Source of the DNA: Pedobacter kyungheensis
GTDB taxonomy: Bacteria; Bacteroidota; Bacteroidia; Sphingobacteriales; Sphingobacteriaceae
Assembly (NCBI RefSeq): GCF_000812965.1
Contig: NZ_JSYN01000010.1
Span: 1-64,000, forward strand
DNA length: 64,000 nucleotides
Reading direction: 5' to 3'
Under the pieces are notes generated by a model, which was not told where the DNA came from, searched no databases, and saw only the letters and a program-made list of their open reading frames with translations. Positions 1 through 64,000 of the stretch are shown piece by piece. The position numbers and the translations under genes were made by a program. The stretch's first letter is position 1. Every line of letters starts with the position of its first letter.

Positions 1-41
1 AAGATTGCTTCGTCGGCTGAAAAAGCCTTCTCGCAATGACG
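1..41. repeat. Dispersed palindromic element, copy 1
   Basis: Begins with AAGATTGCTTC (1-11) and ends with TCGCAATGACG (31-41). The ends contain ATTGC/GCAAT as an inverted repeat, with an inner GGCT/AGCC hairpin at about 15-27. A second element with the same two ends lies inverted at 7217-7267. It is probably a dispersed intergenic repeat and may start before the window. Function unknown. Confidence 0.55.
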
Positions 42-56
42 GGATAGATAACTAGA

Positions 57-500
57 TTAACTCCTTTCAAATTCATAACCACAATCATAACAGTGGTAAC
101 ATTTATTAGCCTGAATAGGTGTAGTAAGAGTTAAAAAAGCCAATATGGTTGCCCATACACTGTGTTTTTTATCGGTAGCCATTCCATAACCCACATTCTT
201 AGATCCGCAATTGATGCAGGAAACAGCGCTTACTTCTTCTTCCGTTTTATCAGCTTCATCTGCATATTCGTAAACCATGTCGCTGTGATCTTCGGCCAGC
301 AAAGCATTAATGGCTTCTACATCACGCTCAAAAACAATCAGTTTAACACCACCTATGGCCTGGTTATAAAGCGGCTGAATGGTAGAAACATTTTCATCGG
401 CCAGAAAACAGGCAAACCCGCTATCTTCTAATCTGGCTTTGATAATATTGGCTTCGATGGGGTTGTAATAGGTACTGTAAACCAGGGTACGGTCGTTCAT
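57..500 (-). CDS. DUF2007 domain protein with C-terminal zinc ribbon
   Basis: 147 aa soluble protein. Residues 4-70 match the DUF2007 (putative signal-transducing) fold: a YSTYYNPIEANIIKARLEDSG opening typical of small ferredoxin-like domains that describe 'the state of the molecule'. The tail has CINC at 95-98 and CYHCYDC at 134-140, which together look like a zinc ribbon, separated by a hydrophobic stretch (about 115-130). Family members are common in Bacteroidota but their role is not established. It is a single gene with no obvious operon partner; GH1 lies upstream on the same strand after a 107 bp gap. The family call is fairly firm; the function is open. Confidence 0.75.
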   Translation of the reverse strand: MNDRTLVYSTYYNPIEANIIKARLEDSGFACFLADENVSTIQPLYNQAIGGVKLIVFERDVEAINALLAEDHSDMVYEYADEADKTEEEVSAVSCINCGSKNVGYGMATDKKHSVWATILAFLTLTTPIQANKCYHCYDCGYEFERS

Positions 501-607
501 GGGTGAGTTTTATGATTAGCGAAAATTTTAAGTCTCTGTTAAGATAAAGATTTTCAGCATTTGTTACCAACAACTTAGTAATAATCTATGTAGCTTTCCC
601 AAAGGAT

Positions 608-1945
608 CTAAGCTTTTAAAAACTCCTGCCACCAATATCCCGAATATTTTATTGTTCTTTTTAAGGTATGAAAATCGGTATAAACCAAACCAAAGCGTGC
701 ATTAAAACCCTCCGCCCATTCAAAATTATCCATCAATGTCCAGGCCATATAACCGGTAATATTGATACCCTCGTTTTTAGCCTTTAGCAGTGCGGCCAGG
801 TAAAGTTTAAAATAATCGATGCGCTCAGCATCTACAACATTTCCATTGCTCAGCTTATCGTGATAGGCCGCACCATTCTCGGTAATCATGATGTTTTTAA
901 CATGAGGATAGCTGGCAAACTGCTTAACAATATTGTAAAAACTATCAGCATTAATTTCCCAGCCCATAGCCGTATGTGGTTTTTTGCGGCCTTTAGCTTT
1001 CACCTCCCAGGCTTGTATTACCGGGATAAAGGCATTGTATTTTACGGTTAAAGGAAAATAATTTTGCAGGCCGATAAAATCGAAGTCAAACTTCATCCTG
1101 TCCTGCAGTCGCCAGGTGCCGTATTCCATCTGGAATTTTTCGAGTACATCCCAATCGGCAGTTGGAAAGCCCATGCCCTGGGCAGGCTCAACAAATAAAC
1201 GGTTCATTAAACAATCTACCCGTTTGGCAGCCAGTATATCGTTATCACTCTGGGTATAGGGCAGTATTTCGGAGCAGGAATAGGTTGTACCAATATTGAC
1301 TTTGGCTACCTCAGCACGTAAAATTTTACCCCCTTCGGCCTGTGCCAAGGCAGTATGTAAAACTGCCGGAAAGAAGTTACTTAAGCCTGTTTTACCTGGT
1401 GCATGTACCCCCAGCATGTAACCCAAAGAGGTGTAACCAAAAGGTTCGTTGAGTACAATCCAGTTTTTTACTTTATCGCCATATTCAAGCGCACAAATGC
1501 TTACAAAAGCATTAAAGACTGCGTTTATGCTAAAGCTGGTCCAGCCCCCTTCATCTTCAAGCGCCTGAGGTAAATCCCAATGGTAAAGCGTAACATAAGG
1601 AATAATGCCCTGAGTAAGGCATTCATCAATCAGGTTATGGTAAAAGCGGATGCCTTCCTGATTAACTTCCCCCCTTCCCTGTGGTAAAATCCTCGACCAG
1701 GCAATAGAGAACCTGAACACCTTAAAGCCCAGCAACTTTACCAGTGCAATATCCTCCACATAGCGGTGATAGAAATCGCAGGCCGGATCTAATTTATGAT
1801 TTCGTTTTATTTTACCGCTTTTTGCCGCGAATGTATCCCATATAGAAGGGCCTTTGCCATATTGACTGGCTGCGCCTTCTATTTGTACCGCAGCTGCAGC
1901 CACACCCCAGGTAAATTTCGGACCAAAATCGCTTGCCTTAATCAT
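608..1945 (-). CDS. Glycoside hydrolase family 1 beta-glucosidase
   Basis: 445 aa, full length for GH1. It hydrolyses beta-glycosides by the retaining mechanism. The (beta/alpha)8 barrel is visible from the family signatures: the early FTWGVAAAAVQIEGA block (11-25), HWDLPQAL (122-129), the acid/base motif NEP with E167, and the nucleophile motif ITENG with E356. No signal peptide is seen, so it should be cytoplasmic and act on imported short glucosides or cellobiose-like sugars. A candidate promoter lies 27 nt upstream. Exact substrate (glucoside, galactoside or fucoside) cannot be read from sequence alone. Confidence 0.93.
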   Translation of the reverse strand: MIKASDFGPKFTWGVAAAAVQIEGAASQYGKGPSIWDTFAAKSGKIKRNHKLDPACDFYHRYVEDIALVKLLGFKVFRFSIAWSRILPQGRGEVNQEGIRFYHNLIDECLTQGIIPYVTLYHWDLPQALEDEGGWTSFSINAVFNAFVSICALEYGDKVKNWIVLNEPFGYTSLGYMLGVHAPGKTGLSNFFPAVLHTALAQAEGGKILRAEVAKVNIGTTYSCSEILPYTQSDNDILAAKRVDCLMNRLFVEPAQGMGFPTADWDVLEKFQMEYGTWRLQDRMKFDFDFIGLQNYFPLTVKYNAFIPVIQAWEVKAKGRKKPHTAMGWEINADSFYNIVKQFASYPHVKNIMITENGAAYHDKLSNGNVVDAERIDYFKLYLAALLKAKNEGINITGYMAWTLMDNFEWAEGFNARFGLVYTDFHTLKRTIKYSGYWWQEFLKA

Positions 1946-1972
1946 TTGCTATGCATTAGTTGCCATAAGTTG

Positions 1973-2001
1973 CAAGTTTAATATTAACAAATCATTAACA
2001 A
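1973..2001 (-). promoter_or_regulatory. Candidate Bacteroidota promoter for the GH1 gene
   Basis: Read on the minus strand: TTG (1999-2001), an 18-nt spacer and TAAACTTG (1973-1980), one base off the TAnnTTTG -7 consensus. It ends 27 nt before the GH1 start codon. A weak call in AT-rich DNA. Confidence 0.35.
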
Positions 2002-2045
2002 TCAAAATGATTCGAAATGAATGCAATTTTTAATATTTTTACGAT

Positions 2046-4586
2046 ATGCGCTTTTCATTATTTCTCACGTTTTTTGTATCACTGAACCTTTCTGTCTTTG
2101 GAAAGTTTGCACCCCCTGTTAATGATGAACTGATAAACGCCATCAATATTACCAATACAAGTGCCTATTGTAGCGGTGATGCCGAATTTAACAATTTAGA
2201 AGCCACTTCAAGTAACTATAATAAAGCTTTAAGCTGGCCTGCCGTTGGCAAAGATGTTTGGTTTAAGTTTACGGCATCTAAATTCGATGTAAATATTTCT
2301 GTTACCGGAAAAATCAATACCAACGATGCAAATACTTTAGTTAATCCCCTGGTTGCCCTCTACTCGTTTGATGCTACAACAGGTTCTATAAGCGAGCTTC
2401 CCGGCACGGTGGCCACCTCAAATAATGTCAGTTCGTTATACAAAGGTGCTTTAAGCGTTGGACAAGTTTATTATGTAAGGGTAAGTGCGGCTAATGATGC
2501 TACCGGTACTTTTAAACTTTGTATCGATAATTATTTCCCACCCATAAAACCAGGGCAGGATTGCGGAACGTTTTCGGTACTGTGTACAAAAGAAACCTTT
2601 ACACAGTTAAATGTTAGTGGTACGGGAGCAAATAATCACGAATCAGCCGGAACTTGCCTGGGTACAGAATCTAACTCGGCCTGGTATATGTTTAAGGCCG
2701 CCAAACCCGGCGATTTTACTTTCGTAATAACGCCAACAGTTACCACAAACGACATTGACTGGATTTTTTATGATTTAGGAGTGAATGGCGATTGTAGTAA
2801 AATAAGTGCCGCAACTGCCATACGTTGTGCATCGGGTAGTGGCGTAACTTGTAGCCCTTCTTATTATAAAACCGGATTGAGTATGACAGAAACCGATTTA
2901 ACAGAATCATCTGGCTGCCCTCCCGGTCAAAATGGTTTTGTAAAATATGTCGAGCTCGAGCAAGACCATGTTTATGCCATACTTATTGATAACTTTTCTT
3001 CGGGAAACAATGGTTTTACCTTAGAATTTGATGGTACCGCTGATTTCGCAGGCCCAACTGCCGAAATTGATGTTCAGAAAATAAATCCCTGTACGGATAG
3101 TCAGGCATATATTTTTGAAAGTAAGTCTACTAACTTTGCGTCGTTAAAATGGTCGTTTGGTGAGGGGGCAAGTTTGGCATCGGCTAACACCACCGGTCCT
3201 TTTACCATCACTTATAATACCCCGGGAGAGAAGGTTGTAGTTTTAGAGGCTAAGGGTACAAATGGCTGTAACGTAGTAACTACCCAAACTTTTATTGTTG
3301 CAAATACGCCTGCTAAACCAGCGATAACTGCTTCAAAGGTTAATTTATGCCAGGGAGATGTGTTGAAGTTATCAACGCCGTTTTTAAATTTAGCTACCTA
3401 TCACTGGTCGGGGCCAAATGGTTATACTTCTGAAGTTCAAAACCCCGAAATTCCGGCTACGGGACCGGAAATAATTGGCACGTATAGGCTTTACGTTCAG
3501 GTTGGGGATTGTGTGAGTGAGGTAAATTCTGTCGATATTTTATCTGTCGATTTAAAGCCTGAAGCCGAATTTTCAATTGTTGTTAACAATAAATGCGAGC
3601 CAGATCAGACCTTTTCGTTTGTTAACACTTCTAAAAATTATACGAAACTCACCTGGGATTTTGGCCCGGACGTAAAAAGCCAGCTGGCCACCGCTAACGA
3701 CAGTAAAATATTAACTTTTGCATCAACCGGGCTTAAAACAATCACTTTAACGGTTGAAACCAATAATGGCTGTATTTCTACGATTAGCAAGGATATTTTG
3801 GTTGAAATAAAGCCCGAAAAACCTGAGATTAGTATGAATCAACCTTTATTTTGCATTAAAGATGTGATCAGGTTATCGGTACCCGAACAGGCTGGTATAA
3901 CTTATGCCTGGAGCGGACCAAACAATTATAGCGCAACCACAAATGCGATAGAGATTCCCATTACAGACTTTAATCAGGCAGGAAGATATGAGGTTGTATT
4001 AACCTCAGGAACCTGTAGCTCCGACCCTGCCAGTATTATTGTTCCACCTATTGCTAAAATTCCGGTTGCTAATTTTTATACCGACCCCACCTTTAACACC
4101 AAATTTGCGGCTCCCATCCCCATAACATTTACCAATACATCGCTTTATGGCGATTTTTTTGAATGGAATTTTGGCGATGGCCTTATTTCAACAGAACAAA
4201 GCCCTACACATATATTTCAAAGTGAAGGGGTATTTAGCATTACTTTGACTACATTTTCTAAAAATGGCTGCTCAAATTCAGTTACTCAGGGAGATTTAAC
4301 TATCAAAAAAAATGCATCTACATTTGTTCCAAACGCTTTCTCTCCAAATGGCGATGGGATTAACGATGAATTGATTATTGGCATAACCAACCTCAAGAAA
4401 TATCGTGTTCAAATTTATAACCGTCTGGGTAACCAGGTTTTCTTTACCGATAACATATTTGAAAACTGGAATGGTACTTTTAAAGGCAATCCGCTGCCTG
4501 TTGGCGTGTATTATTACGTAATATTTGGTACAAACATCGCCAATAATAGTGTTAAATATTCGGGTTCGGTAACGCTGATCAGGTAA
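2046..4586 (+). CDS. Secreted PKD-domain protein with T9SS type B (gliding motility-associated) C-terminal domain
   Basis: 846 aa. Residues 1-19 are a signal peptide. About 20-340 hold two beta-rich modules of the kind found in Bacteroidota adhesins (aromatic strands, paired Cys). PKD-type modules follow at roughly 345-425, 525-600 and 680-755, each with a W-x-FG core such as FEWNFGDG. Residues 760-846 are the gliding motility-associated C-terminal domain (NAFSPNGDGINDE, then YNRLGNQVF and a W-G core), which directs export by the type IX secretion system and attachment at the cell surface. No catalytic domain is visible, so an adhesin or matrix role is likely. It stands alone, flanked by opposite-strand genes. 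Confidence 0.88.
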   Translation: MRFSLFLTFFVSLNLSVFGKFAPPVNDELINAINITNTSAYCSGDAEFNNLEATSSNYNKALSWPAVGKDVWFKFTASKFDVNISVTGKINTNDANTLVNPLVALYSFDATTGSISELPGTVATSNNVSSLYKGALSVGQVYYVRVSAANDATGTFKLCIDNYFPPIKPGQDCGTFSVLCTKETFTQLNVSGTGANNHESAGTCLGTESNSAWYMFKAAKPGDFTFVITPTVTTNDIDWIFYDLGVNGDCSKISAATAIRCASGSGVTCSPSYYKTGLSMTETDLTESSGCPPGQNGFVKYVELEQDHVYAILIDNFSSGNNGFTLEFDGTADFAGPTAEIDVQKINPCTDSQAYIFESKSTNFASLKWSFGEGASLASANTTGPFTITYNTPGEKVVVLEAKGTNGCNVVTTQTFIVANTPAKPAITASKVNLCQGDVLKLSTPFLNLATYHWSGPNGYTSEVQNPEIPATGPEIIGTYRLYVQVGDCVSEVNSVDILSVDLKPEAEFSIVVNNKCEPDQTFSFVNTSKNYTKLTWDFGPDVKSQLATANDSKILTFASTGLKTITLTVETNNGCISTISKDILVEIKPEKPEISMNQPLFCIKDVIRLSVPEQAGITYAWSGPNNYSATTNAIEIPITDFNQAGRYEVVLTSGTCSSDPASIIVPPIAKIPVANFYTDPTFNTKFAAPIPITFTNTSLYGDFFEWNFGDGLISTEQSPTHIFQSEGVFSITLTTFSKNGCSNSVTQGDLTIKKNASTFVPNAFSPNGDGINDELIIGITNLKKYRVQIYNRLGNQVFFTDNIFENWNGTFKGNPLPVGVYYYVIFGTNIANNSVKYSGSVTLIR

Positions 4587-4635
4587 TCAGATTTAATCAA
4601 TGACACAGTTTATTGAATAGACCCACCTTTTAATA

Positions 4636-4676
4636 CCTCGGAGCTACCTTTTTTTGCCGGTTTTCAACCGGCGAGG
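4636..4676. repeat. Nested inverted repeat between convergent genes
   Basis: Outer arms CCTCG (4636-4640) and CGAGG (4672-4676) enclose a perfect hairpin GCCGGTT (4656-4662), loop, AACCGGC (4666-4672), with a T7 run between them. It sits between the convergent PKD and DUF2231/cytochrome genes and may end transcription from either side, but the T-run lies upstream rather than downstream of the hairpin on the plus strand. Confidence 0.4.
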
Positions 4677-4687
4677 TTATCAAAAAA

Positions 4688-6082
4688 CTATGGAGCCTTA
4701 ATTACAGCCGTATCTTGCGCCAGCACGGGTACTTTATAATTGCCTGTATCCAAACTTACTTTTGGCAATAGTTGCTTTATTTTCAATAAATCGGCCCTGT
4801 TTATATTGGTTTGGTACACGTAAAGGAATTTCAGGTTTTTAAGCTTTTTAAGTTGATTAATGCCACTTAAAGTAACCTTTGTACCTACCAGACTGAGTGA
4901 TTGCAGCTGATCTAAATCTTTAAGCTGCGCTAATCCCGCATCGGTAACGGCGGTATAGTTTAAGCTCAGCCGGGTTAAGTTTTTACAATCTTTAATTACT
5001 TCGAGTGTTTGATCGGTAACCTTTCCATTTTCTAATTTAAGCCAGGTTAACTGCTTTTTTATCGATTTAATTAAATCCTGAACCTCTTTACCCATCGAAG
5101 TAGCATTGATAAAGTTGGCAGACAGGTAATTGGTATTTTGTGCAACGGGAAAGACCGAAATGCCCAAATTGGTAAATTGCTGTAATACTTTGTTATCAAC
5201 GGCATCCACTTCTTCAACCGGAATTTCACTTGCTTTAACTTCGCCATTTTCAGTTTCACCCTTTTGCAATGCGGCCAAAACAGGTTTTATCATTTCGGGT
5301 TGTGGCAATTCTTTAAATTTCTTTTTAAAATCTGCCCCATTATCAATCCACCATTTTAATAAGGTAATTTCGTTGGGCGTAAGTTGTGGTTTCTCTTTTG
5401 GTGCCATGTGGTCTTCATCTGTCAGTGGCAGCAGTAACCTTTTAATCAGCTCGCTTTCATCGGCTTTGCCTTTTATTATGGTATTTCCGTCTTCACCTCC
5501 TTTTAAAATAAATGCTTCTTCATCAAGCCTTAATTTCCCTTTTTGTTTTTCGCTTCCATGGCAGCTGTAACAACGGCTTTTAAAAAGTGGCTGAATGGCA
5601 TGCTGATAAACCAAAGCTTCCTGCACATTGGCAATTGGTGGAATTGCTGCCCCTGCCTTAGCACCGTCTCCTTTTAATGGAGCGGTTAAATAATCAGCTC
5701 CATGCGTTAATGAACCACCCAAATGCCCGGTAATAGAAATCAGGATGATTAAAATGCAGCTAATGCTCCCCAATACCACATTAGATTTAACTTTCTGGTA
5801 AATAATTAGCAAAATGAGCGATAAAACGGCCACACTAATGCCCATCCATTGGTGATTACTCACCAGCTTGCCATCGTAATCTCCACCATTGGCCAAAAAA
5901 TATCCGGTAAGACAGGAAACAACAGCGCTAAGCATGCCCAACAGGAGCATGACGGGAAGTGCCGGCTTTAAACCGGCGAATTTCGTCTTAAATGACAAAA
6001 TGATACAAATACAGGCAAGCAGTAAGATCCCGATTGGAAGGTGTACAAAAACCGGGTGAAAGCGACCGAAAAACTCTAGCAT
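4688..6082 (-). CDS. DUF2231-like membrane protein fused to a c-type cytochrome domain and leucine-rich repeats
   Basis: 464 aa. Four hydrophobic segments in about 13-125 carry conserved His (H9, H14, H120, H127), as in DUF2231 or other heme-binding four-helix units. A c-heme motif CYSCH follows at 171-175 with a downstream HMAPKE Met as likely axial ligand, giving the planctomycete-type cytochrome (PSCyt1) pattern, then a linker and four or so leucine-rich repeats (about 320-450). The layout suggests a membrane-anchored electron-transfer protein with a binding surface in the periplasm. Last gene of the minus-strand block, 7 bp after the epimerase-like gene, so co-transcribed. The redox partner is unknown; the DUF1553 protein upstream also carries heme motifs. 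Confidence 0.82.
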   Translation of the reverse strand: MLEFFGRFHPVFVHLPIGILLLACICIILSFKTKFAGLKPALPVMLLLGMLSAVVSCLTGYFLANGGDYDGKLVSNHQWMGISVAVLSLILLIIYQKVKSNVVLGSISCILIILISITGHLGGSLTHGADYLTAPLKGDGAKAGAAIPPIANVQEALVYQHAIQPLFKSRCYSCHGSEKQKGKLRLDEEAFILKGGEDGNTIIKGKADESELIKRLLLPLTDEDHMAPKEKPQLTPNEITLLKWWIDNGADFKKKFKELPQPEMIKPVLAALQKGETENGEVKASEIPVEEVDAVDNKVLQQFTNLGISVFPVAQNTNYLSANFINATSMGKEVQDLIKSIKKQLTWLKLENGKVTDQTLEVIKDCKNLTRLSLNYTAVTDAGLAQLKDLDQLQSLSLVGTKVTLSGINQLKKLKNLKFLYVYQTNINRADLLKIKQLLPKVSLDTGNYKVPVLAQDTAVIKAP

Positions 6083-6089
6083 CTTTTAA

Positions 6090-7022
6090 TTATTGGTATC
6101 TCTTTCTTAATAAATTCATCATGTGCACATTAATTGCCCACTGATCGGCAACCGGTTGGCGGGTATAAGGCAGGGTAGGCATATAGTCGGCCGGACCAAA
6201 CTCAGTTAGTATGGTCATACGCTCTCCATTTTGTTTTTTACGTGCAATTACTTTATCCCACCAGGCCAAATGGGCTTCCAGTACTTTAGTCCATTCGGGT
6301 GCCCGCGGATCGTTAACCTGTGGCCCTTCGGGATGCCCTACGCGGGAGTGGATATGATCTGTTTTCTCTAAAATAAAGTCGATAGTTTCTTTCTGATCGC
6401 TCAGTAAACTTTCGTGTACGTTACACCAGTGCGAAATATCTAAAGTAAATCTTACTTCCGGATTTTTTTCTGCAAAATTTCTAGCAATAGGCGCTGCAAA
6501 CATCATCCGACCACGGTGCGTTTCGTGGTAAATGGGAAGACCCGTAGATTTTCTTTTGGCGGTTACATAATCAATAATTTGTTTATTTTCTTCGTAACTG
6601 AAATAATCTTTACCCGAATGGCAATTGATATATACCGGCTTTTGATAGGTGTTTGCACAAATGGCATCTAAACTACTTTTAAATGAGGCTAGATGTTCTT
6701 TAATATTTGCTTGCGATCCGGCACATAAAAAACCTATTTCTAATTTATGTTTTTTTACGGCATCGAAAAGTTCTTTTACAGCATTGGCTTCGCCTGGCCA
6801 CCAAACCTCAATACCATCATAACCTTCTTTTTTGGCTGCAGCACAAAATTCATCTCTCGTACCTGCAAAGCCCCAATCGGTTTGCATAAACAATAATTCA
6901 TATCCTGCTTTTGCCTTTACACGGGTAGCTTCACTTGCTTGCAGGTTATTAATTGGAGCCAAAAACGAGGCTGCCGTTACAACTGCTGTATTTTGTAAAA
7001 ATTTTCTTCGGGTTTGAGACAT
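6090..7022 (-). CDS. Tat-exported sugar phosphate isomerase/epimerase-like TIM-barrel protein
   Basis: 310 aa. N-terminus SQTRRKFLQN followed by a hydrophobic stretch is a twin-arginine signal, so the folded, probably metal-loaded protein is exported. The remainder is a xylose isomerase-like (AP endonuclase 2 family) TIM barrel: KKEGYDGIEVWWP (strand/helix 1-2), INCHSGKD, ETHRGR, LDISHW, HSRVGHPEGP and TEFGP provide His/Glu/Asp ligands usual for a divalent metal site. Family members act on sugars, inositols or 3-keto-sugars; the true substrate is unknown. Sits 7 bp upstream of the cytochrome/LRR gene and downstream of DUF1501 after a 375-bp repeat-filled gap. Confidence 0.86.
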   Translation of the reverse strand: MSQTRRKFLQNTAVVTAASFLAPINNLQASEATRVKAKAGYELLFMQTDWGFAGTRDEFCAAAKKEGYDGIEVWWPGEANAVKELFDAVKKHKLEIGFLCAGSQANIKEHLASFKSSLDAICANTYQKPVYINCHSGKDYFSYEENKQIIDYVTAKRKSTGLPIYHETHRGRMMFAAPIARNFAEKNPEVRFTLDISHWCNVHESLLSDQKETIDFILEKTDHIHSRVGHPEGPQVNDPRAPEWTKVLEAHLAWWDKVIARKKQNGERMTILTEFGPADYMPTLPYTRQPVADQWAINVHMMNLLRKRYQ

Positions 7023-7397
7023 ATTTTATTGGTTCATTTGTTTAGTTGTTCATTAGTTCACTTTTTATTCGTTCACTAGTTCATTTGTCATTAGTTCATT
7101 AGTCATTGCAAATTGCCAACTGCAAATTGCTTATTGATAATTGGTACTTACAAACTGTTAATTGCCAACTGAAAACTGGTAACTACAAATTGCTTATTGA
7201 TCATTAGCCCTCCCATCGTCATTGCGAACTGAAGGGTTGAAGTATGTGCGTAATGTGAAGCAATCTTTTATTCGTTCACTAGTTCATTAGTCATTGGTTC
7301 ATTCGTTATCGCCCTATTGAGTATTGGTTATTGAATATTGGTTATTGGTAGTTGTTAACTGCAAACCGTTAACTGTAAATTGTTAACTGGTTACGCG
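7023..7397. repeat. Low-complexity intergenic tract of reiterated words, containing element copy 2
   Basis: A 375-bp gap with no credible gene. It is built from short words used again and again: TTATTCGTTCACTAGTTCATT occurs near 7067 and 7269, CAAATTGCTTATTGAT near 7124 and 7187, and variants of GTTAACTG, TTAGTCATTG and TATTGGTTATTG fill the rest. The AAGATTGCTTC/TCGCAATGACG element lies within it at 7217-7267. The tract splits an otherwise tightly packed minus-strand gene block, so it is probably a later insertion or expansion. Confidence 0.6.
7217..7267. repeat. Dispersed palindromic element, copy 2 (inverted)
   Basis: Reads CGTCATTGCGA (7217-7227) to GAAGCAATCTT (7257-7267), the exact reverse complements of the two ends of the element at 1-41. 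The interior differs in sequence and length (51 against 41 bp), which points to conserved ends and a variable middle. Confidence 0.6.
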
Positions 7398-8909
7398 CTA
7401 GGCCACAATCTCCGAAATCACTTTACCCCCTACATCGGTTAGCCTGAACGGGCGCCCCTGGAATGGATAGGTAAATTGCTCGTGGTTAAAGCCCAGCTGG
7501 TTTAAAATGGTAGCCTGGATGTCAAAAGCATCTACCTTACCACTGATCGCACTGTAACCAATTTCATCAGTTTCGCCGTGCGTAAAGCCTTTTTTTATAC
7601 CGCCACCGGCCATCCAGATGGTAAAGGCTTCGGTATGGTGATCTCTACCTTTAAACGGATTTTGTATGCCGTTACGGTTTTCCATCATTGGCGTACGACC
7701 GAATTCGCCGCCCCAAACCACCAGCGTTTCTTCTAAAAGACCGCGTTGTTTTAAATCGAGTAGCAAAGCTGTAATCGGCCTGTCGATACTTCTGCATTTA
7801 TTTTTAAGTCCGATGTTGAGCGAGTTGTTTGGATTATCGCCATGCGCATCCCAACCCCAATCGAACAGCTGAATGTAGCGTACGCCTTTTTCTACCAGTT
7901 TACGTGCAAGTAATACGTTATTGGCAAAACAAGATTTTCCGGGCTGTGTACCATACATTTCGTGAATGTAAGCTGGTTCATCGTTAATATTCATCACTTC
8001 CGGTGCCGAAATCTGCATACGGTAAGCCATTTCATATTGAGCAATCCGCGATAAAATTTCAGGATCGTTATACTCCTGGTATTGCTGTTCGTTGGCTTGA
8101 TTAATGGCATCTATTGAAGCCTTCCGCAAATCGCGGTTCATGCCATCAGGATCTTTAATAAACAGTACCGGATCGCCCTCGCTCCTGCATTGTACGCCCT
8201 GATAAACGGAAGGCAAGAATCCACTGCCCCAAACGCTTTTTCCGGCATCGGGGAAACTGCCACCACTGGTAAGCACCACATAACCGGGCAAATTCTGATT
8301 TTCAGAACCTAAACCATAGGTTACCCAGCTACCAATACTCGGCCTGCCCAAACGTGGCGTTCCGGTATGTACCAGTAGTTGCGCGGGCGCATGGTTAAAC
8401 TGATCGGTTTTTACCGCTTTTAAAAAGCTAACATCATCAACCATTGTAGAAAAATGCGGCAGGTTATCGCTCACCAAAGCACCAGACTGACCATGCTTGG
8501 CAAAGTTGGCTTGTGGCCCAAGCATTTTAGGCACACCGGTAATAAAAGCAAATTTCTTTCCTGCTAATAACGATGGCGGGCAATCCTGGCCATCCATTTT
8601 CATCAGTTCGGGTTTAAAATCGAATAACTCTAACTGCGAAGGTGCGCCAGCCATGTGCAGGTAAATTACACTTTTGGCCTTGCCCATCATGGGTGGCGAT
8701 TTTGGCAACAGCGGATGCGCGGGATCGTAAGCAATTTTAGTTTGCGGACTGGAAAAAAGATTACCACAACTACCCAGCAGCGAGCCCATAGCCAAAGCCC
8801 CTAAACCCATTGCGCTTTCTTTTAAAAAATGTCGTCTCGAATGCAGGCGCGCATTGGCCTCCTGTGCTTCCTTAAGTAATCTGTGTGCGTTTAACTCGTC
8901 TCTTGTCAT
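7398..8909 (-). CDS. DUF1501 family exported protein (Tat lipoprotein)
   Basis: 503 aa. The N-terminus has R25-R26 in SRRHFLK, then a hydrophobic core ending in LLGSC with C48, so it looks like a Tat-exported lipoprotein. The body matches DUF1501, a family placed with the alkaline-phosphatase/sulfatase fold; visible blocks are HMAGAPSQLELFDFKP, GSWVTYGLGSENQNLPGY, GWDAHGDN, WGGEFGRTP and GRDHHTEAFTIWMAGGG, rich in possible metal ligands (D, H, H). The family is abundant in Planctomycetes next to DUF1549/DUF1553 genes, as here (10 bp spacing to the upstream partner). Its reaction is not known. Confidence 0.88.
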   Translation of the reverse strand: MTRDELNAHRLLKEAQEANARLHSRRHFLKESAMGLGALAMGSLLGSCGNLFSSPQTKIAYDPAHPLLPKSPPMMGKAKSVIYLHMAGAPSQLELFDFKPELMKMDGQDCPPSLLAGKKFAFITGVPKMLGPQANFAKHGQSGALVSDNLPHFSTMVDDVSFLKAVKTDQFNHAPAQLLVHTGTPRLGRPSIGSWVTYGLGSENQNLPGYVVLTSGGSFPDAGKSVWGSGFLPSVYQGVQCRSEGDPVLFIKDPDGMNRDLRKASIDAINQANEQQYQEYNDPEILSRIAQYEMAYRMQISAPEVMNINDEPAYIHEMYGTQPGKSCFANNVLLARKLVEKGVRYIQLFDWGWDAHGDNPNNSLNIGLKNKCRSIDRPITALLLDLKQRGLLEETLVVWGGEFGRTPMMENRNGIQNPFKGRDHHTEAFTIWMAGGGIKKGFTHGETDEIGYSAISGKVDAFDIQATILNQLGFNHEQFTYPFQGRPFRLTDVGGKVISEIVA

Positions 8910-8919
8910 AACCGGTCCC

Positions 8920-11658
8920 TTAATTTTTGGTAACTACCTCATCCAGGTTTAACATGGCATTGGCCACTAAAACCATCGCAGCTTCTTCTGGTTTAAATTT
9001 CTTCTGCTTATCGCCCATAAATGCCGACGCATCTGTTGCATTCTTTTTAAATGCCTGAAGAGCTTTTGCATACAATTCTTCAAATACTTTTAACCTGTTT
9101 TGCGGAATGGTTTTATACAACATCAATTCATATCCTTTCGAAATTTTGGCCGCATTGGTATTTCCGCCTATTTTTTCCATTCGCAAGGCTAGTTTTCTGG
9201 CCATATCGATATAAACGCTATCGTTTAGGGTTACCAGAGCCTGCAACGGCGTATTGGTGCGAATACGCCTTGGGCTGCAAACCACTCTCGATGCGCCATC
9301 GAAAGCAATAGCTGATGGATATGGTGCGGTACGTTTCCAATAAGTATATATGCCTCTGCGGTACTGATCTTCACCTCCACTGGTGCGCCATTTTGCACCG
9401 TTGTATGGCGAAAACCATATCCCTTCGGGTTGCCATGGCATTACCGGCGGACCATACATTTTATTGCTTAACACCCCACAAACGGCCAGACTCTGATCCC
9501 TGATCTGTTCGGCACTCAACCTCACCCGCGAACCACGGGCATAAAATTTATTAAAAAGGTCTTTTTCTTTTAGTTCTTCAGTTACCTTACTATCCTGGCG
9601 ATAGGTAGCCATCATCACCATTTCTTTGAGCATCTTTTTAACACTCCAGTGGTATTGGTGCATAAACTGATAAGCCATAAAATCGAGCAATTCCTGATGG
9701 GTGGGTGCCATACCCTGTGTACCCATATCTTCTAAGGTTTCTACCAAACCCGCGCCGTAAAGCTGTTCCCATAAGCGGTTTACCATGGTTCTTGATACCA
9801 GCGGATTTCGTTTATCGGTAAGCCACATGGCAAGGCCCATTCTGTTATCAGGTGCATTTTTAGGCATGGCAAAAGCCAGCGAATTGGGTACCCCTACTTT
9901 TACCTCTTTGCCTTTCGAAGTCCAGGCACCACGCTCAAACACATAGTTTTTACGCTTCATGCTTAGTGGATTTTCGACCATAACAGGAGTTGTGGGCACC
10001 TGTGCATCCATCAAATCGGTAAAGGTTTTCTTTCTGGCTAAATATTCTGGTTTATCTTTTCCAGGGAACTGTTTGGTAAAATAAAACCAATCGAAGTACA
10101 CCATAAATTCATCGGGATTTTTTACCGAAGCATTGCTGTATTTCAGATATACATCGTGTACGCCACTTTGCTTAGGAAAATCGACAGTTACATTTTGGTA
10201 GCCCTGGCTTTGCGGCACTTTCCACGATTTAAGCTCAGGTCCATTAGGTGAACCCAAATGCAGACTCATGGTACCATCTGGCTTGCTGCAGTTGTAGCGC
10301 AATATCAGTTCATCAACACCTTCGAGGTTAACCGATTTTAACCTGGCCGAAGAACTGTTTTTAAAGAACAACGCAATGTTATGATTACCAATTACCGAAT
10401 TCATCAGCTCATCGGCGGTGGTAGAGTTAATGGCTGGCTGACCGGTTTTTAAAAACAACTCAACCTCAGCGGCCCTTTCTTTACCGGCTACCGTTTTTAC
10501 CCAACTGGTTAGCTGATTGAGTTCATTTTTCAGACTGTCGTTAAAATTTTTAAGCAAAGGGTATTCTGCCGATACATCTTCATCCCTGGTATTGTTAAAG
10601 TACGACATGAATTTATAATACTCATCATGTTTAAAAGGATCGTATGGATGGCTGTGGCATTGTACGCAAGAAAAAGTGGTACTCATCAATCCTTCCCAGG
10701 TAGCATTTACCCGGTCCAACACTGCAGCCGTTCTAAATTCTTCGTTATTGGTTCCTCCTTCATCATTAGTTGGGGTATTGCGGCTAAATGCGGTAGCTAT
10801 GTATTGCGCATCGGTGGGGTTAGCAAACAAATCGCCGGCAATCTGATCGGTAATAAACCTATCGTAAGGCATATCTGCATTGTATGCTTTAATTACCCAA
10901 TCGCGATAGCTCCAGATATTCCGGTTTGGATCGCTTTCGTAACCTTTGGTATCGGCATAACGGGCTACATCGAGCCACATAGAAGCCCAGCGTTCGCCAA
11001 ATTTGGGCGAAGCCAGTAAGCTGTCGACCAAAATATTGTAAGCTTTTTCTTCATCTTTGCTGTTCAGGTAAAATTTGGCCAGTTTATCCGACGGATAGGT
11101 ACCAATCAGATCTAAACTTACCCTACGGAGTAAAGTAGCCTTATCAGCTGTTTTGGCTGGTTTCAGCTTGTTTTCTTCGAGTTTGGCAAAAATAAATTTA
11201 TCCAGATCGTTGCGTACCCAATCATTATCTACATCGGGCACTTCAGTTGGCTTTACACTAATATAAGCCCAGTGATTACCCCACTTAGCACCTTGTTTAA
11301 CCCAATCACTTAATATTTCGATTTCATCGTTATTTAAAGCAGGGTGTTTATAAGGCATCCTTTCTTCCGGATCGTTAGATTTCAGGCGTTTAATAAATTC
11401 GCTGTCTTCCGGATTACCGGGGATAATGGCGGGTTTACCGCTTTTGGTTTTGGCCAAAGCCTCTTCCCTGAACAGTACGCTAAAACCTCCTTGTTGCTTA
11501 ACGCCACCATGGCAGGCTATGCACTTTTTATTGAGAATGGGCTTAACCTGCGAATTAAAATCGATTGCTTTCTCAGCAGAAAAAAGTGAAAAAGCAATTA
11601 AACCGATCACAATTAGCGTAAAAGCTGATGCAAATAGTATTTTCCTCTTCAATAACAT
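8920..11658 (-). CDS. Planctomycete-type cytochrome c / DUF1549 / DUF1553 exported protein with CBM-like insert
   Basis: 912 aa. Residues 1-28 form a signal peptide or N-anchor. A first c-heme site CIACH lies at 46-50 with M101 as likely axial ligand (PSCyt1). DUF1549 covers about 145-350 and holds a second motif CVQCHSHPYDP (331-341). About 415-530 looks like a CBM6/35-type beta-sandwich (VYLKYSNASV, then FDWFYF), which would bind carbohydrate. DUF1553 fills about 620-880 (NPLVSRTMVNRLWEQLYG, PRRIRTNTPLQAL). First gene of the minus-strand block and divergent from an AraC regulator across 220 bp. Enzymatic role unknown; the heme and sugar-binding parts suggest periplasmic oxidation or handling of a glycan. 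Confidence 0.87.
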   Translation of the reverse strand: MLLKRKILFASAFTLIVIGLIAFSLFSAEKAIDFNSQVKPILNKKCIACHGGVKQQGGFSVLFREEALAKTKSGKPAIIPGNPEDSEFIKRLKSNDPEERMPYKHPALNNDEIEILSDWVKQGAKWGNHWAYISVKPTEVPDVDNDWVRNDLDKFIFAKLEENKLKPAKTADKATLLRRVSLDLIGTYPSDKLAKFYLNSKDEEKAYNILVDSLLASPKFGERWASMWLDVARYADTKGYESDPNRNIWSYRDWVIKAYNADMPYDRFITDQIAGDLFANPTDAQYIATAFSRNTPTNDEGGTNNEEFRTAAVLDRVNATWEGLMSTTFSCVQCHSHPYDPFKHDEYYKFMSYFNNTRDEDVSAEYPLLKNFNDSLKNELNQLTSWVKTVAGKERAAEVELFLKTGQPAINSTTADELMNSVIGNHNIALFFKNSSSARLKSVNLEGVDELILRYNCSKPDGTMSLHLGSPNGPELKSWKVPQSQGYQNVTVDFPKQSGVHDVYLKYSNASVKNPDEFMVYFDWFYFTKQFPGKDKPEYLARKKTFTDLMDAQVPTTPVMVENPLSMKRKNYVFERGAWTSKGKEVKVGVPNSLAFAMPKNAPDNRMGLAMWLTDKRNPLVSRTMVNRLWEQLYGAGLVETLEDMGTQGMAPTHQELLDFMAYQFMHQYHWSVKKMLKEMVMMATYRQDSKVTEELKEKDLFNKFYARGSRVRLSAEQIRDQSLAVCGVLSNKMYGPPVMPWQPEGIWFSPYNGAKWRTSGGEDQYRRGIYTYWKRTAPYPSAIAFDGASRVVCSPRRIRTNTPLQALVTLNDSVYIDMARKLALRMEKIGGNTNAAKISKGYELMLYKTIPQNRLKVFEELYAKALQAFKKNATDASAFMGDKQKKFKPEEAAMVLVANAMLNLDEVVTKN

Positions 11659-11878
11659 TTGTGTGTGTGTATTTAATACAGAAACTTATCCGCGGTAAAG
11701 CCTGCCGTTTAAATAGCTGAAATTACTATGGGAACTTATATCTGGTTAAAATAAATAAGGGCCTAATCCCTTTTAAATCAAAGGTCAATATAAATATAAA
11801 ATACAAAAATGCATTAACTTGCGCAAAAGATGGATTATATTACTTTTGTAAAGCCAAATCAATGCCTTCAAATACCTG
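11659..11878. other. Divergent regulatory region between DUF1553 block and AraC gene
   Basis: 220 bp, AT-rich. Holds a clear plus-strand promoter (see 11819-11848), a (GT)n stretch next to the DUF1553 start, and a short inverted repeat AAGGG-CCTAAT-CCCTT at 11757-11772. I saw no convincing minus-strand -7 box. The AraC protein most likely binds here, but no direct-repeat site can be named. Confidence 0.4.
11819..11848 (+). promoter_or_regulatory. Bacteroidota promoter for the AraC-family regulator
   Basis: TTG (11819-11821), 19-nt spacer, TACTTTTG (11841-11848). This is a full match to the TTG-N19-TAnnTTTG pattern of the Bacteroidota primary sigma factor and lies 30 nt before the start codon. 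Confidence 0.6.
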
Positions 11879-12763
11879 ATGAAAAAACAAATGATTAGAA
11901 AAAAAGATGGTTTTGAGGATCAAAGATCAATTATTGTTCCGCGAAATGTGTTAGCTAAGCAATGTATTGGTAACGAGATCATCAATAATCTTTATATTAC
12001 CAACATTGGTTATTACCCCAAAGCACAGAACCATTACCGCAAAAGAATTAACGGGGCCGAACAGCACATTTTGATTTATTGTTTTGAAGGCAAGGGAAAC
12101 GTTTGCCTGGAGCAGGTTAATTATCCGGTTGAAGCCGGTAATTTTATCGTTATTCCGAAAAAAAAGGAACATGTTTACGAAGCCGATCCTGTTTTACCAT
12201 GGACAATTTACTGGTTTCACTTTTCAGGTCCGGGGGCCGATCTGCTGGTAAGTCAGATGCAAAACCCTAAAGCTTATGGCGGTTTTAGCGAAGAAAGGAA
12301 TACCCTTTTCAATACCATTTACAGCCGTTTGGAAAGAGGCTTTAGCCGTGAGAATATGATTTATGCCAATTTGTGCTTTCATCAGTACATCGGCGAGTTT
12401 ATTTATGCCGACAAACACCTTGCAAACGATAGAGAGCTTGTACCGGATAAAGTGGAAGAAACCATCGATTTGATGCGCAATAATATTGAAAAGATGATGA
12501 GTTTGAAGGAAATGGCACTGGCGGTTTGCCTCTCCCCTTCACACTTATCGGCTATATTTAAAAAGAAAACAGGCACCTCGCCTATTGATTATTTTAATCA
12601 GCTAAAAATCCAGAAAACAACACAATACCTGCTTTTTACCAACCTGAGGATTAATGAAATTGCACAGAAAATCGGTATTAATGATCCCTACTACTTTAGC
12701 CGGCTTTTTTCAAACGTGATGGGAATTTCGCCCAAGCAATACCGTGATAACAGGTTTAGCTGA
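11879..12763 (+). CDS. AraC family transcriptional regulator
   Basis: 294 aa. Residues about 40-110 form a cupin-type sensor (HILIYCFEGKGNVCLE, then AGNFIVIPKKKEHVYEAD), the usual sugar-binding arm of AraC proteins. Two helix-turn-helix motifs fill about 195-294 (MSLKEMALAVCLSPSHLSAIFKK and INEIAQKIGINDPYYFSRLF, ending GISPKQYR). Divergent from the DUF1553/DUF1501 block, so it is the likely activator of that block in response to a sugar. A promoter with good -33 and -7 boxes precedes it. An alternative start at codon 5 exists. Confidence 0.93.
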   Translation: MKKQMIRKKDGFEDQRSIIVPRNVLAKQCIGNEIINNLYITNIGYYPKAQNHYRKRINGAEQHILIYCFEGKGNVCLEQVNYPVEAGNFIVIPKKKEHVYEADPVLPWTIYWFHFSGPGADLLVSQMQNPKAYGGFSEERNTLFNTIYSRLERGFSRENMIYANLCFHQYIGEFIYADKHLANDRELVPDKVEETIDLMRNNIEKMMSLKEMALAVCLSPSHLSAIFKKKTGTSPIDYFNQLKIQKTTQYLLFTNLRINEIAQKIGINDPYYFSRLFSNVMGISPKQYRDNRFS

Positions 12764-12779
12764 TTATGCTGTTAGCGAT

Positions 12780-13220
12780 TTATACTTTTTCTACTCCGCC
12801 CGTTATTAACAGATCATTGCGAAGTGGAAAAGCCTTCATACAAATAAACATGATTAAAAAAGATGGCCCATAAGTAACCAGAAAACCACTGAACGGATAA
12901 CCGTCCAATTTACCAAAGACCAACAGGTAAACAATAAAAACAATTACTGAAGTTAGAAACGCCCTATTGGTAATTTTATGTTTATTATAGATTCCGGCAT
13001 TTGCCTCAGCCATCTTCTTGCTATAAAATAAAAGCGCGGTAAATGCCATTACCACAAACACAGCGCCATCACTTATATTGAAGTTAAATTGAAAGTTGTA
13101 GTTACCACTTATCAGTGGAATCGATCTAATATAAGCCATCATTACGGCAAAGGTTACCGGGAGGCAAAGTACCAATGTGGTTATGGTTACTTTAGCGGAA
13201 TAAAGGAGCGCTTGTTTCAT
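12780..13220 (-). CDS. Hypothetical four-helix membrane protein
   Basis: 146 aa with hydrophobic segments near 9-28, 48-64, 86-104 and 110-128 and short polar loops. No catalytic or binding motif is seen and I do not recognise the family with certainty. It is convergent with the AraC gene (17 bp apart) and stands alone. An inverted repeat ACATGAA-N12-TTCATGT lies 14 bp upstream (13234-13259) and could be an operator. Confidence 0.6.
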   Translation of the reverse strand: MKQALLYSAKVTITTLVLCLPVTFAVMMAYIRSIPLISGNYNFQFNFNISDGAVFVVMAFTALLFYSKKMAEANAGIYNKHKITNRAFLTSVIVFIVYLLVFGKLDGYPFSGFLVTYGPSFLIMFICMKAFPLRNDLLITGGVEKV

Positions 13221-13233
13221 AAAACTTAAAGTT

Positions 13234-13259
13234 ACATGAATATTTAAAATTTTTCATGT
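13234..13259. promoter_or_regulatory. Inverted repeat upstream of the four-helix membrane protein
   Basis: ACATGAA (13234-13240) and TTCATGT (13253-13259) are perfect 7-bp arms around a 12-bp AT spacer. Position just before the start codon at 13220 suggests an operator; no regulator is apparent. Confidence 0.35.
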
Positions 13260-13287
13260 TGAATTGAAATACTCTGCAGAACCTAAA

Positions 13288-13311
13288 GTGTAAGCTGGTA
13301 ACAGCTTACAC
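13288..13311. terminator. Perfect 10-bp hairpin downstream of the MutS-like gene
   Basis: GTGTAAGCTG (13288-13297), loop GTAA, CAGCTTACAC (13302-13311). It lies 4 bp after the stop of the minus-strand MutS-like gene, with only a weak T run (TTTAGG) on that strand. Its centre AGCTGGTAACAGCT is nearly identical to a hairpin at 63800-63819, so it may be a repeat element that also ends transcription. Confidence 0.5.
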
Positions 13312-13315
13312 CACG

Positions 13316-15130
13316 TTAATCTAAAGTCAGCCCAATCTGTTTGAGTAAAATGGCCGCATTAAAGGTTTTGCATGGCCCTTGTTTCAGCAGGTAGTCAAAT
13401 TTCATTTCGCCGTGGCTAATCTGGATATCGAAATGGAAATTTCGTACTTCAGTTGGATAATCGTTAATCAGATCTGCCAGCTGTAAATCGTGCGTAGCAA
13501 AGAGTGCTGGTGTTTTTTCGGCAATCAGCTTTTCAACAAATACTTTCGAACCCAGATATTTATCGCGGCTGTTGGTTCCGCGCAGCATTTCATCAATCAA
13601 TACCAAAGTATCTTTATCGCGCACTACGTTTTCTAAAATCATTTTCAGGCGGTTTAGCTCTGCTTTAAATGTCGAAGTACTTTCGTTCAGCGAGTCTTTA
13701 ATCCGCATGTAGGTGTTAATCGAAAAAACAGATAATTGGAGGTTGCTGGCACAAACAGGTGCACCCGAATAGGCCAAAACCATATTAATCCCCAGCGTAC
13801 GCAGGAAAGTACTTTTACCTGCCATATTGGAGCCGGTTACAATATCAACCGTTGGGTTTTGGTTTACATGAAAATCATTATCTACTCTGAGCTCTCGACG
13901 GATAAGCGGATGACCGATTTGTTCGGTTTTTAACGCAAACTGCTCCATTACTTCAGGGAAAATCCAATCTGGCTGGTTATAAGCGGTAGTAGCCAGCGAA
14001 ATCAGTTCTTCAAAATCGCCCAGGTGATTCAACGCCGCAATCACATCTTTTGATGAAGATTTGTACCAGATATCGAGATTTACACAACATTTTAAATCCC
14101 ACAGCAAAAGTGCATTCAGTATACCTCCTACCAGGATATTGAGACGGGCATCAAAGTTCTGGATAATTTTAGACAGACTTTTAATTTCCTGGCTTACCGG
14201 AATACGCGAATCGAATAAGCCTAAAATGTAAGCACTCTTCCAGTTTTGATTTTCTGTCCATAAGATCGCACTGGCATAGCCATTTAGCAAACCCGAACTG
14301 CCACCGAAACTATAAAATACCTTATTAATTTTAGCGCTAAGCAATACATTCCAGCCGGTGTGGATGACAAACACCAATGCCAGCAGTTTCCAAAAAGCAC
14401 TGCTGATGATAATGGCAACCAGAATTAAACCAAAAGTAACAAAGGGTACCAGCTTAACATAAAAGCGCAAAAATTTACCTTTCACAAATTCCAGTTGTGC
14501 CCCCAGCTGCAGTTTTAACTGCAGTTTAATTTGCTCTATTTTATCGGGATCGTAACCGTGCAAATTGGCCCTGAAACTGTAGGTCTCCTCAATTTTAGTG
14601 ATTATTTCTTTTACCGCTTCCTGGCGGCTTAAAATGATATCGCGTGCCGATTTATTGGCCAGCTTTTTCGCCAGCACATCGTTACCGTTTTTGGTACTGC
14701 AGCGATTCAAAAGGGCAAATAAAGAGGCTTTCCCAAAAATATCGAGATCGGAAGTGTAAGGGTGAGTTTCAGATTCGAATGCGGTGCCATGGTCGTAACC
14801 ATTCTCTATACCGTTTAAAACATTCCATTCGTTCTGGTACACCCACAACAACTGTTTTTTGTAATCAATTTCGAGATCGAGCTTACTTTGCTTACGTACC
14901 ACATAAGCAAAAGCAATTACAGGTAACAACAGGGCAATTTGTATCAGGGTACGAAAGCCATCATCAGCAGAACGTACCAGTAAAACAAAAAATAAAATCT
15001 CGACCAGGAACAAACCTACCCTTACCAAAGACAGTTTATCAATTAATTTTTTAGTCTGATTGATACCATCAGTAACCGCCTTAATTTTTTCGCTGTAACC
15101 TGATATGATCTGTGCTTGTAATTTTAACAT
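13316..15130 (-). CDS. Membrane-anchored MutS-family ATPase
   Basis: 604 aa. The C-terminal 200 residues are a MutS ATPase: Walker A GSNMAGKST (433-441), signature STSTF (484-488), Walker B LVLIDE (509-514) with MLRGTNSRDK after it, and H-loop THD (546-548). Unlike MutS/MutS2 it lacks the mismatch-recognition, connector and Smr domains and instead has two pairs of hydrophobic segments (about 37-79 and 228-265). The family is common in Bacteroidota and annotated as a 'DNA mismatch repair protein', but membrane placement argues for another role. Divergent from rlmH with a 42-bp gap. Confidence 0.85.
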   Translation of the reverse strand: MLKLQAQIISGYSEKIKAVTDGINQTKKLIDKLSLVRVGLFLVEILFFVLLVRSADDGFRTLIQIALLLPVIAFAYVVRKQSKLDLEIDYKKQLLWVYQNEWNVLNGIENGYDHGTAFESETHPYTSDLDIFGKASLFALLNRCSTKNGNDVLAKKLANKSARDIILSRQEAVKEIITKIEETYSFRANLHGYDPDKIEQIKLQLKLQLGAQLEFVKGKFLRFYVKLVPFVTFGLILVAIIISSAFWKLLALVFVIHTGWNVLLSAKINKVFYSFGGSSGLLNGYASAILWTENQNWKSAYILGLFDSRIPVSQEIKSLSKIIQNFDARLNILVGGILNALLLWDLKCCVNLDIWYKSSSKDVIAALNHLGDFEELISLATTAYNQPDWIFPEVMEQFALKTEQIGHPLIRRELRVDNDFHVNQNPTVDIVTGSNMAGKSTFLRTLGINMVLAYSGAPVCASNLQLSVFSINTYMRIKDSLNESTSTFKAELNRLKMILENVVRDKDTLVLIDEMLRGTNSRDKYLGSKVFVEKLIAEKTPALFATHDLQLADLINDYPTEVRNFHFDIQISHGEMKFDYLLKQGPCKTFNAAILLKQIGLTLD

Positions 15131-15138
15131 TATATTTG
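15131..15138 (+). promoter_or_regulatory. -7 box (TATATTTG) for rlmH
   Basis: Exact TAnnTTTG match 34 nt before the rlmH start. No good TTG box at the right distance, so only the -7 element is supported. Confidence 0.4.
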
Positions 15139-15172
15139 AATCTCGAAATTCTAAAGATAGGGAAAATATTAA

Positions 15173-15646
15173 ATGAAGATTACACTCATCGCCATTGGCA
15201 AAACCGAAGATAAATATTTAATAGAGGGGATTGATAAATACATTAACCGCTTAAAACATTATATTAACTTCAGTTTTTTGGCCATACCTGATGTAAAAAA
15301 TGTAAAAAACCTTAGCGAGGCGCAACAAAAAGCCAAAGAGGCAGAGTTGCTGCACAAACAGATTAACAATGGCGATATGGTAATTTTGCTGGATGAGAAA
15401 GGAAAGAAATACTCGTCCGTTGAGTTTTCCAATTATTTAAACAAACAGATGATTGGCAGTGTTCAGCATTTAATCTTTATTATTGGCGGACCTTACGGAT
15501 TCGACGAAAGTATTTACAAGCGGGCAAACAGTTTAATTTCGTTGTCTGATATGACTTTCTCGCACCAGATGATCAGGTTGTTTTTTGTAGAGCAACTTTA
15601 CCGCGGATTTAGTATTTTGAAGGGCGAGCCTTATCATCACGCTTAA
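15173..15646 (+). CDS. rlmH: 23S rRNA (pseudouridine1915-N3)-methyltransferase RlmH
   Basis: 157 aa, the normal length for this SPOUT methyltransferase, which methylates pseudouridine 1915 in helix 69 of 23S rRNA using SAM and works as a dimer on assembled 70S ribosomes. Visible signatures: the N-terminal MKITLIAIGKTEDKY strand, LLDEKGKKYSS, the knot loop IIGGPYGFDESIY and the C-terminal MTFSHQMIRLFFVEQLYR...YHHA tail with the conserved HH. Starts opposite the MutS-like gene; a small membrane peptide gene follows 67 bp later. Confidence 0.97.
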   Translation: MKITLIAIGKTEDKYLIEGIDKYINRLKHYINFSFLAIPDVKNVKNLSEAQQKAKEAELLHKQINNGDMVILLDEKGKKYSSVEFSNYLNKQMIGSVQHLIFIIGGPYGFDESIYKRANSLISLSDMTFSHQMIRLFFVEQLYRGFSILKGEPYHHA

Positions 15647-15713
15647 AGGAAGATGAAAAAGGTGGGTGAATATGGAAAAAGGAAATAAAAATCATCATTA
15701 AATAAAAGAAACG

Positions 15714-15839
15714 ATGTTACTAGATAAATATAAACGGGAATACAGGTACAAAAGTAACCAGGGCGGCAGCAACAAATACTTATGGATCAGCATTATTATT
15801 TCGCTGATTATCGGTGGTTTAATCTGGTATTTCGGGTAA
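15714..15839 (+). CDS. Small single-pass membrane protein (41 aa)
   Basis: 41 codons: a charged, Tyr/Lys-rich N-terminus (MLLDKYKREYRYKSNQGG) and one hydrophobic helix at about 23-40 ending WYFG. The topology (basic side in, helix, stop) is coherent, and a terminator hairpin follows 10 bp after the stop. Too short for ordinary gene finders. It may be co-transcribed with rlmH. Function unknown. Confidence 0.55.
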   Translation: MLLDKYKREYRYKSNQGGSNKYLWISIIISLIIGGLIWYFG

Positions 15840-15848
15840 GCGCATAAA

Positions 15849-15880
15849 AAAACACCAGACAAAATGCCTGGTGTTTCTTA
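15849..15880. terminator. Terminator hairpin between convergent genes
   Basis: AAACACCAGAC, loop AAAAT, GCCTGGTGTTT with one mismatch, preceded by an A run and followed by TCTTATCCTTTT. It can serve the small membrane protein on the plus strand and the DUF5606 gene on the minus strand. Confidence 0.6.
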
Positions 15881-15899
15881 TCCTTTTGCAATAAAAAGC

Positions 15900-16439
15900 T
15901 TAAACGCCTTTTTTGCTGGTCATATTTGCTTTTTTAGCCGGGGCCGAAGTTTTAGTAGTTGCTTTTGCACTGGCAGATGCCTTAGCACCGGTAGCTTTTA
16001 CTTTTTTATCAGCTGTTTTTTCTTCAGCTAATTTAACCTCTGCAGCTGTTCCTGGTGTTTCAGGAGCTTCTTCTGTAAACAAAGGAAGATCTTTAAGCAA
16101 GTTATACCAGGTAATAATTTTCTTCATATCCGAAGCATAAACTTTCTCCTGATCGTGGCCTGGGGCTACTTCAAGAAAATAAGCACGTAAATCGCCTTTT
16201 AAATCAGGTGTGCTTCCTTTAGCCGAAATTTTGGCAAAAATATCAGCCAGTTTAATTTCTTCTTCTTCACCATAAACCGTAATATCTTCTAACGAAGCTA
16301 ATTTGGTGTTGGTGATGTTGGCTACAATTTTAGTTTTTTGAGCATCTAAGCTTTCTAAAATGTAACCTACTTTATTTTGTCCAACCAGTTTAAATAGACC
16401 TGGTCTGCCAGATACGGCAACAATTCCTCTTAAGTTCAT
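15900..16439 (-). CDS. DUF5606 domain protein
   Basis: 179 aa. The N-terminal 130 residues (MNLRGIVAVSGRPGLFKLVGQ, ILESLDAQKTKI, SLEDITVYGEEEEIKL) are the conserved Bacteroidota DUF5606 domain. From about 135 the chain is a low-complexity Ala/Lys/Thr-rich tail (KATGAKASASAKATTKTSAPAKK), likely disordered and basic, possibly nucleic-acid binding. No known activity. Upstream of it lies a structured repeat tract and the cyclophilin gene on the same strand. Confidence 0.8.
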   Translation of the reverse strand: MNLRGIVAVSGRPGLFKLVGQNKVGYILESLDAQKTKIVANITNTKLASLEDITVYGEEEEIKLADIFAKISAKGSTPDLKGDLRAYFLEVAPGHDQEKVYASDMKKIITWYNLLKDLPLFTEEAPETPGTAAEVKLAEEKTADKKVKATGAKASASAKATTKTSAPAKKANMTSKKGV

Positions 16440-16445
16440 ATGTGT

Positions 16446-16570
16446 ATGTGTTAAGCGGCCAGCGGTTGGCGTGTAGCGTTACAAAACGTCAGGCCAAACG
16501 CTTAACGCGTTAATATTTTGCTTGGTGCGAAGTGCGGAGAGCGCTATGCTCAAAGCACTTGGCGCTTTGC
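16446..16570. repeat. Palindrome-rich intergenic tract
   Basis: GTTAAGCG (16450-16457) pairs with CGCTTAAC (16499-16506); TTAACGCGTTAA (16502-16513) is a perfect 12-bp palindrome; AAGTGC/GCACTT arms follow at about 16531-16560. Words such as AGCG, TTGGCG and AGCGTT recur throughout. The style resembles the reiterated tract at 7023-7397 and is unlike the genes on either side. Confidence 0.5.
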
Positions 16571-16574
16571 TTTC

Positions 16575-17036
16575 TTAATCTTCTAAAACTTCAATGTTTA
16601 CAATCTTATCGCCCTGACGGATATCATCAACAAGGTCTACATTTTCGATAACTTTACCAAAACAAGTGTGGTTACGGTCTAAGTGTGCTGTATTTGTTCT
16701 GCTGTGACAGATAAAAAACTGCGAACCACCGGTGTTGCGGCCAGCGTGTGCCATTGATAAAACACCACGATCGTGATATTGGTTATCGCCATCTAATTCA
16801 CAATCAATTTTGTAACCCGGACCACCAGTACCAGCTAAGTGTGCAGTAGCAGGGTCTTTTGAATTCGGACAGCCACCCTGAACCACAAAGTTTGGAATTA
16901 CACGGTGAAAAGTTACTCCATCATAAAAGCCTTCTTTAGCTAATTTTTTAAAGTTTGCAACGGCTTTTGGCGCATCGTTATCGTAGAATTCTACGGTCAT
17001 TTCGCCTTTTTCTGTTTTTATTATTGCTTTACTCAT
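16575..17036 (-). CDS. Cyclophilin-type peptidyl-prolyl cis-trans isomerase
   Basis: 153 aa from the ATG at 17036 (MSKAIIKTEKGEMTVEF), which fits the family better than an in-frame ATG 12 codons earlier. A minimal single-domain cyclophilin catalysing proline isomerisation in protein folding. Signatures: FHRVIPNFVVQGG with the catalytic Arg, GPGYKIDCE, LSMAHAGRNTGGSQFFIC and FGKVIEN. No signal peptide, so cytoplasmic. A possible minus-strand -7 box (TATTTTTG) lies at 17103-17110. Confidence 0.94.
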   Translation of the reverse strand: MSKAIIKTEKGEMTVEFYDNDAPKAVANFKKLAKEGFYDGVTFHRVIPNFVVQGGCPNSKDPATAHLAGTGGPGYKIDCELDGDNQYHDRGVLSMAHAGRNTGGSQFFICHSRTNTAHLDRNHTCFGKVIENVDLVDDIRQGDKIVNIEVLED

Positions 17037-17159
17037 CTTAATATCGGTACTAATTTTTATAAATCTGTCCACTTAAAAGCACGAAGTTTTTTAAGTAGAG
17101 GGCAAAAATAACAAAATTGTATAACTTATAACACCATTAAATTTTTCTATCCAGTATAA

Positions 17160-18452
17160 ATGAGGTATTTTAGTATTTTAAGTAAATCGGCTGTGGCAAA
17201 GAAATATTATATCCTCCTCATCTGTATGCTCTGTGCTATGGGACTTAAGGCTTCATCATTATTAATTTATATGGATGAAGACCAGAAGAACCACCTTAAA
17301 GCGTATGGTATAGCTTATTGGACCATTAGCAAACAAGTTGAGGTAGACTGGCTTTTAAACTACCGCGGAGGCAGTTTTCTGATCAAATACAATAAAGCCG
17401 TAGAAGACGAACTGAAAATCAGAGGTGTATCTTACGAGGTAATGGCCGATGGTAAAGTAGTGAACCTGTTAAACGAAATCAGCGATCCATCAGTTAACAT
17501 GGAAATGGTAAAACTGGAAAAAACACCCAAAATTGCCGTTTACTCGCCCAAAAGTAAATTACCCTGGGATGATGCTGTTACGCTGGTTTTAACTTATGCG
17601 GAAATTCCTTACGATGTAATATACGACGATGATATTTTGCAGGATAAACTGAGTAAATACGATTGGCTCCACCTGCATCATGAAGATTTTACTGGTCAAT
17701 ATGGCCGTTTTTGGGCTAATTTCAGATATGCCACCTGGTACCAGGAAGATGTAAAAAATCAGGAAGCTTTGGCCAAACGCATGGGTTATAAAAAGGTATC
17801 TCAAATGAAACTGGCCGTAGCCAAACACATTAAAGAGTATTGTGCAGGCGGTGGTTTCCTTTTTGCCATGTGCTCGGGTACCGATAGTTTTGATATTGCA
17901 CTGGCCGCCGAAGGGGTAGATATTTGTGCCCAGATGTTTGATGGTGATGCCGTCGACCCGAATGCGCAATCGAAGCTTGATTTTAACAAGGCATTGGCTT
18001 TTCAAAATTTTACATTGGATAACAATCCCATGAACTACGAGTTTTCGGATATAGATGTTACGCAAACGCGCACGCTGAACCAGACGAATGATTACTTTAC
18101 GCTTTTCGATTTTTCGGCCAAATGGGATTTGGTACCTACCATGCTTACCCAGGACCACGATAAGGTAATTAAAGGGTTTATGGGTCAAACCACTGCTTTT
18201 AAGAAAAGTCTGGTTAAAACAAGTGTAACCGTGTTGGGCGAAAATAAAGGTGCTGCAGAAGTGCGCTACCTGCATGGCGAAATTGGCAAAGGTCAGTTTA
18301 CTTTTTACGGTGGTCACGATCCGGAAGATTACCAGCACGCTGTAGGTGATCCGCCAACGGATCTAAGCCTGCACCCCAACTCGCCTGGCTACCGCCTGAT
18401 CTTAAACAACGTACTTTTTCCTGCAGCCAAAAAGAAACCGCAAAAAACATAA
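17160..18452 (+). CDS. Conserved Bacteroidota secreted protein of the so-called 'asparagine synthetase B' family
   Basis: 430 aa. N-terminus holds a hydrophobic signal (about 16-32). The body has blocks typical of this family: AYGIAYWTISK, LLNYRGGSFL, KIAVYSPKSKLPWDDAVTLVLTYA (in pieces), DWLHLHHEDFTGQYG, GGGFLFAMCSGTDSFDIALAAEG and GGHDPEDYQH...PNSPGYRLILNNVLFPA. It has none of the features of AsnB: no N-terminal catalytic Cys2 and no ATP-pyrophosphatase SGGxDS loop. The fold suggested by the blocks is glutamine amidotransferase- or ThuA-like. True function unknown; the standard name is misleading. Confidence 0.75.
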   Translation: MRYFSILSKSAVAKKYYILLICMLCAMGLKASSLLIYMDEDQKNHLKAYGIAYWTISKQVEVDWLLNYRGGSFLIKYNKAVEDELKIRGVSYEVMADGKVVNLLNEISDPSVNMEMVKLEKTPKIAVYSPKSKLPWDDAVTLVLTYAEIPYDVIYDDDILQDKLSKYDWLHLHHEDFTGQYGRFWANFRYATWYQEDVKNQEALAKRMGYKKVSQMKLAVAKHIKEYCAGGGFLFAMCSGTDSFDIALAAEGVDICAQMFDGDAVDPNAQSKLDFNKALAFQNFTLDNNPMNYEFSDIDVTQTRTLNQTNDYFTLFDFSAKWDLVPTMLTQDHDKVIKGFMGQTTAFKKSLVKTSVTVLGENKGAAEVRYLHGEIGKGQFTFYGGHDPEDYQHAVGDPPTDLSLHPNSPGYRLILNNVLFPAAKKKPQKT

Positions 18453-18735
18453 TTTCTGTACCAATCAATTCTGGCACTATACATTTTTTGCCTTACATTA
18501 CTTGATTTTAATGCTGTATTCCTATTCTGTATACAATAGGGAACAAAAATCTATTGCGCAACGCAGCACCGTAATCATACCAAATAACCAGGAATACCAT
18601 ACTGTAAACCAACGCCTTACAAACCGATTTGTAACACACTTGATACTTTGGCACAGCTTTTGGAAAAGAGGGATTAATTAACAACAGGTAAAAAGCCTGA
18701 TTTTTTAAACAAGATCTTTCTAAAAGAAAAATATT

Positions 18736-19467
18736 ATGAAAAAGTTATTATTAAGTGCATCGGTTATTTTATTGGCAACAGGTGCTTTCGCACAATCAAC
18801 TACAGGTACTACTTCCAGATTTGGTATTAAAGCCGGCGTTAACTTAGCTAAAATTCATTCAAGTGGAGATAACGAATCTCTCTACAATGACAATGCTAAA
18901 AACAATGTTGGCTATAATGTTACTGCTTTCGGTGATTTTGGCGTGGCCAATAACTTCTTTATTCAGCCTGGAATTTCGTTGCAAAACAAAGGGGTTAAAT
19001 TTGAAGGCACCAGTAGTGCAACTGTAGGATCTACTACTACAACTACTACTTCATCAGTAAAAACAAATGTAATGGCAATTGAAGTACCGGTTAATGCGGT
19101 ATTTAACATTCCAACCGGCGATGCTGGTGCAGTGCAAATCAGTGCCGGTCCGTATATCGGATTTAACATTTCTGGTAAAAACAAAGGAAATACCACCACT
19201 ACTACGGTAAATAACAACACCAATTCGAGTGTAACCAGTACCAGCAGTAATGACAGGGATTTAAGTTTCGGTAGCGCAAATGATAAAGATCAGACCACTA
19301 CAGATTTCGGAGCAAACTTTGGTTTAGCTTATCGTACTTCATCAGGTTTCTTGGTAGGTGCTAACTATGGTTTAGGTTTATCTGATCTGACTCCAAAAGA
19401 CAGACAAGCTAACAGCAATAAATTTACCAACCGTGTGCTTGGATTTACGGTAGGTTATTCTTTCTAA
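18736..19467 (+). CDS. PorT-like outer membrane beta-barrel protein
   Basis: 243 aa. Signal peptide 1-19 (KKLLLSASVILLATGAFAQ), then alternating strands of an eight-stranded barrel starting RFGIKAGVNLAKI and ending GFTVGYSF with a terminal Phe, the outer membrane insertion signal. Two loops are Thr/Ser/Asn-rich (TTTTTTSSV and TTTTVNNNTNSSVTST), likely surface exposed. Family role unclear (porin or structural). A strong terminator follows. The 280 bp upstream contain no other gene. Confidence 0.82.
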   Translation: MKKLLLSASVILLATGAFAQSTTGTTSRFGIKAGVNLAKIHSSGDNESLYNDNAKNNVGYNVTAFGDFGVANNFFIQPGISLQNKGVKFEGTSSATVGSTTTTTTSSVKTNVMAIEVPVNAVFNIPTGDAGAVQISAGPYIGFNISGKNKGNTTTTTVNNNTNSSVTSTSSNDRDLSFGSANDKDQTTTDFGANFGLAYRTSSGFLVGANYGLGLSDLTPKDRQANSNKFTNRVLGFTVGYSF

Positions 19468-19492
19468 GCAATAAAAAATACCTATGAAAAAC

Positions 19493-19529
19493 AAAAACCT
19501 TCCCGGTGTAATATCGGGAAGGTTTTTTT
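19493..19529 (+). terminator. Rho-independent terminator
   Basis: AAAAACCTTCCCG (19493-19505), 9-nt loop, CGGGAAGGTTTTT (19515-19527) inside a T7 run. Ends the barrel-protein gene and, by its A/T symmetry, probably also the convergent porin gene. Confidence 0.85.
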
Positions 19530-19549
19530 ATGCGCTTTAGTTAAACTGC

Positions 19550-21559
19550 CTAATCGTAAAAGTTCCAGCTTACACCAAATTTCAGCAAAGCATCTTGCAT
19601 GGGATAACGGTTTACAGTAAAGTATCCCTTTTGGAAAAGGCCCTGGTTTACGAAATCGTATTTAACAAAAATATTAGCCCGCCTTAAATTGGCCTTAAAA
19701 AAGACATCTACAATTGGCTTGGATGGTAAATTAACCGGGTTAGCTTCATCAATGTAAAATTGCGCGGTAGCCGGCGAATATAAATAGTTGGCATACTCAG
19801 AATTGTACCGCACATCAAAACCAATATTTGCTTTCAGCACTTTAAAAAAGGTATTATTGAAATAAATACTGTTGTAGGTGTAAATTTCAGGGGTTCTTAA
19901 AACGGCGTTTTTATCTGTTTTTTGGTAGGCTACATAATTTTCTAATGCGAACTTACCAAAACGCCATTTCTTTAATACATCAATTCTGATTAAACTGATA
20001 TCTGCAGTAGCCTGTTTAGGCAGGATAGCGGTTGTTCCATTACTGTGATCGGCACCAAAATAGAGGTAATTACTGGTTAAGAAATATTTTGCACCGGCAG
20101 TAAGGTCGTATTTATCGTTAATGTAGTTGAAAGACAGGTTCAGGATTTTAGTATTTTTAAAATCGTTATTCGTCCATTTGTAGTGGTTTCCGTGGTAATA
20201 ATCGTAAATCGCAGCCGGGCTTTGGTTTTGTGCGTATGCCCCCAGCTCAATGCGGCCAATGGTTTTACCCAAAAGGATTTTACTTTTGGCTTCATACAGA
20301 TAATCGCCGGCATTTTCGCCCTGCAAAATTTGCTGTAAATCTAAATTAAAATCGACATTGGTTGAGAAACGATAGCCCGCAGCACCCAAAACGGTAATGT
20401 TCTGATAGTAGGCACGGCTTTGCTCATAACTGGTACCATCCAGTTTAAGACCCAAAAATTCATGTTTGAAATATTCGTGCCTGATCCCCGCATCAACCTT
20501 TAGCTCGTTTTTAATTACCGATGAGTTTTTAGGCCTTAAAAAGAAGCTGTAAATAAACTCATTTTTAATGTGCAGCACACGGGTCGAATCGTTGGTAAAA
20601 GTAGTGCTGGCAATTCCCGGCGGCAACACATTTCTTACATCGCTTTCATTTTTTAAAAAATCGTAGGTATTGTTATTGTACTCAAAAGTGTAAGTAACCT
20701 TATTGGTGGGTAAAACAGCATTATTGGCATTGGCAGAGGTATCAATCCTGCCAACATAATAGGTCTGCTTTAAAAACAAGGTGTTTTTCTTGTAAATATT
20801 TCGGGATGCTGAAAGATTTACCGGCTCGGCCTCCCTGCTGATTGTTGCATAATTAGCATTAAATATTGAGTCGGCAGAGGCTACCGATCCGTTTTCATAA
20901 GCACGCATGTTATTAAAAATTGCCGAAGCCCACATGTTATAGCGTTTGCTTGGCGATTGGTACCAGGAGAATACGGCCACATTTAAGTTATCGCCCCGTT
21001 GCCTGGCATAAAACCCTTTCGAATCGGCGCGGTTAAAGTTTACGCCCACATTCCAGTTGCGCTTAATATTTTGGGTATGAATAGCCCTGAAAAGCTGTTC
21101 TTTCTGTCCGGCACTTACAAAATACAGGCTGGTAAAGGGCGTCCGGGCCTGATAGTAGATGATATCTTCGGGCGTTAAGGCGTAGTAATCGAGCGAATGG
21201 AAACCTGCATCGAAACCTATGCGTTTGCTGGGCTCAAAAAGCAGCGGTCGGGCAGCAAGCCCCATATTACCATTACTAATGGTTGGGTGGGTGGGCTGTA
21301 AAAGCGGACTATAATTCTGGATGTTAACCGTTGATGTATCCAATGGCAACAGCACAATGCTATCTTTAGTTAAAGAAAGCTTGGTAAAACGAATATATTT
21401 CGCTGTAAAAACTACCGTATCTTTACCCCCATCCAACTTTTTCCTAACCGAATCGAGTTCTTTATTGGTGCCTACGCTCGTTTTTAAATCTTGTGCAAAA
21501 GCTTTATTGATGCCCAAAAGCACTGCAATCAAAAAACAGATCTGAACAATATTACGCAT
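19550..21559 (-). CDS. Putative outer membrane porin (large beta-barrel)
   Basis: 669 aa from the ATG at 21559 (MRNIVQICFLIAVLLGINKAFAQ is the signal peptide); an ATG five codons earlier overlaps the PNP stop and is less likely. After a short periplasmic part the chain is a run of amphipathic strands with YxY/NxF patterns and ends GVSWNFYD with an aromatic near the terminus. The FTSLYFVSAGQKEQLF and INYNFNRADSKGFY-like blocks match the Bacteroidota 'putative porin' family. Last gene of an lpxK-PNP-porin operon (1 bp gap). Confidence 0.82.
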   Translation of the reverse strand: MRNIVQICFLIAVLLGINKAFAQDLKTSVGTNKELDSVRKKLDGGKDTVVFTAKYIRFTKLSLTKDSIVLLPLDTSTVNIQNYSPLLQPTHPTISNGNMGLAARPLLFEPSKRIGFDAGFHSLDYYALTPEDIIYYQARTPFTSLYFVSAGQKEQLFRAIHTQNIKRNWNVGVNFNRADSKGFYARQRGDNLNVAVFSWYQSPSKRYNMWASAIFNNMRAYENGSVASADSIFNANYATISREAEPVNLSASRNIYKKNTLFLKQTYYVGRIDTSANANNAVLPTNKVTYTFEYNNNTYDFLKNESDVRNVLPPGIASTTFTNDSTRVLHIKNEFIYSFFLRPKNSSVIKNELKVDAGIRHEYFKHEFLGLKLDGTSYEQSRAYYQNITVLGAAGYRFSTNVDFNLDLQQILQGENAGDYLYEAKSKILLGKTIGRIELGAYAQNQSPAAIYDYYHGNHYKWTNNDFKNTKILNLSFNYINDKYDLTAGAKYFLTSNYLYFGADHSNGTTAILPKQATADISLIRIDVLKKWRFGKFALENYVAYQKTDKNAVLRTPEIYTYNSIYFNNTFFKVLKANIGFDVRYNSEYANYLYSPATAQFYIDEANPVNLPSKPIVDVFFKANLRRANIFVKYDFVNQGLFQKGYFTVNRYPMQDALLKFGVSWNFYD

Positions 21560-21560
21560 T

Positions 21561-22376
21561 TTACAGTTCGGCAATTAAGCGGGTTAAAATTTCGGTCATT
21601 TTAGGCTCGGCCTTAGCTGCAGCCTCTAAAATTTCGTCTAAGTTAAAAGGTTGTAAATCTTCAGGGAAACCTTCGTCGGTTAATACCGAAATAGCAAATA
21701 CAGGTAAGCCGGCGTGGTTGGCCACGATTACCTCGGGCACAGTACTCATCCCTACGGCATCGGCACCAATTAAACGCAGGTACTTATATTCGGCCTTGGT
21801 TTCTAAATTAGGACCAGAAACGGCTACATAAACACCTTTATGGCATTTTACATCTACATCTTTGGCTATTTCTAAAGCTTTGGCAATGATGGCGCGCTTA
21901 TAGGGTTGGCTCATGTCTGGAAAACGTGGCCCCAGTTCGCTTTCGATCAAACCCCTTAGCGGGTTATCTGGCTGCAGGTTAATGTGATCTTCAATAATCA
22001 TCAAATCGCCCTTTTTAAACTCGGGGTTTAAAGAGCCCGCAGCGTTAGAAACAATCAGGTTTTCGATTCCCAAACCTTTCATTACACGCACAGGAAAAGT
22101 AATTTGCTGCATACTGTAACCTTCGTAATAATGCAGGCGACCTTGCATGGCTACAATTTTCTTCCCGTTTAAGGTACCAAAAATGAGTTTGCCACTGTGA
22201 AATTCTAAAGTAGAAATCGGGAAATTGGGGATATTGGAATACATAAGCTGATGCTCCACCTCAATATCTTTTACCAATCCACCTAAACCAGTACCTAAAA
22301 CAATGCCAATTTCGGGTTTAAAGTTCTCTGTTTTACGTTTTATATATTCAACGGTTTCTTCTATTGCTCTTAACAT
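21561..22376 (-). CDS. Purine-nucleoside phosphorylase (trimeric, type I)
   Basis: 271 aa. Cleaves purine nucleosides with phosphate to base plus ribose-1-phosphate in purine salvage. Signatures: IGIVLGTGLGGL (phosphate loop), FHSGKLIFG, MQGRLHYYEGY with the phosphate-binding R/H, NAAGSLNP, DHINL, and EYKYLRLIGADAVGMSTVPEVIVANH with the purine-site residues. Length and motifs fit the mammalian-type trimeric family, not the hexameric DeoD. Its start lies inside the 3' end of lpxK (29-bp overlap), so the two are translationally coupled. Confidence 0.95.
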   Translation of the reverse strand: MLRAIEETVEYIKRKTENFKPEIGIVLGTGLGGLVKDIEVEHQLMYSNIPNFPISTLEFHSGKLIFGTLNGKKIVAMQGRLHYYEGYSMQQITFPVRVMKGLGIENLIVSNAAGSLNPEFKKGDLMIIEDHINLQPDNPLRGLIESELGPRFPDMSQPYKRAIIAKALEIAKDVDVKCHKGVYVAVSGPNLETKAEYKYLRLIGADAVGMSTVPEVIVANHAGLPVFAISVLTDEGFPEDLQPFNLDEILEAAAKAEPKMTEILTRLIAEL

Positions 22377-23409
22377 AATCTAAAATGAGTTCGTCAAAGG
22401 TAATCTTATCTTCTTCAAATAATTCAACCTCGATGGGTAAATAATATACGGGTAAATTTACCAGTAAATCCTCAAATCCGGTAGCTCTTAAACGCTTGCT
22501 ATCCTTTTCTGTTGTGATAATGATTTTTTCTTTTTTTGTTCCGGCTTCAAAAGCTGATTTTAACTTACTGATATCGGCCGTTTTAAAAGCGTAATGATCG
22601 CGAAAGGCCTCATGTTTAATGCTCTGCGTATATTTTTGCAGTTCTTCAATTAAAGGTGCCGGATTGGCAATACCGGTAAGCAAAAAAACTTCAAAATCTT
22701 TAATGGATTGAAGCGGAAGGCTATCTTCCTTATACAGGTGCTGTAACTGGCCATATTTTAAATAAGCATGCAGCACAGGTTGGTTATTGTTGGGCTGTAG
22801 TTCATTTATCGATGCCTGCTGTGCAACATGTAATAAGGGCACCGGCGATTTGGTAACCAAAAGCACATCGGCTCTTTTGCGCGAGGCAAAAACATCCCTT
22901 AAATTTCCTGCAGGCAATAAAAACTGTAGGGTACCCAGTTTCCTGAACTCAAAAAGCAAAATATTAAAACCTGCTTTAATGGCACGATGCTGAAAAGCAT
23001 CATCCAGAATAATTACATCGTGGTTGTTTTGCAATTGCCTCACTCCTGCCACGCGGTCTTCGCATACCGCTACGGTAACCTGCTTAAATTTTTGGTAATA
23101 TTGTAATGGTTCATCACCGATAGTTTCAGCTGTAGCGCGGTGATCAGCCAGAATAAAACCTTTCGTTTTACGCCCATAGCCCCTGCTTAAAATGGCCACT
23201 TTATAACCATCCAGCAGCCTGACTAAATATTCGGTTGTTGGCGTTTTTCCGGAACCACCAACGGCAAGGTTGCCTACGCAAATTATTGGCAAATCGAACG
23301 ATACGCTGCGCATGATCCCCCAATCGTAAAGTTTTTTCCGGAGTACAACGGCCATAGCATAAACCCATGAAAAAGGAAGCAGCAGAAGACGTAAATAATT
23401 AACTAGCAT
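22348..23409 (-). CDS. lpxK: Tetraacyldisaccharide 4'-kinase
   Basis: 353 aa. Phosphorylates the 4' position of the lipid A disaccharide at the inner membrane, step six of lipid A synthesis. N-terminal hydrophobic helix (about 5-23) anchors it; P-loop VGNLAVGGSGKTPT at 45-58; then LSRGYGRKTKGF, GDEPLQYYQK, VAVCEDRVAG and ILDDAFQHR, all diagnostic. C-terminal half ends in a Lys/Arg-rich tail. First gene of the lpxK-PNP-porin operon. Confidence 0.96.
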   Translation of the reverse strand: MLVNYLRLLLLPFSWVYAMAVVLRKKLYDWGIMRSVSFDLPIICVGNLAVGGSGKTPTTEYLVRLLDGYKVAILSRGYGRKTKGFILADHRATAETIGDEPLQYYQKFKQVTVAVCEDRVAGVRQLQNNHDVIILDDAFQHRAIKAGFNILLFEFRKLGTLQFLLPAGNLRDVFASRKRADVLLVTKSPVPLLHVAQQASINELQPNNNQPVLHAYLKYGQLQHLYKEDSLPLQSIKDFEVFLLTGIANPAPLIEELQKYTQSIKHEAFRDHYAFKTADISKLKSAFEAGTKKEKIIITTEKDSKRLRATGFEDLLVNLPVYYLPIEVELFEEDKITFDELILDYVKSNRRNR

Positions 23410-23543
23410 AGTGTCGTGTTTTCAAAAATACTGATTATTTAAAAAAGAACGGCATCGCTTTTGGCAATGCCCTTTAAATGAACCTTTGCCACTTAAAAAT
23501 GTTTGCGTAATCTTATCCAGACTGAACACGAGTGTGATTTAAA

Positions 23544-23574
23544 TTGACAAGACTAAATTTTCTTTATATACTTG
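23544..23574 (+). promoter_or_regulatory. Candidate promoter for the sterol desaturase gene
   Basis: TTG (23544-23546), 20-nt spacer, TATACTTG (23567-23574), one base off TAnnTTTG. Lies 24 nt before the preferred ATG and would be inside the coding region if the TTG start at 23572 were used. Confidence 0.4.
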
Positions 23575-23598
23575 TTGTTCTATCAAAAACGTAAACGC

Positions 23599-24738
23599 AT
23601 GTCTCCAAATAAACGCTTAGTAGTTGGTCAAGGTCAGATTAGTGGCTACATTTCTATATTTTTAGCTGTTTTAGCCTTACTTGGCATCCTTTGTTTCCAT
23701 TATCCTGAAAAACTAACCACGCCGGAGTTCCGCGAGGTGTACACGAAAGACAGCATGGAAGTGCTTATGCTGGGTGGTGTTATTGCTGCATTCTTCTTTT
23801 CGGCACTGAGTATTATTTTAAGCAAAAAATTAAAATGGGCCTGGCCAGGTTTCTTACTGGCAGCTTTAGCCGTTTTATTGGGGGCTTTAAGTGTTGAAGG
23901 TCGCGATGTTGCCAAATCAAACTGGCATTTTGGCCTAGACTGGATGATTTTGGACTTATTGCTGATGGTGGCCATTTTTGTACCGTTAGAGTTATTTTTC
24001 CCAAAAAACAACAACCAGACTAAGTTTCACGAAGAGTGGCGCACCGATTTAACCTATTTTGTGATCAGCCATTTATTTATCCAGTTTTTTGGCATTGTAA
24101 CCCAAAAGCCTGCAATACTCTTTTTCGGCTGGATGGGTTTAGATAAAATTCATACCTGGGTGCAAAGCCTGCCATTTGTTGTGGCGCTGTTTCTGGCTTT
24201 CTTCAGTACAGATCTTTTCCAGTATTGGGCACATCGTTTTTTCCATACCAAAGTAGCACTGTGGCGTTTTCATTCCATTCACCACTCTACCCAAAACATG
24301 GATTGGCTTGCTGGAAGCCGCACGCACTTTATCGATATCTTTTTTACCCGTGCCATGACTTTCATCCCTTTGTATATACTGGGTTTTTCGTCAACAGTGT
24401 TTAATGTTTACATCATTTTCATTGCCATTCACGCGGTTTTAATCCATGCCAACACGCGCATTAATTTCGGACCGCTCAAATACATCTTCACCACACCGCA
24501 ATACCACCACTGGCATCATTGCGAAGACCCCAAATATTATGGGCATAACTTCGCTTCGATATTTCCATTTATTGATATGATTTTTGGCACCTATTATTTA
24601 CCCGGAAAAGAATGGCCAGCCGGAACAGGTGTACATGAAGCGGCCTACCCGAAAGGATTTGTGAAGCAAACCATTTATCCTTTTACCAAAAGCCCTTTCG
24701 ATACCGATTTGAATATGGAAGAACGGAGTGATAGATAA
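23599..24738 (+). CDS. Sterol desaturase / fatty acid hydroxylase family membrane protein
   Basis: 379 aa from the ATG at 23599. Several transmembrane helices in the N-terminal half, then the di-iron histidine boxes of the fatty acid hydroxylase superfamily: HRFFHTKVALWRFHSIHHS, an H in the IHAVLIHANTR segment, and YHHWHHCE. The enzyme uses O2 to oxidise a lipid, but substrate (sphingolipid, fatty acid, carotenoid or ether lipid) cannot be read. Stands alone, followed by two perfect hairpins that separate it from the convergent RND gene. Confidence 0.9.
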   Translation: MSPNKRLVVGQGQISGYISIFLAVLALLGILCFHYPEKLTTPEFREVYTKDSMEVLMLGGVIAAFFFSALSIILSKKLKWAWPGFLLAALAVLLGALSVEGRDVAKSNWHFGLDWMILDLLLMVAIFVPLELFFPKNNNQTKFHEEWRTDLTYFVISHLFIQFFGIVTQKPAILFFGWMGLDKIHTWVQSLPFVVALFLAFFSTDLFQYWAHRFFHTKVALWRFHSIHHSTQNMDWLAGSRTHFIDIFFTRAMTFIPLYILGFSSTVFNVYIIFIAIHAVLIHANTRINFGPLKYIFTTPQYHHWHHCEDPKYYGHNFASIFPFIDMIFGTYYLPGKEWPAGTGVHEAAYPKGFVKQTIYPFTKSPFDTDLNMEERSDR

Positions 24739-24756
24739 GCTTATTGTATGATTAAT

Positions 24757-24818
24757 GTGGTTGGTGAGGACACCAACCACTAGCGATATGATTAGCGGTC
24801 GGTGTCTCACCGACCGCT
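24757..24818. repeat. Pair of perfect REP-like hairpins
   Basis: Hairpin 1: GTGGTTGGTG (24757-24766), AGGA, CACCAACCAC (24771-24780). Hairpin 2: AGCGGTCGGTG (24794-24804), TCT, CACCGACCGCT (24808-24818). Both follow GGTyGGTG-loop-CACCrACC, with compensating changes in both arms. They lie between two convergent genes and may end transcription, but lack T runs and look like members of a repeat family. Confidence 0.7.
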
Positions 24819-24842
24819 GAGCAGATCAGTTGATCCAAAGAT

Positions 24843-27800
24843 CTAAACCTCCTCATTCGCCTCTACCCTTGGCGGCATTAATTTATAAACCACAGGCGTT
24901 ACAATCCGCGATAGTAAGGTAGAACTGATTAAACCACCAATCATTACAATGGCCAGTGGCGAAATAAGCGGGTTACTGGAAAGTGCGATAGGCAACAAAC
25001 CTCCGATAGCTGTAAAGGTAGTTAAGATGATGGGCAGGAACCTGATCTCTCCAGCTTCTTCAATGGCCTGGTTCAAAGGCATTCCTTCGGCGCGTAACTG
25101 GTTGGTAAAATCGACCAGGAGAATGGTGTTTTTTACTTCAATACCCGCCAAAGCCACAATACCAATGGTTGCCACAAACGACAAGGAATTGCCCGTAACC
25201 ATTAGTGCCAGTACAGCCCCTACAATACCCAACGGAATAACAGAAAGTACAATAAGCGTACTTTTAAAAGTTTTAAACTCGAGCACCAGCACGGCAATAA
25301 AAAGGAAAAGCGTTACCAGCAATATGCTACCGAAACCACCAAAAGATTGGTTCCGGCTTTCTATTTCGCCACCCATCTCAAAAGTATAACCTTCAGGGAG
25401 TTTCAGCTTTTTCATCTGCGCCTCTACATCCTGAATTACTTTATCATTTAAAAAGCCTTTCTGCACAAAAGCATTTACCGAAATGGTACGGGTTTTATTG
25501 TAATGGTTAATGCTTAAAGGCGAAGTTTCGAGCTTTAACGAAGCCACCTGCAATAACGGAATGGATGTGCCCTGGTTGTTATTGATATACAGGTTATTGA
25601 AAACAGTTAAATCAGGGTATGATGGACGATTGGTGGTAAGCAGGATATTGTAATCGTCGCCGTTAGATTTAGGATTGATAAATTTACCTACTTCCAAACC
25701 GGCTACTGCCATCCGAACGGTACGGTCGATATTAACGGTAGGAATGCCCAGTGCCTGTGCCTTATCTTTATTGATATCGACTTTAATATCCGATTTTAAA
25801 TTTTTAAGCGGATTATTTACATAAATCGTTCCGGCAGTTTTAAGCAACATATTTTCTACCCGGCCGCCAAGGCTTCTTAAAGTATCTAAATTATCGCCCA
25901 GCAAACGTACTTCAACTGGCGAAATAATGGGCTGTCCCTGCTCAAAATCTTTAACTTCTACTTTTGCACCCGGGTAAGGCGTCCATTTTTTGCGTAGCAT
26001 TTCGATTATCTCAATTTTACGGTCTGATTTAATGTCGGGTTGCAGCAGCACAAAAAGTTCGGCAAAGTCTGTCCTTTCATTCTGAGGCAATACGTTATAA
26101 TAAATCCGTGGATTACCTTTCCCCACATTAGACGCAAAATACCTGACTTCAGGAATCTTTTTCAATTCCTTTTCAATGGCTTTGGTAACCGAATCGGTAT
26201 AATTCAGGTTCGATTGCAAAGGAGTAGAAATATTGATCAAAAACTGTGGTTTTTCTGATGCCGGAAATAAGCTGAAACCAATAACGGGGATAAGCATAAT
26301 AGAACCTGCAAAAATGGCTACCGCAATTACAATGGTTAAAACAGGTTTAGCAAGTGCCTTATCGAGCAATTTGGAATAAGAGCCGTGGATGATTTTCTGT
26401 AAAGTGCGCAGAAAAATATTGCCATTGGCATCGGCATGAGGTTTTAACAGTTTGCTCGATAAAAAAGGTACCACGGTTAGAGCTACCAGCATAGAAGCAA
26501 TAACCGAGCAGATTACGGCAACAGGTAAACTCCTGATAAATTCGCCCGAAGCTTCGGGTAAAAACATCAAAGGCATAAAAGCGATAATGAGCGTGGCGGT
26601 ACACCCCATTACGGCCATACCAATCTGTTTGGTGGCTTTCAGCGTAGCATCCAGCCGGCTATGCCCGTCGCGCATCCAGCGTTCGATATTTTCGACCACC
26701 ACAATACTATCATCAACGAGCAAACCCAACGATACCACCAGACCAACAATGCTCAACTGGTTTAAACTAAACCCTAAAACACTCAACAAAACCACACCGA
26801 TGGCTAAAGAAAGCGGAATAGAAACCATTACCACAATCGAAGCTCTGGTACCCAAAGGTAAAAGTGTAACCAAAACCAATAAAATGGCAATCATAAAATC
26901 GGTACCTAAACCACCCAAACGGCTGTTTACATTATCAGCCTGATCGAACATTAACTGCTGATCGATATTGGTGGGCAAAGTTTTCCTGAATTTCTCAATT
27001 ACCGGCAAATAGGCTTTTTGGGCCGCGGTAATGTTTCCGCCAGATTTTTGTGCAGCTACCACAAAAACACAACGATGTCCGTTTAAGCGGGTAATGTCTT
27101 TTTCCTGCGAATAATCGAAATACACATTGGCTACATCTTTTAAAGCCGTGTTTTTACCGTTGCCACTAAAAACAATGGTATTTTTAATTTCATCAATATT
27201 TTGGTAATTACCGCTGGTTTTAATGTTGAACGATTTGTTTCCAGCATTTACACTTCCACCGGGGATATTGGCCACTTCACTCTGAATGGCACTGGCAATA
27301 AAAGTAACCGGAATGTGCAACTGCGCCAGTTTTTCGAGGTTTAAATCTACCCGAACCAACTGATCTGGCAAACCCATAATTTCTACATTTTTCAAGAACG
27401 GGATTTTCTCGAGCTCCGACTGCAAATCTTCGGCTTTTGCTTTCAGTTTATCGCGCGAGGCATTTTCAGATACCAGAGCAATCTGTAATACATTTACATC
27501 AGAAGGTGAAACTTTTTGCACTTCCATGCTGTAAATTTCCTGAGGAAGATTAGCACGCTCGCTGTTTACCTCACGTACCAGTTCCTGATATTTATCGTCG
27601 ACATTTACAGCATATTTATACTCTACAAAAAGTACAGCCAAGCCGTCGCGGATAGTAGTTTTAATGTTCTTGATATCATCCAGCCCGTAAATGGTTTTCT
27701 CTAACGGCTTTACCACCAGCTCTTCCATATCCTTCGGACTTGCCCCAGGGTACACCACCACCACAGGATAGTTTGGTGCATTCATATCAGGGTCTTCCGA

Positions 27801-27902
27801 CCGGGGCATGTTGAATATAGTGGTAATACCCAGCGCCAACACCATGAGCACCATGATGAGTGTAAACTGGTAATTTTTTACAGCGTATTCTGATATTTTC
27901 AT
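24843..27902 (-). CDS. RND efflux transporter permease
   Basis: 1019 aa, full length for an AcrB/MexF-type (HAE1) inner membrane pump. Layout: TM1 at about 10-30, periplasmic loop, TM2-6 with ETLLPL/GTRASIVVMVSIPLSLAIG and the LVDDSIVVVENIERWM segment carrying the TM4 acidic pair, second large loop, then TM7-12 (IPLGIVGAVLALMVTG, ALAGIEVKNTILLVDF). Proton motive force drives drug or lipid export through the adaptor and TolC partner encoded just upstream. Last gene of a tetR-tolC-adaptor-permease operon. Confidence 0.95.
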   Translation of the reverse strand: MKISEYAVKNYQFTLIMVLMVLALGITTIFNMPRSEDPDMNAPNYPVVVVYPGASPKDMEELVVKPLEKTIYGLDDIKNIKTTIRDGLAVLFVEYKYAVNVDDKYQELVREVNSERANLPQEIYSMEVQKVSPSDVNVLQIALVSENASRDKLKAKAEDLQSELEKIPFLKNVEIMGLPDQLVRVDLNLEKLAQLHIPVTFIASAIQSEVANIPGGSVNAGNKSFNIKTSGNYQNIDEIKNTIVFSGNGKNTALKDVANVYFDYSQEKDITRLNGHRCVFVVAAQKSGGNITAAQKAYLPVIEKFRKTLPTNIDQQLMFDQADNVNSRLGGLGTDFMIAILLVLVTLLPLGTRASIVVMVSIPLSLAIGVVLLSVLGFSLNQLSIVGLVVSLGLLVDDSIVVVENIERWMRDGHSRLDATLKATKQIGMAVMGCTATLIIAFMPLMFLPEASGEFIRSLPVAVICSVIASMLVALTVVPFLSSKLLKPHADANGNIFLRTLQKIIHGSYSKLLDKALAKPVLTIVIAVAIFAGSIMLIPVIGFSLFPASEKPQFLINISTPLQSNLNYTDSVTKAIEKELKKIPEVRYFASNVGKGNPRIYYNVLPQNERTDFAELFVLLQPDIKSDRKIEIIEMLRKKWTPYPGAKVEVKDFEQGQPIISPVEVRLLGDNLDTLRSLGGRVENMLLKTAGTIYVNNPLKNLKSDIKVDINKDKAQALGIPTVNIDRTVRMAVAGLEVGKFINPKSNGDDYNILLTTNRPSYPDLTVFNNLYINNNQGTSIPLLQVASLKLETSPLSINHYNKTRTISVNAFVQKGFLNDKVIQDVEAQMKKLKLPEGYTFEMGGEIESRNQSFGGFGSILLVTLFLFIAVLVLEFKTFKSTLIVLSVIPLGIVGAVLALMVTGNSLSFVATIGIVALAGIEVKNTILLVDFTNQLRAEGMPLNQAIEEAGEIRFLPIILTTFTAIGGLLPIALSSNPLISPLAIVMIGGLISSTLLSRIVTPVVYKLMPPRVEANEEV

Positions 27903-27942
27903 CTGCTTAGCTATGGTTTATATTTCTTTTCCTTCGGAAGGG

Positions 27943-27975
27943 TGATTTCACAGATTTGAGTGATTACACCGATTT
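27943..27975. repeat. Degenerate 18-bp tandem repeat
   Basis: TGATTTCACAGATTT (27943-27957) and TGATTACACCGATTT (27961-27975), 13 of 15 bases alike, separated by GAG. It fills most of the 116-bp gap between the adaptor and permease genes, unusual inside an otherwise tight operon. Confidence 0.45.
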
Positions 27976-28018
27976 TCAGCGGCAATCTGCTTTAAGCTTT
28001 GGTCTTTAGTCTTTCAGC

Positions 28019-29071
28019 TTATTTTACCACCTTAATCTTCGAGCCATCGGTTAAATAAGCACTGCCCGAAACAATTAAGCCCGCTGCATTTTCTAAACCT
28101 CCGGTAATACTGATTTTATTGTTCTGGATAGCCCCTAACTGAACCTTTACTTTTTGGGCCGTTTTGTTATCGTTGGTAATAAAAACATAACCTTCATTTT
28201 CGCCACCATCTAAAAGGGCATCGTAAGGGATAGTATAACCGTTGCTGGTTTTACTTGGTATAATGGTAGCCTTACCGAACAAACCTGCGGCAAGCCCCTG
28301 AATTTTTGCATCGCTTAAACTCAGCTCTACGCCAAAAGTTCCGCTTTGTGGGTCAATACCTTCGGCTTTACGACTTACTTTTGCACTTAGTGTCTGGTTA
28401 GGCAAAGCATCGGTCGTAATGATGGCATCATCGCCTGTTTTTAAAGCTGCCCACTGCACATCGCTTAAACCAACTTTTAAAATCCACTTGCTTTGTTTTG
28501 CACCGTTTATCTGCAAAACCGGGGTTCCCGGTCCTACAACCTGTCCATCATTAGCCAGTTTTTTAAGCACATAACCACTGCTGGTAGCCCTGATTTCGGA
28601 ATAGTTCTGATTAAATTTTACGGCATCCAGTTGTTGTTTAGCTACCTGTAGCGCAGTTTTGGCATTTTGCATTTGCTCTAAAGTGGCTACACTATCTTTA
28701 TACAATTTGCTTGCACGGCTGTAATCGCGTTCGGCTTTTTGGTAAGCCAGGTTAACCTGCTGCACCTGTGCCGAAATTTCCGTCTGGTTTACTGTTGCCA
28801 GCAACTGCCCCTGATGCACTGCATCGCCTTCTTTTACCAGAATCCGGTTAATGATGCCTCCGTTTTTAAATGACAGGAAAGTTTCATCGTTGGTGGTAAA
28901 TTGCCCCGAGGCCGCAATGGCATGACTGGCATCTTCTACCTGAAGCGGCATAACTTTTACAGGAACAGTATCCTGATTACCAATACCGGCAGTATCGGTT
29001 TTATGGTTGCCGCAGGCACTTATGGTGAAAACCGCAGCAAGCAGGGCTGAGTAAATAAATATCTTCTTCAT
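28019..29071 (-). CDS. RND efflux periplasmic adaptor (membrane fusion lipoprotein)
   Basis: 350 aa. Signal peptide ends in a lipobox with C20 (TISAC), so it is anchored to the inner membrane by lipid. Barrel-sandwich/lipoyl half-motifs (NRILVKEGDAVHQGQLLATV, then IRATSSGYVLKKLANDGQVV in two pieces), a coiled-coil hairpin at about 95-155 and a beta-barrel domain match HlyD/AcrA-type adaptors. Bridges the permease and TolC partners. Four bp from the tolC stop. Confidence 0.93.
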   Translation of the reverse strand: MKKIFIYSALLAAVFTISACGNHKTDTAGIGNQDTVPVKVMPLQVEDASHAIAASGQFTTNDETFLSFKNGGIINRILVKEGDAVHQGQLLATVNQTEISAQVQQVNLAYQKAERDYSRASKLYKDSVATLEQMQNAKTALQVAKQQLDAVKFNQNYSEIRATSSGYVLKKLANDGQVVGPGTPVLQINGAKQSKWILKVGLSDVQWAALKTGDDAIITTDALPNQTLSAKVSRKAEGIDPQSGTFGVELSLSDAKIQGLAAGLFGKATIIPSKTSNGYTIPYDALLDGGENEGYVFITNDNKTAQKVKVQLGAIQNNKISITGGLENAAGLIVSGSAYLTDGSKIKVVK

Positions 29072-29075
29072 AAAA

Positions 29076-30437
29076 TTAATTTATTGAATAGGTTGCGGTT
29101 TCGCGTTCCACATCGGCCATGGCCGACAAAACTTTATACCGGTTTATATTAACTAATAATTGGGCCGCTGTGTATTGGTTACGGGCATCGATGGTTTCGA
29201 TAAACGAATTGGTACCCGCTTTATATCCTTTTTCAATGAGGCGCTGATAACTGGAAGCCGCTTCGAACTGTTTGAGCGAAGACTGATAGGTTTGATAGGC
29301 TGCTTTTAAATTATTTTGTGCTGTTTTAGCCGCAAGATTTAGCTGTTGTGCAACTAAACTGGCATTTAACTCGGCATTTTTAAGATCGAGATTGCTTTGC
29401 CTGATTTTAAAATTATTGCGGTTTCCGGTAAAAATCGGAATATCAAGCTGCAAGCCAATCATATAATAACGGGTATTATCGTTAAAATGAAAACCTTCCG
29501 ATTGTGAACCCAAATCAACAAAACCACCCAATTTCGGTACTGCAAACTGCCGGTTCATTTTAAGCGCTGTTTTGTTGATGCTGATGAGCTGATCTAAAGC
29601 CTTTAATTCTTCTCTTCCACCGGTTACCGATAAATCGGCAATGAGTGCTGTGGCTTTGTTCAAATCTGCCTGGTTATCAAAATTTGCATCAATCTTTTCG
29701 TTGGCTTCGCGGTTTAAGAGGAAATTAAAATACATGCGGGCATTGATTACCTGCTGCTCGGCCGAAACCAGTTGGGCATTTACATTTTCTACTTCGCTTT
29801 TTGAACGCAAAACATAGGCCGGTAAACCCTTCCCGCCATCGAGTAATTTTTCGTTTACCCGCAACCCTTCGTTGGCCAGTTGTAAACCCGATTTATAAAT
29901 ATCAACCGCTTGCAGGGCATTCTGATAATTGTAGTAGGCCGTTTTAATGCTGCGTACCAAATCGCGTTTATAAATCTGCACTTCAAATTCCTGCAAGCTC
30001 ACTTGCTGTTCTGAAATTTGTTTATTATAACCCAAATCAGTATTAATAATAGGCACGGTTGTGCGCACTTTGGCATCATAATAATTCTTGGGTAAGAAGT
30101 TGATGCTCTGGTTTTCCAATAGCCGAAAATTATTTGTTTTGGTTAATTGATTCAGCGTAGTATAAACGGGATTTAACAAATCGCCCAATGGCAAGGGGAT
30201 GTTACGACCACCATCAGCGGTAGACCATGTGGTAGAAAAAGCAACAGTTGGCAGATATAAACTCCTGGCTGTTTTTAACGCCAGCTGGGCCTTATCCAGC
30301 GAAATGTTTTTCTGCTGTAAAACAATGTTGCTCTTAAAAGCTTCGGCAACATAACCATCCAGCAACTGCTGTGCATTAGCCTTCGAAACCCAAACTATAA
30401 CCGAGAAAAGCAGCAAACTAAATAACTTCGTTCTCAT
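29076..30437 (-). CDS. TolC family outer membrane efflux protein
   Basis: 453 aa. Signal peptide 1-22 (ends SKANAQ). Two repeats of long amphipathic helices (about 60-240 and 270-450) with the family pattern of Ala/Leu/Gln heptads; the barrel strands are in DGGRNIPLPLGDLLNP and RYYMIGLQLDIPIFTG. Forms the outer membrane exit duct for the RND pump. The 15-bp TetR operator sits 1 bp upstream of the start codon and 8 bp after tetR stop. Confidence 0.94.
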   Translation of the reverse strand: MRTKLFSLLLFSVIVWVSKANAQQLLDGYVAEAFKSNIVLQQKNISLDKAQLALKTARSLYLPTVAFSTTWSTADGGRNIPLPLGDLLNPVYTTLNQLTKTNNFRLLENQSINFLPKNYYDAKVRTTVPIINTDLGYNKQISEQQVSLQEFEVQIYKRDLVRSIKTAYYNYQNALQAVDIYKSGLQLANEGLRVNEKLLDGGKGLPAYVLRSKSEVENVNAQLVSAEQQVINARMYFNFLLNREANEKIDANFDNQADLNKATALIADLSVTGGREELKALDQLISINKTALKMNRQFAVPKLGGFVDLGSQSEGFHFNDNTRYYMIGLQLDIPIFTGNRNNFKIRQSNLDLKNAELNASLVAQQLNLAAKTAQNNLKAAYQTYQSSLKQFEAASSYQRLIEKGYKAGTNSFIETIDARNQYTAAQLLVNINRYKVLSAMADVERETATYSIN

Positions 30438-30438
30438 A

Positions 30439-30453
30439 ATTAACAGTGTTAAT
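30439..30453. promoter_or_regulatory. TetR operator, copy 2 (between tetR and tolC)
   Basis: ATTAACAGTGTTAAT, a perfect 7-bp-arm palindrome around one base, identical apart from the centre to the site at 31125-31139. The flanks match too (CATA before the 31125 site, CATA before this one). It lies directly before the tolC start codon. Confidence 0.75.
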
Positions 30454-30459
30454 TTAATG

Positions 30460-31098
30460 TTATTTTAAACTATTCAACATGGCGATAAAGCCATCAAAAG
30501 TTTTCTCCAGCCAGTCACCCTCCTCCAGGATGTGTGCTTTAGTTGTAGCCATGTGATCGAGGTGACCCTGCAACTTTAAACTGCACAAACCATGCATTAA
30601 TGACCATACATTAAGCGCAAAAGTGGTGGTATCGAAACTGGTAAAGTAACCGGCATCCTTGCATTGATCAACCGTCATAATTAAAGCGGTAAAGGCTTGT
30701 TCCCCCTCTTCCCATTCTTCGTCATGGCAGTGCGCCTTAACAAATTCGATGGGTTCTTTCATGATAAACATGAGTTCGTAAAAGTCGGGATTGTTTAGCG
30801 CAAAGCTCATATAAACACGACCCATGGCCTTTAAACGCTCAAAAGGCTCACTTACATGCTGCAAAACGCCAAACTGCGAACCCAATAATTTAAAGCCTTC
30901 CTGGTGCAGGGCATACATGATATCGGCCTTGTCTTTATAGTACAGGTAAATGGTAGTCGGGCTGAATTCTATTTTCTCCGCAATCTTCCTGATTGAGGTG
31001 GCCTCGTAGCCATCCTTTAAAAAAAGTTCCTTCGCCGCATCCAAAATCCGCTGACGTAAATCTTCCTTGTGCTTCTCTTTACGCTCTTTTATTCCCAT
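30460..31098 (-). CDS. TetR/AcrR family transcriptional repressor
   Basis: 212 aa from the ATG at 31098; an upstream in-frame TTG (31119) would place the start inside the promoter -7 box and is less likely. HTH at about 22-66 after a basic arm: LRQRILDAAKELFLKDGYEATSIRKIAEKIEFSPTTIYLYYKDKA (read in pieces), a strong match. The C-terminal helical bundle is the ligand site. First gene of the efflux operon; represses it, and itself, through the palindromes at 31125 and 30439. Bound drug or lipid would release it. Confidence 0.93.
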   Translation of the reverse strand: MGIKERKEKHKEDLRQRILDAAKELFLKDGYEATSIRKIAEKIEFSPTTIYLYYKDKADIMYALHQEGFKLLGSQFGVLQHVSEPFERLKAMGRVYMSFALNNPDFYELMFIMKEPIEFVKAHCHDEEWEEGEQAFTALIMTVDQCKDAGYFTSFDTTTFALNVWSLMHGLCSLKLQGHLDHMATTKAHILEEGDWLEKTFDGFIAMLNSLK

Positions 31099-31116
31099 GA
31101 TAAAACAATTACAGTG

Positions 31117-31124
31117 CAAACATA
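31117..31124 (-). promoter_or_regulatory. -7 box of the tetR-efflux operon promoter
   Basis: CAAACATA on the plus strand, TATGTTTG on the minus strand, an exact TAnnTTTG match 18 nt upstream of the tetR ATG. It abuts the operator at 31125-31139, so bound TetR would cover the spacer. No good -33 box. Confidence 0.55.
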
Positions 31125-31139
31125 ATTAACACTGTTAAT
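31125..31139. promoter_or_regulatory. TetR operator, copy 1 (tetR promoter)
   Basis: ATTAACACTGTTAAT, palindrome with arms ATTAACA/TGTTAAT around a central base. Exactly the reverse complement of the site at 30439-30453. Position beside the -7 box supports autorepression. Confidence 0.8.
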
Positions 31140-31352
31140 AAAATGAAATTATTTAAGAATTATTTTTATTTAAGAAAGAGTCCGTTGAAATATTTAAGCC
31201 ATCAAATACTGAATCCGACACACGATTACACCATTAACTAAATCTTAACCAAAACTCTTATGAAATTAACCCGCTCATAATCCACCTCCTCTACTCAAAC
31301 GTTTGCCCTATTTTCTTTACAGAATAATGGAATGGCCTATGTTAAAAAGCAG

Positions 31353-31360
31353 TATCTTTG
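31353..31360 (+). promoter_or_regulatory. -7 box (TATCTTTG) for pruA
   Basis: Exact TAnnTTTG match 22 nt before the ATG at 31383. Its position inside a longer open frame is part of the reason for choosing the later start. Confidence 0.5.
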
Positions 31361-31382
31361 CCCAACTCATAAAAAATACACT

Positions 31383-33017
31383 ATGCTTAAAGGATTTTTT
31401 AACGTACCTACCCCGGTAAACGAACCCATTTTAAACTACGGACCAGGCAGTAAAGAGCGTGCTCTTTTAAAAGAAGCATTGGCCGAAGCCCGCGCACACC
31501 AGCAAGACATTCCGATGTATATTGGTGGTAAGCAGGTTCATACTACCAAAAAAGGTAAAGTTGTTCCACCTCACGATCATCAACATATTTTAGCCCAATA
31601 CAGCATTGGCGATAAAGCGCACATTGCACAAGCTATCGATGCGGCTTTAGCTGCAAAACAAGACTGGGAAAACCTGGCCTGGGAGCACAGAGCTGCAATC
31701 TTTTTAAAAGCTGCCGATTTAATTGCCGGTAAATACCGTTATAAATTAAATGCAGCAACTATGCTTGGCCAAAGCAAAAATGCTTATCAGGCAGAAATTG
31801 ATGCCGCTTGCGAGCTGATTGATTTCTTACGTTTTAACGTAAGCTACATGGCCGATATTTACAAGCAACAACCTCCGGTTTCGCCACGCGGAAGCTGGAA
31901 CCGTGTTGAACAACGCCCTTTAGAAGGTTTCGTATTTGCCCTTACCCCTTTCAACTTTACTGCAATTGCAGCTAATTTACCTGCGTCTGCAGCCATGATG
32001 GGTAACGTAGTGGTATGGAAACCTGCCGATACACAAGTATATGCAGCCAACCTGTTAATGGAAATTTTCCGCGAAGCAGGCTTACCTGATGGTGTTGTAA
32101 ATTTGGTTTATGCCGACGGACCAGAAACCGGTGATGTAATTTTTAACCACCCTGATTTTGCAGGTATTCACTTTACAGGTTCTACCAAAGTATTTCAGGA
32201 AATCTGGAAAACCATTGGTACCAACATTCATAAATACAGATCGTACCCACGCATTGTAGGCGAAACAGGTGGTAAAGATTTTATCCTGGTTCACCCATCA
32301 GCACAAACTAAAGTGGCCAGCACGGCTATTGTACGTGGTGCTTTTGAATACCAGGGACAAAAATGCTCGGCAGCTAGTCGTGTTTATATTGCAAAAAGCC
32401 TTTGGCCTGAAATTAAAGAACAAATGTTAGCTGACTTAGCTACCTTTAAAATGGGTGGTACCGAAGATTTCACCAACTTTATTAATGCGGTAATTGATGA
32501 ACGCTCTTTTGATAAATTAGCCAAATACATCGATCAGGCTAAAAAAGATAAAGGTGTCGAAATTATTGCCGGTGGTAACTACGATAAGAGCAAAGGTTAT
32601 TTTGTTGAGCCAACTATCCTTGTGGTTGAAGATCCAAAATATACCACCATGTGCGAAGAGTTGTTTGGCCCGGTATTAACGGTTTATGTTTATGCCGATC
32701 AGGATTTCGACTCGATTTTAGAGGTAATTGATACCACTTCTCCATACGCTTTAACAGGTGCCTTAATTGCGCAAGACCGTTATGCGATTGATAAAGCAAG
32801 CCATGCATTACGCAACTCAGCTGGTAACTTCTACATTAACGATAAATGCACTGGTGCAGTAGTTGGTCAGCAGCCTTTTGGTGGAGCCAGAGGTTCGGGT
32901 ACTAACGATAAAGCAGGATCGATGATCAATTTATTACGTTGGGTTTCTCCACGTACCATTAAAGAGGTTTTCGAATCGCCAACTGATTACCGTTATCCAT
33001 TCTTAGCTGAAGATTAA
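31383..33017 (+). CDS. pruA: L-glutamate gamma-semialdehyde (P5C) dehydrogenase
   Basis: 544 aa from the ATG at 31383 (MLKGFFNVPTPVNEPIL, the usual start). Oxidises glutamate semialdehyde to glutamate with NAD+, second step of proline breakdown. It is the stand-alone mitochondrial-like type (ALDH4), not a PutA fusion. Signatures: ALTPFNFTAIAANLPA, VVWKPADTQVYAA, ITFTGSTKVF-like block, VGETGGKD with the general-base Glu, EYQGQKCSAASR with the nucleophile Cys, and CEELFGPVLTVYVY. Followed by a terminator. No proline dehydrogenase gene is nearby. Confidence 0.96.
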   Translation: MLKGFFNVPTPVNEPILNYGPGSKERALLKEALAEARAHQQDIPMYIGGKQVHTTKKGKVVPPHDHQHILAQYSIGDKAHIAQAIDAALAAKQDWENLAWEHRAAIFLKAADLIAGKYRYKLNAATMLGQSKNAYQAEIDAACELIDFLRFNVSYMADIYKQQPPVSPRGSWNRVEQRPLEGFVFALTPFNFTAIAANLPASAAMMGNVVVWKPADTQVYAANLLMEIFREAGLPDGVVNLVYADGPETGDVIFNHPDFAGIHFTGSTKVFQEIWKTIGTNIHKYRSYPRIVGETGGKDFILVHPSAQTKVASTAIVRGAFEYQGQKCSAASRVYIAKSLWPEIKEQMLADLATFKMGGTEDFTNFINAVIDERSFDKLAKYIDQAKKDKGVEIIAGGNYDKSKGYFVEPTILVVEDPKYTTMCEELFGPVLTVYVYADQDFDSILEVIDTTSPYALTGALIAQDRYAIDKASHALRNSAGNFYINDKCTGAVVGQQPFGGARGSGTNDKAGSMINLLRWVSPRTIKEVFESPTDYRYPFLAED

Positions 33018-33042
33018 TCCAGCCAAAAAATATAGTATATCA

Positions 33043-33076
33043 AAACCTCCGGAAATCCCGGGGGTTTTTCTTTTTA
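33043..33076 (+). terminator. Rho-independent terminator of pruA
   Basis: AAACCTCCGG (33043-33052), 5-nt loop, CCGGGGGTTT (33058-33067) with one G-T pair, followed by TTCTTTTT. Confidence 0.85.
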
Positions 33077-33082
33077 TTAAAG

Positions 33083-33107
33083 TGTCATTCTGAGCTTGTC
33101 GAAGGAT
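33083..33107. repeat. Dispersed repeat of the CATTCTGAGCTTGTCGAAGG type
   Basis: A 25-bp sequence starting TGTCATTCTGAG and ending TCGAAGGAT. From general experience this string recurs between genes in many bacterial genomes. Only one copy is seen in the window. Confidence 0.4.
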
Positions 33108-33199
33108 TTTATTTACATTTAATAGCCTTTTGAATATTAATTAAGCTGAATTTAACCCGCTTCACATCCTTGCCTCGGCTCGCCGCCGCCGAAGGGCTC

Positions 33200-33223
33200 T
33201 TTCTTTTTGGCATCAAAAAGAAA
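33200..33223. repeat. Perfect 10-bp hairpin (TTTCTTTTTG/CAAAAAGAAA)
   Basis: Arms TTTCTTTTTG (33200-33209) and CAAAAAGAAA (33214-33223) with loop GCAT, followed by CAAAAAA. No gene ends next to it, so it is more likely a repeat element than a terminator. Confidence 0.5.
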
Positions 33224-33429
33224 CAAAAAATGCCGGCTGAAAATTTATTCATTTGTTTTTTAGCTTTTCAGCTGCATTCATGAGGGCTGCGCCGTTTTCT
33301 TTTGAAGCCAGTGGTATGGCTGGAACAATGGAGCCTGAAAAATTTATTAGGCCGGATTAAAGTAGAACGGAGGTACTGTACTTTGGCCTAGCAGGGTGTA
33401 AATGCATAAAGCAAGCTTCTGGTTAAAAA

Positions 33430-34191
33430 TCAAATCACCTTATTATTTACCGCGTAAGAAAGCGCTTCTACAATATTACTAACCCCAAAATTCTCAAATA
33501 TCCGCCTCCGGTAATACTTAACGGTATCGGGTGATACAAATATTTTATCAGCAATCTGATTAATGGTTAATCCCTGTGCGTACAAACGTAAAACCTCCAG
33601 CTCGCGCTCGGTAAGCTGCGGTTTTACCTGCTTTTTCCACAGCTGGCTGTTTAAGTCTAAATGCCAGATCTGATCGGAGCCCTGTTTATGGATCGCCGCG
33701 TTGCCTGCTGTTTTATTAGCAGAAATGGAGACTACACAAACTGCTTTCCACATTTTCCCTTCTGCATTGAGAAAAAGCGGCGTAAGTTTATGATTGATCA
33801 ATGTGGCTTTACCGTTTTTATTCAGCAAATGAAAATCGTAGGTTATACTATATTGTTTTTTCTCGCTTACAGGTACTTTCTCAAAAAAATCGAATCCGGT
33901 TTCGTTAATCAGGTCAAGCAGCTGCAGATCTTTTTCAGGCACGTTGTTAAAATAAAAACCATAACCCATTTCCATTACTTCGGCTACGGTATGGCCACAC
34001 AGAAAAAGCGGATTACCCGATACATATTCGAATTTCATTTCCGCATAATCGATAACATATACGCTTTGGTAAGTTAGCTTTTCGAATGCACTAATGGCTT
34101 CCAGATAGTTCTTCAGCTGGAGCTTATCTTCGTAGCTTACCTTTTCTATTTTATTTTTAGTCAGTAGTCCTCTGCGGTTATCGGCTTTCAT
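33430..34191 (-). CDS. LuxR-type transcriptional regulator with PAS-like sensor domain
   Basis: 253 aa. About 30-170 form a PAS-like sensor (VYVIDYAEMKFEYVSGNP, then NEPEKD-like and LLNKNGKATLINHKLTPLF), as in Bacteroidota regulators of this layout. The C-terminal 60 residues are a LuxR HTH: LTERELEVLRLYAQGLTINQIADKIFVSPDTVKYYRRRIF (in parts). No receiver domain. Divergent from a small membrane protein gene; the palindrome TACACT-AA-AGTGTA in between overlaps its own -7 box, suggesting autoregulation. Confidence 0.88.
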   Translation of the reverse strand: MKADNRRGLLTKNKIEKVSYEDKLQLKNYLEAISAFEKLTYQSVYVIDYAEMKFEYVSGNPLFLCGHTVAEVMEMGYGFYFNNVPEKDLQLLDLINETGFDFFEKVPVSEKKQYSITYDFHLLNKNGKATLINHKLTPLFLNAEGKMWKAVCVVSISANKTAGNAAIHKQGSDQIWHLDLNSQLWKKQVKPQLTERELEVLRLYAQGLTINQIADKIFVSPDTVKYYRRRIFENFGVSNIVEALSYAVNNKVI

Positions 34192-34207
34192 GGAACTTCT
34201 AAAGTAA

Positions 34208-34215
34208 CAAAATTA
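34208..34215 (-). promoter_or_regulatory. -7 box (TAATTTTG) of the luxR-type gene
   Basis: CAAAATTA on the plus strand; exact TAnnTTTG on the minus strand, 16 nt before the start codon. The adjacent palindrome shares two bases with it. Confidence 0.45.
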
Positions 34216-34227
34216 CACTAAAGTGTA
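34214..34227. promoter_or_regulatory. Palindrome at the luxR-type promoter
   Basis: TACACT (34214-34219), AA, AGTGTA (34222-34227), perfect 6-bp arms in the 86-bp divergent region. Candidate operator for the LuxR-type protein. Confidence 0.45.
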
Positions 34228-34277
34228 GTCTCGAATCAGTTTACATTGCTGAATTTTGTGTTTATTACAATCTCATT

Positions 34278-34532
34278 ATGACAACAGAAGAACCAACTAA
34301 ACTAACCCTTACCGAACTCAGTAAAAACAAAGCAAAATTAAAGGCAATACTCATGGCAGGTACAATTGTCTGGCTATTTTTGCTATTTGCAGCAATATAT
34401 CTGTTCGTATATAAACCTAAATCGGCTATTCCATTTTTACCTATCCTTATTGCTGTACCGCTTACATTTTTACCGGCAATAAACAGCATGTCCCAGATTA
34501 ATAAAGAAATTAAATCACATATTCAAAACTAA
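34278..34532 (+). CDS. Small two-helix membrane protein
   Basis: 84 aa. Polar N-terminus (1-24, Lys/Thr/Glu-rich), helix at about 25-46, short loop with KPKS, helix at about 50-68, then a charged tail ending SHIQN. No cysteines or motifs. The stop is 6 bp before the DUF3667 start, so the two form an operon. Similar short proteins are frequent in Bacteroidota; no function known. Confidence 0.65.
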   Translation: MTTEEPTKLTLTELSKNKAKLKAILMAGTIVWLFLLFAAIYLFVYKPKSAIPFLPILIAVPLTFLPAINSMSQINKEIKSHIQN

Positions 34533-34538
34533 TTGGCC

Positions 34539-35261
34539 ATGATAGCGATTTGTACCAGCTGCCAGCAGGACATACCCGAAAATTACTGTAGCAAATGCGG
34601 TGAACCAGCTAAACTAAAAAGAATTGACCGGCATTATATCCAGCATGAAATAGAACACGTGCTGCATTTAGAAAAGGGAATATTTTATACCGTTAAAGAA
34701 TTATTGGTCAGGCCCGGGATAACGATCCACAATTTTATTTCCAATGACAGAAGCAGATTGGTGAAACCGGTTGTATTTGTTATTGTAACCTCTTTAATTT
34801 ATACGCTGATTAATCACTTTTTCCATATTGAAGAAGGTTACTTTAATTTCGACAAAACCACAACCGCAGCAATAAACCCGATTAATGAGTGGGTGCAGAG
34901 CCATTATGGTTATGCCAATATGCTTATGGGCATATTTATGGCCTTATGGCTGAAACTCTTTTTCAGAAAATATGACTATAATTTCTTCGAGTTACTGATT
35001 CTTTTGTGCTTTTTACAGGGAATGGGCATGCTCATATTTGCCATTTTTGCGGTGCTTGAAGGGCTCACTCATATTCACCTTTTGCAATATTCGGCTATGC
35101 TTTTTATGGTTTACTTTTCATGGGCTGTAGGGCAGTTTTTCGAAAAGGGCAAATACATCAATTACCTGAAAGCATTGGGTGGTTATCTTTTAGGGGTAAT
35201 TACTTTTACAGGCTGTACGCTGTTGTTAGGATTACTGATCTACTCGATTACCAAGCATTAA
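34539..35261 (+). CDS. DUF3667 membrane protein with zinc ribbon
   Basis: 240 aa from the ATG at 34539 (a TTG two codons earlier is in frame but unlikely). N-terminal ribbon CTSCQQDIPENYCSKCG (residues about 4-20) is typical of DUF3667. After the RIDRHYIQHEIEHVLHLEKGIFYTVKELL segment (in parts) and a PG turn come five or so transmembrane helices. Family members are common in Bacteroidota and of unknown function. Downstream of an 84-aa membrane protein in the same operon. Confidence 0.85.
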   Translation: MIAICTSCQQDIPENYCSKCGEPAKLKRIDRHYIQHEIEHVLHLEKGIFYTVKELLVRPGITIHNFISNDRSRLVKPVVFVIVTSLIYTLINHFFHIEEGYFNFDKTTTAAINPINEWVQSHYGYANMLMGIFMALWLKLFFRKYDYNFFELLILLCFLQGMGMLIFAIFAVLEGLTHIHLLQYSAMLFMVYFSWAVGQFFEKGKYINYLKALGGYLLGVITFTGCTLLLGLLIYSITKH

Positions 35262-35867
35262 AATCCATTCTTCTCTGCATTGCTATTGATTGATAATTCT
35301 GATAATTAACACACCTGGTTAATTACTGATCAATTTTAAAACAAAAGCAATAAAATGCGCTAAAATTGCATCAATTTTAGCAAATACCAACTCATTCATT
35401 GTAGCCCATCTTGCATAAATTAGTTAAGCATTAATCAAATATTTAACTAACATGAAAAATGTATTAAAAAATGCACTGGCGTTATTTTGTACCTTATACT
35501 TATCCTTTAACTCCTGGAATCACTTATTGCGTTCAAAACAAGCGAGGTCAGGATCCATTAATGCCGATATCGCATAATAATTTGCCAATTAAGATGAATT
35601 ACAATAGCGCTATTATTCCGTTATTGCAACAATCTCATTACAAAACAGCCACAACATAGTTAGAGGCACTTAACTGTAATAGAGCAACTTGTAACCAAAT
35701 ATACTTTACACTTAACTGAAATTTAAGCTAAACGTACCAGGATTTTAAATTCCGAGGTTATGGTTTATATCTTTAAAATAACTGCGTTTCGTTAAGCTTT
35801 TACGTGCCATTACCGATTACAATCCCAAATCTACCTAATAGCTATCCCCTATCCTTCAAATAGATTA
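35262..35867. other. 606-bp gap upstream of the PUL sigma factor
   Basis: AT-rich, with one small signal-peptide-like open frame (35452-35577) and otherwise no coding character. No terminator hairpin is obvious after DUF3667, and no clean -7 box precedes the sigma factor gene; TATCTTTA at about 35770 is the closest. The regulatory region of the PUL must lie here. Confidence 0.4.
35452..35577 (+). CDS. Possible small exported peptide (41 aa)
   Basis: Starts MKNVLKNALALFCTLYLSF, which has the basic start and hydrophobic core of a signal peptide, and stops after 41 codons with SINADIA. It could be a short secreted peptide, a decayed signal-peptide remnant, or chance. No promoter or terminator supports it strongly. 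Confidence 0.3.
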   Translation: MKNVLKNALALFCTLYLSFNSWNHLLRSKQARSGSINADIA

Positions 35868-36440
35868 ATGACCAAGTATAACAAACATACCGATCAACAA
35901 TTAATCCAGCTATTAACTGAAGGAGATAGCATAGCCTATACCGAGATCTACAACCGTTATAAACGTTTATTATATCTCTTTGCTTTTAAAAGGCTTGGAG
36001 AAAAGGAAGAAGTTTGGGATGCTGTGCATGAAGTGTTTCTTTCGTTATGGTTAAATCACGAAAACTTAGCCATTACGTATACCTTATCTACCTATTTGCA
36101 TACCGCTGTAAGAAACAAGGTGGCTAACATCATTAGCCATAAACAAATTTGTGCGCGCTATTTGGATAGCTTTAGCACTTATCTTGCTGTTGAGCACGAA
36201 TATACTGATCATCTTGTAAGGCAAAAAGAGCTTGAAAAATTAATTGAAGCTGAAATAAAAGCACTTCCGGTAAAGATGCGGGAAGTATTTGAGTTAAGCC
36301 GTAAAGCAGGCTACAGCCGAAAGCAAATTGCCGAATTGCTTAACCTTTCGGAAGAAACGGTTAAAGCACAAATGTATCAGGCCCTTAAGAAATTAAAAGT
36401 AAGATTAGGCTCTATGCTGACGCTACTTTTTATTTTATAG
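35868..36440 (+). CDS. ECF RNA polymerase sigma factor (FecI-like, PUL regulator)
   Basis: 190 aa. Region 2 at about 20-85 (YTEIYNRYKRLLYLFAFKRLG, then EVWDAVHEVFLSLW) and region 4 at about 125-180 (LPVKMREVFELSRKAGYSRKQIAELLNLSEETVKAQM in parts). This is the Bacteroidota sigma-70 family (Bacteroides_1 type) that reads promoters of SusC/SusD operons. Followed by its FecR anti-sigma partner 73 bp later. Confidence 0.94.
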   Translation: MTKYNKHTDQQLIQLLTEGDSIAYTEIYNRYKRLLYLFAFKRLGEKEEVWDAVHEVFLSLWLNHENLAITYTLSTYLHTAVRNKVANIISHKQICARYLDSFSTYLAVEHEYTDHLVRQKELEKLIEAEIKALPVKMREVFELSRKAGYSRKQIAELLNLSEETVKAQMYQALKKLKVRLGSMLTLLFIL

Positions 36441-36513
36441 AAAAATTTAATTACCGACTAACCCTAATCCCCTCTATAACTGACTAACTACTAAATAACC
36501 AAATATCTAGTAG

Positions 36514-37638
36514 ATGGATCAGCAATACGCAAAAGAACTGCTTAAAAAGTACAGATCTGGAACTTGTCAACCTCATGAGCAAGAACTGGTTGAAAATTGG
36601 ATCACATTTGGCGAATTCCCTGAGTTTGAGATCACAGAGGAAGAGTTAAAAGAAGAACTCGGCTCCCTGTCTAATGCGCTGCCGCTCCACAAAGAAACGC
36701 ATTTATGGAAACGCATCAGTATCGCCGCTGCACTGGCTATCGCAGTTATTGGCGCAACTTTATGGCATTATACGCAAACCAGCAACAAGAACGTACCAAA
36801 AGCTTCGATTGCAAAAAACATTATCCCTGGAAAAGTTGGTGCAACATTAACACTAGCCAACGGAAAAAAGATAAAACTAAGCGATGCGGTGAATGGTGAA
36901 ATAGCCAATGAAGTAGGCGTAAGTGTAACGAAGATGCAGAATGGTCAGTTAATGTACCAGTTCAAATCATCTTCTAAAAAAGGGGCAACAAAAAACGCAG
37001 TCAATACACTCTCCACCGGCCGGGGCGAAACTTACATCCTGGTTCTACCTGATCATTCTAAAGTTTGGTTAAATGCAGCCTCCAGCATTACCTATTCAAC
37101 AAATCTTGTTGATAGTAAAGGTGTACGCCAGGTACAGCTACAGGGAGAAGCTTATTTCGAAGTCTTTAAAGACAAAAGGCATCCGTTTATAGTAAACACC
37201 GATAATCAGCGTGTAGAGGTATTGGGCACCCATTTCAATATTAATAGTTATGCAGACGAAGCGGTAACTGCTACCACATTGCTTGAGGGTAGCGTTAAAA
37301 TCAGCACAGCAAAATTTAGTCGTCTCTTAAAACCCAATCAGCAAGCCTTACAACGCAAAGACGGGAATGTTGAGATCAGGGAAGTAAATACCGATGATGT
37401 TGTTGCCTGGAAAGATGGCTATTTCATTTTTGAAGATGAAACATTAGAGAACATCATGCTCAGGGTTTCCAGGTGGTACGATGTAGAAGTAGACTATGCA
37501 AAAGACGTAGATAAGCATAAATTATATGGTGGCGGAGTTTCCAGGTACGACGATGTATCGACAGTTTTAGAAATCCTGGAATCAACAAAAAACATTCATT
37601 TTAAAATTGAAGGGAGGAAAATTATGGTACTAAAATAA
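36514..37638 (+). CDS. FecR-family anti-sigma factor
   Basis: 374 aa. Cytoplasmic N-terminus (1-65, AKELLKKYRSGTCQPHEQELVENW), one transmembrane helix at about 69-86, then a periplasmic FecR domain (about 165-265: LSTGRGETYILVLPDHSKVWLNAASSITY in parts) and the C-terminal DUF4974 (about 305-374: FIFEDETLENIMLRVSRWYDVEV in parts). Holds the upstream sigma factor until the STN domain of SusC signals substrate binding. Confidence 0.95.
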   Translation: MDQQYAKELLKKYRSGTCQPHEQELVENWITFGEFPEFEITEEELKEELGSLSNALPLHKETHLWKRISIAAALAIAVIGATLWHYTQTSNKNVPKASIAKNIIPGKVGATLTLANGKKIKLSDAVNGEIANEVGVSVTKMQNGQLMYQFKSSSKKGATKNAVNTLSTGRGETYILVLPDHSKVWLNAASSITYSTNLVDSKGVRQVQLQGEAYFEVFKDKRHPFIVNTDNQRVEVLGTHFNINSYADEAVTATTLLEGSVKISTAKFSRLLKPNQQALQRKDGNVEIREVNTDDVVAWKDGYFIFEDETLENIMLRVSRWYDVEVDYAKDVDKHKLYGGGVSRYDDVSTVLEILESTKNIHFKIEGRKIMVLK

Positions 37639-37688
37639 ACTACAACCTTAACCGACTGATCAGAACACGAAAACCTTTAAAGAAAAAA

Positions 37689-37716
37689 ATCAATCCCAAT
37701 GGCCATCGGGATTGAT
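37689..37716. terminator. Extended hairpin between fecR and susC
   Basis: ATCAATCCC (37689-37697) pairs with GGGATTGAT (37708-37716); inside, ATGGCCAT (37699-37706) is itself palindromic, so nearly the whole 28 bp folds. An A7 run precedes it, giving a T run on the minus strand. A second hairpin AATTCT-CAAT-AGAATT follows at 37735-37750. It may end fecR transcription before the SusC promoter. Confidence 0.55.
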
Positions 37717-37831
37717 CAGAATGTTTTGATCAACAATTCTCAATAGAATTATTTTATAGTTTAAAGCGCGCTGACCTGCAAATTTTCGACGATGAGAAGG
37801 CCTTCGCAAACCAACCAAAACAACCAAATTT

Positions 37832-40800
37832 ATGAAATTTAATCATCTATTTAAATGTGATGTCTCAAACATCGCATTTAAACAACTGTTGCGCATTATG
37901 AAATTGATTACCGTTATTATGGTTGCATTTATTGTGCAAATACATGCTTCAACCTTTGCGCAGTATGTAACACTTAAAGAGAACAATAAGAACTTACGCA
38001 GTATATTTAAAGAGATCAGGAAACAAACGGGTTATCTGGTTCTTTACGAGTCTTCTATCGTAAATCGAACCGCCCTGGTAACCGTAGCTTTGGATAAAGT
38101 TCCGTTAAATGAAGCGTTGAAAATCATTCTTCAAAACCAGGAGCTTGATTTTGAAATCAAACAAAAATCAATTATTTTAAGCAAGCACAAGATTGATATT
38201 GAGCCGGTTGCTGAAAAAATACAGCAAATTGACCTTAAGGGAAAAGTGTCGGATGAGAGTGGAAAAGGTATTCCTAACGTTAACGTTTCTATAAAAGGCA
38301 CCAAAAAAGGAGTATCTACAGATACCCAGGGAAATTTTTCCATTACGCTGGCCAGCGGAGAAAATGAGATTGTTGTCTCAGCTGTAGGTTTCGAAACGCA
38401 AACCATAGCGGTAAACAACCGTACCACAATTAACATCGTTCTTAAAGAAATGACTGCTAAACTGGATGAATTTGTGGTAGTGGGTTATGGCACGCAAAAG
38501 AAAATAAATCTTTCTGGCTCAGTATCAACCGTTTCGGGCAAAACGATAACCGAGCGTCCGGTACCCAATCTTACCAATTTACTTCAGGGCCGTATCAGTG
38601 GCCTCGATGTAGTACAGCCAACCGGAGAACCGGGCCGCGACAATGGTAGCTTCAGGCTGCGCGGACAGGGATCGTACGGTTCATCATCTGCTCCGTTAAT
38701 ATTGGTTGATGGGGTTATTGGCTCCATAAACAATCTTTCGCCGCAAGATATTGAAAATGTAACCGTTTTGAAAGATGCTTCTTCAGCTTCTATATATGGC
38801 GCCAGAGCGGCAAATGGCGTAATTTTAGTTACCACCAAAAAAGGTAAAGCCGGTACGGATATTATTGAATACAATGGCAGCTACGGGATTAGTGAGGCCA
38901 CAAGAGTACCCGAATTGATTACCAACTCGGTAACCTACATGGAAATGTACAACCAGGCAAAAGCCAGAAGTGGACAGCCGGCACAATACACACAGGCACA
39001 GATTGATGCTTATAAAAACAATCCCAATAGCGATCAGTACCCTAATTTTAACTGGTTAGATTATATTTTAGGTACAGGCCCTATTCATAACCACAGCCTG
39101 GGTTTTTCGGGCGGAACAGCAAAAAGTACGTACAATATCTCTTTAAATTACCTCGATCAGAACAGCATTACCAAAGGATATTTGTATAAACGATACAATG
39201 GTTTGTTAGATTTTTCCAATCAGCTCAATAAAAGAGTAAAAGTAGGTGCCAACATTAATTTCTCTTACCAGGATCTTAAGGCACCCTGGTTAGTAAATGA
39301 CGATTTACTCTTACTGGCTTATGCTGCAGCGCCAACTTTTATGCCTTATTTGCCTGATGGCAGTGGCAGGATTGCTACCAGAGATTATGTAAGCAGTGGC
39401 GGAACAAACCGTACCCCCGAAGAAGTATACAATACAGGTTCGCAGTTTACCAAAAACTATAATGTAAATGCACAGGGCTTTATAGATGTTAATATTGTTA
39501 AAGGCCTGCAATGGTATTCGAAAGCAGCAGTTACTTTTTTTAACCAGGATTTTAGAAACCGTCAATTCAGAACCCCGTCTTTCGCCTATCAACCTAACGC
39601 CAGTGGCGTATACCAGGAGGTAGGTAACGGTAATTCAAATTTTGTAGGCTTACAGCAAAGTTCGGCCAGAAACATTACCAAAATTTTTTACAGTACACTT
39701 AATTATAATACCAAGTTTGCTAATGATCATAATTTTAGTGCGCTGTTTGGATACGAACAACAAGATAATAGAAGTACCAACCTGAGCGGTAACAGGTATG
39801 ATTTTCCAAATAATACCATCATGGAATTAGACGGAAGTTCTCCCCTCAACCAATCGTTAGGCGGAAACTCATCTGAGTGGGCTTTAAGATCGCTATTTGG
39901 AAGAATAGGTTACAACTTCAAAGAAAAGTATATTTTAGAAGGTAATATCAGGTACGATGGTACTTCGCGGGTTAGCCCCGATTATAGGTATGGTACTTTT
40001 GGCGGTGGATCGGCAGCCTGGAAAGTATCTGAAGAAAGTTTCATTAAAGATAACTTTACCTGGATTGATAACTTAAAATTAAGAACTTCTTACGGTGTAC
40101 TGGGTAATCAGGAAATTGGAAATTATCCTTATCAGGATATTCTTTCACTTACCACCTACCCATATGGCACCAGCTTAAATTCAGGAGTACAATTAAACAG
40201 GCTAACCGCAAAAGATTTACGCTGGGAAAAAACTGCCATTACCGATTTTGGTTTGGACGTTGACCTATTTAAAGGCCTTTTTGGTGCTACTGTGAGTTAT
40301 TACTACAAAAACACAACCGATATCATAGAAGGAAGAAGAGATGTGCCTGCAAGTATAGGTTTATCTGCACCTACTGTAAATGCAGGATCATTGGTTAATA
40401 AGGGTATTGAAATAGAATTAAGGCACCAAAATCGCATTGGTGAGTTTACTTATGGCGCCAATTTTATCTTTCACCGTTACAGGAATAAATTAACAAGTGC
40501 TTTGGCAGAAACACTGGGAACCTTTGAAATTGGGCAACCCATTAATAACTTCTTTGTATACGATTGGATCGGTATTTTTCAAAGTCAGGCGGAGATTGAT
40601 GCTTCACCCAAACAACCAAGTTCAGGTGTTTTAAAACCTGGCGACCTGAAAATAAGAGATGTTGATGGCAATGGTACTGTTGGCCCTGAAGATAGGATTA
40701 GAATTAGTAGTTTTCCGGGCTATACTTATTCGTTCAGTTTAAATGCAGGCTGGAAAGGCTTTAACCTAAGTGCATTTTTTCAAGGGGTAGAAGGCCAAAA

Positions 40801-41191
40801 AGTAAGTGTAAGCCAGTGGGGTTACGAGCCTTTTATGCAAGGTTCGGCTCCACCAACCAAATTTTTAAATGCATGGACACCAACCAATCCAAGTAATACT
40901 ATTCCAGCGGTATACCTAACAGGTTATCAAGGTGTATCTGGTTATAATTCGACTTATTTTCTTCAGGATGCATCTTATCTGCGCTTAAAGAACTTATACC
41001 TTTCTTATAATTTACCAGAAAATATATCGAATAAAATTGCTTCAAAAGGAATAACCATTTATGCTTCAGGAGATAATTTAATCACCTGGACAAAATATGA
41101 AGGAAATGACCCGGAGAGAGCCGGCTCAGGCAGATTTGCCCAATTCCCACAAATTAAGATCTACACCATCGGCCTGAAAGTTAAATATTAA
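37832..41191 (+). CDS. SusC/RagA TonB-linked outer membrane transporter with STN domain
   Basis: 1119 aa. A 22-residue lead precedes the signal peptide (MKLITVIMVAFIVQIHAST, ending FAQ at about 44). STN domain at about 50-115 (RSIFKEIRKQTGYLVLYESS), carboxypeptidase-like regulatory domain at about 133-215 (LKGKVSDESGKGIPNVNVSI), TonB box DEFVVVGYGTQKK, plug with VLKDASSASIYGARAANGVI, then a 22-strand barrel to the terminal IYTIGLKVKY. Imports glycans bound by SusD; the STN domain signals to FecR. Confidence 0.97.
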   Translation: MKFNHLFKCDVSNIAFKQLLRIMKLITVIMVAFIVQIHASTFAQYVTLKENNKNLRSIFKEIRKQTGYLVLYESSIVNRTALVTVALDKVPLNEALKIILQNQELDFEIKQKSIILSKHKIDIEPVAEKIQQIDLKGKVSDESGKGIPNVNVSIKGTKKGVSTDTQGNFSITLASGENEIVVSAVGFETQTIAVNNRTTINIVLKEMTAKLDEFVVVGYGTQKKINLSGSVSTVSGKTITERPVPNLTNLLQGRISGLDVVQPTGEPGRDNGSFRLRGQGSYGSSSAPLILVDGVIGSINNLSPQDIENVTVLKDASSASIYGARAANGVILVTTKKGKAGTDIIEYNGSYGISEATRVPELITNSVTYMEMYNQAKARSGQPAQYTQAQIDAYKNNPNSDQYPNFNWLDYILGTGPIHNHSLGFSGGTAKSTYNISLNYLDQNSITKGYLYKRYNGLLDFSNQLNKRVKVGANINFSYQDLKAPWLVNDDLLLLAYAAAPTFMPYLPDGSGRIATRDYVSSGGTNRTPEEVYNTGSQFTKNYNVNAQGFIDVNIVKGLQWYSKAAVTFFNQDFRNRQFRTPSFAYQPNASGVYQEVGNGNSNFVGLQQSSARNITKIFYSTLNYNTKFANDHNFSALFGYEQQDNRSTNLSGNRYDFPNNTIMELDGSSPLNQSLGGNSSEWALRSLFGRIGYNFKEKYILEGNIRYDGTSRVSPDYRYGTFGGGSAAWKVSEESFIKDNFTWIDNLKLRTSYGVLGNQEIGNYPYQDILSLTTYPYGTSLNSGVQLNRLTAKDLRWEKTAITDFGLDVDLFKGLFGATVSYYYKNTTDIIEGRRDVPASIGLSAPTVNAGSLVNKGIEIELRHQNRIGEFTYGANFIFHRYRNKLTSALAETLGTFEIGQPINNFFVYDWIGIFQSQAEIDASPKQPSSGVLKPGDLKIRDVDGNGTVGPEDRIRISSFPGYTYSFSLNAGWKGFNLSAFFQGVEGQKVSVSQWGYEPFMQGSAPPTKFLNAWTPTNPSNTIPAVYLTGYQGVSGYNSTYFLQDASYLRLKNLYLSYNLPENISNKIASKGITIYASGDNLITWTKYEGNDPERAGSGRFAQFPQIKIYTIGLKVKY

Positions 41192-41211
41192 GTCGTTTTA
41201 AAAATATAAAA

Positions 41212-42732
41212 ATGAAAACAACATATAGCAATATAGCCTTTGTTATCTTATTGATAACGGGGATGTTTACCTCTTGTAAAAAAGATTTTTTAGATAAAAA
41301 CCCTACTGCAGCTATCTCAAGTGAAACTTTCTGGAAAAGTGATGCCGATGCGCAAATGGCACTTACAGGCGTTTACCGACGCCTGCAGGCAGGCTTTTAC
41401 GGGCGGGGTAAATTGTGGTTAGATACTTATTCTGATAATGCTTTAGACAGACATAGTTTTTTTGGCTTTGGTAATTTAACTCAGGGTATTGTAAACCCAA
41501 CCAACATACCTTCGGCTTTTTATAATACACCTTACAGTGGAATAGCATCATGTAATTTCTTTTTAGATAATGTAGATAAGGTTCCCACCAGCGAAACCGC
41601 TAAAAACGGATATAAAGCAGAAGTTCGATTTTTAAGGGCCATGTTTTACTTCGATCTGGTGCAGGCATATGGCGGGGTGGTATTGTATAAAACTGCGCCA
41701 AAAACAGTAGATGAAGGCAAAATTGCCAAAAGTACCAAAGAAGAGGTTTTAGCATTTGTGCATCAGGAACTGGATTTTGCTATTGCCAATCTACCCGACG
41801 CTGCTTACGCCGGACATGCGGTAAAAGGAAGTGCGCAGGCCTTAAAAGCTAAAGTTTATCTCTTTGAACAAAATTGGGCAGAGGCCGCAAAATTAGCCAA
41901 TGATATCATTACTGGTGGTAAATTTCAATTGTATCAGGGCGGTTACGATAAATTATTCTTCACAGCAACACAACAAAATAATCCGGAGATTATCTTTTCC
42001 ACAAAATTCTTATCGCCCAATAACCCACAGGATGGCGAGGGGGTACTGGTAGAACTGGGCTGGTACGGCGCTATTGCTCCCTACCAAAATCTGGTTGATG
42101 AGTACGAAATGACCAACGGGAAACAAATTGGCGAGGCGGGATCTGGTTATAATGCTGCAGACCCTTACAGCAATAGAGACCCACGACTGAAATTCACGAT
42201 AAAGGTGCCTACCGAAAAATACATCAATCCGGATGGCTCCGTATTTAATGAATCAGATCCCCTGTTAACTACCTATTCGCAAAAGAAGTACATCGATCTG
42301 TCTAAATTACCTTTCGACAGGACTAAAACACCTTTAACAGATCAGAATATTATTCATATGCGCTATGCCGACGTTTTGTTAATGTATGCCGAAGCAAAAA
42401 ACGAAGTAAGCGGTCCAGATGCCACTATTTATAAAGCCATAAATGATATCAGATTAAGAACCAGTGTAAATATGCCTCCTGTTGATCAGACAGTATACAA
42501 TACTAAAGATAAATTGAGAGACTTTATACTGCATGAAAGAAGAATTGAACTGGCACTGGAAGGCAATCGCTATTACGACCTGAAAAGAAGGAATTTAATG
42601 GCGGTTAAATTGGCTCCGCTAAAAAACCCTGGCGGCGTTCAATTAAAATTTGGAGAAAAAAACAATGTGCTTCCATTTGCTCAGGGAGAATTAGATATCA
42701 ATAAAAAACTGGTACAAAATACAGGATATTAA
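41212..42732 (+). CDS. SusD/RagB outer membrane glycan-binding lipoprotein
   Basis: 506 aa. Signal peptide with lipobox GMFTSC (C22). TPR-like helices around about 60-230 (FLRAMFYFDLVQAYGGVVLY, GSAQALKAKVYLFEQNW) and the SusD C-terminal block MRYADVLLMYAEAKNE, then LHERRIELALEGNRYYDLKR. Forms the lid of the SusC channel. 20 bp after susC, so same operon; a strong terminator follows. Confidence 0.96.
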   Translation: MKTTYSNIAFVILLITGMFTSCKKDFLDKNPTAAISSETFWKSDADAQMALTGVYRRLQAGFYGRGKLWLDTYSDNALDRHSFFGFGNLTQGIVNPTNIPSAFYNTPYSGIASCNFFLDNVDKVPTSETAKNGYKAEVRFLRAMFYFDLVQAYGGVVLYKTAPKTVDEGKIAKSTKEEVLAFVHQELDFAIANLPDAAYAGHAVKGSAQALKAKVYLFEQNWAEAAKLANDIITGGKFQLYQGGYDKLFFTATQQNNPEIIFSTKFLSPNNPQDGEGVLVELGWYGAIAPYQNLVDEYEMTNGKQIGEAGSGYNAADPYSNRDPRLKFTIKVPTEKYINPDGSVFNESDPLLTTYSQKKYIDLSKLPFDRTKTPLTDQNIIHMRYADVLLMYAEAKNEVSGPDATIYKAINDIRLRTSVNMPPVDQTVYNTKDKLRDFILHERRIELALEGNRYYDLKRRNLMAVKLAPLKNPGGVQLKFGEKNNVLPFAQGELDINKKLVQNTGY

Positions 42733-42746
42733 TAGTATCAGACCTT

Positions 42747-42783
42747 AACCACATTACCTTAAGTTCAGGTAATGTGGTTGTTT
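42747..42783 (+). terminator. Rho-independent terminator of the susCD operon
   Basis: Perfect 13-bp stem AACCACATTACCT (42747-42759) and AGGTAATGTGGTT (42767-42779), 7-nt loop, followed by GTTTAG. The T run is short but the stem is very stable. Confidence 0.75.
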
Positions 42784-42983
42784 AGGGAATCCTTTTTCAA
42801 ATCAAAAAGGCTTATATGCATTTGTTAATTAACTATGGGGATTAAAAAGACCTGCAGTTCTGTACCAGCTGTACCAGCTGCATTCGAATATCATTTGCAA
42901 TTTATGTCCAGGTTTAGTTAAAATAAGCTAATATACTGCCATTTTTAGTGAACAGGAACTCAATTATTACAAGTGCCACCACA

Positions 42984-42991
42984 TAGCTTTG
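42984..42991 (+). promoter_or_regulatory. Candidate -7 box (TAGCTTTG) upstream of GH95
   Basis: Exact TAnnTTTG match lying 84-105 nt before the two possible GH95 starts. No TTG at the right distance. Would make GH95 a separate transcription unit from susCD. Confidence 0.35.
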
Positions 42992-43095
42992 TTGTCTTAA
43001 TCACCATTTTAGCGGCTTTTGCAATGCCAATAATCTAACCATTATCCATATACGCAAAAGGATAGCACTACAACATGGAAATACAAAAAACAATT

Positions 43096-45510
43096 ATGAA
43101 AAAATTTATCCTACCTTTCTTAATATCCATAATTACAATCGAGGTTGCCATCGCCCAATCAGTGCCGGTTAACGAGAAAATCTGGTATACTTCGCCGGCA
43201 AATGCAACCGCGAAAGATAATCCGAATGGTTGGATAAGTGATCCTGAATGGCTGAAAGCATTACCCATCGGCAATGGTTTTTTAGGGGCGATGGTATTTG
43301 GCGATGTAAACCAGGAACGCATACAGCTCAATGAAAAATCGTTATGGAGCGGCAGTGTAGATGACAACAACAATCCTGATGCAGCTAAATATATTCCGCA
43401 AATACGGGGGCTTCTTTTTGCAGGAAAGTATAAAGAAGCTGCTGAGTTAACCAATAAAACCCAGGTTTGTAAAGGCAAAGGAAGCGGGCAGGGAAATGGG
43501 GCCAATGTGCCTTTTGGTTGTTATCAAACCCTGGGCGATTTGAGAATAGACTTTGGTAAAACATCGAACTTTAAAAATTATTATCGGGAACTCGATTTGA
43601 TTACAGGAATTGCCTTAACACGATATGAACAAGATGGCATAAAATTTAAACGGGAGGTTTTTTCAAGTTTTCCCGATCGGGCTTTAGTTATTCGCCTAAC
43701 TGCAGATAAAGCAAATGCTATTTCATTTTCTATGTCGCTGGATAGGCCCGAAAGATTTAATACTGCAGCCCAGAACAACCGTTTAGTAATGAGCGGAGTT
43801 TTAAACAACGGCAAAAACGGCGATGGGATGCGATACCTCACTTATGCAACGCCCCAACTTACAGGGGGGAGCATCAAAGTAAGTGGCAATTCGTTAAAAA
43901 TCTCCAAAGCAACTTCGGTTACTATTGTATTAACGGCTGCTACCAACTACCGGTTACATTATCCCGACTATCTCAATAGTAATTACGAAAATGAACTGAA
44001 AACAATCACACAGAAAGCAATTAGTAAAAATTATGAGGTCTTGCGGCAACGGCATGTAGCCGATTTTTCATCATTTATGAAAAGATCAGGTTTACAACTA
44101 AATCATAGCAGCAATAATTTGCCTACTAACGAGCTAATGGCAAAAAATGTAAAAACCCGAAATGAATCGGCGTTGTATAGCCTTTATTATCAATATGGCC
44201 GATACTTATTATTATCATCATCACGAAAAGGGAGTTTACCTGCCAATTTACAAGGGATGTGGGCCAATCAGATTCAAACCCCATGGAATGGAGACTATCA
44301 TACCGACATCAATGTTCAGATGAATTATTGGCCTGCAGAGGTTACCAATCTTTCAGAATGTCATGATCAGTTAACTGATTTGGTCACTTCACTTCAGGAA
44401 CCCGGTAAACTTACTTCAAAAATACAGTACCAGATGAATGGCTGGGTACTCCATCCCATCACCAATGTTTGGGGCTACACTTCACCGGGCGAGCACCCTA
44501 GCTGGGGGATGCATGTTGGCGGTGGCGGTTGGATTTGTCAGCATTTATGGGCACACTATGCGTTTACAAAAGATAAAAACTATTTAGCCAAAGTATTCCC
44601 CATCCTTAAAGAGGCCAGTAAATTTTATTTAGACTGGCTGGTAAAAGATCCCAAAACGGGCAAACTGGTCTCTGGCCCATCCCCTTCTCCTGAAAATTCG
44701 TTTTTAGCACCAGATGGTTCCAAAGTACAGATTAGTATGGGGCCTACCCACGATCAGGAAGTGATTTTTGAATTGTTTAGCAATACCTTAAATGCAGCAA
44801 GCATTTTGGGGGTAAATGATGTAGCATTTATTAAAGAGTTGAACAATGCGAGAGAAAACCTGGCCAGGCCTAAAATTGGTTCGGATGGAAGATTAATGGA
44901 ATGGGCAGAAGAGTTTAAAGAACTCGAAGTTGAACATCGCCATTTATCTCATTTATATGCATTTTATCCTGGAAATGAAATTACGGTAACTAAAACGCCG
45001 GATTTAGCAGAGGCAGTAAAAAAATCATTAATAACGCGTGGTGATGGTGGTGTAGGTTGGACAGTTGCCTGGAAAATTGCGTTATGGGCCAGATTAAATG
45101 ACGGTGAGAAAGCATTCGACCTGTTAAACAAACAGCTTTTACCAACTTTTGATATGGACACCAAATACAATAATGGAGCTGGTAGCTATTACAATCTTTT
45201 TGATGCTTGTCCTCCATTTCAGATAGACGGAAATTTTGGCGTCATAGCAGGTATGGCCGAAATGTTTTTGCAGAGCCATGAAGATTTCATCTCTTTATTG
45301 CCTGCTTTACCTCGGGCATGGAAAGATGGCTCTATCAAAGGCCTGGTAGCTCGGGGTGGTTTTGTGATCGACTTGAAATGGAAAAATCATCAACTGGAAT
45401 CAGCAACTGTTAAGGCAAACAAAGGAGGAAATTGCCGGCTTAAATACCAGGGCAAAACTTTAACTTATAATTTAAAGCCAAACCAGCAAATTACAACCAG
45501 TTTTAAATAA
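43096..45510 (+). CDS. Glycoside hydrolase family 95 (alpha-L-fucosidase/alpha-L-galactosidase type)
   Basis: 804 aa from the ATG at 43096 (MKKFILPFLIS signal peptide; an ATG seven codons earlier is also possible). N-terminal beta domain about 30-270 (LPIGNGFLGAMVFGDVNQERIQLNEKSLWSG), then an (alpha/alpha)6 barrel. GH95 blocks: DINVQMNYWPAE (D404-), PSPENSF with E533 as probable acid, and FQIDGNFG with D711. Inverting hydrolysis of terminal fucose or galactose on glycans is expected. Periplasmic or surface. The first residue of the DIN block is usually Asn in characterised members as I recall. Likely the enzyme of this PUL. Confidence 0.93.
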   Translation: MKKFILPFLISIITIEVAIAQSVPVNEKIWYTSPANATAKDNPNGWISDPEWLKALPIGNGFLGAMVFGDVNQERIQLNEKSLWSGSVDDNNNPDAAKYIPQIRGLLFAGKYKEAAELTNKTQVCKGKGSGQGNGANVPFGCYQTLGDLRIDFGKTSNFKNYYRELDLITGIALTRYEQDGIKFKREVFSSFPDRALVIRLTADKANAISFSMSLDRPERFNTAAQNNRLVMSGVLNNGKNGDGMRYLTYATPQLTGGSIKVSGNSLKISKATSVTIVLTAATNYRLHYPDYLNSNYENELKTITQKAISKNYEVLRQRHVADFSSFMKRSGLQLNHSSNNLPTNELMAKNVKTRNESALYSLYYQYGRYLLLSSSRKGSLPANLQGMWANQIQTPWNGDYHTDINVQMNYWPAEVTNLSECHDQLTDLVTSLQEPGKLTSKIQYQMNGWVLHPITNVWGYTSPGEHPSWGMHVGGGGWICQHLWAHYAFTKDKNYLAKVFPILKEASKFYLDWLVKDPKTGKLVSGPSPSPENSFLAPDGSKVQISMGPTHDQEVIFELFSNTLNAASILGVNDVAFIKELNNARENLARPKIGSDGRLMEWAEEFKELEVEHRHLSHLYAFYPGNEITVTKTPDLAEAVKKSLITRGDGGVGWTVAWKIALWARLNDGEKAFDLLNKQLLPTFDMDTKYNNGAGSYYNLFDACPPFQIDGNFGVIAGMAEMFLQSHEDFISLLPALPRAWKDGSIKGLVARGGFVIDLKWKNHQLESATVKANKGGNCRLKYQGKTLTYNLKPNQQITTSFK

Positions 45511-45606
45511 TGCCAGTAAGCCAATAAATTTTTGTGTGGGTAAACAACTTAGCTAAAACCAATCTTTCTGCTGTACTGTTCTATATAAACACCTCAGCTA
45601 CAGATC

Positions 45607-45867
45607 ATGGAAAAGCAAAAAGAAAACAACGAAAATCTCGGCGATAAAAATATCAAAAATACGGCCGATAAAAGCAATATGCCCAATCAGCAGGTACCCC
45701 GCCATCGCAGCAACGATAAGGAGAAAAAGAATACGGTAGAAACCGAAGCAGGTAACCTGGGCCGCGATTTCGGAATGGGAGATTTTGGTTCGGAAGAAGC
45801 CAGAACTGATGCCGAAAAAGGCAATAAAGGTGATGCCGGCAATATGCCTCACACTTCAAAAAAATAA
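45607..45867 (+). CDS. Small hydrophilic, probably disordered protein
   Basis: 86 aa with no hydrophobic segment; rich in Lys, Asn, Glu, Asp and Gly (KNTADKSNMPNQQVPRHRSN, ETEAGNLGRDFGMGDFG). Coding is supported by the clean start, lack of other frames and an excellent terminator right after the stop. Such hydrophilin-like proteins are often stress induced; that is inference only. No family recognised. Confidence 0.6.
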   Translation: MEKQKENNENLGDKNIKNTADKSNMPNQQVPRHRSNDKEKKNTVETEAGNLGRDFGMGDFGSEEARTDAEKGNKGDAGNMPHTSKK

Positions 45868-45890
45868 AGCCCGGATAAAATCCGGGCTTT
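45866..45890. terminator. Bidirectional terminator
   Basis: Perfect 11-bp stem AAAGCCCGGAT (45866-45876), loop AAA, ATCCGGGCTTT (45880-45890). It lies between the hydrophilic protein and the convergent carbonic anhydrase gene and can serve both. Confidence 0.8.
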
Positions 45891-45925
45891 CCTAACAACT
45901 AAAAAATAACATCCAAAAAGATGTT

Positions 45926-46582
45926 TTAACTTACCTTAAAAGCAGCAGCCACATCATCAAGTCCTGTGCTGGTTACTTTAAGATCTTTAATTAATCCTGT
46001 TTTTAAGCTATACACCCAGGCATGAACAGCCAATTCCTGACCATTTGCCCATGCACTTTGTACAATAGATGTATTCATCACGTTTGATGCACCCTCAATA
46101 GCATTTAACTCTACCAAACGGTCGAAACGTTGGTCTTCATCTTTAATGGTTGACATTTCGCGTTCGTGTGTACGGTAAACATCGCGGATGTTTCTTAACC
46201 AGTTATCGATAATACCTACCTGTTTGTTGCCCAGGGCAGCTTTAACGCCACCACAACCATAATGGCCACATACAATTACATGTTTAACCTTCAAAACATT
46301 AATCGAATAATCCAGCACCGAAAGTAAATTCATGTCGGTATGCACCACCACATTGGCAATATTGCGGTGTACAAAAACATCGCCCGGTTTGGTGTTGGTA
46401 ATCTGGTTTGCGGGCACACGGCTATCTGAGCAGCCAATCCACAATACCGGTGGGCTCTGCCCTGCCGAAAGTTTATCGAAAAAGGCAGGATCATTATCGA
46501 TCATATCTTTAACCCAGTCTCTATTACCCTGTAACAAGCTATCGTATGTTATATCTTGTGTTTCAATTGTTTTAGCGCACAT
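45926..46582 (-). CDS. Beta-type carbonic anhydrase
   Basis: 218 aa. Interconverts CO2 and bicarbonate. Zinc ligands and dyad are plain: C51-S-D53-S-R55, H107 and C110 in GHYGCGGV. VFVHRNIANVV and SVLDYSINVLKVKHVIVCGH complete the signature. No signal peptide, so cytoplasmic. Starts 2 bp after the SulP transporter stop, so the two work as a pair: the transporter would bring in bicarbonate (or another anion) and the enzyme would balance it with CO2. Confidence 0.96.
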   Translation of the reverse strand: MCAKTIETQDITYDSLLQGNRDWVKDMIDNDPAFFDKLSAGQSPPVLWIGCSDSRVPANQITNTKPGDVFVHRNIANVVVHTDMNLLSVLDYSINVLKVKHVIVCGHYGCGGVKAALGNKQVGIIDNWLRNIRDVYRTHEREMSTIKDEDQRFDRLVELNAIEGASNVMNTSIVQSAWANGQELAVHAWVYSLKTGLIKDLKVTSTGLDDVAAAFKVS

Positions 46583-46584
46583 AA

Positions 46585-48192
46585 TTATAATTTATTTATA
46601 TCTTCTTCTACTTTAATATTTAATTTTGGAACAGCGTAATGCTTCTTTATGTTTTCGAGGGTTACAATAATTCCTTTGGTATAGGCATTATGCTTGTAAT
46701 TGAATATGGTTTCCAAAACATCCGGATCAATAAAACGGGCATTGGTCCCATCAATAATTACATCTGTTTCTTTCGGAATATTCGTTAAAACTACCTGTAT
46801 GGCAGCTTTATTTAAAAAAGAAACCTCTTCGGCCAGTTTAATCCTGATATGCTTTTTGTCGCCTTCGTTGGTAACGCGGTAGAAAAACGGATTACGCATA
46901 TTGGTACGTAATAAATAGAATACCGAGATTAACATACCGATAGCCACCCCTTTAAGTAAATCGGTAAACAGCACGGCTAAAATAGTTACTACAAACGGAA
47001 CGAACTGATCCCATCCCTTGTGGTACATGTGCTTGAATAAGCTTATTCTGGTTAATTTATAACCGGTCATTAAAAGAATCGCAGCCAAACAAGATAAGGG
47101 TATCATGTTAATCAATTGCGGAATAAACAATACCGAAAGCAACAACCATGTTCCATGGAATATCGCCGACATTTTGGTTCTTCCACCCGCATTTACATTG
47201 GCCGAACTTCTTACAATTACTGCAGTTAATGGTAAACCGCCCAGCAATCCGCTGGTCATATTTCCCACTCCCTGGGCAACCAATTCGCGATTGGTTGGCG
47301 AAACACGTTTAATCGGATCGATCTTATCTACCGCTTCTATACTCAGTAAAGTTTCTAAACTCGCCACTACTGCAATAGTTACAGCCACAATGTAAACTTC
47401 CTTATTGGCCAGCGCAGAAAAATCGGGCGTGGTAAATAAACCCAGGAACTCAGAAAAACCGTTTACTACAGGGATTTTTACAATCTGATCCGGTCTTAAC
47501 TGATAGGCCGTTCCAGAGAAAATAAGGCTTGCAACTACGCCCATAACTACCACGAGTAAAGGCGCAGGGATGATGCTAAGTTTCTTAAACTTTGGCCAAA
47601 AGAGCAGAATGGAAATAGATACCACACTAATGACTACCGCGGCCAGACTAAAATGGCTGAGTGCAGCAGTGATAGCCGAAAAAGTATTTTCGTGGTCTTG
47701 CTGTAAGAATCCCTCGTCGCCACTAAAGTCAGAATCTACACCTACAGCATGTGGTAATTGTTTAAGGATCAGAATCAAACCGATAGCAGCTAACATCCCT
47801 TCAATAACACTCGAAGGGAAATAGTTGCCAATTGTTCCGGCTTTTATTAAACCCAAAATAACCTGTAGTGCCCCGGCAAGGAAAACAGCCAGTAAAAAGG
47901 TTGGATAACTGCCCAAAGAGGTTATTGCCCCCAAAACAATTACGGTTAAACCTGCGGCAGGTCCGCTTACGCTTAATTGAGATCCACTAACGGATGCCAC
48001 CACAATACCGCCGATGATTCCGGTAATTAAACCGGCAAACAAAGGCGCACCTGAAGCAAGCGCAATACCTAAACACAGCGGCAAAGCCACCAAAAAAACT
48101 ACAATACTCGAGGGTAAATCCTTCTTTAAATTCTTTTTAAGAAAATATTTCTTCACATCCGTACCTGAAAAGGCCGGGTTAAACTTTTGCAT
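46585..48192 (-). CDS. SulP family anion transporter with STAS domain
   Basis: 535 aa. Ten to fourteen transmembrane helices in about 25-420, with the SulP blocks LPLCLGIALASGAPLFAGLITGIIGGIV (in parts), SVSGPAAGLTVIV and NRELVAQGVGNMTSGLLGGLP. C-terminal STAS domain at about 440-520 (VIIDGTNARFIDPDVLETI). The family moves sulfate, bicarbonate and other anions. Its pairing with carbonic anhydrase argues for bicarbonate (BicA-like) transport; this is inference. Confidence 0.93.
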   Translation of the reverse strand: MQKFNPAFSGTDVKKYFLKKNLKKDLPSSIVVFLVALPLCLGIALASGAPLFAGLITGIIGGIVVASVSGSQLSVSGPAAGLTVIVLGAITSLGSYPTFLLAVFLAGALQVILGLIKAGTIGNYFPSSVIEGMLAAIGLILILKQLPHAVGVDSDFSGDEGFLQQDHENTFSAITAALSHFSLAAVVISVVSISILLFWPKFKKLSIIPAPLLVVVMGVVASLIFSGTAYQLRPDQIVKIPVVNGFSEFLGLFTTPDFSALANKEVYIVAVTIAVVASLETLLSIEAVDKIDPIKRVSPTNRELVAQGVGNMTSGLLGGLPLTAVIVRSSANVNAGGRTKMSAIFHGTWLLLSVLFIPQLINMIPLSCLAAILLMTGYKLTRISLFKHMYHKGWDQFVPFVVTILAVLFTDLLKGVAIGMLISVFYLLRTNMRNPFFYRVTNEGDKKHIRIKLAEEVSFLNKAAIQVVLTNIPKETDVIIDGTNARFIDPDVLETIFNYKHNAYTKGIIVTLENIKKHYAVPKLNIKVEEDINKL

Positions 48193-48315
48193 AACAATAA
48201 AATTATCTGGTAAATTTTAACGAATAAAATCGTGTGGAAAACCAAAATGCCATAACCTGACCACTACCTAAATGCAGCCTGCATCAGATAATGTAAAATG
48301 GTTTATCCTGAAAAA

Positions 48316-48660
48316 CTAGATAAAGTTAGGAGGAGGTGTAGGAACAGTAGGGTGATATGGATCTACATACCGCTTAAAATGCTCTATAAAACTGCTCTTC
48401 AAAAAGAAATGGCTTGAAGAGAACTCGTAAGCAAAAATAGGATGATTAAGTTCGATAAGTTTGAAATCGGTAAATTTCGCAGTGTCTTTGGCGGAATCCT
48501 TTCCGCCCTCATGCTCTAACTCAATTTGCATGATTACTGCGTTCATAATTTCCTTATCAATGCTTGTACAAAATACCGGCGCGCCAGAAATGCCCATCTT
48601 CGCCATGAAGATAAACATGAATGAGGCAACGATTAAATATTTGTACTTCCTTAAAAACAT
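48316..48660 (-). CDS. Hypothetical protein with N-terminal hydrophobic segment
   Basis: 114 aa. Hydrophobic stretch at about 8-27 (signal or anchor), then a soluble part with a Cys (FCTS), a Lys/Asp-rich middle and a Pro-rich end (YDPYHPTVPTPPPNF-like). No family recognised. A good promoter lies upstream. The gene is separate from SulP (124 bp gap). Confidence 0.5.
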   Translation of the reverse strand: MFLRKYKYLIVASFMFIFMAKMGISGAPVFCTSIDKEIMNAVIMQIELEHEGGKDSAKDTAKFTDFKLIELNHPIFAYEFSSSHFFLKSSFIEHFKRYVDPYHPTVPTPPPNFI

Positions 48661-48695
48661 CGATTGATTTCTAATCTTATTCTAATGTGACGTTA

Positions 48696-48724
48696 CAAAA
48701 ATAAACGGATATTTGGTTTTTCAA
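48696..48724 (-). promoter_or_regulatory. Promoter of the 114-aa hypothetical gene
   Basis: On the minus strand: TTG (48722-48724), 18-nt spacer, TATTTTTG (48696-48703), an exact TAnnTTTG match 35 nt before the start codon. It supports the gene being real. Confidence 0.5.
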
Positions 48725-48918
48725 TGCTTTGAGCTGTAAAAAAAATGTAATATACTAAAAATTGACGGCTGTTTTGTCGTAATCTTAAACCTTACAGACT
48801 TTAAAAACCTGAAGATTTAATTATTCTTCAGTTCAAAACAACACTGGCATTTCGATAAAATTACAAACTCCTACCCTTGCAATACCGGCGTTAATTTTTA
48901 AATTTAAAATCTCATCGT

Positions 48919-50466
48919 ATGGCAATGGATAAAAAAATAGCATTACTTCAGGATAAAATAAAACAGGCAAACCTTGGCGGCGGACAAGCCAGAATAGACA
49001 GTCAGCATAAAAAAGGTAAACTTACCGCCCGCGAGCGGATTCACTTTTTATTAGACGAAGGCAGTTTTGAAGAAATTGGTATGCTGGTTACCCACCGAAG
49101 TACCGATTTTGGTATGGAGGCCGAAAAATACCTGGGTGACGGTGTGGTTACCGGCTATGGCACTATAAACGGACGCTTAACTTATGTATTCTCTCAGGAT
49201 TTCACCGTGTTTGGCGGTTCTTTATCTGAAACGCATGCCGAGAAAATCTGCAAGCTGATGGATATGGCCATGAAAAACGGTGCGCCTTTAATCGGCTTAA
49301 ATGATAGTGGTGGTGCGCGTATCCAGGAAGGTGTGGTTTCTTTAGGTGGTTATGCCGATATTTTTTATAAAAATGTTCAGGCCTCGGGGGTAATTCCTCA
49401 ACTATCGGCCATTATGGGCCCCTGCGCAGGTGGTGCAGTATATTCGCCTGCCATAACCGATTTTATTTTGATGGTCGAAAATACCTCTTACATGTTTGTT
49501 ACCGGCCCCAATGTGGTTAAAACCGTAACACATGAAGAAGTAACTTCTGAAGAACTGGGCGGCGCAAGTACGCATGCAACAAAATCAGGCGTTACGCACT
49601 TTGCCTGTGCCAACGAAATTGAAGCCATTAACCATGTAAAAAAATTGCTCAGCTATATGCCTCAAAACTGCGAGGAAATAGCCAGTCACATGCCCTATCA
49701 ACCTGTTGATGAAAGCCGCCCGGAACTCAATAACTTTATGCCGGAGAATGCTTCGCAACCTTATGATATGCGCGAAGTCATTTCAACCGTGGTTGATCCT
49801 GATAGTTTTTTAGAAGTACATGCCGCCTATGCCGAAAATATTGTAGTGGGTTTTGCCCGATTGGCTGGTCGCAGTATTGGTATTGTAGCCAATCAACCCG
49901 CCTATTTAGCCGGGGTATTGGATAGCAATTCTTCTAATAAAGCTGCCAGATTTGTTCGCTTTTGCGATTGCTTTAACATTCCCTTACTGGTATTTGAAGA
50001 TGTACCAGGCTTTTTGCCGGGAACCGATCAGGAATGGAATGGCATTATTAACAACGGAGCTAAGTTATTGTACGCCTTTAGCGAAGCAACCGTTCCACGC
50101 ATTACCGTAATTACCAGAAAAGCTTATGGAGGTGCTTACGACGTGATGAACAGCAAACATATTGGAGCAGACATGAATTATGCATGGCCAAGTGCCGAGA
50201 TTGCTGTAATGGGTGCAAAAGGTGCTGCAGAAATTATCTTCAAGAGAGAAATCACCGCAGCAGAAAACCCCGAAGAAAAATGGCTGGAGAAAGAAAAACT
50301 TTACTCCGATATTTTTGCCAACCCTTACCGTGCGGCCGAGCGTGGCTTTGTTGATGAAGTAATAGAACCTGCCCAAACCCGCATAAAGTTGATAAAAGCT
50401 TTTAAAATGTTAGAAAATAAGGTAGTCAATAATCCGAGGAAAAAACACGGAAATATACCTTTGTAA
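48919..50466 (+). CDS. Acyl-CoA carboxylase beta subunit (carboxyltransferase, propionyl-/methylmalonyl-CoA type)
   Basis: 515 aa. The biotin-dependent carboxyltransferase that moves CO2 between carboxybiotin and an acyl-CoA. Blocks: [49 protein letters not shown] (oxyanion loop), [36 protein letters not shown] and [11 protein letters not shown]. Single-chain N+C halves, as in PccB or the decarboxylase alpha subunit. No biotin carboxylase or carrier gene is adjacent, so partners are elsewhere. Confidence 0.95.
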
Positions 50467-50554
50467 AATAGTCCATAGTCATAAGTCCATCGTCTGATAA
50501 TACATTCATACAGATCCTTTAGGCTCAAGACACAGGGCTTAAGATTTAAGACTA

Positions 50555-51742
50555 ATGGAGATTAATCAAAAATTATCAAGAACCGATATTATCCTGATGG
50601 CCTTTTGTACAGGCCTCATTGTTGCTAACATTTATTATTGCCAGCCTTTGGTGGTATTAATTGCCAAAGATTTTAACCTTAGCGAAACCCTGGCAGGCCG
50701 GATTACTTATCTTACCCAAATTGGTTACGCTTTAGGACTTTTTCTACTTGTACCGCTGGGCGATATGTTTGAGCGAAAAAAACAGATCCTCCTCATTACT
50801 GGCCTTGCTATTTTTGCCCTGTTACTTGCTGCCGTTTCGCACACTTTCTTTGTGTTGGAAATTGCTTCTGTACTCATCGGCGCCTGCTCTATTGTACCGC
50901 AGCTTATTTTACCTTTGGCAGCAAACCTGAGTAGCGACGAAAACCGGGGCGCAAACATTGGCATGATTATGAGCGGTTTGCTGGTGGGCATCCTGGCATC
51001 AAGGGCCGTTAGCGGAAGTATTGGCTATTGGTTAGATTGGCGGGCAGTTTACTACATTGCCGCAGCCATTTGTGCTTTGTTAATCATACTTATGGCCAGG
51101 CGTTTCCCTCAGAGTTACCCTAACTTTAAAGGTACCTACCGGGAATTAATGCGCTCTATGTTTGGCTACATTAAAAGCCAGCCTGCTTTAAGAGAAACTT
51201 CCGCTATTAACTTTTTAGCCTTCGCCATTATCAGCGCCTTTTGGACCACCATGGTATTATTCCTGGCCAATCCACCATTTAATTTTCAAACCTTACAAAT
51301 TGGCTTGTTCGGTATTGCGGGGGCAGCAGGTGCTTTAGCGGCTCCACTGGTAGGAAAATTAAGTGATGGCGGCAATCCACGTAAAAACCTGATGATTGGC
51401 TTTATCCTTCAGCTTGTAAGTATGGCCCTGTTTTATTTCACAGGCAGTCATTTATACTTATTTATCATCGGGATTATATTAATTGATATAGCGCAGCAGG
51501 CCATTCACGTAACCAACCAAACCCGCATTTACACCTTAATACCCGAAGCCAGAAACAGGTTGAATACCATATTTATGTCTGTAAGTTTTATAGGTGCCAG
51601 TTGTGGTTCGGCCTTAGGTTTATGGCTCTGGGGGCAAGGCGGCTGGGTTTTATTCTGCTACGGCATGACAGGTATTACCATAATCAATATCCTGATTTAT
51701 AAATTTTATGGGCAAAGAAAGTTTACCAATGGTTCAAATTGA
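50555..51742 (+). CDS. MFS transporter
   Basis: 395 aa, twelve transmembrane helices. The start block NIYYCQPLVVLIAKDFNLSE and loop motif LVPLGDMFERKKQIL are like the YtbD/YnfM-type drug/H+ antiporter group. Substrate unknown. Its 3' end overlaps the GNAT gene, so the two are expressed together. Confidence 0.92.
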   Translation: MEINQKLSRTDIILMAFCTGLIVANIYYCQPLVVLIAKDFNLSETLAGRITYLTQIGYALGLFLLVPLGDMFERKKQILLITGLAIFALLLAAVSHTFFVLEIASVLIGACSIVPQLILPLAANLSSDENRGANIGMIMSGLLVGILASRAVSGSIGYWLDWRAVYYIAAAICALLIILMARRFPQSYPNFKGTYRELMRSMFGYIKSQPALRETSAINFLAFAIISAFWTTMVLFLANPPFNFQTLQIGLFGIAGAAGALAAPLVGKLSDGGNPRKNLMIGFILQLVSMALFYFTGSHLYLFIIGIILIDIAQQAIHVTNQTRIYTLIPEARNRLNTIFMSVSFIGASCGSALGLWLWGQGGWVLFCYGMTGITIINILIYKFYGQRKFTNGSN

Positions 51743-52142
51743 GCAAGTATTCCCATCGCTAACCTGGCGTATCCGTCACGAAGCCATGTATCCTGATCAG
51801 CCTTTTGACATTGTTAAACTAAAAGATGACTTTGAGGGTATCCATTTCGGGTTGTATGCCGACCATAAGTTAACTGGTGTGGTTTCGCTGTTTTATGAAG
51901 GTGATGTTTATCAGTTCAGAAAATTAGCGGTACTGCCCTCTGCACAAAAACTAGGTTATGGCTCGCAATTGATGACCTATATGATTGATTTTTGTAAAAT
52001 TCAAAAAGCGACAAAACTATGGTGCAATGCCCGTGTACAGGCTAAGGAATTTTATTTTAAATTTGGCTTCCACGAAACCGATAAAGTCTTTTCAAAAGAT
52101 GGAAATGATTTTGTGATAATGGAAAAAGAATTCACGTATTAA
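51729..52142 (+). CDS. GNAT family N-acetyltransferase
   Basis: 137 aa from the ATG at 51729 (MVQIEQVFPSLTWRIRHEAM); an ATG seven codons earlier is possible. Acetyl-CoA loop: FRKLAVLPSAQKLGYGSQLM, followed by LWCNARVQAKEFYFKFGF as the C-terminal motif. The substrate is not known. The start overlaps the MFS stop, a sign of translational coupling, and may mean the pair deals with one compound (modify and export). Confidence 0.92.
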   Translation: MVQIEQVFPSLTWRIRHEAMYPDQPFDIVKLKDDFEGIHFGLYADHKLTGVVSLFYEGDVYQFRKLAVLPSAQKLGYGSQLMTYMIDFCKIQKATKLWCNARVQAKEFYFKFGFHETDKVFSKDGNDFVIMEKEFTY

Positions 52143-52206
52143 TTGACAAAGACAGCAAAACGCATATCGCCATGCGCTTTGCAGTTTGCTATAAAACAAA
52201 TATCCT

Positions 52207-53322
52207 ATGGCTAAGAAAAAAGACGACGACAAGAAAAAACATGTAAGTGTAGTCACTAAAAAATCGTTACAGTTTTTAGAAGAATACATCAATAACCCTG
52301 CTCCTACCGGTTACGAGTGGGAAGGCCAGAAAATCTGGTTAAATTATTTAAAACCATATATCGATGAGCATTTTATTGATAATTATGGTACTGCAGTAGG
52401 CGTAATCAATCCGAAAGCTGCTTACAAAGTGGTAATTGAGGCACATGCCGATGAAATTTCGTGGTATGTAAACTATATTACTGCTGACGGTTTAATTTAC
52501 GTAATCCGCAACGGTGGCTCAGATCATCAGATTGCGCCATCAAAAAGGGTAAATATCCACACCGAAAAAGGTTTGGTTAAGGCTGTTTTTGGCTGGCCGG
52601 CTATTCATACCCGCCATGGCGAAAAAGAACAAGCCCCTGAGCTTAAAAACATTTTCTTAGATTGTGGCTGTACCTCAAAAGAAGAAGTAGAAAAACTGGG
52701 CATCCATGTGGGTTGTGTAATTACCTACGAAGACGAATTTATGGTGCTAAATGACCGTTATTATGTTGGTCGTGCGCTTGATAACCGTGTAGGTGGTTTT
52801 ATGATTGCCGAAGTAGCGCGTTTATTAAAAGAAAACAAGAAAAAACTGCCATTCGGTTTATACATTGTAAACTCGGTACAGGAAGAAATTGGCTTACGCG
52901 GGGCAGAAATGATTGCACAACGCATTAAACCCAATGTGGCCATTGTTACCGACGTAACACACGATACTACCACGCCAATGATCAATAAAAATACCCAGGG
53001 CGATTTATCCGCAGGAAAAGGACCAGTGGTTTCTTATGCACCGGCAGTACAAACCAACCTGAACAAATTATTGATCAAAACTGCAGAGAAAAACGATATC
53101 CCATTTCAGCGCCAGGCTTCATCACGCTCAACCGGAACGGATACCGATGCATTTGCCTACTCGAATGGTGGCGTACCTTCGGCATTAATCTCTTTACCGT
53201 TGCGCTACATGCATACAACCGTAGAAATGGTGCACAAGGAAGATGTAGATAATGTGATCAGCTTAATTTACCAAAGTTTATTAAACATAAGCGATGGTCA
53301 GGATTTCAGGGAATTTAAATAA
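52207..53322 (+). CDS. M42 family metallopeptidase (aminopeptidase)
   Basis: 371 aa. Co-catalytic di-metal peptidase releasing N-terminal residues from small peptides. Ligands: AHAD (H80, D82), the bridging D192 in GRALDNRVGG, E226-E227 in SVQEEIGLRGAEM, D249 in VTDVTHDT, and an H in MHTTVEMVH near the C-terminus. The Lys-rich first 12 residues are unusual but the rest is standard. Cytoplasmic. Followed by a strong terminator. Confidence 0.94.
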   Translation: MAKKKDDDKKKHVSVVTKKSLQFLEEYINNPAPTGYEWEGQKIWLNYLKPYIDEHFIDNYGTAVGVINPKAAYKVVIEAHADEISWYVNYITADGLIYVIRNGGSDHQIAPSKRVNIHTEKGLVKAVFGWPAIHTRHGEKEQAPELKNIFLDCGCTSKEEVEKLGIHVGCVITYEDEFMVLNDRYYVGRALDNRVGGFMIAEVARLLKENKKKLPFGLYIVNSVQEEIGLRGAEMIAQRIKPNVAIVTDVTHDTTTPMINKNTQGDLSAGKGPVVSYAPAVQTNLNKLLIKTAEKNDIPFQRQASSRSTGTDTDAFAYSNGGVPSALISLPLRYMHTTVEMVHKEDVDNVISLIYQSLLNISDGQDFREFK

Positions 53323-53344
53323 CAGATTCAAGAAATAAATTTAC

Positions 53345-53378
53345 AAGGAGTTAGGTTTTAAACTTAACTCCTTTTTTT
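53345..53378 (+). terminator. Rho-independent terminator of the M42 peptidase gene
   Basis: AAGGAGTTAGGTTT pairs with AAACTTAACTCCTT around one T (53345-53373) with one G-T pair, followed by a T7 run. Confidence 0.88.
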
Positions 53379-53510
53379 GTGCAGTAAGAAATTGAACTAA
53401 CTTTTAAGGGCAATTGACTTAAAACTTACAGGATTACACTTTTTTATATTATTGCCCAAATTATCTCTACATTGTTTTAATTATATTTATCAGATAGTTT
53501 ATTCAATTTT

Positions 53511-53912
53511 ATGAGATTAAACCATAGGACACTGGATCTTTCCCTGATTTGCGACGGGCATTGGGATGTGGTTTTTAATCAGCTTGAACTGGGTTTTTGG
53601 GAGCTAAGTTTGCCAACATGTACACTCCGCTCGAGCACATCATTTAAAAAAATTTTTGGCTATCCTGTTGATAGGGTCTTAACTTACGAAACCATATTGG
53701 GCTTAATCCTGCCCGAAGACCTGGATCGTGTGCAGGATGATATCGAACTTACCGTATCTAATGAGCAGGGTATTTTTCATTCGATATACAGAATCCGCCG
53801 TCCGGATGGAGAAATCAGGTGGCTCAGGGCAGACGCGATCATGTCGCAACCCGACGGCGAATCTTTAAAATTGGTAGGCACTACATTAGATATAACCGAT
53901 CTGAAGAAATAG
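53511..53912 (+). CDS. PAS-domain single-domain protein
   Basis: 133 aa. Almost the whole chain is one PAS fold of the PAS_3 type: WELSLPTCTLRSSTSFKKIFG, the HPED-like PEDLDRVQDD loop, YRIRRPDGEIRWLRADA and the closing VGTTLDITDLKK. There is no output domain. It may be a free sensor or adaptor, or a kinase remnant; the chain ends exactly at the domain border. Confidence 0.85.
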   Translation: MRLNHRTLDLSLICDGHWDVVFNQLELGFWELSLPTCTLRSSTSFKKIFGYPVDRVLTYETILGLILPEDLDRVQDDIELTVSNEQGIFHSIYRIRRPDGEIRWLRADAIMSQPDGESLKLVGTTLDITDLKK

Positions 53913-53927
53913 TGCTTCTCTTATCAA

Positions 53928-54704
53928 TTATTCTGCTTTTAAGGTGATCCAAACGGGGCCATGATCGCTGGTTTTTTCCCAACCTCTTACCTCCCTGTCA
54001 ACTCCTGCAGAAATTAAGCGATTGCTGGCCGTTGGACTCAGCAAAAAATGATCGATCCTTAAGCCTGCATTACGGCCATAAGCATTACGGAAATAATCCC
54101 AGAAGGTATAAATGGTTTCATCAGGATATAACTTTCTGATCGCATCTGTCCAACCCTGAGCCAATAAATTCTTAAAAGCCTCGCGCGTTTCCGGGCGGAA
54201 TAAGGCGTCTTCTACCCAGCGTTCAGGCTTATAGGCATCCAGCTCAGTTGGGATCACATTATAATCGCCTGCTAAAATTACAGGTGTACCACTTGCTAAG
54301 AGCTTAGCTGCGTGCGCTGCAAAACGCTCAAACCACTGTAATTTATAATCGAACTTGGGTCCTGGTGCAGGGTTGCCATTGGGTAAATAAAGGCAACCGA
54401 TAAGTACGCCATTTACAGTAGCCTCGATATAGCGACTTTGTAAGTCTTCCGGATCGCCATCTAAACCTCTTCTTGATTCTTTTATTTCTAAATTCCTGGC
54501 CAAAATAGCTACACCATTCCAGCTTTTTTGCCCATGCCAGATGGCGTTATAGCCTGCATCTTTAATGGCCTGTTCCGGAAATTTTTCTTCAGGTGCTTTT
54601 AATTCCTGCAAACAAACCACATCAGGCTGTGTTTCTTCCAGCCAGCGCAATAAAACAGGCAAACGGCCATTTACGCCGTTTACATTATAAGTAGCTATCT
54701 TCAT
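53928..54704 (-). CDS. xth: Exodeoxyribonuclease III (AP endonuclase)
   Basis: 258 aa. Base-excision repair enzyme cutting at abasic sites and removing 3' blocks. Motifs: MKIATYNVNGVNGRL (N7), CLQELK (E34), GDYNVIPTELD and the closing TSDHGPVWI with the catalytic D-H. No signal peptide. Stands alone, convergent with the PAS gene (15 bp apart). Confidence 0.96.
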   Translation of the reverse strand: MKIATYNVNGVNGRLPVLLRWLEETQPDVVCLQELKAPEEKFPEQAIKDAGYNAIWHGQKSWNGVAILARNLEIKESRRGLDGDPEDLQSRYIEATVNGVLIGCLYLPNGNPAPGPKFDYKLQWFERFAAHAAKLLASGTPVILAGDYNVIPTELDAYKPERWVEDALFRPETREAFKNLLAQGWTDAIRKLYPDETIYTFWDYFRNAYGRNAGLRIDHFLLSPTASNRLISAGVDREVRGWEKTSDHGPVWITLKAE

Positions 54705-54863
54705 GTTATAAATCTCTGTAATAAAATTTAAAAATAGAACCGGTGTGCTTAATTTGTTTCAAAACCTTAACCTTTTTAAATACTTTTATTTAAAATAATT
54801 AAAGGTAATTTAAATTTTAGCGCTTATCTTGCGCGTTAATTCAAATTACACCACTCAATACCT

Positions 54864-55319
54864 ATGCCGAAAGCAGTTTTAAACGTCCCGTCTGCCGAAC
54901 CCAAGGATATCCGTTGGTTTTATGACAAGTATGCCGCCATGCTGCTTGGTTATATTAATGGCATCGTTCAGGATCACCGAAAATCGGAAGATTACCTGGT
55001 TTCCATTCTCACCGCTTTTACAGCAGAATTTGGCACAACCGAAAAAAGCCAGCTGAGTATTTGGCTGGAGCTGCGCCAATATGCACAAAGCAAACTGGCA
55101 GTGCTTACCGAAAAACATCATTCCTTAACTCCGGCTCATGTAAACAGCAATGGAAACCTGGATTTGTTAGACGATTTACAAAAACAAATTTTTTGTGCAG
55201 TATATTATCACGGAAAATCGATTTCGCAACTGGCTACCGCCTTTAGCAGCGAAGAGGATGAAATCCGCAATCAATTGAAGCGATCAATAGATAAAATGAG
55301 GAGGAGCCGTGGAAATTAA
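54864..55319 (+). CDS. Degenerate sigma-70-like protein
   Basis: 151 aa. About 16-60 resemble ECF region 2 (WFYDKYAAMLLGYINGIVQD) but the DNA-melting and -10 contacts are weak. About 100-148 resemble region 4 (LDDLQKQIFCAVYYHGKSISQLATAF, then IRNQLKRSIDKMRR). Acid and Lys rich between. The gene overlaps the following anti-sigma-like gene by 11 bp, the arrangement of sigma/anti-sigma pairs. Could be a divergent sigma factor or a decoy. Confidence 0.65.
   Translation: MPKAVLNVPSAEPKDIRWFYDKYAAMLLGYINGIVQDHRKSEDYLVSILTAFTAEFGTTEKSQLSIWLELRQYAQSKLAVLTEKHHSLTPAHVNSNGNLDLLDDLQKQIFCAVYYHGKSISQLATAFSSEEDEIRNQLKRSIDKMRRSRGN
55299..55304 (+). promoter_or_regulatory. Strong Shine-Dalgarno AGGAGG deciding a GTG start
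   Basis: AGGAGG at 55299-55304, 4 nt before the GTG at 55309. Such a strong SD is unusual in Bacteroidota and lies within the end of the upstream gene; supports the GTG start and coupled translation. Confidence 0.6.
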
Positions 55320-55800
55320 AAGGATTATAGAAAGTGGTTTAATGGAAACCTATGTAATGGGTATTGCCACAGAAGAAGAGGTTCAACAAGTTTTATTGCT
55401 GAAAAAAGAATATCCTGAGTTTAAGGATGCACTTGAAAACCTGGAAATGGATATGGAAGTTCTGGCACAGGGAATGGCTATTATGCCTCCCCCAGGTACT
55501 CTTGAAAAAATTGAAACCGAAATAAACGAAATTCAGCGCCGTAGTCAGGTGGTGCAAAAGATTGTAGTTCCAAACACCGGATCAGAAAATGGCAGGTCCG
55601 ACAAAGAAGAAAAATACATTGAAGTAGAAGCTGAGTCGAATCAGATGCGTGTAAATAAAGCCTGGAAATGGATTTTTATTGCTGTATTTATTTTAGGAAA
55701 GGTATTTTTGGCCGGGGCTATATATTTTTATCTCGAAAACAGACAGGCCCGCGAAGAGGTAAAGGAGTTAAAATTAGAGTTGAAACAAAAAATAAAATAA
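55309..55800 (+). CDS. Anti-sigma-like single-pass membrane protein
   Basis: 163 aa from GTG. N-terminal 70 residues (IIESGLMETYVMGIATEEEVQQVLLL, then PEFKDALENLEMDMEVLAQGM) resemble the cytoplasmic anti-sigma domain of RskA-type proteins. A single transmembrane helix lies at about 124-143, followed by a short charged tail with a coiled-coil look. No periplasmic sensor domain of note. Partner of the sigma-like gene upstream. A terminator follows. Confidence 0.7.
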   Translation: MEIKRIIESGLMETYVMGIATEEEVQQVLLLKKEYPEFKDALENLEMDMEVLAQGMAIMPPPGTLEKIETEINEIQRRSQVVQKIVVPNTGSENGRSDKEEKYIEVEAESNQMRVNKAWKWIFIAVFILGKVFLAGAIYFYLENRQAREEVKELKLELKQKIK

Positions 55801-55910
55801 AAAGGAGGTTTATTTTAACCGAATTTTAAAACCAATACTAAACTGAAATGTTTAGTTGTTTGATTCATTCATGTTTGAGCGCATGTTTGAGTTTAGATAT
55901 AGGGATAGAC

Positions 55911-55942
55911 TAATTAGTCTGTCCCTTTTTTCTTCACCATGC
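55911..55942. terminator. Terminator between the anti-sigma-like gene and ECF sigma gene
   Basis: AGGGATAGACT, AATT, AGTCTGTCCCT with one T-G pair (55911-55936), followed by T6. Serves the plus-strand pair; just upstream is a small repeat, ATGTTTGAGCGCATGTTTGAG in two halves. Confidence 0.8.
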
Positions 55943-55961
55943 TTTTTTCGCTCAAATCGCT

Positions 55962-56480
55962 TTAAGCAACCATATCAGCCTTATAATTTTTGAGCATCTT
56001 TTTTAAGAGTCCTCTGGCCACATGTATTTTGGTTTTTACGGTACCCAGAGGTATATCCAGTTCTGCAGCAATTTCATGGTATTTATATCCTTCAAAATAC
56101 CTGCAAAAACAGAAACGGCAATCTTCGGGCAGGGCATTTAACGATCGCTGAATATCTTCCATCATAAACTTGGCACTTCCAGCGTTAGCTGAGGCACTTG
56201 GTGCAAGTTGTACGGATGTTAAATCTTCTTCCTGCTGTATCATTTCATTTTTACGTTTCACCTTATAATAGTGATTAAGAAAAGTATTTTTTAAAATGGT
56301 AAAAAGCCAGGCTCTTACATTACTGCCCAGTTCGAACTTCTCCGAAAAGCGAAAAGCTTTCATAAAAGTATCCTGAACTAAATCTGCTGCATCATCTTCG
56401 TCACGTGTGTAAGCCAAAGCACGGTCAAAAAGTGGCTGCCTGTATTGGTAAATGTCGCAATTGAAATTTAAGGTTTCCAT
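55962..56480 (-). CDS. ECF RNA polymerase sigma factor (RpoE-like)
   Basis: 172 aa. Region 2 at about 12-70 (LFDRALAYTRDEDDAADLVQDTFMKAF) and region 4 at about 112-165 (LNALPEDCRFCFCRYFEGYKYHEIAAELDIPLGTVKTKIHVARGLL in parts), both well conserved. No anti-sigma gene adjoins on this strand; the two-component genes upstream are on the same strand across a 125-bp gap that holds an inverted repeat (56551-56581). Confidence 0.94.
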   Translation of the reverse strand: METLNFNCDIYQYRQPLFDRALAYTRDEDDAADLVQDTFMKAFRFSEKFELGSNVRAWLFTILKNTFLNHYYKVKRKNEMIQQEEDLTSVQLAPSASANAGSAKFMMEDIQRSLNALPEDCRFCFCRYFEGYKYHEIAAELDIPLGTVKTKIHVARGLLKKMLKNYKADMVA

Positions 56481-56550
56481 ACTTGTTTTTTGGGATGGTG
56501 TAAGTACTGAACAAATACAGCAGCATTGTGTTATTTGTAGAAATACCCGA

Positions 56551-56581
56551 TTTTTTACGGTTTATTTAAAACGGTAAAAAA
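56551..56581. repeat. Inverted repeat TTTTTTAC...GTAAAAAA
   Basis: TTTTTTAC (56551-56558) pairs with GTAAAAAA (56574-56581), then GTTT/AAAC inside with one mismatch. Lies between response regulator stop and sigma factor; may be a terminator for the minus-strand regulator. Confidence 0.45.
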
Positions 56582-56605
56582 CAGCCCCAAAAATGGCCGG
56601 AATTG

Positions 56606-57256
56606 CTAGGCAACATAGCCGTTTCGCATGGCAAAACGTACCAGTGAAGCCGAGTTTTTGGTGCCGGTTTTACTAATCAGCGCCTCTCTCTGGCTCTCTA
56701 CAGTGCGCCTGCTCAAGTACAATTTATCAGCAATTTCCTGGTTGGTGAGCCCATCGGCAATGAGCTTTAACACGTTAATTTCGCGTTCAGAAAAGCTGAT
56801 TCCGTTGCTCATATTTTGAGCCAGCATGTTTAACTGACTGTTAAAACGTTCCAAAATAGAGATGCATAAATCAGAAGAAAGGTAGCGTTTTCCTTTCATT
56901 ACATGTTGTAAACAAAACAAAAGTTCGTCTTCCTCTATATCTTTGGAGAGGTAAGCAAAAGCCCCTGACATAAAGGCATTTGAAGCATATTTTTCATCAT
57001 CTAAAATCGACAAAACCACTACTTTTACCGGGTACCCTTTTTCTTTTATGGTACTGGTTAGTGCTATGCCGTCGAGCTTTGGCATTACAATATCTGATAA
57101 AATAATATCAGCTTTTATTCCCTTTTCAAGAAGATCCAAAACGGCTGAACCATCTGATACTTCTGCTATAACTTTGATGCCTTCATATTTTTCAATAAGT
57201 GCTTTAAGTGAAGCCCGGATAATATTGTGATCATCCGCAAGAATAATGTTAATCAT
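56606..57256 (-). CDS. NarL/FixJ-type response regulator
   Basis: 216 aa. Receiver at 1-120 with D8-D9, phospho-acceptor D55 (ILSDIVMP), and the K in YLSKDI. C-terminal LuxR HTH at about 150-212 (FSEREINVLKLIADGLTNQEIADKLYLSRRTVESQ in parts). Partner is the histidine kinase 40 bp upstream. On the minus strand a TATATTTG box sits 4 bp before its start, too near for a normal leader. Confidence 0.95.
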   Translation of the reverse strand: MINIILADDHNIIRASLKALIEKYEGIKVIAEVSDGSAVLDLLEKGIKADIILSDIVMPKLDGIALTSTIKEKGYPVKVVVLSILDDEKYASNAFMSGAFAYLSKDIEEDELLFCLQHVMKGKRYLSSDLCISILERFNSQLNMLAQNMSNGISFSEREINVLKLIADGLTNQEIADKLYLSRRTVESQREALISKTGTKNSASLVRFAMRNGYVA

Positions 57257-57296
57257 AATTCAAATATAACTTACGGTATTTTAAAATTAAAAACGC

Positions 57297-58373
57297 CTAC
57301 TTCGGGAGCTCAATATAGAAGGTGGTTCCGACACCAACTTTACTGGTAAACCAGATTTTTCCCCGATGTAATTCTACGATGGCCTTAATTATGCCCATCC
57401 CAAAACCACCCGATTCTTCACCCTTTAAACCCGACCGCAAGGTTTGGGGTAAATGATCAAAAAGTCCTGCCTGAAGTTCTTCCGGAATCCCGATACCATT
57501 ATCAGTTACACTAATCAGCACTGTATTTTCATAGGCTTCGGCATGTAAACCAATAAAACCATCGTCGGCGGTAAATTTTAATGCATTTGAGATGAGGTTA
57601 TTGATAACCTGCAGAAATTTCATGGTATCTAAACGCAGGTAAATGGTTTCTGCCGAACTGGTAAACTGTATGTTTTTTGTTCTGCCCAGTTTAGAGCGTT
57701 TGTAAAAACGCACTACATCTCTTAGCTCCCAAACCAGATCGGCCCGCTCCTTTCCTATTTCTATTGCCGATGATTTTAAGAACTCGCGGTTAATCATGCT
57801 TCGAACCAATAACAGGTTGCGTGCACACATATCTTTAATGAAAGCCAAAGCTTCCATCACTTTCAAATCACCCGTGTGGTTCAGGCTATCTTCTATTGAT
57901 GAAGCTGCAAGTTTTATCATCCCGAAAGGCTCTTTTAAATCGTGGGCCAAAACTTCGAGGGTAATATTCTTACGGGAGTTGATCTGCTCAATATGAATTT
58001 TATTATGCCTCATTATTGTGGTATCTTCTACAATACCTAATAAATATAAGCTTGTGCTATCTGTGAGGGTAAAAACGCTTGTACGCAGGTACTTTTCGTA
58101 GTCATTAAACAATAACCTGAATTCGTATTTCTTTTCAGTTTTACTTTCCAGGGTTTCTTCATAACACGATACCACGTGATCGGCATCTTCGGGATGAATA
58201 TTTTTTAAAAGCAGGGCCGGTTTTTCAAAAATATCGTCAAGGGGTAGCTCCCAAAGTTTAGCAATTGAATCGTTGAGATAAACGAACCGGCTTGTCTTAA
58301 GTTCAAAAATAAAATAACCATCGGCAGATAAACTGCCTAGCTGACAAAAGATAGCTGTATCGATTTGAGCCAT
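57297..58373 (-). CDS. PAS-domain sensor histidine kinase
   Basis: 358 aa, no transmembrane segment. PAS at about 13-120 (FELKTSRFVYLNDSIAKLWEL, then NIHPEDADHVV), HisKA-like helix with H144 (LAHDLKEPFG), and ATPase at about 235-358: NLISNALKFT (N box), VTDNGIGIP (G1), GGFGMGIIKAIVELHRG (G2) and GTTFYIELP. Senses a cytoplasmic cue and phosphorylates the next gene product. Confidence 0.94.
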   Translation of the reverse strand: MAQIDTAIFCQLGSLSADGYFIFELKTSRFVYLNDSIAKLWELPLDDIFEKPALLLKNIHPEDADHVVSCYEETLESKTEKKYEFRLLFNDYEKYLRTSVFTLTDSTSLYLLGIVEDTTIMRHNKIHIEQINSRKNITLEVLAHDLKEPFGMIKLAASSIEDSLNHTGDLKVMEALAFIKDMCARNLLLVRSMINREFLKSSAIEIGKERADLVWELRDVVRFYKRSKLGRTKNIQFTSSAETIYLRLDTMKFLQVINNLISNALKFTADDGFIGLHAEAYENTVLISVTDNGIGIPEELQAGLFDHLPQTLRSGLKGEESGGFGMGIIKAIVELHRGKIWFTSKVGVGTTFYIELPK

Positions 58374-58709
58374 AGTGTACTAATTGGATGATTACCGGGC
58401 GCTGAGGAGACACTTCCTCATGGTATAATTACAAGACAAACACTAAGCTGGCTAAAAAGTTTTTACCCGATCAAAAAGACCGGGTGAGAAAAGATCTGAT
58501 GTATTTTTGAGATATTAACATTTTCCACAGGATGTGCATAATTATTTCACATTTCAAAACCAACAATTGCTTAAATTGTTATCATAATAACACGACAAAA
58601 AAGTCCTGTGAGCGGGAGATCCGCGGAGGGCAGGCACACCATAAGAAGACCAAAAATCTTTCATCAATAGCCATCAAACCGGTGGCTATTTTTTATTGAG
58701 GATCGGGCA
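58374..58709. other. 336-bp gap with a plus-strand terminator and no plus-strand gene
   Basis: Between two minus-strand genes. It has an inverted repeat TGAGGA-GACACT-TCCTCA (58403-58420) in the leader of the kinase gene, a plus-strand TATTTTTG box (58502-58509) and a plus-strand hairpin plus T run (58666-58696). A short plus-strand RNA of about 185 nt (from about 58515) would fit. No start/stop frame with coding character is seen on the plus strand. Confidence 0.35.
58666..58696 (+). terminator. Orphan plus-strand rho-independent terminator
   Basis: AATAGCCATC (58666-58675), loop AAACC, GGTGGCTATT (58681-58690) with one T-G pair, followed by TTTTATT (58691-58697) after the last TT of the stem. 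The T run is on the plus strand only, where no gene precedes it within the gap. Confidence 0.7.
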
Positions 58710-59831
58710 CTATTTTAACATTACTTTTTTACCCGTTTTGGCCGAAATTTTAGCAGCCTCGAGAATTTTGACTACAGCTATGTTATTCTTTAGTGATGAC
58801 AGATCATTACCCGGATCGATATCACCTTTTAAAACAGCCGACAAGTAGCTTAAATGATTGGCATACGCCGGGGCCAAAGGTTGCGCTTTATATACCTGAT
58901 AATCGCTTTTACCCTTAATTTTACTCCTTAAATCTTTTTCATTAACCGCCTGAAGGTACCCGGTTGTACCAAACACTTCCATATCTTTAATGCTGAAAGG
59001 CCAGTTCCATGAGGCTTCTATAATTCCGGTAGCGGTTGGGTATTCAAGTAAAATGGTGGCATCATCATCAACCTTTGGGTAAACATCGGGTTTAATCTGA
59101 TGCGTAATGGCTGTAACTGAAATGGGCAATTGTCCATCCATTAACCAGGTCATAAGATTAGCGCCATAGCAACCAAAATCAACCAGTGCACCTGCTCCGT
59201 TTTTATCCGGATCGGTTAACCAGCTTAAAAATTCCTTGCTCACCCCTATTTCTTTTGGCCCCTGATGCCCATCGTGCACAATTATTTTACGCAATGGTCC
59301 AATACTATTGGCAGTTTTAATATTTTTATAAATTTCCTGATTACTTGGATACCAGGTTGTTTCGTAATTGGTGAGTACATGCACCTTATACTTGCTGGCC
59401 AGGGCGGCTATCCGTTCGGCCTGCTTTACCGAAACCGCTAAAGGTTTTTCTACCATTAAGGGTATGCCGAATGGTGCAGCTGCTTCTACAACGGCCAAAT
59501 GATCGCTTATGGCATTATAAGCCAAAACCACATCCGGTTTTTTACGGCTGAGTAAATCGGTAAGGTTCTGATAAAATATACTATTTGGTATTTTATAACG
59601 GGTTTTAAACCGGTTTACCAGTTCGGGATTACTTTCGGCAATGCCAATGATATTCACTTCGGCCTTTTGGTAACTGTTCATGATCAGGTAAACATGATCA
59701 TGATTAAGCCCTGCAATGGCCACATTTAATTTTTGCTGTGCGTACACAGAAAGAGAAACTGGTAACAGACAAATGGCAAAGCTAAAGGTGCGCAACAGCG
59801 ACCTGAAAATGCAGTGAGATACCTTAATCAT
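58710..59831 (-). CDS. Exported Gfo/Idh/MocA-family oxidoreductase
   Basis: 373 aa. Residues 1-31 look like a Sec signal peptide (SLLRTFSFAICLLPVSLSVYAQ) without a twin-arginine motif, so it is likely periplasmic. Rossmann part: VAIAGLNHDHV (33-45; GLNHDHV in place of the usual GxGxxG), PDVVLAYNAISDHL, VEKPLAVSVKQAERIAALA with the catalytic EKP Lys. C-terminal Gfo/Idh beta sheet with LVDFGCYGANLMTWL. Oxidises a sugar or cyclitol with a tightly bound NAD(P) cofactor. Gene stands alone. Confidence 0.9.
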   Translation of the reverse strand: MIKVSHCIFRSLLRTFSFAICLLPVSLSVYAQQKLNVAIAGLNHDHVYLIMNSYQKAEVNIIGIAESNPELVNRFKTRYKIPNSIFYQNLTDLLSRKKPDVVLAYNAISDHLAVVEAAAPFGIPLMVEKPLAVSVKQAERIAALASKYKVHVLTNYETTWYPSNQEIYKNIKTANSIGPLRKIIVHDGHQGPKEIGVSKEFLSWLTDPDKNGAGALVDFGCYGANLMTWLMDGQLPISVTAITHQIKPDVYPKVDDDATILLEYPTATGIIEASWNWPFSIKDMEVFGTTGYLQAVNEKDLRSKIKGKSDYQVYKAQPLAPAYANHLSYLSAVLKGDIDPGNDLSSLKNNIAVVKILEAAKISAKTGKKVMLK

Positions 59832-59996
59832 ATTTTTCTAAATTGATAACCACCAAATTAGAAATTTATGAAGGGCTTAATACAAACCATTTAAAATATT
59901 ACAAGTTCGGGATAGGGAGATGGAAAAGAAAAAACTTAAGGGACGATTTAGTTCTTCATTTAATAAAACATTACAACTTAAAGCGTACTGATGATG

Positions 59997-60422
59997 CTAT
60001 TGGTACAAAAATGTTTCAGATCTTCTGTTCCTCAACGGAAACTCTTTGCTAACCTGATCATTTTCATGTGCTTCTTCTGTTACTAACAAATCGTTGTACT
60101 TTTCTAATAAGTGAATGTACTTATTCATCCAAAAATATACAGAGTTGGAATCTGAACCGATCTGTTTGCCGGTTTCGGCAGTTTGGCCCGTAGGTTCTGA
60201 GCTGTACTTGGGAAATGCTTCCGGAAAGGACGAAGAAAGATCCTGACCTAATAATTTGCCTACCTGCCAAATTACTTCGTGTCCAATTCTGTCTTGACCA
60301 AACCAATTGTAAATTGTTCTGCGGCTTACATTAAGCTTTCTCGAAAGCTCGCTGATGCCCATGCGATCTCTGCGCACTAAGCGCTCAAGAATTTCTCCTT
60401 GTTTTAGTAGTGTTGTTGTCAT
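59997..60422 (-). CDS. Helix-turn-helix regulator
   Basis: 141 aa. N-terminal HTH (about 8-55: GEILERLVRRDRMGISELSRKLNVSRRTIYNWFGQDRIG in parts) resembles resolvase/XRE or phage-type HTHs. C-terminal part (about 65-141) is polar with a short coiled-coil-like stretch (NKYIHLLEKYNDLL). Divergent from the DUF1801 gene across a 281-bp region with two adjacent inverted repeats, so it probably controls itself and that gene. Confidence 0.8.
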   Translation of the reverse strand: MTTTLLKQGEILERLVRRDRMGISELSRKLNVSRRTIYNWFGQDRIGHEVIWQVGKLLGQDLSSSFPEAFPKYSSEPTGQTAETGKQIGSDSNSVYFWMNKYIHLLEKYNDLLVTEEAHENDQVSKEFPLRNRRSETFLYQ

Positions 60423-60529
60423 TGAGATAATTAATTTTTAATTAAAAAATAATTAAATCATATATCGGGGACGATTGACAGGTTAAATTTAAGAATAAGT
60501 GTGTAACGTTGTATAAAAAGTGTTGATTT

Positions 60530-60545
60530 TTTGACATTTGTCAAA
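60530..60545. promoter_or_regulatory. Inverted repeat A: TTTGACATTTGTCAAA
   Basis: Perfect 7-bp arms TTTGACA and TGTCAAA around TT. It touches inverted repeat B. Candidate operator of the HTH protein. Confidence 0.55.
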
Positions 60546-60572
60546 TTACTTCAGCAAAATTGTGTGAAGTAA
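60546..60572. promoter_or_regulatory. Inverted repeat B: TTACTTCA-N11-TGAAGTAA
   Basis: Perfect 8-bp arms (60546-60553 and 60565-60572). Directly followed by TAACCTTG (60577-60584), one base off a plus-strand -7 box. Could bind a dimeric regulator over the DUF1801 promoter. Confidence 0.55.
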
Positions 60573-60703
60573 GTGTTAACCTTGCCTTATTTATAATCAA
60601 TATAATGATAAACAATACATTACCTGTAAAATATTAGTACTCATACTCTTTCTTAAGAATGGAAATTAGCTATTAAACCCTTATATTCATCATAAAAAAA
60701 GAT

Positions 60704-61120
60704 ATGGCACAAAATAAAACCACCGAAAATGAGTTAAGTGTTACTGACTTTATCAATACCGTACCAATTGAAACCAAACGCACAGATTGTTTTGCCTTAT
60801 CTCACATTATAACCGAAACAACAGGCTTTAAAGCTAAAATGTGGGGCACCGCAATTGTTGGTTTTGGCAGTTATCACTATAAGTATGAAAGTGGCCGCGA
60901 AGGTGATGCTCCCCTGGTTGGGTTCTCGCCGCGTAAAGATGCCATTGCACTTTATCTATCAGCACATTTTAAAAACCGCGATGAGCTGCTGGCCAGATTT
61001 GGCAAACATAAAACAGCCAAAGCCTGCGTTTATGTAAAAAAAATGAGCGATATCGACATTCCGGTACTCAGGGAAATGATCCTCAATTCTGTAGCACATA
61101 TCCAAAGCTTGTATCCTTAA
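60704..61120 (+). CDS. DUF1801 domain protein
   Basis: 138 aa soluble protein. DUF1801 (YdhG-like) block at about 25-130: LSHIITETTGFKAKMWGTAIVGFGSYHYKY and PLVGFSPRKDAIALYLSAHF, DELLARFGKHKTAKACVYVKKMSDID. The fold is thought to resemble frataxin-like domains. No activity known. Divergent from the HTH regulator gene with two inverted repeats in between. Confidence 0.88.
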   Translation: MAQNKTTENELSVTDFINTVPIETKRTDCFALSHIITETTGFKAKMWGTAIVGFGSYHYKYESGREGDAPLVGFSPRKDAIALYLSAHFKNRDELLARFGKHKTAKACVYVKKMSDIDIPVLREMILNSVAHIQSLYP

Positions 61121-61252
61121 GCTTTTCAAAATGCTGGTTAAGGCTGGCCAACCTTCATGGCTTTGTAAAATGATGTAAATAAGAAGTTACGCTATACATC
61201 CTTATTTTTTACAATATTTGATTATTCCTTATTTCGAACAAACTAACTGGAA

Positions 61253-63670
61253 ATGATTAAAAAACTACACCTCTATTTATGGATAGCGGGCGCCTGCATT
61301 TCACTGCAAGCAGCTGCGCAGGATGCGGTAAGTTACCGAACCCCGCCAAAAGAAATTGCCGATTTATTACTGGCCAAACCTACACCTGGTGTGAGCATAG
61401 GCGGCAAAGCCGAATGGATCTTATTCAGCGAACGGAATTCTTATCCATCTGTAGAAGAGCTGGCCATGCCCGAATACCGGATTGCCGGTTTAAGGCTAAA
61501 CCCGAACAATTATTCGCCCAGCAGGCAAACGTATATTAATAATTTTAGCCTTAAAAACATCAAGTCTAATCAAACCTTTGCAGTTACAGGCTTGCCCACA
61601 CCTTTGTTTGCAGGCAACGTCAGCTGGAACCCATCTCAAAACAAAATTGCCTTTACGCAGACCACACAAAAGGGAGTTGATCTTTATATAATTGATCTGG
61701 CAACCAAAAAAGCAACAAAAACCAACAAGACTTATTTAAACGTAGTTTTAGGTAGCGGTATTACCTGGTTAAACGATAATACCGTAATTTACCGTACCGC
61801 AACAAAACCTGCAAACACTGCACCAGCCAAACCACTAATGCCTAAGGGGCCAACCATTCAGCAAAACCTGGGTAAAGCGGCACCTAGTGTTACTTATCAG
61901 GATTTGATTAAATCGCCTTTTGATGAGCAACTGTTTGAGTTCTTTGCTACTTCGCAGCTGGTAAAAAATACGGCAGGAGTAGAAACCCCAGTAGGCAAAC
62001 CTGCTATTTATGGTTCAGTTAGCTTATCGCCAGATAAGAACTACATGCTGATTGAAACCATTCGCAAGCCATTTTCTTATCTGGTTTCGGCATTTGGTTT
62101 TCCATCAACTGTTTCCATTACCGATTTAACAGGCAAAACGGTTAAAGTAATTGCCGAACTGCCCTCATCAGAAGGCACGCCATCGGGCTATGATAATGCC
62201 CAAAACGTAGCACACGGATTTGACTGGCGCGATGATGAAGCGGCAACACTGGTGTGGTCTAAACCTTTAGACAGTGGTTTAATTAAAAAAGATGTTCCTT
62301 ATCACGATGCCGTATATGCCCTAAGTGCACCATTTACCGGCACAGAAAAAGAACTGTTTAAAACCAAAACACGTTTCCGCGGCATACAATGGGGCGATGC
62401 TAACCTGGCCCTAATTATGGAAGGCCTCCGCAGTAAACAAAGCAGTACTGTAAGTCGTTATAACCCAACAACTGGTGCCGTAGAAGAGTTATACAGCAGA
62501 AACCAAACCGATGCCTATGGCAATCCGGGTTCTCCGGTAACGGCTAAAAATAAGTATGGCCGTCAGGTGATTAAAACTGTAGATAACGGCACCAAATTAC
62601 TGATGAATAACCCGGTTGGCTCTTCAGAAAAAGGAGATTTACCTTTTCTGGCTAAGTTTGACCTCGCTACTAAAAAAAATGAAATTATCTGGCGCAGTGC
62701 CGAAGGTACCTTTGAGTATGTGAGCGAAGTAATTGACCCTGATAAACTGGTGTTACTTACCCGTAAAGAAAGTCAGAAGCTGGTTCCGAATTATTTTATC
62801 AAAAACCTGATACTCCGGGTTGCCGACAGGCCGATAACGGATTTCAGCAATCCATATCCATCTTTAGCAGGTATTACCAAAGAAAAGATTTCGTACAAGC
62901 GTGCCGATGGAGTTGATTTAACGGGCGATTTGTATTTACCAAAAGGATACAACAAAGAAAAAGACGGTCCCTTACCGGCTTTGATCTGGGCTTACCCACG
63001 CGAATTTAACTCTGCTGCAGATGCAGCTCAAATACGTGGATCGAAAGATAAGTTTACCACCATTAGCTGGGCTTCGCCTATATTTTGGGTAACCCGTGGT
63101 TATGCTGTTTTAGATAATGCCGAAATGCCTATCGTTGCCAAAGACGGTAAAAAACCGAATGATACTTTTGTAGATCAGCTACAGTTAAATGCCGAAGCAG
63201 CCATTAATAAACTGGCAGATTTAGGTGTAGGCGACAAAAAACGCATGGCTGTTGGTGGCCACAGTTATGGTGCTTTTATGACCGCTAATTTACTGGCCCA
63301 TACCAATCTTTTTGCAGCAGGTATTGCACGCAGTGGTGCATACAACCGTACACTCACCCCATTTGGTTTCCAAAACGAAGAACGTACCTACTGGCAGGCA
63401 CCTCAGCTGTATTACGAAATGAGTCCGTTTAGTTATGCCGATAAAATTAAAACACCTTTGTTATTAATACACGGCGATTCTGACGATAACCCCGGCACCT
63501 TCCCGATTAACAGCGAGCGTTTGTTTAACGCCATTAAAGGAGCAGGCGGCACTACCCGTTTTGTATTTTTACCTTACGAAGCACACAGCTATCGTGGCAG
63601 AGAAAACCTGTTACACATGTTGTGGGAGCAAGACCAATGGCTGGAAAAATATGTAAAAAACAAAAAATAA
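61253..63670 (+). CDS. S9 family serine peptidase (prolyl oligopeptidase/acylaminoacyl peptidase-like)
   Basis: 805 aa. Signal peptide 1-22 (LWIAGACISLQAAAQ), so periplasmic. N-terminal seven-bladed propeller (about 60-545), then an alpha/beta-hydrolase domain (about 555-805) with nucleophile S671 in GGHSYGAF, an Asp in HGDSDDN (742-746) and H778 in YEAHSYRG. Cleaves short peptides. A large Ala/Pro-rich insertion (NTAPAKPLMPKGPTIQQNL, about 185-205) sits in the propeller. Terminator follows. Confidence 0.94.
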   Translation: MIKKLHLYLWIAGACISLQAAAQDAVSYRTPPKEIADLLLAKPTPGVSIGGKAEWILFSERNSYPSVEELAMPEYRIAGLRLNPNNYSPSRQTYINNFSLKNIKSNQTFAVTGLPTPLFAGNVSWNPSQNKIAFTQTTQKGVDLYIIDLATKKATKTNKTYLNVVLGSGITWLNDNTVIYRTATKPANTAPAKPLMPKGPTIQQNLGKAAPSVTYQDLIKSPFDEQLFEFFATSQLVKNTAGVETPVGKPAIYGSVSLSPDKNYMLIETIRKPFSYLVSAFGFPSTVSITDLTGKTVKVIAELPSSEGTPSGYDNAQNVAHGFDWRDDEAATLVWSKPLDSGLIKKDVPYHDAVYALSAPFTGTEKELFKTKTRFRGIQWGDANLALIMEGLRSKQSSTVSRYNPTTGAVEELYSRNQTDAYGNPGSPVTAKNKYGRQVIKTVDNGTKLLMNNPVGSSEKGDLPFLAKFDLATKKNEIIWRSAEGTFEYVSEVIDPDKLVLLTRKESQKLVPNYFIKNLILRVADRPITDFSNPYPSLAGITKEKISYKRADGVDLTGDLYLPKGYNKEKDGPLPALIWAYPREFNSAADAAQIRGSKDKFTTISWASPIFWVTRGYAVLDNAEMPIVAKDGKKPNDTFVDQLQLNAEAAINKLADLGVGDKKRMAVGGHSYGAFMTANLLAHTNLFAAGIARSGAYNRTLTPFGFQNEERTYWQAPQLYYEMSPFSYADKIKTPLLLIHGDSDDNPGTFPINSERLFNAIKGAGGTTRFVFLPYEAHSYRGRENLLHMLWEQDQWLEKYVKNKK

Positions 63671-63693
63671 ATTTCTCTCTACCTTTATCGATT

Positions 63694-63726
63694 AAAGTGC
63701 CTCCATGTGGGGCACTTTTTTTGTTA
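63694..63726 (+). terminator. Rho-independent terminator of the S9 peptidase gene
   Basis: AAAGTGCCTC (63694-63703), loop CATGT, GGGGCACTTT (63709-63718) with one T-G pair, followed by T8. Confidence 0.85.
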
Positions 63727-63799
63727 TTTTTTCCCATGGTGTCAGATATTTCTATCTAACATTGATGCATTCCAAAATCCAATATTTCAGCGGCCATCT

Positions 63800-63819
63800 G
63801 TCAGCTGGCAACAGCTGAC
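63800..63819. repeat. Perfect 8-bp hairpin related to the one at 13288
   Basis: GTCAGCTG, loop GCAA, CAGCTGAC. The centre AGCTGGCAACAGCT differs by one base from AGCTGGTAACAGCT at 13293-13306. A candidate REP-like family. Confidence 0.5.
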
Positions 63820-63954
63820 TGCACATCTATTCCTGCCCGCGCGCGTCACGCTAAGCTCATTGCCCTCTGCACCTTGCACAATGCCATTTCACTTTAAAAC
63901 CTTACATTTATACTATAACATTGAACATTAGCCCTACTTATTTGTTAAGCCATT

Positions 63955-64000
63955 ATGGACTACATAGACTATTATAAAATTCTCGATTTAAAGAAAGATG
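63955..64000 (+). CDS. DnaJ-domain protein, 5' end only
   Basis: 15 complete codons before the window ends: MDYIDYYKILDLKKD. The DYYKIL(D/G)L pattern is the first helix of a J domain, as at the start of CbpA or DnaJ proteins, which stimulate DnaK ATPase. The MDY-I-DYYK start is the common form for CbpA-like 'curved DNA-binding' co-chaperones in Bacteroidota. The rest is outside the window. Confidence 0.75.
   Translation, partial: MDYIDYYKILDLKKD

Follow-up and report, generated by a model that had tools for sequence, protein, structure and literature searches.

AcrR, MtrR and the Bacteroides regulator BmeR (BmeABC5) are autoregulated TetR-family repressors of RND pumps. In E. coli, a bound repressor can also obstruct elongation, the stalled polymerase being mostly removed by Mfd; such a transcriptional roadblock is described for LacI in this species, CcpA and CodY are named as well, and a strong regulatory range may require multiple roadblocks (PMC4132739). 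In the phylum of the organism studied here, the operon FJOH_RS06575-06590 of Flavobacterium johnsoniae comprises the same tetR-tolC-adaptor-permease set, a likeness by gene content alone, and deletion of its tolC lowered antibiotic susceptibility (PMC10197871). A term search in the accessible portion of that article returned neither 'operator' nor 'palindrom', and no site is described there for the operon.

The locus analysed here lies in a window of 64,000 nucleotides, the whole stretch of Pedobacter kyungheensis DNA under study (contig NZ_JSYN01000010.1). Its minus strand reads, in this order, promoter, tetR, tolC, hlyD and RND permease gene, and the tripartite pump is complete within the tetR operon, with OEP, HlyD/RND_mfp and ACR_tran encoded consecutively (Table 1). 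As with AcrR, MtrR and BmeR, a TetR-fold regulator stands beside a tripartite RND pump and a palindromic predicted operator covers the regulator promoter. Unlike in these systems, the pump operon begins with the regulator gene, and a second predicted operator separates this gene from those of the pump. The NCBIfam models of AcrR and MtrR score this TetR far below their cut-offs (32.4 of 271 and 25.9 of 280, respectively). Divergent from tetR, the plus strand holds a gene at window positions 31332-33017 whose product, judged by eye, is aldehyde dehydrogenase-like.

Table 1. Features of the tetR-pump operon and of the paralogous site pair (window coordinates, except in the last row).
Feature	Position	Strand	Remarks
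tetR	30460..31098	-	212 aa; stop 30462-30460; TetR_N + TetR_C_33; recognition helix SPTTIYLYY with Thr48
tolC-like outer membrane efflux protein (OEP) gene, first pump gene	29076..30437	-	ATG 30437-30435
HlyD/RND periplasmic adaptor subunit gene	28019..29071	-	
RND permease gene (ACR_tran)	24843..27902	-	
O1a, predicted promoter operator ATTAACAGTGTTAAT	31125..31139	-	fills the -33/-7 spacer of the tetR promoter
-7 box TATGTTTG of the tetR promoter	31117..31124	-	abuts O1a; consensus TTTG/TAnnTTTG
-33-like TTTC, weak match to TTTG	31145..31148	-	20 nt upstream of the -7 box
O1b, weaker predicted second operator TTTGCACTGTAAT	31108..31120	-	18 bp downstream of O1a, overlaps the -7 box
O2a, predicted junction operator ATTAACACTGTTAAT	30439..30453	-	between tetR stop and tolC ATG
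O2b, weaker predicted second operator AGAACGAAGTTAT	30422..30434	-	18 bp downstream of O2a, in tolC codons 2-6
Paralogue site pair	L048 5336-5432 = G000:C29:22335-22431		one before hlyD, one in the first hlyD codons (peptide FNTVK)

The palindrome pair and the tetR promoter

An earlier note on this DNA had reported the same palindrome at both ends of tetR, and the sequence confirms it at the coordinates of O1a and O2a. The two plus-strand 15-mers are, as claimed, reverse complements of each other and differ only in their central base, since their arms are palindromic. Equally correct were the statements that the first site abuts the -7 box of the tetR promoter (ATTAACAGTGTTAAT runs directly into TATGTTTG on the minus strand) and that the second, which starts just past the tetR stop, ends one base before the tolC start codon. 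Single palindromes of this 7-1-7 form are unremarkable, with 4 in the window against a mean of 5.9 in first-order Markov simulations of it. Two such palindromes with identical arms less than 1 kb apart, however, occurred in 0 of 60 simulations, so the pair is far from chance.

No other place in the window comes within 2 mismatches of the 15-mer. A search of the whole genome (6,358,642 bases, 67 contigs), which had been named beforehand as a check, found ATTAACANTGTTAAT at just two places, both flanking tetR, with no scatter at unrelated places; the reversed control had zero matches. With no further genome copies, a wider regulon defined by the 15-mer was rejected. A looser 17-mer search (up to 2 mismatches) matched 159 places compared to 105 for its reversed control, a result that we do not take to indicate a regulon. 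The 13-mer TTAACRSYGTTAA is present in 136 of 145 congeners, by eye little above its reversed control, and is therefore no regulon detector by itself.

The genome also encodes a paralogous TetR-HlyD-RND operon (on contig C29), which carries two TTAACAGTGTTAA sites 84 bp apart. Among the matches listed, at the top of which exact cores with A/T flanks rank, the 13-bp core TTAACASTGTTAA is found only at the window operon and the C29 operon, flanked by A in the former and by T in the latter. Cross-regulation between the two operons is possible, and the difference in the flanking base may separate the two repressors. In four congeners (L054, L055, L056, L057), the paralogous operon contains one strict site upstream of tetR and a further two or three downstream, spaced 77-89 bp apart, which makes three or four in all.

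The promoter consensus of Bacteroidetes is given as TTTG/TAnnTTTG (PMC6847099). When the O1 sites of related loci are aligned, a T-rich -33 position is followed by the operator and then by TAtaTTTG, in agreement with this consensus, and TAnnTTTG stands directly after O1 in 52 of 72 orthologous sites. The predicted operator O1 overlaps the promoter of the regulator, and a repressor bound there would close off the promoter that drives its own gene.

Conservation of the sites and the recognition helix

The tetR product matches PF00440 with 50.8 bits (cut-off 24) and PF13305 with 58.1 (cut-off 26.8). Its AlphaFold2 model (pLDDT 87.4) has helices at residues 36-43 and 47-53, and its PDB matches are TetR-type regulators. 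It is a TetR-family regulator with a TetR_N helix-turn-helix and an all-helical ligand domain.

Relatives of the locus were picked on TetR protein similarity alone. The genus set consists of 23 Pedobacter loci (L003-L025, the window locus included) with a TetR identity of 58-100%; orthologues in P. ghigonis, P. soli and P. zeae reach 97-100%. O1 of the form TTAACRSYGTTAA is found in all 23, 37-47 bp upstream of the tetR start, and O2 is exact in 22, the exception being L017 with one mismatch (by eye). In the nine loci of the window's subgroup (L003-L011), the tolC ATG lies downstream of O2, in the same frame. In the other fourteen (L012-L025) it lies upstream, so that O2 encodes the first TolC residues, reading ATG TTA ACA and onwards (Met-Leu-Thr-Leu-Leu-Ile and similar), and its bases are unchanged in 13 of these 14. 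Since the bases of O2 are kept whether coding or non-coding, it is the DNA that appears to be under selection.

For a wider survey, the TetR alignment was run against 395 genomes from the class and 250 from the order, plus named genomes. A score gap separates the TetR-TolC orthogroup, at about 170 bits or more, from a paralogous group at about 121 or less. The 161 distinct TetR proteins were reduced to 104 at an 80% identity cut, comprising 85 orthologues and 19 paralogues. The survey covers part of the listed TetR matches, those outside it including G127:C1:4013458, G014, G013, G015:C2, G526:C27 and a dozen or so matches of about 40% identity, and the paralogue set is a sample of 20 regions plus some others.

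We applied a strict pattern to windows of up to 200 nt upstream of tetR for O1 and up to 70 nt after the tetR stop for O2. It matched O1 in 72 and O2 in 67 of the 85 orthologues, both being present in 56, while the reversed pattern matched 2 and 0. In eight control windows of 70 nt, it was found 0 or 1 times each among the 85. The paralogues had O1 in 18 of 19 cases and O2 in 10, leaving nine without O2. For the 68 orthologues with a core O2 that starts at most 70 nt past the stop, which include one late site beyond the window of the 67-count, O2 begins 19-25 nt past the stop in 55 and 6-10 nt past it in nine, the window's group among the latter.

The second base of the half-site varies by locus, being T in one group (TTAAC) and G or A in the other (T[G/A]AAC). 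O1 and O2 agree in this dialect in every one of the 46 orthologues that have both sites clear (28 G/A, 18 T), a count that leaves out ten loci where one site is mixed and 29 that lack a site. Residue 48 of TetR, the second residue of the modelled recognition helix 47-53, follows the same division: it is Thr in 31/31 TTAAC loci and Gly or Ala in 44/44 T[G/A]AAC loci (75/75 in total; the remaining 10 of the 85 comprise 8 with a mixed O2 and 2 without a site). Its mutual information with the half-site base, 0.98 bit, is the highest among positions 34-61. A tree made without the helix columns requires 8 changes of residue 48, and the independent contrasts for residue 48 and operator number 1 on well-supported branches and 5 on all branches of this quick tree. 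Because these contrasts are so few, a sign test gives no significance for the co-variation. The association, which is indirect evidence that the recognition helix sets operator specificity, is perfect yet phylogenetically thin, and residue 48 (Thr versus Gly/Ala) is a possible one-residue specificity switch for the operator base.

Genome uniqueness, conservation and co-variation with the recognition helix strongly support the earlier proposal that both palindromes serve as operators for the TetR they flank. On these three lines of evidence, this TetR very probably binds both sites, and a single autoregulated TetR very likely has O1 and O2 as its operators.

When the flank of each operator was scored for resemblance to that operator, with shuffles that preserve base composition only, +18 bp was the leading offset in five of the six groups of sites. 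It ranked first for orthologous O1-TT (n=38, z 12.9), O2-TT (n=21, z 4.7), O1-TG/TA (n=34, z 6.0) and O2-TG/TA (n=46, z 14.8) and for O2 of the paralogues (n=10, z 10.5), and third for their O1 (n=18, z 5.2). In O1, the -7 box replaces the left half of the second site; in O2, this half reads AaAAC. In the window, both second sites (TTTGCACTGTAAT and AGAACGAAGTTAT) are imperfect. Part of the O2 signal in Thr48 loci may reflect codon choice, since the second site overlaps the first tolC codons there; the start codon of Gly/Ala48 loci and of paralogues mostly lies elsewhere. Extra downstream sites occur in 13 of 46 Gly/Ala48 orthologues (one being the +18 site itself) and in 4 of 19 paralogues, and strict sites 66-135 bp downstream, mostly at 76-88, occur in 12 orthologues and 4 paralogues.

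Thirteen of the 85 orthologues have no strict O1 and 18 no strict O2. The latter is what one might expect if TetR bound both sites but used O2 for fine-tuning or titration, with little effect on pump transcription. The wide retention of O2 at a nearly fixed place past the stop, with a second site at +18, speaks against this idea, which we consider improbable.

Possible roles of the junction site

For the site at the tetR-tolC junction, the earlier note had offered two options, a roadblock or an internal promoter switch. O2 does sit like a promoter operator just upstream of tolC, and TTAATTATG follows both sites in the window sequence, as would suit a separate internal promoter of the pump genes switched directly by TetR. 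However, TAnnTTTG, which so often follows O1, is found at the equivalent place of O2 in 0 of 67 loci, the mirrored antisense box CAAAnnTA is likewise found at O2 in 0 of 67, and within the whole junction (stop -30 to +150) TAnnTTTG is rather depleted, with 4 of 85 where 9.0 were expected. Without this box, O2 is unlikely to hold an ordinary promoter, and we rejected an internal sigma-A promoter, with neither the sense nor the mirrored box present. The switch is thereby disfavoured; as the box is that of sigma-A, there is room for an alternative sigma factor, and we rate an internal promoter of any kind as unlikely rather than negligible.

O2 is an operator-like site inside a transcription unit, downstream of the promoter and without a sigma-A box of its own. 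Sites in a transcribed unit that lack a promoter suggest an obstacle to elongation, which makes the roadblock the better of the two options. Its case rests on exclusion, roadblocking itself being without a sequence signature.

A T-tract of at least 5 lies no more than 45 nt downstream of the tetR stop in 51 of 85 orthologues, compared to 17.4 expected, mostly 16-18 bp upstream of O2 and hairpin-free (for example in junctions L068, L070 and L073). The window locus and 34 of the 85 orthologues have none at the junction. We rejected an intrinsic terminator here: the 35 nt preceding the tract fold at -3.4 kcal/mol, compared to -4.2 for control windows in tetR, and folds at -8 kcal/mol or below precede it in just 3 of 51 cases. 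The tracts could instead belong to a stop programmed by the repressor throughout the class, in which a tandem operator at a set distance past the regulator stop, often with a T-tract 16-18 bp upstream, would halt the polymerase on a weak rU:dA hybrid and end the transcript after tetR. A drug would then convert a regulator-only into a full pump transcript, and the window would represent a variant that lost the T-tract. We put this forward tentatively, as a generalization with perhaps one chance in four of being right.

TetR might also bridge O1 and O2, which would give a DNA loop of roughly 680 bp and strengthen repression of the promoter. The spacing of the sites is fairly constant (640-710 bp in 52 of 56 loci), but it tracks the length of tetR, and helical phasing is absent for periods of 10.0-11.0 (R ≤ 0.20, p ≥ 0.11), for which reason a phased loop was rejected. 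Moreover, TetR dimers usually have one DNA-binding face, so that a loop would need a tetramer. We regard looping as hardly likely.

Finally, the junction palindrome could act at the mRNA level by folding into a hairpin that covers the start of tolC. Among the 28 Thr48 orthologues that have a core O2, the ATG stands exactly 15 nt after the O2 start in 19, which places O2 over the ribosome-binding region. Yet this spacing holds for 1 of 40 Gly/Ala48 orthologues, where O2 is nevertheless kept; the predicted hairpin at the window O2 has just -2.4 kcal/mol; and the inner pair is A/C, unpairable in RNA, in 9 of 77 O2 sites and likewise in 7 of 90 O1 sites (paralogues included). Given its weakness and the A/C pairs that disrupt it in some loci, the RNA hairpin was rejected and is the least probable of the readings considered here.

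Proposed mechanism and comparison with known systems

The best explanation, to which we assign a probability of about 0.62, is that one TetR acts at both sites, repressing its own promoter from O1 and shielding the pump genes by a roadblock at O2. The extra sites downstream of O2 in some loci count in favour of this reading, in view of the multiple roadblocks that a strong regulatory range may require (PMC4132739). Counting against it are the orthologues and paralogues without a strict site, the small number of independent contrasts behind the co-variation, and the lack, in the window locus and 34 of 85 orthologues, of the T-tract that a roadblock might favour. A TetR dimer on O1, bound strongly at O1a in the promoter spacer and more weakly at O1b, would block its own promoter, occupancy of O1b covering the -7 box and the early transcribed region. 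TetR on O2, again with a strong (O2a) and a weaker (O2b) site, would stop those polymerases that slipped past O1 and transcribed tetR. Uninduced cells would hence make some regulator and very little pump, whereas an inducing drug would release O1 and O2 together and allow transcription of the whole tetR-tolC-hlyD-RND operon. The sequences themselves show where the sites lie, that they are unique in the genome and conserved, that they co-vary with the recognition helix, that O2 has no sigma-A -7 box and that second sites recur at +18; from this we infer that TetR binds, that it forms a roadblock at O2 and that an inducer exists.

If this is true, a large group of Bacteroidota controls its drug pumps with one repressor acting twice per transcript, at initiation and at the boundary between regulator and pump, which would keep the pump tightly silent without silencing the regulator. 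The operator motif, together with the possible switch at position 48, would further allow target prediction for many uncharacterised TetR proteins of Bacteroidota and could be used to build switches for these bacteria. Searches of the open PMC literature, outside of which lie most subscription journals and all preprints, found no paper on the double-operator layout, which is weak evidence of novelty.

The proposed role of O2 resembles the roadblocks of LacI, CcpA and CodY in that a repressor site lies within a transcription unit, downstream of the promoter. It differs from them in being proposed from sequence alone, in the same repressor also sitting at the promoter, and in the presence of a second site 18 bp on. 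QacR-type operators hold two dimers, and the loci described here are similar in having more than one predicted dimer site per operator region. In contrast to the QacR type, however, these are two separate palindromes at 18-bp spacing, one of them weak, as far as their sequences tell.
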